Positions 1-24,761 of a DNA stretch of 24,761 nt are shown here, one piece after another. This stretch comes from a virus. Below the pieces are notes generated by a model. That model had not been told where the DNA came from, did not search any database, and saw only the letters and a list, made by a program, of their open reading frames with translations. Position 1 is the stretch's first letter; each line of letters opens with the position of its first letter. Both the position numbers and the translations under genes were made by a program. Where the stretch lies: positions 1 to 24,761 of IMG/VR virus record IMGVR_UViG_3300038713_000077; one strand, 5' to 3'.

Positions 1-126
1 CCGTTTGTTGTTCATTATGCAAATCAAAGTAATATGAAAGGTATTGGACATAGTGATATTGCTGATGTTGCCAAAACAATGCAATCAACCTTTAACTTAC
101 TTTCAGAAGCAGAACAAAGTATTCGT
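1..126 (+). repeat. Terminal overlap, left copy (equals 24636-24761)
   Basis: See the right copy. The two differing bases (AG at 52-53) lie inside an uninterrupted portal frame in both copies. Confidence 0.93.
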
Positions 127-861
127 ATCTCAGGGCATCCTACATTAGTTAAAACACAAGATACAAAAGCAATGGCAGGTGCTGGTGCAGTTATCAATAT
201 GGACAATACATTAGATCCAAACTTACGACCATTCTTATTAGAACCAGCAGGATCAAATATTAATGGTATCGTAGAGATGATTAAAATGAACATAGAGAGT
301 TTCTTGAGACAAACTAATCTTGGTGCTATTATGGCGGCAAGAGGTCTAAGTGTCAAGTCAGGCGTAGCGTTATCTACAGAGTTTGAACAACTAAATGCCA
401 GACTTGCTGATAAGTCAGCCAAGATGGAAGCAACTGAGTGGAACATTTGGAAACTGTTTTGGAAGTGGTCAAATATGATGCCAGATGCTGATTTTAATAT
501 TGAGTATACTAAAACATTTGACTTACGTGATGAACACGCAGACTTGAAACTGTTAAACGAAGCATTACAGATTCCAGTAAATTCAGAAACGTATGTTAAA
601 GAACTACACAAACAAATCGCTAAGATTGTTATTTCAGATGGTGATAAGTTAGATGATATTATGAGAGAGATTGAAGAGGAGACACCAATCCAAACTGATA
701 TGCCACATCCAACTGTTACACCAGAAACAAAGATACCTCACATTCAAGCAATGATTGAAGAAGGTCTAACAGATGCAGAAATGTTAGAGTTGCATCCTGA
801 ACTAACACAAAATGATATTGACTTAGCCAAGGGAGGTAATAACGATGCCGTATCACAGTAA
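1..861 (+). CDS. Portal protein, C-terminal part (continues from 23970-24761)
   Basis: The frame is open from base 1 and joins in frame to the gene that runs off the right end, because 24636-24761 repeats 1-126. The joined product is about 508 residues, a normal portal length. The portal is the dodecameric ring at the capsid vertex through which DNA is packaged and ejected. Support: position directly after the large terminase and before scaffold and capsid genes, length, and an N-terminal half of portal type. The Met codon at 34 is internal, not the start. The C-terminal tail is acidic and Pro/Thr-rich and ends in a segment (LTDAEMLELHPELTQNDIDL) resembling a terminal helical motif. Its stop overlaps the next small gene. 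Assignment is by context and general character; the exact portal family was not identified. Confidence 0.85.
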   Translation, partial: PFVVHYANQSNMKGIGHSDIADVAKTMQSTFNLLSEAEQSIRISGHPTLVKTQDTKAMAGAGAVINMDNTLDPNLRPFLLEPAGSNINGIVEMIKMNIESFLRQTNLGAIMAARGLSVKSGVALSTEFEQLNARLADKSAKMEATEWNIWKLFWKWSNMMPDADFNIEYTKTFDLRDEHADLKLLNEALQIPVNSETYVKELHKQIAKIVISDGDKLDDIMREIEEETPIQTDMPHPTVTPETKIPHIQAMIEEGLTDAEMLELHPELTQNDIDLAKGGNNDAVSQ

Positions 862-949
862 AGGTAAGAAGAAGAAAAAGAAATCATCATCTAGTTCATA
901 CGGTGGATCAAAAAGATCCTATGGTATGAAAAGGGGTAAAAAGAAATGA
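845..949 (+). CDS. Tiny Lys/Ser-rich basic protein, 34 aa
   Basis: An ATG preceded by a strong Shine-Dalgarno (GGGAGGT at 834-840) opens a 34-residue frame inside the end of the portal gene. Its stop overlaps the next ATG in an ATGA arrangement. The product is about 40% lysine, with a run of six lysines, a run of five serines and a Gly/Tyr-rich C-terminus. Such a composition suggests binding to DNA or to an acidic partner, but no family is recognised. The good ribosome site, the tight packing and the lack of any other explanation for the 861-946 gap argue that it is real. A role as a minor head component is inference from its place between portal and scaffold. Confidence 0.7.
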   Translation: MPYHSKGKKKKKKSSSSSYGGSKRSYGMKRGKKK

Positions 950-1188
950 AGATAGTTAAAGGTTTATATCACGATGCTGAAGATAATGTGATTGGCTCCC
1001 ATAAGTTTATGGTTGATGCAGATGACAAAGCAATCGATGAGAAAGAAATTCACGACAATGCACCAGAAGGTTGGAAGTGTTGTTGTTGGAACAACGAGAC
1101 TATTTTAGCAAAGACTAAAAAGTCAAAAGCAAAAGAGAAAGAGATTATCGAAGAAGTTGACGAATCAGTCGATTTTGACGATGAATAA
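946..1188 (+). CDS. Small acidic protein of unknown function, 80 aa
   Basis: An 80-residue frame starts in an ATGA overlap with the preceding tiny gene; AAGGGG lies about ten bases upstream. The N-terminal half looks globular. It holds three consecutive cysteines followed by tryptophan (WKCCCWNN, around residues 43-50). The C-terminus is a charged tail, first lysine-rich and then strongly acidic (EEVDESVDFDDE). No family is recognised. It lies between portal and scaffold, where many phages carry a head protease, but nothing here suggests a protease. A head-assembly role is inferred only from position. Confidence 0.75.
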   Translation: MKIVKGLYHDAEDNVIGSHKFMVDADDKAIDEKEIHDNAPEGWKCCCWNNETILAKTKKSKAKEKEIIEEVDESVDFDDE

Positions 1189-1211
1189 ATAAACAAGAAA
1201 GGATTACAACT

Positions 1212-1886
1212 ATGACCGAACAGAGTGTAACTTCGGGCGAGGATCTAAACGATGTAGATACTGGTGCTACTCCTCAAACTAATGACCAGGATGAGCGTAA
1301 CTTCTCACAGAAAGATGTGGACAAAATTGTTCAAGCAAGATTAGAAAAGTATAAAAAACGTTTTGCTGATTTTGATTTGAATGAATATAAGTCACTGAAA
1401 GCGGCTGAAGAAGAACGTGAAATAGAGGCGATGAAAAAGCGTGAAGAATTTGACGATATACTTAAGTCACAAAAAGACAAGTATACTAGTGAGATTACAA
1501 CGCTCCGTTCAGAATTGACCAGCCTAAAAGTTGATGGAACATTGTTAGATGTTGCGGCAAAACGAAATGCTGTATCACCAGAACAAGTTGCTCAACTAGT
1601 AAAAAGTAGAGTTGGTCTTGATGAAACAGGTCGTCCAGTCGTATTCTCGACTTCAGGCGAAGTTGAATACGATCCTGAAACAGCAGAACCTCGCACTATA
1701 GAGAGTTATGTAAATGAGTGGTTAGACAAGAACCCTCACTTTATTCGTAGTTCTCCAGGTGGGGTGGTATCTAATGGATCAGCAGGATCAGTAAAGACTG
1801 GCCCGGTTGATTTAAGTTCATTAGACTTAACTAAACACGCCGACAGAGAAAAGTATAAACAACTTAAGGCTGAAGGCAAATTATAA
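1212..1886 (+). CDS. Capsid scaffolding protein
   Basis: The 224-residue product has the usual phage scaffold plan. A short acidic, low-complexity N-terminus is followed by a highly charged helical/coiled-coil core (about residues 28-110, starting near NFSQKDVDKIVQARLEKY). After a linker comes a small charged C-terminal region ending in REKYKQLKAEGKL. Scaffold proteins of this kind line the inside of the procapsid, guide assembly of the HK97-fold capsid protein and then leave. It sits directly before the major capsid gene. Upstream GAAAGGA gives a usable ribosome site. No separate or fused protease was seen, so the scaffold is presumably released without phage proteolysis or cut by a host enzyme. 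Confidence 0.87.
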   Translation: MTEQSVTSGEDLNDVDTGATPQTNDQDERNFSQKDVDKIVQARLEKYKKRFADFDLNEYKSLKAAEEEREIEAMKKREEFDDILKSQKDKYTSEITTLRSELTSLKVDGTLLDVAAKRNAVSPEQVAQLVKSRVGLDETGRPVVFSTSGEVEYDPETAEPRTIESYVNEWLDKNPHFIRSSPGGVVSNGSAGSVKTGPVDLSSLDLTKHADREKYKQLKAEGKL

Positions 1887-1901
1887 TAGAGGAGACCAGA
1901 A

Positions 1902-2762
1902 ATGGCACAAGAAAGTTCAGCAACTGACCAATTTATGTCAGGACTAAACTCGGACGGTTTAATCGTTCCGGTAAAAGCGGCGACTATATTCGCGGCACAC
2001 GAGGCATCTCAGTTTCTTTCAGGAGCAATCATTCCTGTAGTTAATGCACCAAATGGTGTTCTACAAGTTCCTGAGTTAACATCAGTAGATGCAACCAAAG
2101 TATCATCAGAAGCAGATCCAGGAGTTGACGTAACAGTAACTACTCCAGGCGGCACAAAAAACACAATCGTAGCAAATCTATATGCGGCAAGAACTGTCCT
2201 AAGAGATTTAGGTGCGATTGATCCAACAGAAGTTGGTCGTGTTCTTGGTAACGCTGTTGCTAAGAAATTTGACTTAGATGTTATGGCGGCAATGGTAAAT
2301 ATGCCACAACAAGAAAACGCAGAATCAAGCGGCGACTTAACAGTCAAAGAATTGATGAAAGCAGTTGGTAACATCCGTGCAAACGGTGAAACTGGCAAAC
2401 TATACGCAGTAGTAAATGCGGCTGTATACAGTGAATTAATGAATGACATTGGTTCATCTGCATTCGCTGGATCACAACTACAAAACGGCGTATATGCAAA
2501 TGGGTTCTTAGGAAACATCGCAGGCGTTGACTGCTACGTTTCTTCATACCTAAACGACACAAACATTGGTTTGTCTTCTAAGAATGCTCAAGCGGCTGTT
2601 TTCTCAGCAGATGCATTCAGAATTGCTATGCAGAAGAATGTTGATGTAGAATCAGCACGTAGACCAGAAGCAGTAGGAACAGACATCGTTGCGTCTTTAC
2701 ACGCGGCTGTGGCTGATATCGATACTGCTACTCGTGGAACTATGATTATCAATGCGAGTTAA
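1902..2762 (+). CDS. Major capsid protein (HK97-like fold)
   Basis: The 286-residue product starts after a strong AGAGGAGA ribosome site and directly follows the scaffold gene. It is rich in Ala, Val and Asn with few cysteines. It shows features common in HK97-fold capsid proteins: an N-terminal arm, then alternating beta and helical segments, including a helical stretch around DPTEVGRVLGNAVAKKFDLDVMAAM that looks like a spine or P-domain region. It ends with a segment on disabling or targeting by sequence variation (ESARRPEAVGTDIVASLHAAVAD) typical of such proteins. The order scaffold, capsid, connector is the strongest support. There is no obvious cleavable delta domain, in keeping with the separate scaffold and missing protease. 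Confidence 0.9.
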   Translation: MAQESSATDQFMSGLNSDGLIVPVKAATIFAAHEASQFLSGAIIPVVNAPNGVLQVPELTSVDATKVSSEADPGVDVTVTTPGGTKNTIVANLYAARTVLRDLGAIDPTEVGRVLGNAVAKKFDLDVMAAMVNMPQQENAESSGDLTVKELMKAVGNIRANGETGKLYAVVNAAVYSELMNDIGSSAFAGSQLQNGVYANGFLGNIAGVDCYVSSYLNDTNIGLSSKNAQAAVFSADAFRIAMQKNVDVESARRPEAVGTDIVASLHAAVADIDTATRGTMIINAS

Positions 2763-2794
2763 TTCGTAATAATATTTTTAATTAGGAGAGCATT

Positions 2795-3211
2795 ATGACG
2801 GCATATGCAACAGATGAAGACTTAGTAAAGTTTATACCAGATATATTTGACCACGGCGTTGATAGTTTCAATGAGGAAATGACACGTTCTACTGGCGATG
2901 TCCAAAGACGTATCAAGTCTGATTGGTGGATGATTCAAAATGATCCAAACTTATTTGATGCTACAAAGTTAAAAGCATCTGAGTGGAAACGAACTACAGT
3001 GTATCACGCACTTGCATATTACATAATGCCTCGACTATCTAACTTTAGTGAAGATGATACGTTCCAGAGACAAATGACATTCTATAAGGAAAAATATCAG
3101 GAAGAGTTTGATGCTCAAATGAAGTCTGGTATATCTTATGATGACGACGGATCTGGAACGTATACAAACGATGAAGTTGAATTTATTGATACAGCGAGGT
3201 TATATAGATAA
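2795..3211 (+). CDS. Head-tail connector (adaptor) protein
   Basis: A 138-residue, mostly helical protein begins after an ATTAGGAGAG ribosome site. It starts with a segment typical of phage adaptors (YATDEDLVKFIPDIFDHGVD) and has long amphipathic helices with several tryptophans. Connectors of this type dock under the portal and form the binding site for the neck or tail. Its place between the capsid gene and the tail terminator, its size and its helical character fit. Its last base overlaps the next start. The specific adaptor family was not identified, so the call rests on context. Confidence 0.65.
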   Translation: MTAYATDEDLVKFIPDIFDHGVDSFNEEMTRSTGDVQRRIKSDWWMIQNDPNLFDATKLKASEWKRTTVYHALAYYIMPRLSNFSEDDTFQRQMTFYKEKYQEEFDAQMKSGISYDDDGSGTYTNDEVEFIDTARLYR

Positions 3212-3657
3212 TGGCATCTAGTAAACGAAAAGTTATACTTGACGATATCGTTACTAAGTTAAAGTCTATTACTAGTCCTCGCATTGGTAAAGTCAGCGAG
3301 AAGCCGGCAGAGTTTGCAAGATTGGCAAGAACTGCTTTTCCGTTCATTCAAGTTACTATAACAAATGAAACTAAAGAAGATATTGCTATGAATAGTTGGC
3401 GTCTAGCCACTATGGATATCGATATCACAGTTCATTTAGAAGGTAAATCGAAAACAGAAAAGACAGAAGAACAACTTGCAGATATCATTGAGGCAATCGA
3501 AGAAAAACTAGAAGCAGATAGAACTCGAGGCGGGCCAGAAAATGCTCAAATAACAGAAGTATTACAAGTCGGGGATATAGAAGTTTCTTCTTATCCTACA
3601 ATAAACCAAACTATTGGCGTAGGTGTTCAATACACTTACAGTCAAGGTAACACTTAA
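3211..3657 (+). CDS. Tail terminator / tail completion protein
   Basis: The 148-residue product has an alpha/beta pattern: an N-terminal helix (RKVILDDIVTKLKSI), beta strands around FPFIQVTITNETKED and MDIDITVHLEG, a long acidic helix, and C-terminal strands. This matches the shape of gpU-like tail terminators, which cap the tail tube and join it to the head. It starts in a TAATG overlap with the connector and is followed directly by the tail tube gene, the usual place for this function. The assignment is based on predicted fold and order rather than a clear family match. Confidence 0.65.
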   Translation: MASSKRKVILDDIVTKLKSITSPRIGKVSEKPAEFARLARTAFPFIQVTITNETKEDIAMNSWRLATMDIDITVHLEGKSKTEKTEEQLADIIEAIEEKLEADRTRGGPENAQITEVLQVGDIEVSSYPTINQTIGVGVQYTYSQGNT

Positions 3658-3671
3658 AAAGGAGACATACT

Positions 3672-4124
3672 ATGTCAAGTCAAATATTTTCAGGCTCACA
3701 AGGTATTGTTTATATTGGTTCGGACGCAGTAGCAAGTATTCGTAGTTTCTCTCTAGAGGAAACTCAAGAGACTATTGATGCAACTACTATGTCAACAACT
3801 GGTGCAAACGCATTCAGAACTAATAAGCCTACATTCAAAAGTTGGTCAGGCACAGTTGATGTGTTCTGGACAGTAACACCAGCAGGAACAAATACTGATG
3901 GTGGTGCCGCATCTGCACAATCAGAGTTCGGTGCATCTACACGTCCTGGAACTACAGAAGCAACTTTCCACTTTTGGCCATCAGGCGACAATTCCAATGA
4001 ATTAGGGTATTTTGGTAATGGTATCATTACTTCAAGAACTATTTCAACGTCTGTTGATGGTATGGTTGAGGCAAGTTTTTCCGTAATCGGAACTACTGCT
4101 TTAGCAACTGAAAACGGATCATAA
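3672..4124 (+). CDS. Major tail tube protein
   Basis: A 150-residue, beta-rich protein follows an AAAAAGGAGA ribosome site. It contains features common to tail tube subunits: an N-terminal strand pair (GIVYIGSDAVASIRSFSLEET), a loop introducing a test for specific substitution (TIDATTMSTTG), a central SWSGTVDVFW strand, and C-terminal GRI-type strands (GNGIITSRTISTSVDGMVEASFSV). These rings stack to form the siphovirus tail tube. Position between the tail terminator and the tail chaperone/tape measure genes agrees. The strong ribosome site fits a highly expressed structural protein. Confidence 0.85.
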   Translation: MSSQIFSGSQGIVYIGSDAVASIRSFSLEETQETIDATTMSTTGANAFRTNKPTFKSWSGTVDVFWTVTPAGTNTDGGAASAQSEFGASTRPGTTEATFHFWPSGDNSNELGYFGNGIITSRTISTSVDGMVEASFSVIGTTALATENGS

Positions 4125-4126
4125 TA

Positions 4127-4432
4127 ATGATTAGAACTCGTGTCGGCGGAATAAGAACTGGTGATTCAGACTTCATTGAGAAGAAGTGCAAACAAGCCAT
4201 AGATAATTTTATGGCAGATGCATTTGATATCGTCAAGGAAAAAACTCCGTTCGACACGGGTCGAGCAAGACGCGGATGGCGTAAAAAGAATAAGGGACGA
4301 AAACTTGAGAATAGGGTTCCATATATCGTAAGATTAAATGAAGGGTGGTCAAAAGATTCACCAGACGGTATAGCCGAACCAGCAATAGAGAAACTAAACA
4401 CAAACTTCAAGAAAGGTGAATACACAAAATGA
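4127..4432 (+). CDS. HK97 gp10-like neck/tail-completion protein
   Basis: The 101-residue product carries the hallmark of the gp10/minor tail family: a TPFDTGRARRGW segment at residues 40-51, followed by strands with RVPYIVRLNEGWS and an SPDGI loop. Members help close the head-tail junction. It is usually placed before the tail tube gene; here it follows it, between tube and chaperone. The start is two bases after the tail tube stop, and its own end overlaps the next gene by four bases. Family recognition is fairly secure because of the conserved motif; the exact structural position in the virion is inferred. Confidence 0.75.
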   Translation: MIRTRVGGIRTGDSDFIEKKCKQAIDNFMADAFDIVKEKTPFDTGRARRGWRKKNKGRKLENRVPYIVRLNEGWSKDSPDGIAEPAIEKLNTNFKKGEYTK

Positions 4433-4788
4433 ATAATAAAGATTTAATGAGCAACATTCGTAGACACTATGCGGAAACAGTCTCAGGCGAAATGAAAGAA
4501 ATAGAAGTTCCAGAATGGGACACTACATTCTATTACAAAAGAGGAACTAACTTTCAACAAGAAGCGAAAGTTATGGAACTACAAAATGCTGGTAAAACAG
4601 CAGAAGCACTAGTTCAAGTGTTAGTAAATAGATTAATGGATGCAGATGGTAAGCGTATCTTCAATGAACACAACAAACAAGAGTTGATGAAGAATGCTGA
4701 TCCAAAAGTGTTATTACAAATCGTTAGTCAGATTAATGATGACGATGAACCGGTATCTGTGGAGAAAGCAACAAAAAACTCAAAATAG
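4429..4788 (+). CDS. Tail assembly chaperone, short (0-frame) product
   Basis: A 119-residue, acidic helical protein lies just before the tape measure gene, exactly where siphoviruses encode the gpG-type tail assembly chaperone. A stop follows soon after a slippery run at 4773-4779, and the -1 frame stays open to 4967, so this is the short partner of a G/GT pair. These chaperones coat the tape measure protein and recruit tail tube subunits; they are not in the mature virion. The N-terminus is a small beta segment (EVPEWDTTFYYKRGTNF), followed by helices. The start overlaps the preceding gene (ATGA). Confidence 0.85.
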   Translation: MNNKDLMSNIRRHYAETVSGEMKEIEVPEWDTTFYYKRGTNFQQEAKVMELQNAGKTAEALVQVLVNRLMDADGKRIFNEHNKQELMKNADPKVLLQIVSQINDDDEPVSVEKATKNSK

Positions 4789-4967
4789 ATCCGTATGTAT
4801 GGACGTTACATTACATAGCATATGAAACAGGATATACTATGAAGCATATGATGGAAATGTCCGAGAGTGAGATTGCATACTGGGTCGCTTTTCTTCAAGA
4901 TATCAACAAAAAACAAGCGGGTAAGAAATCTACTCCAAATATGCCAAGAGTAGGTAGAAGACGCTAA
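4429..4967 (+). CDS. Tail assembly chaperone, long -1 frameshift product (G-T type)
   Basis: If ribosomes slip -1 on A-AAA-AAC at 4773-4779, reading resumes at 4779 (CTC) and continues 62 codons to a TAA at 4965-4967. The long product is about 179 residues. The extension has a T-domain look (YVWTLHYIAYETGY, then MEMSESEIAYWVAFLQDINKK) and ends in a basic tail (MPRVGRRR). The gap 4789-4980 has no other gene with a ribosome site, and the extension ends 13 bases before the tape measure start. In lambda and many siphoviruses the long form bridges the tape measure and the tube subunit. The frameshift is inferred from sequence; its efficiency is unknown. Confidence 0.85.
4773..4779 (+). promoter_or_regulatory. 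-1 ribosomal frameshift slippery heptamer
   Basis: The heptamer A AAA AAC sits in the right register (X XXY YYZ) of the chaperone gene, seven bases before the 0-frame stop at 4786-4788. Tandem re-pairing of both tRNAs is fully allowed. No strong downstream hairpin was obvious by eye. Confidence 0.88.
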
Positions 4968-4980
4968 GTAGGAGTTTTAT

Positions 4981-7839
4981 ATGGCTAAGAATACATATCA
5001 ATTAATATTCGAAGCAGTTGATAAGACCAGTAGTTCAGTTAGAAATATCGAAAAGAGCGTTGCATCTTTAGATAAGAAAACAAAGAACGCTAATTCTGCC
5101 TTAAAACGAATAGGGTCTATTGGCGGTAAAGTTGCTGGTGTATTAGGCAAACTTGCGATAGCAGGAACAGCCGCCGCTGGTGCATTTGCTTTCTTAGCCC
5201 AAAGAAACTTAGCGGCACTTGATGCTCTAGACAAGACAGCAGGCAAACTTGGTGTATCAACTAAGTTCTTAAGTGAATATGCAGAAGTTGCCAAAGAAGC
5301 AGGTCTTGAAACTACACAGTTCAACGTTGGTCTACAAAGATTTCTACGAAGATTAGGTGAAGCACAGCAAGGTGCAGGAACACTAGTCAAACCATTAAAA
5401 GAACTTGGTATCTCAGTAAAAGATGGTAATGGTAACTTCAGAGAAGGAACAGAAGTCTTCCAAGAATATATCAAAAGATTATCTGGTGTATCAAACGAAA
5501 GTGCTAAACTAAGATTAGCATTCGCGGCTTTTGATACAGAGGGTGTTGCGTTTGTTAACGTTGCTAACCTTGGATCAGAAGCAATCGAAAAGATTAGAGA
5601 AGATGCTGTAAGAGCCGGACTAAGTTTAGGTAAAGATTTAACTAAAGGTGCGGCAGATGCCCAAGATGCATTGAATAGATTATTGCGTAGAGCAAGAGGC
5701 TTTTCATTACAGTTCTTTGGATCATTAGCACCAGGCATAAAGTTACTTACAGATTCATTAACTGAAGCACTTGATGAAGCAATCGCTGGTGCAGGTGGTA
5801 TGGAAGCATTCTCAAAAGATTTAGCCGCAGACTTTATTGATGCATCATCTACATTCTTATCAGGTGCCGCAAAGTTATTTGACGGCTTTACAAACTCAAT
5901 CAATCTTGCTGGTAATGTTGTTAAACAATTATTAGTTTCATTGTCTGGTGTTATACCAGGAGCAAACTTTGAGTTTGGGCCTAAACCAGATAAAGGTGTA
6001 TTACTAAGTGCCCTTGAAGTAGAGTTAGCCGCGGCAGAGGCTAAAGTAGAAGAATTTTCACAGGCAATGGGAGCAAGTTTAACACAAGCATTAGCCGAAA
6101 ATGACTTTAGTGGACTTGGTGCAGGTAACATACAAATCTTTGATAGTCTATCAGCAGATGTTCAAAAGATAAAAGATAGAATAAAAGAAGTCAAAGAAGA
6201 TACTACAATCTATTTTGAATTAGTAGAAACTGAAAGCACAATGGCAAGTGATGCTGTTGGCAACATAACAGAAGCACTAGAAGGGCAATCACAAGCACTT
6301 AGAGAATCAGCAGAGAAAGCCAGAGAAAATGCTGAATTGAATAAGTTGTATCCAAAGTATGAAGATGCAATTATTAGATTAGCAAACGCACATAAGACTG
6401 ACCTTATCCCTGCTATAGACAATGCAAAAGATTCAAATGATAAGTTAAACAACTCACTTAACACACAAACTTCAATATCAACAAGAGTAATCGAAGGGAT
6501 TATCCAGAACGATAAGAACTTAAAATCATTACAATCTACATTACAGATTGCAGATGAGATTGCACGTAAGTTTGGTATAAGTGAGAAAGTTTTAAGAGAA
6601 GAATTAGAAAAACAAATACAAGCAATCACCGGAATAAAAGAATCACAAACAGAGTCAAACGCAGTTAGAGAAGAAGCAACACGTTCTGTAAGTATGTTTG
6701 ACCAGTTTATGCACGACTTGATTGAAACGTCAAAAGCAAGTGTGCGTGAAGATATGCACAAGCAAATGGCAGTTAAAGTTTTAAGAGAAGAATTAGATGC
6801 TGGTAGATTAAACATAGACCAGTTTGCAGAAGCAATGTCAAGAGTAAAAGACATTACTAAAGAAACAAAAGATGAGATAAAAGAAACAACAAAAGAACTA
6901 AGTGGGTTCGATAAGTTTATGAAAGACTTAAGTGACCGTGCCGATGCCGCAGTTGCAGAAGATACTTTCAGAATGATGGCACCAAAAGAGATATTAGCAA
7001 AAGCAGGAACACCTGGCTTTAGTTTAGACAAAGTTGCTAAGATGATGGAGATGATTGGTGCAGGAACAAAAGCAGGTGGAAAAGATACAGTAACACCTGA
7101 GGCACCAGAACCAACAGAGTTTCAAAAGTATTTCAAAGGTATAGTTGATGGAGCAAAATCAACTGTGTTGCCGCAAAGACACGCGGCTAAGGCTTTAGAA
7201 CATCTGAATGAACAATACAAGTTAGGTAAAGTTGATTTAGATGTTTATAATGAAGCAACTAGAGTATTACAAGAGCAACTAAAAGGCACACCAACAATGG
7301 TTGATAAAATAGAAGATGCCTTCAAAGCAATGTCTGGATCAATAGCATCTACATTTACAGATGTTATCTTTGGTCTAAAAGATGGCTTTACAGCGTTACA
7401 AGATATTGCTTTATCTGTTCTAAGAACAATCATTCAAACTATGATACAAACATTTATCCAACAACAAATGGCTAAGATGTCATTCTCTGCATTAGGTGGT
7501 CTTGGTATGGCAGGGATGGGAGGTCTTGGTATACTTGGTGGTATTGGTATGTTATTAGGAGGCTTCTTTGCAAATGGTGGTAACGTTGCATCTGGAAGAA
7601 AGCCAATCGTAGTGGGTGAAAGAGGGCCAGAACTATTCTTGCCAGGCAGAGCAGGTGAAGTAATATCAAATGAAGAATTAAATACTACAAGAGGTGAAGG
7701 AGACTTAACAGTTAACTTTAACTTAAACGCAATCGACACACAAACAGGAACAGAGTTCTTGTTAGAGAATAAACGAGTAATTACAAGTGTAGTCCAAGAT
7801 GCATTCAGACGTAGAGCATCAGCAGGCCCACTTGGATAA
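4981..7839 (+). CDS. Tape measure protein
   Basis: The 952-residue product is the largest in the head/tail block and follows the chaperone pair. It begins with a tail-tape-type N-terminus (NTYQLIFEAVDKTSSSVRNI) and a charged helix. A hydrophobic segment follows at residues 50-73, then long coiled-coil and alanine-rich regions. Near the C-terminus are a Gly/Met-rich hydrophobic stretch (about residues 833-866) and the common VGERGPELFLPG motif near 878. By the usual scaling of about 1.5 angstrom per residue the tail would be about 140 nm; that number is an inference. Three degenerate repeats of about 70 residues occupy roughly residues 571-790. TAGGAG upstream is the ribosome site. Confidence 0.93.
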   Translation: MAKNTYQLIFEAVDKTSSSVRNIEKSVASLDKKTKNANSALKRIGSIGGKVAGVLGKLAIAGTAAAGAFAFLAQRNLAALDALDKTAGKLGVSTKFLSEYAEVAKEAGLETTQFNVGLQRFLRRLGEAQQGAGTLVKPLKELGISVKDGNGNFREGTEVFQEYIKRLSGVSNESAKLRLAFAAFDTEGVAFVNVANLGSEAIEKIREDAVRAGLSLGKDLTKGAADAQDALNRLLRRARGFSLQFFGSLAPGIKLLTDSLTEALDEAIAGAGGMEAFSKDLAADFIDASSTFLSGAAKLFDGFTNSINLAGNVVKQLLVSLSGVIPGANFEFGPKPDKGVLLSALEVELAAAEAKVEEFSQAMGASLTQALAENDFSGLGAGNIQIFDSLSADVQKIKDRIKEVKEDTTIYFELVETESTMASDAVGNITEALEGQSQALRESAEKARENAELNKLYPKYEDAIIRLANAHKTDLIPAIDNAKDSNDKLNNSLNTQTSISTRVIEGIIQNDKNLKSLQSTLQIADEIARKFGISEKVLREELEKQIQAITGIKESQTESNAVREEATRSVSMFDQFMHDLIETSKASVREDMHKQMAVKVLREELDAGRLNIDQFAEAMSRVKDITKETKDEIKETTKELSGFDKFMKDLSDRADAAVAEDTFRMMAPKEILAKAGTPGFSLDKVAKMMEMIGAGTKAGGKDTVTPEAPEPTEFQKYFKGIVDGAKSTVLPQRHAAKALEHLNEQYKLGKVDLDVYNEATRVLQEQLKGTPTMVDKIEDAFKAMSGSIASTFTDVIFGLKDGFTALQDIALSVLRTIIQTMIQTFIQQQMAKMSFSALGGLGMAGMGGLGILGGIGMLLGGFFANGGNVASGRKPIVVGERGPELFLPGRAGEVISNEELNTTRGEGDLTVNFNLNAIDTQTGTEFLLENKRVITSVVQDAFRRRASAGPLG
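6691..7330 (+). repeat. Three degenerate ~70-residue repeats inside the tape measure gene
   Basis: Units begin near 6691 (SMFDQFMHDL), 6901 (SGFDKFMKDL) and 7114 (TEFQKYFKGI), spaced 210 and 213 bases apart. Each continues with a helix containing A-x-V-x-(E/P), a conserved M/HAxK element and a final xxxA/ExxxV segment. The repeats are visible in protein but hardly in DNA, so the duplication is old. Confidence 0.65.
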
Positions 7840-7848
7840 GGAGAAATA

Positions 7849-9762
7849 ATGAGTGGATATAATTTAAGACATTATGCACAAACATTTAACGATAGCAATA
7901 AAGCAAATGGTTCATCTACTGCGATACTAAACAAGTATCCTTTCATTTGCTCACGTGAAGCGTTATACGCCGCACTTAACACAGCAAACAAGTCAGGTGC
8001 ATTTACTGCCCAACGTAATCCAAACGGATACACAGTAACACAAATGACTGATAAGATTATCGCCGCGTGGGACAATATTATGTTCTACGATTGGGATAAT
8101 ACAACAAATACAATCGATGGTGGCAACTATGGTTATGTTTTACCAAGAGCCCTAGCAGGTGGTATTATCAATGGATCAAAATGGGATGATCCAGGCTTTT
8201 GGAGTTTTGAAGATAGATACTTTGTTCCATACAGAGGAACAGGAACACCAGCAACTGGAACACTAACAGCAGAAGACATTCGTAGTAATGCAGATATTAT
8301 ATTATTACCATCAAAAGTTTATACTATTAATACAACACAATATCAACAAAAGCCATTTTGGGGATTAGATGATAGAGGGTATATAGAAACAGTTTCAAGC
8401 AATACATATGTAAAAATTGCTCAAAATAATTATGGTAATGAAGCAGATGTTGATAGTGACAAACGAGTTACAAACATAACTGCACTTCCTGGTGCAACAC
8501 ACGATGATCCAAGTAATCTAATAAGCACAACAAGATTAAATCCGCAACTGTTAACATTGTATGACTATAATTTTTATCACGATGACTTAAATGTTAATGG
8601 AACACAATTTGATTATAATAATGCATACACTGGACACGATAATATAGAAACATCAACTAAATGGTTTGATTTGCGAGCGGCTAAGTTCTCAGTCACAACA
8701 TCTGGTGGTGCAGTTACAGCCATTACACCAGTGCAAAGACCAGATGGTGATGGTGTTCAGCGAACAGGTGGTTGGGGATATTCAGCAACCGATAATGATT
8801 ATCAAGAGTTGTATTTTATAGATAAAATTACACAAGCATCAACAAATATCCCAGCAAGAGTTTTATTCAGAACAAACACAGATTCAGATGTATCTGGTGG
8901 AGATAAAAAAGCAACTGTTGATATTACAGATGCAGATAGTGAGTTTTATGGTGGTGTTGGTCAAACATCAAGTTACGTTGATACAGCATATGCAGTATTT
9001 GGTTTAGGTAATCAAGGTGAAAATGTAGATCCAAGTGTTGATACATCAACTTCGTTTTCAACGAGAAACTGGCCAGGTGGTTATGATGCAAATGCTATAG
9101 ATCCATCAATAGTTCGTATTACACACGAAAGACCTGTATTGTCAGCAACATCAAGAAGTTTGAAAACATCTACAGTTGGAACAGGTGCACACAGATTACT
9201 GTTTGAGTTTGAGTATCCGCCAATGGATACTGCCGTAGGTGAAAGATTTATTAGAGCATTTGAAGAATATAAAGGTGCAACACAATCAATACAACTTTAT
9301 ATTCCTAATATGGCTATATCACATTGGGAAGGATATGTAGGAGAAAACTTTACAAGTAATACAAATACTTGGTCATACAATCAACCAGTAACTACAGGTG
9401 CATTAGGATCAGATACAATAACTATTGGTGGTCATATTCCTGGAGCAGGTGGTGTTCCAAATGGCACATATTTTACTACAAATAACAATGATAAGATTTA
9501 CAAAACTATTGACAGTTCTGGAAATGCAGATGACTATGGCAAAATAACATATCAGATTGAACCGCCATTAATAAGAAATCAAGCAGGTGCATTTCTTCGT
9601 TCAAACTCAAAATATCTAAATAGTCGTAACTCAGATGGATCATTAGACCTTAGAACAAAGTATTTCTTAGTTAATGTGTTCTTAGTAGATTCTAATTTAG
9701 ATTATACAATCGATGCCGCAGGACATTACAGAATGTCATTCAAATTTAGGGAAAATATCTAA
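7849..9762 (+). CDS. Distal tail / minor tail protein (Dit-like C-terminal region)
   Basis: The 637-residue protein follows the tape measure after a GGATAAGGAGA ribosome site. The N-terminal two thirds are rich in Asn, Asp, Tyr and Thr and match no family I know. The C-terminal third (about residues 440-637) looks like distal tail proteins: a strand with RLLFEFEYPPM, then GERFIRAFEEYKGATQSIQLYIPN, and a last strand ending YRMSFKFREN. Such proteins form the ring that joins the tail tube to the tip hub. The large N-terminal part could be a surface or carbohydrate-binding decoration. Position between tape measure and the DUF2163-like gene supports a tail-tip role. Confidence 0.65.
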   Translation: MSGYNLRHYAQTFNDSNKANGSSTAILNKYPFICSREALYAALNTANKSGAFTAQRNPNGYTVTQMTDKIIAAWDNIMFYDWDNTTNTIDGGNYGYVLPRALAGGIINGSKWDDPGFWSFEDRYFVPYRGTGTPATGTLTAEDIRSNADIILLPSKVYTINTTQYQQKPFWGLDDRGYIETVSSNTYVKIAQNNYGNEADVDSDKRVTNITALPGATHDDPSNLISTTRLNPQLLTLYDYNFYHDDLNVNGTQFDYNNAYTGHDNIETSTKWFDLRAAKFSVTTSGGAVTAITPVQRPDGDGVQRTGGWGYSATDNDYQELYFIDKITQASTNIPARVLFRTNTDSDVSGGDKKATVDITDADSEFYGGVGQTSSYVDTAYAVFGLGNQGENVDPSVDTSTSFSTRNWPGGYDANAIDPSIVRITHERPVLSATSRSLKTSTVGTGAHRLLFEFEYPPMDTAVGERFIRAFEEYKGATQSIQLYIPNMAISHWEGYVGENFTSNTNTWSYNQPVTTGALGSDTITIGGHIPGAGGVPNGTYFTTNNNDKIYKTIDSSGNADDYGKITYQIEPPLIRNQAGAFLRSNSKYLNSRNSDGSLDLRTKYFLVNVFLVDSNLDYTIDAAGHYRMSFKFRENI

Positions 9763-10328
9763 TGTCTAGAGGCGTAGCATCAGCAACAGCCACAGAACTT
9801 GCAACTAAAAACTTTAACTTAGTAAACTTGTTAGAGTTTCAGATTGTAAGTGGTTCTCACGTTTTTTTAACAGATGCACCAGTGGATATAACTTACAACA
9901 GTAATACATATCTTTCTACAAGAGGTATGTTAGGTGTAGGTGATATTACAGAAGAAGACCAACTTAAGATTGAAAGTGTTGATATTTCATTATCAGGAGT
10001 ATCAACAGAAAACGTAAAAGCATTTTTAGATTTTAATTATATTGACAGACGTGTCCTTATTCATAGAACAGTTATTGATGCAAACTATACTATTATTGGA
10101 ACACCTATCTTAGTATTTGACGGTAGATTGGATCAACCAAGAATACAAGAAGACTTCAAAGGTGGAACTGCTGTTTTGAGTGTAACAGCAACATCACACT
10201 GGACAGACTTTGAAAAATCAGAAGGACGTCATACAAACACTACTGAACAACAAACTTTGTTTAGTGGTGATAACTTTTTTGATAAAGCAACTGAAATACA
10301 AAAGGATGTAAAGTGGGGACGAAGTTAA
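9762..10328 (+). CDS. Tail tip protein, DUF2163-like
   Basis: The 188-residue product begins in a TAATG overlap with the previous gene. It has the run of short strands seen in DUF2163-type minor tail proteins. NLVNLLEFQIVSG is followed by a strand with a DAPVDITYNSNTYLS segment. Then come LSGVSTENVKAFL, a FDGRLDQPRIQEDFKGG motif, and a C-terminal HWTDFEKSEGRHTN...QQTLFSGDNFFDKATEI...KWGR region. In Rhodobacter GTA and related phages this protein lies next to the cysteine peptidase and hub, as here. Its 3' end overlaps the peptidase gene by 16 bases. Confidence 0.72.
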   Translation: MSRGVASATATELATKNFNLVNLLEFQIVSGSHVFLTDAPVDITYNSNTYLSTRGMLGVGDITEEDQLKIESVDISLSGVSTENVKAFLDFNYIDRRVLIHRTVIDANYTIIGTPILVFDGRLDQPRIQEDFKGGTAVLSVTATSHWTDFEKSEGRHTNTTEQQTLFSGDNFFDKATEIQKDVKWGRS

Positions 10329-10747
10329 TAAACACTTGGGCAAAACGATTGATTAACCAAAAGTTTACTTGGGGTATCAATGACTGTCATCAACTGCTAT
10401 ATGATTTTCTTAAGTTGCAAAACATTGATTGGAAAGATCCACACAACTATGGTAGTTTACGTGGAACATACAATAACAGACGAGAAGCATCACGTGTCGC
10501 AGAAGAAATGAAGCCAGTAAAAGAACAGTTAGAAGAACTTGGCTACACACGAAGACCGGTAAATAGAGTAGAAGCAGGTGATATAGTTTGGGTTCCAAAC
10601 AAAAAAGAAAAATATGATATGTATCTTCCTGTAATATATGGACAAACTTGTTTATGTTCAGATTTGAAAGATTTAGTTATCAAGCAAGTTCATATTGACA
10701 ATATAGTCAAACCAGGATGGGAAGTATTTAGGAAAGCATATGTTTAG
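10313..10747 (+). CDS. NlpC/P60-like tail-associated cysteine peptidase (DUF6950-like)
   Basis: The 144-residue protein starts at a GTG with AGGA about seven bases upstream. The N-terminal FTWGINDCHQLLYDFL segment (Cys25) matches the nucleophile helix of NlpC/P60-like phage proteins, and EAGDIVWVP near residue 85 matches their GDIV strand. Such proteins are thought to trim peptidoglycan during DNA entry. The order (DUF2163-like, peptidase, hub) is that of GTA and many siphoviruses. The catalytic His is not obvious: candidates are in the KQVHIDN segment, so loss of activity cannot be excluded. The start overlaps the upstream gene. Confidence 0.72.
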   Translation: MGTKLINTWAKRLINQKFTWGINDCHQLLYDFLKLQNIDWKDPHNYGSLRGTYNNRREASRVAEEMKPVKEQLEELGYTRRPVNRVEAGDIVWVPNKKEKYDMYLPVIYGQTCLCSDLKDLVIKQVHIDNIVKPGWEVFRKAYV

Positions 10748-12281
10748 ATTTTTAATTACACTTGCAATATTATTAGGCACAACATCACAAGCACACGCTG
10801 ATCCAGTAACTACAGGTGCGGCAATCCTTGGTGGTATTATGAAAGCCGCCGCAACAGTTGGTGCAATCTTTGGTGGAGGTGCATTATTAGGTGGTGCCAT
10901 TATTATTGGAACAGTTGCACTTGCAACAGCGGCATTAAAAAGAAAAAGACAACAACAAAGTGCTGGAGCGGCAGGGCCAACTGGTGTATTGATTACTAAA
11001 ACAGGATCAAGTGCTCCAATACCAGTAGTATATGGAACAAGACGTATAGCAGGACACAGAACATTTATTAATACAGATGGCACAGACAATGCTAATCTTC
11101 ATTTAATAGAAACACTATGCGAAGGGCCAATTGAACATCTAGACAAAGTATTTTTTAATGATGAACTAGTTGCAACAGCAACTACAAGTTCAGGTTCAAA
11201 TGCAAATAACTTTACGATTGAAAGCGATTACTCAGGCAAACTAGAAATATATTTCTATGACGGATCACAATCAGCAGAAGCAGGACAAACTATACCTGGC
11301 TTTAATGATTCAGACAATACAAAAGTAGGAAATAAAATTGCTTATGTTTATATTAAATTAATATGGGATGAAGATGCATATGGATCAGGTGCTCCACAGA
11401 TTACTTACTTGATAAAAGGTAAAAAGATACCAGCGATTGGTGGTGTAGAATCAAATGATGCTTCAGCAAGTTTATCATTCTCAGCCAATCCAGCAAGATG
11501 TATATACGATTATCTTACAAATACTTTATATGGTAAAGCAATACCAAAAGATTTATTAGACACAACTACATTTAATAACGCAAAAACATATTCAGATGAA
11601 ACAGTAGATAAAACAGCAAGTGATTCAACGCAAGTCACTCGATATGAATGTAACGCATTCATAGATACAGATGCAAGTGTATTGTCCAACCTACAAGAAC
11701 TATTAACTACTTGTCGTGCTGGCTTAATCACTGGAGACAAATACAAACTATTAGTAGATGAACCAGTATCGGCAAGTGGTGTTAGTATCAATGATGATAA
11801 TATTGTTGGTAATATAAACTTTACACAAGCAAACAAAAAGACTTTATTAAATTCATTAAAAGTAACTTTCCCTGATGAGGCAAGTGAGTTTAACTTTCAA
11901 GAAAACATTACAACTGTAGCAAGTTCAACACTACAAGGTAGTTCACACGATAACATAGTGTTAAATCAAGATATGCAACTTAATCATACTACAAACAAAG
12001 AAATGGCTGAACGTATTGCGTTAGAAGAAATAAATCAAAGCAGACAGTCAGGTATTGTAGAAGTAGATGTAGATCCAAGTTTGATTGACTTAACTGTAGG
12101 AGATGTTGTTACATTTACAAATGCGACAATTGGTCAAACAAACAAGACTTATCGTATATTGCAAACAGTCGTAAAACCAGATAATATTATTACAATAAAT
12201 ATGAAAGAGTATGATAACAATGTTTATTGGGATAATAACAAAACATTTATAACTTCAAACAAAGATGATACGGATCACTAA
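10740..12281 (+). CDS. Central tail hub / host-specificity protein (gpJ/GTA type)
   Basis: The 513-residue product follows the peptidase (8-base overlap; AGGA eight bases before ATG). It contains hub-type segments: SSAPIPVVYGTRRIAGHRTFI, then LIETLCEGPIEHLDKVFFND, a region on TKVGNKIAYVYIKLIWD, and NPARCIYDYLTNTLYGKAIP. The C-terminal part has NKKTLLNSLKVTFPDEASEFN and a closing VGDVVTFTNATIG...YRILQT strand set. Hubs of this type close the tail tip and carry fibres. The N-terminus is odd: residues 1-20 look like a Sec signal peptide (MFRFLITLAILLG then SQAHA before D21), followed by a long Gly/Ala-rich hydrophobic segment (about residues 24-66) and a basic KRKR. Confidence 0.82.
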   Translation: MFRFLITLAILLGTTSQAHADPVTTGAAILGGIMKAAATVGAIFGGGALLGGAIIIGTVALATAALKRKRQQQSAGAAGPTGVLITKTGSSAPIPVVYGTRRIAGHRTFINTDGTDNANLHLIETLCEGPIEHLDKVFFNDELVATATTSSGSNANNFTIESDYSGKLEIYFYDGSQSAEAGQTIPGFNDSDNTKVGNKIAYVYIKLIWDEDAYGSGAPQITYLIKGKKIPAIGGVESNDASASLSFSANPARCIYDYLTNTLYGKAIPKDLLDTTTFNNAKTYSDETVDKTASDSTQVTRYECNAFIDTDASVLSNLQELLTTCRAGLITGDKYKLLVDEPVSASGVSINDDNIVGNINFTQANKKTLLNSLKVTFPDEASEFNFQENITTVASSTLQGSSHDNIVLNQDMQLNHTTNKEMAERIALEEINQSRQSGIVEVDVDPSLIDLTVGDVVTFTNATIGQTNKTYRILQTVVKPDNIITINMKEYDNNVYWDNNKTFITSNKDDTDH

Positions 12282-12284
12282 AAT

Positions 12285-13433
12285 ATGACTATTATTACAC
12301 CAGGAACAGCGGCGCCAGGATCAATCGTAACAGCACAATTGGCTAACGATTCAGTTGATGCTACAAAGATTAACTTTGGCACAGGTTCAAATCAAGTTAA
12401 TACAGATGACTTGCCAGAAGGTTCAACAAATCAATATCATACAAATGAACGTGTAGACGATAGAGTAAATGCATTATTACAAGCAGGAACAAACATAACA
12501 TTAACATATGATGATACTGCTAATACACTTACTATAGCGGCTACAGAAGATAATCTAGCAAACAATAGTTTATTTGACTTATCAGATGTTACTGGCACAC
12601 ACGGTGCAGGTAAACTGTTAGTCAATACAGGTTCTGCCTTTGCCGCAGTAGATGTGACAACAGATAGTATTACAGAAGGTTCAAGTAATTTATTTCATAC
12701 TACTGCAAGGGCTATTTCAGCAGTAGAAGGCGAAAGCACACTTAACTTACAAGAGGGTGTAACTGTTGATACAGATATTAGAATAGGAAACTGGGACTAT
12801 AGAAACAATTCAAACTTTCCTGTTACAGGAGTAAAGATAATATCACCAGAAGATAAAGTTAAATGGGCTATGATTAACTTAGAAGAATTTGGTGGCAACT
12901 TAGCAGATGCAGATGACAAACCATTTAATATCAATAACCCTACAATAGCAGGTGTAGTTCACGGTGGAACAGAAGCATCACCTACAGCAGTAGGATCTGG
13001 TATAAGAACTATGGTAGTTGCAGGTTCTCCACGTTTCGGAACAGGTAATGGAGATATAGATACAACTGCACAAATAACTTTTTTCACCGCAGAAGCACAA
13101 TCATCAACTAATCGTGGGGCAGAGATGATATTTAAGGTTACCCCAACAACAAGAACTGGTATGGAAGATTGGCTAAAAGTAAATGCTACAGCATTAACTA
13201 ATCTTAATATAGCATATGACCCAAATGGTAGTTTTCAACAAACCGTATTGTCCACGCAGTCAACTAACGGTTTTCAAATAGATGATACTGTAAAAATGAA
13301 TAATGCTATATTCAAAGTAGCCAACTTATCAAGTGATCCTACAACAGGCAATGAAGCAGGAAACATATATTTTAATACAACCGATAACAAGTTTAGAGGT
13401 TACAATGGAACAGCGTGGGTAGATTTATCATAA
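12285..13433 (+). CDS. Tail fibre-like / tip-associated protein
   Basis: The 382-residue protein lies just after the hub. It begins with a fibre N-terminus (GTAAPGSIVTAQLANDSVDATKI) and holds two copies of the EGS(S/T)N-x-(Y/F)HT...R motif (residues about 45 and 129) common in marine phage fibres. Residues about 166-299 form a module that is paralogous to one in the long fibre at 19183-22152. It ends with the common AGNIYFNTTDNKFRGYNGTAWVDLS tip. A role in host recognition is inferred from these repeats and position. The start has no strong ribosome site and probably depends on translation of the hub. Confidence 0.75.
   Translation: MTIITPGTAAPGSIVTAQLANDSVDATKINFGTGSNQVNTDDLPEGSTNQYHTNERVDDRVNALLQAGTNITLTYDDTANTLTIAATEDNLANNSLFDLSDVTGTHGAGKLLVNTGSAFAAVDVTTDSITEGSSNLFHTTARAISAVEGESTLNLQEGVTVDTDIRIGNWDYRNNSNFPVTGVKIISPEDKVKWAMINLEEFGGNLADADDKPFNINNPTIAGVVHGGTEASPTAVGSGIRTMVVAGSPRFGTGNGDIDTTAQITFFTAEAQSSTNRGAEMIFKVTPTTRTGMEDWLKVNATALTNLNIAYDPNGSFQQTVLSTQSTNGFQIDDTVKMNNAIFKVANLSSDPTTGNEAGNIYFNTTDNKFRGYNGTAWVDLS
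12780..13180 (+). repeat. Fibre module, copy A (paralogous to 21319-21720)
   Basis: The encoded segment shares an ordered set of landmarks with residues about 713-846 of the long fibre: V(K/A)W-x-x-I-x-x-x-EF-G, a KP(F/I)N segment, then a short hydrophobic MVV or LVV strand, S-x-x-RG-x-E, and T-x-x-x-ME before a final KV strand. Similarity is in protein only. Confidence 0.6.
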
Positions 13434-13651
13434 TGTTAGAACAAAAAGCAAATACAATGAATAGTTATACTGTGATGCGTTTAGATTTTATGCTTGACAG
13501 ATACAAAGATTTTGGGTTCATTGATTTATCTGAACTACACGAATTCGTTATTGAGTTCAGAAAATTACCGAAAGAAAAACAAGAGAAGTATGCATTCTTA
13601 TTAGATGAGTGTGCAGAACTATTTGACGAGAGCGAACAACCGGTGAATTGA
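13433..13651 (+). CDS. Small acidic protein of unknown function, 72 aa
   Basis: The preferred start is the ATG in the TAATG overlap with the previous gene; a GTG 18 bases upstream would add six residues inside the fibre gene. The product is helical and acidic, with a basic/hydrophobic N-terminal half (VMRLDFMLDRYKDFGFIDLSELHEFV) and an acidic C-terminus (LLDECAELFDESEQ). No family is recognised. It opens the string of small genes at the end of the late block, and the next gene starts one base after its TGA. Confidence 0.7.
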   Translation: MLEQKANTMNSYTVMRLDFMLDRYKDFGFIDLSELHEFVIEFRKLPKEKQEKYAFLLDECAELFDESEQPVN

Positions 13652-13652
13652 T

Positions 13653-13904
13653 ATGGCAAAGAAACCAACAACATTAAGTGCAACAGTTATTAAGAGTTTA
13701 CGTGCAAGAGCAAAGACAACTAAAAGATATAACTTTACAGACTTAGCGAAAGTATATCGTAGAGGTCAAGGTGCATATTTAGGTGCTGGATCAAGACCAG
13801 GAGTATCTATGAGTGCGTGGGCTTTTGGTAGAGTAAATAGTTTTATCAGAGGCGGAAGACACGACCAAGATATTCGTAGAGCCGCCGCAAAAAGGAACAA
13901 ATGA
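13653..13904 (+). CDS. Small very basic protein, 83 aa (possible DUF5824-like module)
   Basis: The product is rich in Arg, Lys and Ala. It has a recognisable order of motifs: SLRARAKTTKRYNFTDLAKVYRRGQGAY, then GSRPGVSMSAWAFGRVNSFIRGG, and a basic tail. Similar KARAKKSG...VYRRGxGAY...S.xxWAxARVNSF segments occur in other marine phage and large DNA virus proteins; I associate them with a domain of unknown function (possibly DUF5824), from memory and not certain. The basic charge and virion-linked context suggest an internal head or DNA-associated protein, which is inference. Confidence 0.75.
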   Translation: MAKKPTTLSATVIKSLRARAKTTKRYNFTDLAKVYRRGQGAYLGAGSRPGVSMSAWAFGRVNSFIRGGRHDQDIRRAAAKRNK

Positions 13905-13905
13905 C

Positions 13906-14100
13906 GTGGCTAGTTATCGTGGATCACCTTGCAAAGGAGACTGTTCTGGACATCGTGCTGGCGCCAGATATGCTAGAAATGGTGGCAGAACACTTACACG
14001 AAGTAGTTCAAGTTTTAATAATGGTATGAGAATAGAACAACGTGCTATGAAAAACAAAGGTAAAAGAACTCGTATGAGTATTACAAGGAAATCAAAGTAA
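13906..14100 (+). CDS. Small basic protein with CxGDCSGHRAG motif, 64 aa
   Basis: The start is GTG, one base after the TGA of the preceding gene; AAAGGA lies about eight bases upstream. An ATG five bases earlier is in another frame. The N-terminus reads RGSPCKGDCSGHRAGARYA, a compact motif with two cysteines and a histidine (C9, C13, H16) that I recall as recurring in other phage proteins, often as a module. It is followed by SSSSFNNGMRIEQRAM and a strongly basic tail. Function is unknown. Its end overlaps the next start (TAATG). Confidence 0.75.
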   Translation: MASYRGSPCKGDCSGHRAGARYARNGGRTLTRSSSSFNNGMRIEQRAMKNKGKRTRMSITRKSK

Positions 14101-14294
14101 TGGCAAAGTATCGTAAAGTTGCAAAAGACAAAATGTCTGGAATACCAAAGAAGTATTTGAGCGGCACAGAAGGAACAAGAAGACGTAGATTAGCAAGTGT
14201 AATAACTAGAATAAGTAATTTATATAAAGCAGGTAAAAGAATACCTCAAAGTTTAATAGATGAAAGAATAAGATTAGGTAGAAAGAAAGATTAA
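14100..14294 (+). CDS. Small very basic protein with GIPKKYLSG motif, 64 aa
   Basis: The product is dominated by Lys and Arg. It begins AKYRKVAKDKMSGIPKKYLSG, followed by a helix (RRRRLASVITRISNLYKAGKRIP) and a basic end. A GxPKKYLSG...YKxGKxI pattern is familiar from other phages as a small module of unknown function. It starts in a TAATG overlap with the gene before, and the next gene starts in the same way, so the four genes here are probably translated together. A nucleic-acid-binding role is plausible from charge but not shown. Confidence 0.75.
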   Translation: MAKYRKVAKDKMSGIPKKYLSGTEGTRRRRLASVITRISNLYKAGKRIPQSLIDERIRLGRKKD

Positions 14295-14614
14295 TGCCAT
14301 ACAGACCAACACAAGCAATGAGAGATGCGGCACAGACTGCACTTAACTACAATGATGAAGTTGCACCATCACAAAGATGGGGAACACCTGTTGGCAGAAG
14401 ACGAGCAAGAAAGATTGTAAATAATGGTGAGTTCAATAAAACAGAAATAGCACAAATATTTGCATTCTTATCAAGGTTCAAAGACGAATATGAGAGACAA
14501 AGATCCGCAAAGAAATATGGTAAGGCATATATGGCGTATCTAGGATGGGGCGGGCCATCTGGATTAACTTGGGCAGAAGATAAACTCAGAAGATATGAAC
14601 GAGCAGGAGAGTGA
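14294..14614 (+). CDS. Small basic protein with GWGGxxGLTWAE module, 106 aa
   Basis: Residues about 6-100 follow a pattern I know from many phage head-region proteins: MRDAAQTALNYN, then GTPVGRRRARKIVNNGEFNKTEIAQIFAFLSRF, and near the end AYMAYLGWGGPSGLTWAEDKLRR. In other phages this module often sits at the end of head protease, portal or other virion proteins; its job is unknown. Here it is a stand-alone gene. It starts in a TAATG overlap and ends shortly before a GTG-started gene. Confidence 0.78.
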   Translation: MPYRPTQAMRDAAQTALNYNDEVAPSQRWGTPVGRRRARKIVNNGEFNKTEIAQIFAFLSRFKDEYERQRSAKKYGKAYMAYLGWGGPSGLTWAEDKLRRYERAGE

Positions 14615-14620
14615 GGAAAT

Positions 14621-14890
14621 GTGCCTAAGTATACAGTATTAAATCCAGACAAATTCAAATACGCAAACAAACTCAAACAAAGACAAAGACTAAAATCAGG
14701 AAGCAATGCTATTATATTAGTTGATTGCAATGCTGATTTGTCTCTTATACCTGCAGGCGTAACAATTACAACACCATTAGTGCCAAGAATAAACTTTTGG
14801 GAGATACATTTTGGTAAAAATGGTGAATATGGTGAAGAAAATATAAAAAAACTTGCAAAAAGACTTGACGCGGTCGCATTTATGTGTTAA
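14621..14890 (+). CDS. Small protein of unknown function, 89 aa
   Basis: The start is a GTG with GAGG five to eight bases upstream; the ATG two bases before it is in another frame. The N-terminus is basic (PKYTVLNPDKFKYANKLKQRQRLK). The rest looks alpha/beta, with a hydrophobic strand (AIILVDCNADLSLIPAGVTI) and a C-terminal helix ending in FMC. No family is recognised. It is the last gene before the intrinsic terminator, so it closes the late operon. Confidence 0.72.
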   Translation: MPKYTVLNPDKFKYANKLKQRQRLKSGSNAIILVDCNADLSLIPAGVTITTPLVPRINFWEIHFGKNGEYGEENIKKLAKRLDAVAFMC

Positions 14891-14907
14891 TATAGAATCA
14901 TAATAAT

Positions 14908-14959
14908 AAAAGGTCTAAAATATCCCCTTTTGTTGTTAAAATTGTAAGAAAAATTCTTA
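14908..14959 (+). other. Two weak hairpins after the last late gene
   Basis: AAAAGG (14908-14913) can pair with CCTTTT (14926-14931), followed by a T-rich run. TAAGAA (14945-14950) can pair with TTCTTA (14954-14959). They precede the strong terminator and may be weak accessory terminators or chance pairings in AT-rich DNA. Confidence 0.3.
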
Positions 14960-14980
14960 TAGTTTTTACTGTCCTTGTAT

Positions 14981-15017
14981 AATAGGCTCATTTTTTCGGA
15001 TTTGAGCCTATTTTTTT
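14981..15017 (+). terminator. Strong rho-independent terminator of the late operon
   Basis: A perfect 10-bp stem (AATAGGCTCA at 14981-14990 with its complement at 15003-15012), a 12-base loop and a run of seven T at 15011-15017. It follows the last small late gene by about 90 bases and ends two bases before a -35 box. Confidence 0.92.
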
Positions 15018-15018
15018 G

Positions 15019-15047
15019 TTGACAATGATAAATAACTATGTTATTAT
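15019..15047 (+). promoter_or_regulatory. Sigma70-type promoter of the 15.1-17.5 kb operon
   Basis: TTGACA (15019-15024), a 17-base spacer and TATTAT (15042-15047): a perfect -35 and a five-of-six -10 hexamer. The start point would be near 15054, some 28 bases before the first gene. It directly abuts the upstream terminator. Confidence 0.88.
15031..15045 (+). promoter_or_regulatory. Candidate operator within the promoter spacer
   Basis: AATAACTATGTTATT is a perfect 6+3+6 inverted repeat lying between the -35 and -10 boxes and overlapping the -10. A nearly identical palindrome (AATAACAAGTTATT) occurs at 17530-17543 near the second promoter. A dimeric repressor bound here would block RNA polymerase. 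AT-rich palindromes can arise by chance, so this is a hypothesis. Confidence 0.5.
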
Positions 15048-15081
15048 AGAATCATCATTTAACAATATAGGAGATTAGAAA

Positions 15082-15357
15082 ATGAAACAGACAGACTATA
15101 AGTTTGAAAAAGTATTAACAAGACCTGAGGCTGTAAGAAATTCAGCCCGTGTATCGGCTAATGAAATTGCCAAGTTCGTAAAGGACTTAAGGAAGCAACG
15201 ATATGGTCAAAAAGGTTTTGAGGAACTTGCTTGGGGATCAGTTGAGTTTTTCTCAAAGCATTACATTAAACAGTTGAGACGAGTTGCTAGAAAAAAAGAT
15301 AGTTACTTTGTAGAACTAGATAAGAGTATGACCGATGAATACGAAAACAAACAGTAA
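15082..15357 (+). CDS. Unknown basic protein, 91 aa (first gene of the cassette)
   Basis: The gene begins after ATAGGAGATT, a good ribosome site, about 35 bases downstream of a strong promoter, so it is probably the first and best-expressed gene of its operon. The product is helical and basic: TRPEAVRNSARVSANEIAKFVKDLRKQRYGQKGF, then ELAWGSVEFFSKHYIKQLRRVARKK, and an acidic end. The N-terminal part might hold a DNA-binding helix pair, but no family is recognised. Its 3' end overlaps the next gene by 23 bases. Confidence 0.8.
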   Translation: MKQTDYKFEKVLTRPEAVRNSARVSANEIAKFVKDLRKQRYGQKGFEELAWGSVEFFSKHYIKQLRRVARKKDSYFVELDKSMTDEYENKQ

Positions 15358-16123
15358 GTATTTTGATTTAAGTTCCCTCGATTTGGGGGAACTTATTTCC
15401 TTACAAGCACAAACACAAGCAGACAAAATTGCAGAGAGTATGACAGAAAAATACAAAGATGATTTTGAACATTGGAAGTATCTTTTTAGAAGGGCGTGTG
15501 TTGATGTTTGGGATCATAAAGATTATGAACGTATGGTTAAAAATACTTCAAAGGGTATACCTCCAACAAGAGGTGATAAATGGATATTATCTAAACCAAG
15601 TGAGACTGTTCATTCTTCTGTAGGACTATCAACATTTACATTGAAATACAATAACAGAGCAAACTGGGATCTTGAAATATATGAACATCCTTTAAGACTA
15701 AATCATCACGTGTTCAATCGATATCGTGAAAGAACAGGAAAACATTTTGATCCTTCAATATGTAAAGATATACCATATATACCAAAGTTAAAATCTTTGA
15801 ATGATTCTACTATTGCAACAGGACAAACGTTGCCAATAGAAGGAGGTATTCTAATAGGTGCTATTAGATATTCTTCATTAGAAAGAACAAAAATGAAATA
15901 TAGACGAAGAAAGATATATCCTAAAATAAATGAGTTCAACGTGAATCATTATGAAGAAACGTTTCACGCAATAACATTTGTGCCTTATTCTAAACTAACT
16001 ACTTTTCAATGGAAGATAGTAAAAGCATATAATGAAAAAAATTATGAACTATTTGAAGAAATGGATAGTAACAACAAACATCTGAACTACAAGGATTTTG
16101 CAAAAGAGGAAATAAAATGGTAG
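15335..16123 (+). CDS. Unknown 262-aa protein
   Basis: This is the largest gene of the cassette. It begins inside the previous gene; the ribosome site is weak, so coupling is likely. The N-terminal third is charged and helical, with a tryptophan-containing segment (FEHWKYLFRRACVDVWDHKDYERM). The middle has an HHVFNRYRERTG motif around residue 130. After it comes a small beta-rich part with TGQTLPIEGGILIGAI and FHAITFVPYSKLTTFQW, resembling the HxxxRYxER...LPIxGG...HxxxTF(V/L) layout of some small nuclease-like or toxin-like phage proteins; this is an impression only. As the one sizeable unknown in a phage without recognised replication genes, it is the first candidate for an initiator or takeover function. 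Confidence 0.8.
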   Translation: MNTKTNSKYFDLSSLDLGELISLQAQTQADKIAESMTEKYKDDFEHWKYLFRRACVDVWDHKDYERMVKNTSKGIPPTRGDKWILSKPSETVHSSVGLSTFTLKYNNRANWDLEIYEHPLRLNHHVFNRYRERTGKHFDPSICKDIPYIPKLKSLNDSTIATGQTLPIEGGILIGAIRYSSLERTKMKYRRRKIYPKINEFNVNHYEETFHAITFVPYSKLTTFQWKIVKAYNEKNYELFEEMDSNNKHLNYKDFAKEEIKW

Positions 16124-16359
16124 ACATAATTAAGGTAGATTTTGGTTATAGAAGAACTAAAATGACAAATCAAGAAAAACAAGAACTTAAATTGCTCCGT
16201 GATAAAGCAACAGATATACTTGTTGGAGCCGGTATGGAAGCAGATATCGGAGCCGATATTTTTTCTAGAACTAATTTAGACAGTCTTAATGATAAAGATT
16301 TCCTTAGTGTTCTAGAAATAATAATTTCAACAGATAAGAAAATCAGGGAGATAATATAA
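16117..16359 (+). CDS. Unknown small protein, 80 aa
   Basis: The ATG at 16117 has AGAGGA nine or so bases upstream, inside the end of the preceding gene. A second Met at 16162 has a weaker site. The N-terminus is basic; the rest is acidic and helical (EKQELKLLRDKATDILVGAGMEADIGADIF, then SLNDKDFLSVLEIIISTDKKIREII). It may be an adaptor or inhibitor-sized protein, but no family is recognised. Stop and next start overlap by one base. Confidence 0.75.
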   Translation: MVDIIKVDFGYRRTKMTNQEKQELKLLRDKATDILVGAGMEADIGADIFSRTNLDSLNDKDFLSVLEIIISTDKKIREII

Positions 16360-16679
16360 TGACAGTAGATTTAACAGACTATTGGATGCTTACAGATGTA
16401 AGAGGGCCGTTTCCAAGTAAATCAAGAAACACAGGTTCTTTTTATATCATAGAAATGACTAATTGTAAGACGAAACAAAAACTAACAACTTACGCAACTC
16501 AAGGGTTGCGTAATTACAAAAACTGGCAAGAATGCATTGATAAACAGTGGGGTGTATACAAAGGCATACATCCACACAAAGACAAAGAACATTTAATCAA
16601 TGGCGATTGTATTCCAAAACTTGTTGAAACTTGCACACAACAAGAAGCAAGATGCTTTCGTGAAACTGGAAGTATCTAA
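16359..16679 (+). CDS. Unknown protein, 106 aa (beta-rich)
   Basis: The gene follows a GGGAG ribosome site in a TAATG overlap. The product begins with what looks like a small beta barrel (DYWMLTDVRG, GSFYIIEMTNCKTKQKLTTYA). Then come a WQECIDKQWGVYKGI segment and INGDCIPKLVETC. There are five cysteines in 106 residues, more than in neighbouring genes. The arrangement brings to mind small OB-like single-strand binding domains, but similarity is weak and I do not assign a function. Confidence 0.75.
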   Translation: MTVDLTDYWMLTDVRGPFPSKSRNTGSFYIIEMTNCKTKQKLTTYATQGLRNYKNWQECIDKQWGVYKGIHPHKDKEHLINGDCIPKLVETCTQQEARCFRETGSI

Positions 16680-17080
16680 TGTCAGAAGTTATATTTCATC
16701 CGAAATTTATGGCGGCTGAACTTAAAAAACTATTAAGAGAAAGTGCAAGAGCAAGAAATAAAAAGAAAAGGGAAGATATGAACAAACCAAAACTGGATCA
16801 ACCTGATTTAGACTTTGCTCATATGTGTTTGAAACACGATAACTTTGGACACGTGTTAAGACATATTATTCAATATTCAGATGTTTATTATCATCACGAT
16901 ATTCTAGAAGCATTAGCAGAAGATGGTAAACAAGATTATATTGATGCAATAGCATTTGCAAAAAATCACGGTTGGAGAATATCAAAACAATTTTTAGAGA
17001 ACATAGAAGTGAAAGAATGGGTTCCATTAAATCACTACTTGAAGTTAACAGGAGGCTTTTCAGATGGCTACAGACCTTAG
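16679..17080 (+). CDS. Unknown helical protein, 133 aa
   Basis: It starts in a TAATG overlap with the previous gene. An alternative start at 16778 has a better upstream purine run (AAAAGGGAAG) and would give about 100 residues, removing a very basic N-terminus (LRESARARNKKKRED). The rest is helical, with aromatic and histidine residues (DFAHMCLKHDNFGHVLRHIIQYSDVYYHHDI) and DAIAFAKNHGWRISKQFL. No family is recognised. Its end overlaps the next gene by 17 bases. Confidence 0.72.
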   Translation: MSEVIFHPKFMAAELKKLLRESARARNKKKREDMNKPKLDQPDLDFAHMCLKHDNFGHVLRHIIQYSDVYYHHDILEALAEDGKQDYIDAIAFAKNHGWRISKQFLENIEVKEWVPLNHYLKLTGGFSDGYRP

Positions 17081-17474
17081 TGATAAAATCGTAAAAGCAA
17101 AAGACTGTTGGATATGGACTGCAGGCAGACACAGACAGGGATATCCAATGATGCGAGATCCAAGAGATATGTCTAAGATGACACTTGTTAGTCGTTACTT
17201 TATGGAAAAGAAAGTTGGATACAGACTAAGAAAAGACCAAAGAGTAAAGAATAAGTGTGGTAATGTTTTATGCGTCAATCCAGACCATTACATACTAGCA
17301 GAGTATGGAGAACAAGAATGGAAGTGCGTAAGAAACTTTATACCAGAATGGCAACGTGAACAGATAAGACAAGAGTATCATAATACAGAAAAGTATCACG
17401 GTCAAAAGAAAGATTTAATTACAAAGTATGAAATACACTACGAAACATTAAATAACATTTTGAAGGGCAAATGA
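17064..17474 (+). CDS. HNH-like protein lacking catalytic histidines, fused to a C-terminal HTH
   Basis: The ATG follows a strong AGGAGG site. Residues 14-77 follow the plan of phage HNH proteins: DCWIWTAGRHRQGYP, then SRYFM, and NKCGNVLCVNPDHY. Cys15, Cys65, Cys70 and His75 are kept. The usual His of the AHR element is Ser43, and the usual His before the first Cys pair is Asn63. A nuclease of the normal kind is therefore doubtful, although a zinc-stabilised fold seems retained. Residues about 100-136 (EQIRQEYHNTEKYHGQKKDLITKYEIHYETLNNIL, read in pieces) look like a helix-turn-helix of the type that follows some HNH domains. A DNA-binding regulator of its own cassette is my inference. Confidence 0.75.
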   Translation: MATDLSDKIVKAKDCWIWTAGRHRQGYPMMRDPRDMSKMTLVSRYFMEKKVGYRLRKDQRVKNKCGNVLCVNPDHYILAEYGEQEWKCVRNFIPEWQREQIRQEYHNTEKYHGQKKDLITKYEIHYETLNNILKGK

Positions 17475-17485
17475 GATAAATACCT

Positions 17486-17509
17486 ATAACAATGTTCAGC
17501 CATTGTTAT
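17486..17509 (+). other. Perfect 9-bp inverted repeat after the cassette
   Basis: ATAACAATG (17486-17494), a six-base loop and CATTGTTAT (17501-17509), twelve bases after the stop codon. There is no T-run behind it, so it is more likely an mRNA 3'-end stabiliser or a protein-binding palindrome than a terminator. Confidence 0.6.
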
Positions 17510-17520
17510 CTTGAAGTTAG

Positions 17521-17561
17521 CGACTAGTTAATAACAAGTTATTTCTCTTATATAGTAGTCG
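17521..17561 (+). other. Hairpin enclosing an AATAAC/GTTATT palindrome
   Basis: CGACTA (17521-17526) pairs with TAGTCG (17556-17561). Inside it is AATAACAAGTTATT (17530-17543), matching the palindrome in the first promoter's spacer except for the central bases. It may be an operator-like site, an RNA hairpin, or both. Confidence 0.5.
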
Positions 17562-17565
17562 ATTT

Positions 17566-17597
17566 GGCCCTGTGTTCTTCCGGATACAGGGTCTTTC
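17566..17597 (+). terminator. Probable intrinsic terminator of the 15.1-17.5 kb operon
   Basis: A 12-bp stem with two or three GU pairs (17566-17577 with 17582-17593), a UUCC loop closed by C-G, and a following TTTCATTT. The stem is strong; the T-run is imperfect. It ends just before the next promoter, the right place to separate the two operons. Confidence 0.75.
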
Positions 17598-17604
17598 ATT
17601 TCAC

Positions 17605-17633
17605 TTGACAATGGTCACAGGGTGTGCTATTCT
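17605..17633 (+). promoter_or_regulatory. Sigma70-type promoter of the late operon
   Basis: TTGACA (17605-17610), a 17-base spacer and TATTCT (17628-17633). Like the other promoter it reads TTGACAATG at its -35. The transcript would run through a structured leader of about 150 bases into the genes from 17793, and, since no other strong terminator was seen, possibly around the circle to 14981. Confidence 0.82.
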
Positions 17634-17676
17634 TAAATATAAAGATAAAGATAAAAAGAAATAGTTAAATAAAACA

Positions 17677-17738
17677 CACCCTACGGGTGCTTTAGGTATC
17701 TAAAGAACTAGTCCTCCGGACTTCCCTTGACGGGACTA
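17677..17738 (+). ncRNA. Structured 5' leader RNA of unknown type
   Basis: Three hairpins lie almost end to end: CACCC-TAC-GGGTG (17677-17689), CTTTAG-GTAT-CTAAAG (17690-17705), and either TAGTCC paired with GGGACTA (17709-17738) or, instead, AGTCC-TCC-GGACT (17710-17722) plus TCCC-TTGAC-GGGA (17723-17735). The last two options exclude each other, as in a switch. It lies between the promoter and the first good ribosome site. It matches no riboswitch or ribozyme I can recognise; it could be a cis-regulatory RNA, a stabiliser, or a processed small RNA. Confidence 0.5.
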
Positions 17739-17792
17739 AAGAAGGGCTGAATGGCAAAACAATATAGTATTAGTAATACAAGGAGAAAAGAT

Positions 17793-18305
17793 ATGATTAA
17801 TACAAAAGACCTGTATGCGATCCAAATCGATTTATTTGATAATCGCAACGCAGATTATAAGTTTCGTTCTGATGTTGCAATCCGCGGCAGAATAGAAACA
17901 AACAAAACAGAAGGCAAGTGGTATCATATCACTGGTCAAATGGTAGACGGCAGAAAGCCAAGTCAAACAAGAAGATATCTACAAGAACAACAAGATTATG
18001 ACATATTCAATACACTTGTAGAATACAGAGAAAACTTACAGTTAAATTCAAAGAATGGATGGGACTTCAAACCAGTCATTACTACATTTTATCCCAAAGG
18101 TCAAAAGTCATTGGGACATCTTCCTACATTCTTTGCTTTAGTTTATAAACAAAACACAAAGCCTTGGCATATATTGATGAACATAGGTGAATGGTGCAAA
18201 GAGTATCAGTTAGAAGATAAAGGTTCAATCACACACAAAATATACTATGCAAACGAAAGATTTGTATGTTCAAATAAATCAGCGAGGGAAAAGTATGGCA
18301 TCTAA
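17793..18305 (+). CDS. Unknown protein, 170 aa
   Basis: The chosen start (17793) has AGGAG seven bases upstream. An in-frame ATG at 17751 would add 14 residues but lies next to the structured leader with a poorer site. The product is mixed alpha/beta: KDLYAIQIDLFDNRNADYKF, then GKWYHITGQMVDGRKPSQTRRYL, a helix, and WDFKPVITTFYPKG...LPTFFALVY. It is rich in Lys and aromatic residues. No family is recognised. As the first gene of the second operon, before all structural genes, it may act early; this is inference. Confidence 0.78.
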   Translation: MINTKDLYAIQIDLFDNRNADYKFRSDVAIRGRIETNKTEGKWYHITGQMVDGRKPSQTRRYLQEQQDYDIFNTLVEYRENLQLNSKNGWDFKPVITTFYPKGQKSLGHLPTFFALVYKQNTKPWHILMNIGEWCKEYQLEDKGSITHKIYYANERFVCSNKSAREKYGI

Positions 18306-18483
18306 GATTGATCCAAAAGATATAAACATTATGCCAGAAGGACATCCACATCGTGCAGAGCATAGAGTAAATGGTAAGTGGAAAAAGTGGATAGGTCATA
18401 AAGAACTTGAAAGTATTGTTGCAGAACCGCTACGTGAGTTTATCAAAAAGAAAACTCAAGAGGTAAAAAAAAGCAAAGACTGA
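18295..18483 (+). CDS. Unknown small basic protein, 62 aa
   Basis: The start at 18295 is preferred because GAGGG lies six bases upstream; a longer frame from 18247 lies inside the previous gene without such a site. The product reads SKIDPKDINIMPEGHPHRAEHRVNGKWKKW, then a helix with many lysines. The middle has a small NGKWKKWIGHKELESIV element that looks like a beta-hairpin and helix. It overlaps the preceding gene by 11 bases. Function is unknown. Confidence 0.68.
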   Translation: MASKIDPKDINIMPEGHPHRAEHRVNGKWKKWIGHKELESIVAEPLREFIKKKTQEVKKSKD

Positions 18484-18714
18484 ACGGAGAGAACAGCCTT
18501 TGCTTCATTAACAATATAGTATTTAATCATTCAGGAGAATGAAAAATGCCAGTTCAGACCGTATCGTTGAAGTAAAATGGCAATTTACATTAGAAGTATT
18601 TCTACATTTCATTATGTCAAAGAAATATACAAAGTATGATATTGCCTGAACTTAAAGTTATTTATCACTATTTTTTGGAGCATAAATACAAAAGAACTAA
18701 TATAGGAGAAAACT
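18484..18714 (+). other. Mostly non-coding gap, no clear function
   Basis: This 231-base, AT-rich stretch holds an AGGAG at 18533-18537 followed by two possible tiny frames (one of eight sense codons plus stop from 18546, one of 36 residues from 18539) but no convincing gene. No strong terminator or consensus promoter was found. It may hold a small leader peptide or a weak internal promoter. Confidence 0.4.
18539..18649 (+). CDS. Doubtful 36-aa frame
   Basis: The frame encodes NASSDRIVEVKWQFTLEVFL and a basic end. Its ATG is one base from the AGGAG, too close for good initiation, and the competing frame at 18546 is better spaced but has only nine codons. Included as a possibility only. Confidence 0.25.
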   Translation: MKNASSDRIVEVKWQFTLEVFLHFIMSKKYTKYDIA

Positions 18715-18837
18715 ATGGATAAAGAATTACAAAAACAAAAGATAAGATTTATCAGATTAATTAATGGATTGATTGCTACTGCATATGTTGTTGGTATAGC
18801 GTGGATCTTATCACAATTATACACAATGATATTTTAA
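18715..18837 (+). CDS. Small single-span membrane protein, 40 aa
   Basis: An ATG after ATAGGAGAAAACT opens a 40-residue frame ending just before the ribosome site of the next gene. The N-terminus is charged and mainly basic (DKELQKQKIRFIR). Residues about 15-36 form one hydrophobic span (INGLIATAYVVGIAWILSQL). Topology would be N-terminus inside. Such size and shape occur in phage lysis accessory proteins (holins, antiholins) and in host-membrane effectors. The nearest lysis-type gene is the XhlA-like protein at 22152-22388, several kilobases away, so a link to lysis is only a guess. Confidence 0.72.
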   Translation: MDKELQKQKIRFIRLINGLIATAYVVGIAWILSQLYTMIF

Positions 18838-18847
18838 GGAGCGGTAG

Positions 18848-19183
18848 ATGGCAGGATCATTAGATTTAACTATTGAGCAAGGCGCTACGTTTGAACGTAG
18901 TATCACAATAAAAGATAGTTCAAATGTCGCTATTAACATCTCAGGTAGTTCTTTTGCAGGTCAAGTAAGAAAAAGACATCAAAGTGCTACTAAAGAAGCA
19001 GACTTTGATTTCACAATAACAAATGCAACAGGCGGTGTAGTTAAAGCAACTATTACAGCCGCAAACACTGGTAATATGACACCAGGTGATTTTGTATATG
19101 ATATTGAATGGACACAATCAGATAGTTCAGTTACTAGATTACTTGAAGGAACTGCAACTGTAACTCCTCAGGTGACTAGATAA
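18848..19183 (+). CDS. Baseplate/fibre-anchoring protein (BppU N-terminal-like)
   Basis: A strong AAGGAG site precedes this 111-residue, beta-rich protein. It has the immunoglobulin-like plan of the N-terminal domain of receptor-binding baseplate proteins: LDLTIEQGATFERSITIKD, then INISGSSFAGQVRKRH, DFTITNATGGVVKATI, and DFVYDIEWTQSD...RLLEGTATVTPQVTR. It probably attaches the long fibre, whose gene begins in a TAATG overlap with this one. The name of the family is by pattern, not by search. Confidence 0.7.
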   Translation: MAGSLDLTIEQGATFERSITIKDSSNVAINISGSSFAGQVRKRHQSATKEADFDFTITNATGGVVKATITAANTGNMTPGDFVYDIEWTQSDSSVTRLLEGTATVTPQVTR

Positions 19184-22152
19184 TGACAAATGTAACAGTA
19201 TCAGAAACAAAATATAACGTATCGATTGCAGAAACAAATCAAAATGTAACAACTACACAAACTGGTGCAATTAACGTATCAGTTAATGCAACAGATTTAG
19301 CCACAAGTATATCAAACGCAGGCAGTGGCGCAGAAGTATTAAAATCATTAACAAACAATATTCTTACTGCAAGAACATTAACAAATACTGAGGGAGATAT
19401 TACTTTCACTCAGGGAACAGACACTATAGATATCAATCTAAGTGACCAAATAGAAATTTCAACTTTAGCAGTGCAAGGCTCTAGTGGTGATACATTCACT
19501 ACTGCATCTGGCGGAACAGCACGTTTCAATGGGCCAGTTGTTATGAACCAAAGTTTACTTGCAGGTAACATTGATGGCGCTTCAACTATCGATGGCACAG
19601 GTAATATTATTATTACACCTGGATCAAGTAACTTTGTTCACGCAAATACGCAGTTAAGTGTAGGTAATACTTCAACACCACAATCTGTAGAAATCACGGG
19701 AACGACAATAGGTAAGTCTAGTGGTTCAGCAACTGACATTACATTTACAGGAAATCACAGCGGAAATTTAACTGCCGCAACTACAAACATAAGTGGTCAT
19801 CTTATTCCGGCAACAGATGATACACACGATTTAGGTTCAACAACAAAGAGATTTAGAGACTTATATCTAGGGCCAGGATCTTTGTTTATTAACAACCAAA
19901 AAGTTTTAGAAGATGATAGTGGAACTATCAAGATTACAACTGACAATGGACAAAACTTAAACGTTCAAGCAGGTGGCACAATCACTATGTTATCAAGTGG
20001 TGCAGTCACTACAATACAAGATACAACAGTAAACTTAGGCCCTTCAGTAGGAGGCGGAACAGTTGCTTTACGTGGTAATGATATGTCAGGTATCGGCACT
20101 GCAACTGCAACAAAGTTTACTGCTGGCACACAAGAAGTAACAAGCGGTAAAATAGAACAAACTGCTAGTGGTGGTAATATAGAAATCAAAACACCTACTA
20201 ATGGTTTCATACTTGCAAACACAGGAGACTTTTATGTAGGTAATGGTGATCCAGCAAGTGATGAGTTTATCAAGATTGATGAGAATACTATTACAAAAGT
20301 TGGTGGTGGTAGTTTAACACTAACAGGTTCAGTTACTGGACAAGTATCAGATATATCAAATCATTTATTAGATGAAGATGATTTTAGTTCTGATAGTGCA
20401 ACAAAGGCACCATCACAACAATCAACAAAGGCGTATATCGCTTCACAAATTCAAACAAAAGATAACACAGATGAAATAACAGAAGGCTCAAGTAACTTAT
20501 ATTTTACAGATGCAAGAGCAAGAGCGGCTATCTCAGAAGATAGCACACAGTTATCATATAACAGTTCAACAGGTGTATTATCATATACACAAGGTAATAC
20601 AGATACAGTAGCAGAAGGTAGTTCAAATCTTTATCATACAAGTGCAAGAGCAATCTCTGCCGTAGAAGGTGAAAGCACTCTAGACTTAAGTGGAGCAGTT
20701 ACAATAACTGGACAACTTACAGCAAATGATATTATCAAAGTAGATGATGGCTTTATCTTAACAGCATTCAACCCATATGGCTCAGGAAACAATATGCCTA
20801 CATCAATTATGGGTGTAGGACAAGAAGATGGTTGGGCAGGTGTTCACGTAAGAAACAGAGGTCAACACGATTTCGGATTAGGATCAGGACTTAACTTCTC
20901 ACCAAGAGCATTAGTTGTTATGTCAGCAGGTCGTAAAGACGGCTCAAACAATGACGATTACTTAGATACTGGAGATGAGTTCGGCGTATTATCATTTAAT
21001 CCATACTCAGGATATAAAACTGGTGCAGAATGGTTAACAGGATCAGTAGAGATTTCAGCAATCGCAACTGAGAACCATAGTGCAACAGGGTTAGGTTCTA
21101 AACTAAGGATTGGCACAACAGAGAATGGTGAAGAAGCAGGTGCAACAGAAAGTTCTCACGTTAGTAAAACTATTGATATTCACGGCACAACTATTACAAC
21201 CAGTGATACACTAAAGATTGATGATGATTTAACTGTTACAGGTAATATTGGTAATGAAGGTTCAGCAGTAGATTTTGACGATAACATTAAAGTTACAGGC
21301 AATGTATCAAGCAAGATAACAACAATAGGTGACTTTGATAGTTCTGGTTCACCAGCATATTCAATGTCAGGTATTCAAATCAACAGTGGTGATGTTGCTT
21401 GGCCAACAATTACATTCAAAGAGTTTGCAGGCACAGATGGTGGTGGTAATAAACCAATCAATCTATTTACAAACCCTGGATTTGAAACAGAAGTATTTGG
21501 AGGCACACCAAGTTCACCAGCGGCACTAGGTGATGCAAAACGTATTCTTGTTGTTAATGGTAACGCGGCTAATGGAGCAAGTTTACCAGGCACAGCAAAC
21601 ATTCGTATCTTAGGTAAAACAGTTGGCGTTCAGTCTGGCTCAAACAGAGGCACAGAGTTTATCGTAGAAACAACACCAAGTAATACGACTTCAACAATGG
21701 AGTCTATTAAAGTTATAGCAAACAAACTTATTATTGGTGATAGCGGACACGAAAGCGGTGATGCTCGTTTATCAGCAAACGGTGGTAACATAAAACTTGA
21801 AGATATATTAGATACAAATAATAACAATATTATCAACAGTGGCGGTGATGTTACAGTTGATGATAACTTAAAAGTAAACACAAACTTAACAGTAGATGGT
21901 AATACAACTTTAGGAAATGCAAACACTGACACCATAACAGTAAATGGTGTTATGTCGATTGCAGACACAGCCGGACTAAAGATTGGTAATATTAACTATT
22001 CAACAGCAGTATTTTTAGATAGCAACACATTAGTTTCAACAGGTGGTATTGCATTCTTAACATCAGGCGGAAACAGAACAAACAAACCAATTTATTATGA
22101 TGGAAGTGATTGGCGTTATTTCTCTGATGATAGTGTAATAGCGAGTGCATAA
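19183..22152 (+). CDS. Long tail fibre / receptor-binding protein
   Basis: The 989-residue protein is rich in Thr, Ser, Gly, Asn and Asp with repeated short strands, as in trimeric beta-helical fibres. Landmarks in order: DDTHDLGSTTKRFRDLYLG (about residue 210), two EGSSNLY(F/H)T...AR repeats (about 434 and 478), a globular region around GQEDGWAGVHVRNRGQHDFG (about 547), a second related region (713-846) paralogous to the fibre gene at 12285-13433, and a tip ending KPIYYDGSDWRYFSDD. It likely binds the host surface. Its gene is far from the tail-tip genes on the linear map but in the same presumed transcript. No chaperone domain was seen at the C-terminus. Confidence 0.85.
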   Translation: MTNVTVSETKYNVSIAETNQNVTTTQTGAINVSVNATDLATSISNAGSGAEVLKSLTNNILTARTLTNTEGDITFTQGTDTIDINLSDQIEISTLAVQGSSGDTFTTASGGTARFNGPVVMNQSLLAGNIDGASTIDGTGNIIITPGSSNFVHANTQLSVGNTSTPQSVEITGTTIGKSSGSATDITFTGNHSGNLTAATTNISGHLIPATDDTHDLGSTTKRFRDLYLGPGSLFINNQKVLEDDSGTIKITTDNGQNLNVQAGGTITMLSSGAVTTIQDTTVNLGPSVGGGTVALRGNDMSGIGTATATKFTAGTQEVTSGKIEQTASGGNIEIKTPTNGFILANTGDFYVGNGDPASDEFIKIDENTITKVGGGSLTLTGSVTGQVSDISNHLLDEDDFSSDSATKAPSQQSTKAYIASQIQTKDNTDEITEGSSNLYFTDARARAAISEDSTQLSYNSSTGVLSYTQGNTDTVAEGSSNLYHTSARAISAVEGESTLDLSGAVTITGQLTANDIIKVDDGFILTAFNPYGSGNNMPTSIMGVGQEDGWAGVHVRNRGQHDFGLGSGLNFSPRALVVMSAGRKDGSNNDDYLDTGDEFGVLSFNPYSGYKTGAEWLTGSVEISAIATENHSATGLGSKLRIGTTENGEEAGATESSHVSKTIDIHGTTITTSDTLKIDDDLTVTGNIGNEGSAVDFDDNIKVTGNVSSKITTIGDFDSSGSPAYSMSGIQINSGDVAWPTITFKEFAGTDGGGNKPINLFTNPGFETEVFGGTPSSPAALGDAKRILVVNGNAANGASLPGTANIRILGKTVGVQSGSNRGTEFIVETTPSNTTSTMESIKVIANKLIIGDSGHESGDARLSANGGNIKLEDILDTNNNNIINSGGDVTVDDNLKVNTNLTVDGNTTLGNANTDTITVNGVMSIADTAGLKIGNINYSTAVFLDSNTLVSTGGIAFLTSGGNRTNKPIYYDGSDWRYFSDDSVIASA
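21319..21720 (+). repeat. Fibre module, copy B (paralogous to 12780-13180)
   Basis: The encoded segment shares the order VAWPTITFKEFAG, NKPIN, a hydrophobic LVV strand, SNRGTEF and STMESIKV with the module in the other fibre gene. A third, more distant relative may lie at about 20734-21230. DNA similarity is low. Confidence 0.6.
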
Positions 22153-22388
22153 TGATTAAAACAAAGCGAGATATAAAGGAAACAAAAACAATGCAGTATG
22201 ATAATGATACAGAAATCGCTTTGTTAAAGAAAGATGTTGCCGAAATAAAAGACAATCATCTAGCACATATGAAAGATGATATAGACCGAATAGAAAGAAA
22301 AGTAGATAAGATTGATAATCGCATATGGTGGGTATTAGGTATCCTAGTATCAACACAAGTTGCGAGTATGATAGCAAATATGTTATAA
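22152..22388 (+). CDS. XhlA-like holin / membrane protein
   Basis: The product has an N-terminal helix with heptads (EIALLKKDVAEIKDNHLAHM, then DDIDRIERKVDKIDN) and one C-terminal membrane span (WWVLGILVSTQVASMIANML). This is the plan of XhlA/haemolysin-type phage proteins that act with holins in lysis. It starts in a TAATG overlap with the fibre gene (78 residues); an in-frame ATG at 22191, with AAAGGA upstream, gives 65 residues and matches typical family length, so it may be the true start. It lies before terminase, a common place for lysis genes. No endolysin partner was recognised nearby. Confidence 0.75.
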   Translation: MIKTKRDIKETKTMQYDNDTEIALLKKDVAEIKDNHLAHMKDDIDRIERKVDKIDNRIWWVLGILVSTQVASMIANML

Positions 22389-22418
22389 CCTACTCAGGTG
22401 TAAAAGGAGGAGACAGTA

Positions 22419-22754
22419 ATGTCTGATGAGAAAAAGAGCAAGGGCGGAAGACCTCGCAAACAAGTAGATACTGATTTATTATATAAGTTAGCCAATATTC
22501 ATTGCACTATGAAAGAAATGGTCGATATTATTGGTGTTAGTGAAGATACACTAAAACGTAGATATGCGGGTATTATAAACAAAGGGAAAGCAGAAGGCAA
22601 AATGCGATTAAGAAGAAAACAAATCGAAGTCGCAATGCAAGGCAACGCAGTGATGCTTATTTGGCTTGGCAAACAAATGTTATCGCAACAGGATTCGCCT
22701 ATCCAAGATGATGATAAAGGTATCTTACCTTGGACTGACGATGCCGCTGAATAA
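22419..22754 (+). CDS. terS: Terminase small subunit
   Basis: The gene follows a strong AAAGGAGGAG site. The 111-residue product starts with a basic GGRPRKQVD segment. It then has a helix-turn-helix (LLYKLANIHCTMKEMVDIIGVSEDT, LKRRY), the DNA-recognition domain of small terminases, and a helical oligomerisation part (KMRLRRKQIEVAMQGNAVMLIWLGKQML). It recognises phage DNA and starts packaging with the large subunit. The last 14 bases overlap the large subunit gene. Assignment is strong from motif and position. Confidence 0.9.
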   Translation: MSDEKKSKGGRPRKQVDTDLLYKLANIHCTMKEMVDIIGVSEDTLKRRYAGIINKGKAEGKMRLRRKQIEVAMQGNAVMLIWLGKQMLSQQDSPIQDDDKGILPWTDDAAE

Positions 22755-23970
22755 TGCACAAAAAACTGTAGCAAATTGTTCTTCACGATTTAGAGTATTT
22801 GTTGCAGGAAGACGAACAGGAAAAACTTATTTAAGTGTCCGAGAACTGGCTAAGTTTGCTAGACATCCCGGACGAAAGTGCTTATACATAGCACCTACAT
22901 ACCAGATGTGTAGAGATATTATCTGGAAAGATTTGAAGAAACGTTTGGGTAATCTAAACTGGATTGCTAAAACAAACGAGTCAAGATTGGAGTTAGAGTT
23001 GGTAAATGGTTCAACAATAATGCTAAGGTCAGGAGATGCAGGTCAATCTATGCGTGGTATGGGTGTAGACTTTGCAGTATTCGATGAAACATCAGATATA
23101 GACCCAGAAGTATGGAACGTTATTAGACCAACATTGTCAGCACAGAAACCGCCAGGATCGGTGTTGTTCTGTGGGACACCAAAAGGATATAATTGGTTCA
23201 AAGATTTATATGATTTAGGTAAACACGGAACACCCGATTGGACGAGTTTCCAGTATAAGACTAGTGAAAGTGGGTTGGTGCCGGAAGATGAAATAGATGC
23301 GGCGAAACGAGATTTAGATGAAAGAACGTTTCGTGCTGAGTATGAGGCTTCGTTTGAAGAAGCACTTGGCGTAATCGCATATAACTTCACGGATGACCAC
23401 ATAGTCAAATGGATTCCGCATTCAATCAAGCAGGTTCTAATTGGCTGTGATTTCAACGTAAGTCCAATTAGTGCCTGCATAATGACATATCTTGACGATA
23501 ACAAAGGATTACATTGTATTGATGAAATTAGTATGATGAATTCAAATACAGAAGAACTAGTAAATGAAATCAAACGCAGATATCCTACAGAAAGGATAGT
23601 CTGTTTTCCAGATCCAGCAGGCGCACAACGTAAGACATCGGCAAGTGGGAAAACAGACATCAGCATACTACAAAATGCAGGGTTTGAAGTAAGATACAGG
23701 AACCGACATCCTGCAGTTAAGGATCGTATTAATTCTCTTAATTCTATGTTGATAAATACATTAAAGGAAAAAAGATTGTTTATTGACCCTAAGTGTAAGA
23801 AGACAATAGATAGTTTAAGACGACATACTTATAAGGAGAACACAATGCAACCAGATAAATCTACAGGCTTTGACCATATGTTCGATAGTTTAACATATGC
23901 TGTAGAGTTTTTATTTCCTGTAACCCGTGAAGTCAAACCGGATAACACAAGAACATTTGGAGTTTATTAA
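22741..23970 (+). CDS. terL: Terminase large subunit
   Basis: The chosen start (22741) overlaps the small subunit; a frame reaching back to 22666 lies within that gene. The 409-residue protein has an N-terminal ATPase: Walker A GRRTGKT (23-29), Walker B AVFDETS with Asp115 and Glu116, and a CGTPKG coupling motif. The C-terminal nuclease keeps Asp237 (GCDFNVSP), Asp291 (FPDPAG) and Asp378/His379/Asp382 (GFDHMFDSL). It pumps DNA into the procapsid and cuts the concatemer. All key residues are present, so it should be active. Confidence 0.95.
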   Translation: MPLNNAQKTVANCSSRFRVFVAGRRTGKTYLSVRELAKFARHPGRKCLYIAPTYQMCRDIIWKDLKKRLGNLNWIAKTNESRLELELVNGSTIMLRSGDAGQSMRGMGVDFAVFDETSDIDPEVWNVIRPTLSAQKPPGSVLFCGTPKGYNWFKDLYDLGKHGTPDWTSFQYKTSESGLVPEDEIDAAKRDLDERTFRAEYEASFEEALGVIAYNFTDDHIVKWIPHSIKQVLIGCDFNVSPISACIMTYLDDNKGLHCIDEISMMNSNTEELVNEIKRRYPTERIVCFPDPAGAQRKTSASGKTDISILQNAGFEVRYRNRHPAVKDRINSLNSMLINTLKEKRLFIDPKCKKTIDSLRRHTYKENTMQPDKSTGFDHMFDSLTYAVEFLFPVTREVKPDNTRTFGVY

Positions 23971-24761
23971 TGGAATTAGATTATAGACACCCATTATACG
24001 AAGCATACTTAGGTAGATGGAACTACTACCGTGCAAGTTATCTTGGTGGATTTGATTATCGTCACGCTTCTTTGGGTATGTTAAGAAAATATCTTTTCGA
24101 AGATGATGCACCAGGCAATCAGTATCACAACAGACTAGAGTATACTGCATTGGATAATTTAGTTAAACTAACAGTTGATACGTATCGTTCATTCTTATTT
24201 CGTTCAACACCAGTAAGAACGTTTGGATATCTTGCAGAAGATATTATGATTAAACGTTTCTTAGAAGATGTTGATTTCAATGGTAAAGACTTTGACGACT
24301 TTATGAAAGAATGTAATGATATGGCAACAGTTTATGGTAACGTTTGGATATTATGCACCAAAGGTCAAATAGATGGTGTAATGACCAGAGAACAAGAAAT
24401 AGAAGTAGACTTAAGACCTTATCTTAAAATGTTTACTCCTGAGTCAGTCCTAGATTGGGAATATCAAACTAAACTAAATGGTGCCGAAGAATTAGTTTAT
24501 GTAAAAACAAAAGAGTTTATGGCAGAAAACACATTCAAGTATATTATGTGGACACCAGAACAAATAACTGTAATCATTGAAAAAGATGAAGAAATACTTT
24601 CAACAGAAACAACAATCAATCCAACTGGTGTTGTTCCGTTTGTTGTTCATTATGCAAATCAAAGTAATATGAAAGGTATTGGACATTCTGATATTGCTGA
24701 TGTTGCCAAAACAATGCAATCAACCTTTAACTTACTTTCAGAAGCAGAACAAAGTATTCGT
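23970..24761 (+). CDS. Portal protein, N-terminal part (continues at base 1)
   Basis: The ATG overlaps the large terminase stop (TAATG), and the frame stays open to the end of the window. It contains portal-type segments: YRASYLGGFDYRHASLGMLRKYLF, LDNLVKLTVDTYRSFLF, ECNDMATVYGNVWILC, and MFTPESVLDWEYQT. It also ends with TGVVPFVVHYANQSNMKGIGHSDI, the overlap with base 1. With 1-861 it gives about 508 residues. The pattern of clip and wing regions fits siphovirus portals. Confidence 0.88.
   Translation, partial: MELDYRHPLYEAYLGRWNYYRASYLGGFDYRHASLGMLRKYLFEDDAPGNQYHNRLEYTALDNLVKLTVDTYRSFLFRSTPVRTFGYLAEDIMIKRFLEDVDFNGKDFDDFMKECNDMATVYGNVWILCTKGQIDGVMTREQEIEVDLRPYLKMFTPESVLDWEYQTKLNGAEELVYVKTKEFMAENTFKYIMWTPEQITVIIEKDEEILSTETTINPTGVVPFVVHYANQSNMKGIGHSDIADVAKTMQSTFNLLSEAEQSIR
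24636..24761 (+). repeat. Terminal overlap, right copy (equals 1-126)
   Basis: Bases 24636-24761 match 1-126 except at two adjacent sites: 24687-24688 are TC where 52-53 are AG. Both give serine (TCT versus AGT). The overlap shows the assembly closes into a circle or that the packaged DNA is terminally redundant/permuted. Confidence 0.93.

Follow-up and report, generated by a model that had tools for sequence, protein, structure and literature searches.

We report that four tandem genes in a small marine phage record, here called A to D, are most likely (with a probability of roughly 0.58) stand-alone members of a shuffled kit of basic head-module proteins, i.e., small internal head proteins on the packaged DNA. 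That A to D belong to the head module is well supported by sequence comparison. The parts of this kit are uncharacterised families, some of them already catalogued; what appears to be new is the link between the families, i.e., their common location, their shuffling and their fusion to portal and capsid proteins, and a literature search limited to open-licence papers found no description of such a link among the families designated A to H below.

The window (i.e., the whole stretch of DNA analysed, 24,761 bases) carries siphovirus-type genes for scaffold (matching phrog_206), major capsid, tail terminator, tail tube, tape measure, distal tail and J-like fibre proteins; these structural genes are followed by early genes and then by the large terminase gene. 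As the portal reading frame is interrupted by both window ends, we take the record to be a genome that is permuted and close to complete. The A to D block is located 3' of the fibre genes and one short acidic gene. Gene A (positions 13653 to 13904) encodes 83 aa, gene B (13906 to 14100, with a GTG start) 64 aa, gene C (14100 to 14294) 64 aa and gene D (14294 to 14614) 106 aa, all on the plus strand. The sequence-only reading had described these genes as tightly joined, highly basic and characterized by one motif each, and our analyses agreed on all three points. A single base separates A from B, as well as A from the preceding gene, and TAATG overlaps join B to C and C to D; the motifs are YRRGQGAY...AWAFGRVNSF in A, CKGDCSGHRAG in B, GIPKKYLSG in C and GWGGPSGLTWAE in D. 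The pI values for A, B, C and D are 11.9, 11.8, 11.3 and 10.0, respectively (net charges of +17, +15, +15 and +8), as compared to 4.3 to 5.4 for most structural proteins of the window; such charges would be compatible with DNA binding.

The acidic gene directly 5' of A (13415 to 13651, plus strand; 78 aa, pI 4.7) also precedes A in the relatives L007, L008 and L057 and possibly shares a transcript with the block. In the same three relatives, an 89-aa reading frame located directly 3' of D (14621 to 14890, plus strand) occupies the same place behind D; in the window it is the last one before a strong promoter-like site at 15019 to 15047 (11 of 12 positions, with TG ahead of the second hexamer), which is found 3' of the block and 5' of position 15082.

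A to D are real, conserved genes. Scans of viral contigs found many homologues for each of them, and dN/dS ratios against close relatives ranged from 0.11 to 0.30 in 10 of 12 comparisons, the two outlying comparisons being C against L057 (0.87) and one with saturated dS; this homology and the mostly low dN/dS rule out chance reading frames. In a nucleotide-level comparison with known phages, the sole matches were short patches within gene A, shared with three pelagiphages. None of the families A to H is represented in NCBIfam, and sequence searches of the PDB with profiles of all four families A to D returned nothing meaningful.

The position of homologues relative to the head genes was assessed with profiles that were built from the viral-contig scan matches and then applied to all later loci, by counting distinct proteins in loci with homologous portal and scaffold/capsid genes. 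Between these genes were located 38 of 39 A proteins, 39 of 40 C proteins and 30 of 32 B proteins; D, with 2 of 3, is too rare there to judge. As the portal-to-scaffold/capsid stretch represents only 29%, 29% and 8% of those loci for A, C and B, respectively, binomial probabilities range from 1e-19 to 1e-31, exponents that are overstated because related loci are not independent. Moreover, the cultured Prochlorococcus phage MED4-184 reads portal > ... > G > C > A > F > E > ... > SPP1-like coat protein, and P-HS2 gave the same matches. The MED4-184 portal matches solved portals in the PDB at 4e-17, and its coat protein matches the PDB entries 4an5 and 6r3a at 1e-40, which we take to be the SPP1 coat protein gp13. 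The SPP1 head module comprises the portal gp6, the minor head protein gp7, the scaffold gp11 and the coat protein gp13; judged by the MED4-184 portal and coat proteins, the gene order around the kit is the same as in this type of module. The block is located outside the head module, behind the fibres, in the window and in L007, L008 and L057; in L065 and L066 it is ahead of the terminase.

The same interval in relatives also holds further small families, i.e., E (136 loci; e.g., L311:1197-1460), F (73 loci; L114:6416-6598), G (32 loci; L179:5183-5341) and H (14 loci; L162:4819-5001), most of which have a pI near 12; none of the four was found in the window. Relatives show other arrangements, for example C>A>E, G>C>A>F>E, D>C>A>B and B>H>D, and A>B>C>D was observed in this window only. 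D or B join some A-C clusters, but the majority of B and D genes are found in the absence of A and C. Because the interval also holds E to H, in shuffled orders, A-B-C-D represents one selection from a larger kit.

A and C form the closest pair. Among stand-alone genes, 174 of 184 A genes have C, and 174 of 180 C genes have A, within 60 bases in either order. This adjacency is not an artefact of the query, as 78 of 80 loci retrieved with C also contained A, and most loci retrieved with the A alignment also contained C. Four proteins of approx. 140 aa are C-A fusions (hhalign of the C family against the N-terminus of the fusions, 94.5%, E = 7.7e-8). Gene A matches Pfam PF19141 (DUF5824) with E = 8.4e-9 and 36.1 bits, above the gathering cut-off of 25; the match covers positions 70 to 124 of 127, so that, by this comparison, A is to be classified as matching the C-terminal half of DUF5824 and not as a full member. 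A also matches phrog_28338 (6e-13) and belongs to alignment family A1/A5; C matches phrog_38321 (4e-5) and belongs to the GIPKKYLSG alignment family A3. Neither C nor any other protein of its family matches PF19141 directly, and C alone has no Pfam match. The nucleotidyltransferase-like protein of T4-like phages (HTVC008M gp130) also carries A and C, and here PF19141 positions 1 to 57 fall on the C-profile match and positions 60 to 123 on A. This overlap on a single protein suggests that Pfam DUF5824 is C and A in one chain, with a C-profile match to gp130 that is weak (7e-5 among 16 proteins and 0.47 in another search). Gene A resembles the C-terminal half of DUF5824 and the C-profile match overlaps the N-terminal half, but in the window the two putative halves are encoded separately, with A first, C last and B between them. 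A search limited to open-licence literature found no paper naming DUF5824. Neither DUF5824 nor D turned up in P-SS2, Syn9 or phiM12, so that the published P-SS2 virion proteome is uninformative here.

The AlphaFold model of A is all-helical, with four helices and a fair pLDDT of 84, and its BFVD matches include DUF5824 proteins. Comparison of this model with PDB folds gave a best Z of 5.5, to sigma factors, which is below the level that counts as telling for this tool, and was not used; a predicted fold match to a phiM12 protein (E = 0.28) was without sequence support.

Gene B has no match in Pfam, PHROG, NCBIfam or PDB. Its alignment (17 members) has 21 invariant columns, including Cys9, Cys13 and His16, and the GTG start in the window fits the conserved N-terminus of the family. 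Stand-alone B homologues numbered 97; no B fusions were found among the loci scanned, and a scan aimed at such fusions with an extended Cys motif that occurs in other phages found nothing.

The sequence-only reading had held that the four motifs occur elsewhere as modules of larger virion or head proteins. This was correct for A and D, which are found on portal proteins and on capsid precursors, sometimes together in one protein, and partly for C, which was fused only to A and never to portal or capsid proteins among the loci scanned; it did not hold for B. Its proposal to search other viruses for co-occurrence or fusion of the motifs turned up both, in the form of A and D fusions, C-A fusions and a shared head module. 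Among D loci (the best 80 among >600 matches to a single D subtype, whose proportions are no unbiased census), D was C-terminal to the portal domain in all 26 closed portal fusions and N-terminal to the protease/capsid in all 35 of the other kind. Pfam searches of 76 of the closed D fusions gave 28 matches to two portal families, 21 to S78 protease, 18 to Phage_capsid and 15 to DUF5824. In Roseobacter phage CRP-831, for example, a single 974-aa protein comprises D, A, S78 prohead protease and HK97-type capsid; D precedes the annotated capsid protein in CRP-406 (with S78 protease in between), CRP-811 and Synechococcus phage S-CBS3. In the metagenomic portals L235, L252 and L375, D and then A follow the portal domain. 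Two long portal-MuF fusion proteins (L217:3838-7371 and L219:533-4255) carry, from the portal domain to MuF, A (as DUF5824), DUF3721 (a short Cys/His motif) and D. A is also fused to E in Melnitz-2 gp18 (L144). In CRP-823, D-A is a separate 238-aa reading frame that overlaps the protease-capsid reading frame, as compared to the fused form in CRP-831 (L140:3578-6506 and L141:3986-6910); this difference would be due to recent splitting of the gene, to fusion or to a frameshift error in sequencing. The sequence-only reading had regarded the window genes as split out of larger proteins; the reverse may hold instead, with separate genes between portal and scaffold as the ancestral arrangement from which the fusions arose.

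In known phages, the C-terminus of the portal and the N-terminus of the capsid precursor point into the procapsid. As the fusion termini face the procapsid interior and A to D are strongly basic, internal head proteins at the packaged DNA represent the most likely reading. Fusion to portal or capsid proteins could also follow from gene order alone, whatever the function. One alternative is that the proteins act only during assembly, with scaffold and portal in the procapsid (e.g., in portal incorporation, head size or the core), and do not remain in the mature virion. Stand-alone genes between portal and scaffold would be consistent with such a role, as would the placement of D and A N-terminal to the S78 protease, where HK97-type phages have a scaffold-like region N-terminal to the capsid that is removed on maturation. 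However, scaffolding needs no very high positive charge, the window phage already has a scaffold gene (the phrog_206 match), and a fusion to the C-terminus of the portal is permanent unless cleaved; we thus regard an assembly-only role as distinctly improbable.

The distribution of D extends beyond head genes. D matches phrog_2859 at 7.7e-5 (no Pfam family was over threshold for B, C or D), tblastn matched it to capsid and portal proteins, and its confident model (all-helical, pLDDT 95) matches prohead protease, XkdF and portal proteins in BFVD; Foldseek gave no match for this model at E 0.001 or better, and comparison with PDB folds gave only ferritin-like and other helical look-alikes (best Z 5.2), which were not used. 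Outside head genes, D was found in Rhizobiales chromosomes (stand-alone), in phage PaBG, where it adjoins gyrase genes, and in phage 150E35-1; D thus clearly has uses outside heads. Stand-alone D without a family name occurs in many bacterial chromosomes, those of Rhizobiales above all (L371 to L450, bacterial contigs). The chromosomal copies, the position beside topoisomerase genes in PaBG and the presence of A and C on a nucleotidyltransferase-like protein would fit late DNA- or RNA-binding proteins that are not part of the virion, e.g., proteins on phage DNA before packaging, with the fusions as by-products of neighbourhood. Repeated retention of the modules in long portal and capsid proteins of many lineages is, however, hard to explain without a head function, which makes this alternative very doubtful.

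A further alternative is that the modules travel in the head, leave it together with the DNA and act in the host cell (e.g., by shielding the entering genome, binding the nucleoid or blocking defences), the link to the head being a packaging route. Portal and MuF proteins carry packaged effector domains (PMC5512222), and D and A sit on portal and portal-MuF proteins, i.e., on known carrier types (PMC5512222); the kit also differs between phages, as expected of host-directed cargo. The polyvalent and MuF/portal-fused proteins described previously (PMC5512222) resemble the kit in having domains that are fused to portal or MuF and packaged with the phage, but they are large, often enzymatic and multidomain, whereas the kit modules are mostly 50 to 110 aa, basic and mostly stand-alone. 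Weak support for injection comes from phage S-CREM2, in which a relative of the nucleotidyltransferase-like protein is a virion protein (PMC10665884); this protein is related (32% identity) to the N-terminal part of HTVC008M gp130, which carries C and A. A profile search, however, found none of the modules A to H in the S-CREM2 protein itself, and A to D have neither an enzymatic domain nor a match to known effector families and look like short basic binding domains. Overall, we consider action in the host cell unlikely.

Under the preferred reading of internal head proteins, the kit would normally reside in the interval from the portal gene to the scaffold/capsid genes, and its parts would be shuffled, lost, moved as a block (in the window, to a site that follows the tail fibre genes) or fused to a touching neighbour, at the C-terminus of the portal or at the N-terminus of the protease/capsid precursor. 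By analogy, the modules would be placed inside the procapsid as small internal proteins, where they may bind packaged DNA or bridge DNA with the inner shell or portal. We infer that A to D are located inside the head, are retained in the mature virion, bind DNA and act jointly or as a complex. In open-licence literature, we found no virion proteomics or mass spectrometry record of stand-alone members and no paper on pelagiphage virion proteomes. A stronger version, in which at least eight small basic modules (A to H) form a histone-like combinatorial kit of many marine phages that coats or organises packaged DNA inside the head, with one subset per phage and anchoring in other phages by fusion to portal or capsid precursors, is proposed tentatively, with the odds clearly against it.

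T4-like phages have internal head proteins (IP I-III, Alt) that are small, basic and thought to accompany the DNA in the head in variable sets, and that are processed by the gp21 protease. A to D fit the same description (small, basic, variable), but no prohead protease match was found among the window proteins scanned. If the kit does encode internal head proteins, abundant marine phages would own a modular, exchangeable system for packaged DNA or for cargo delivery into cells. DUF5824, phrog_28338, phrog_38321, phrog_2859 and the unnamed families gain a common setting, i.e., the stretch from portal to capsid gene and the ends of portal proteins and capsid precursors, and annotators could use this setting to name many short "hypothetical" genes.

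Two other proteins of the window were also noted. Positions 19183 to 22152 encode a very acidic protein of 989 aa (pI 4.3, net charge of -57) without a Pfam or PHROG match, and positions 10313 to 10747, in the tail region, encode a protein that matches DUF6950 (2.3e-7).
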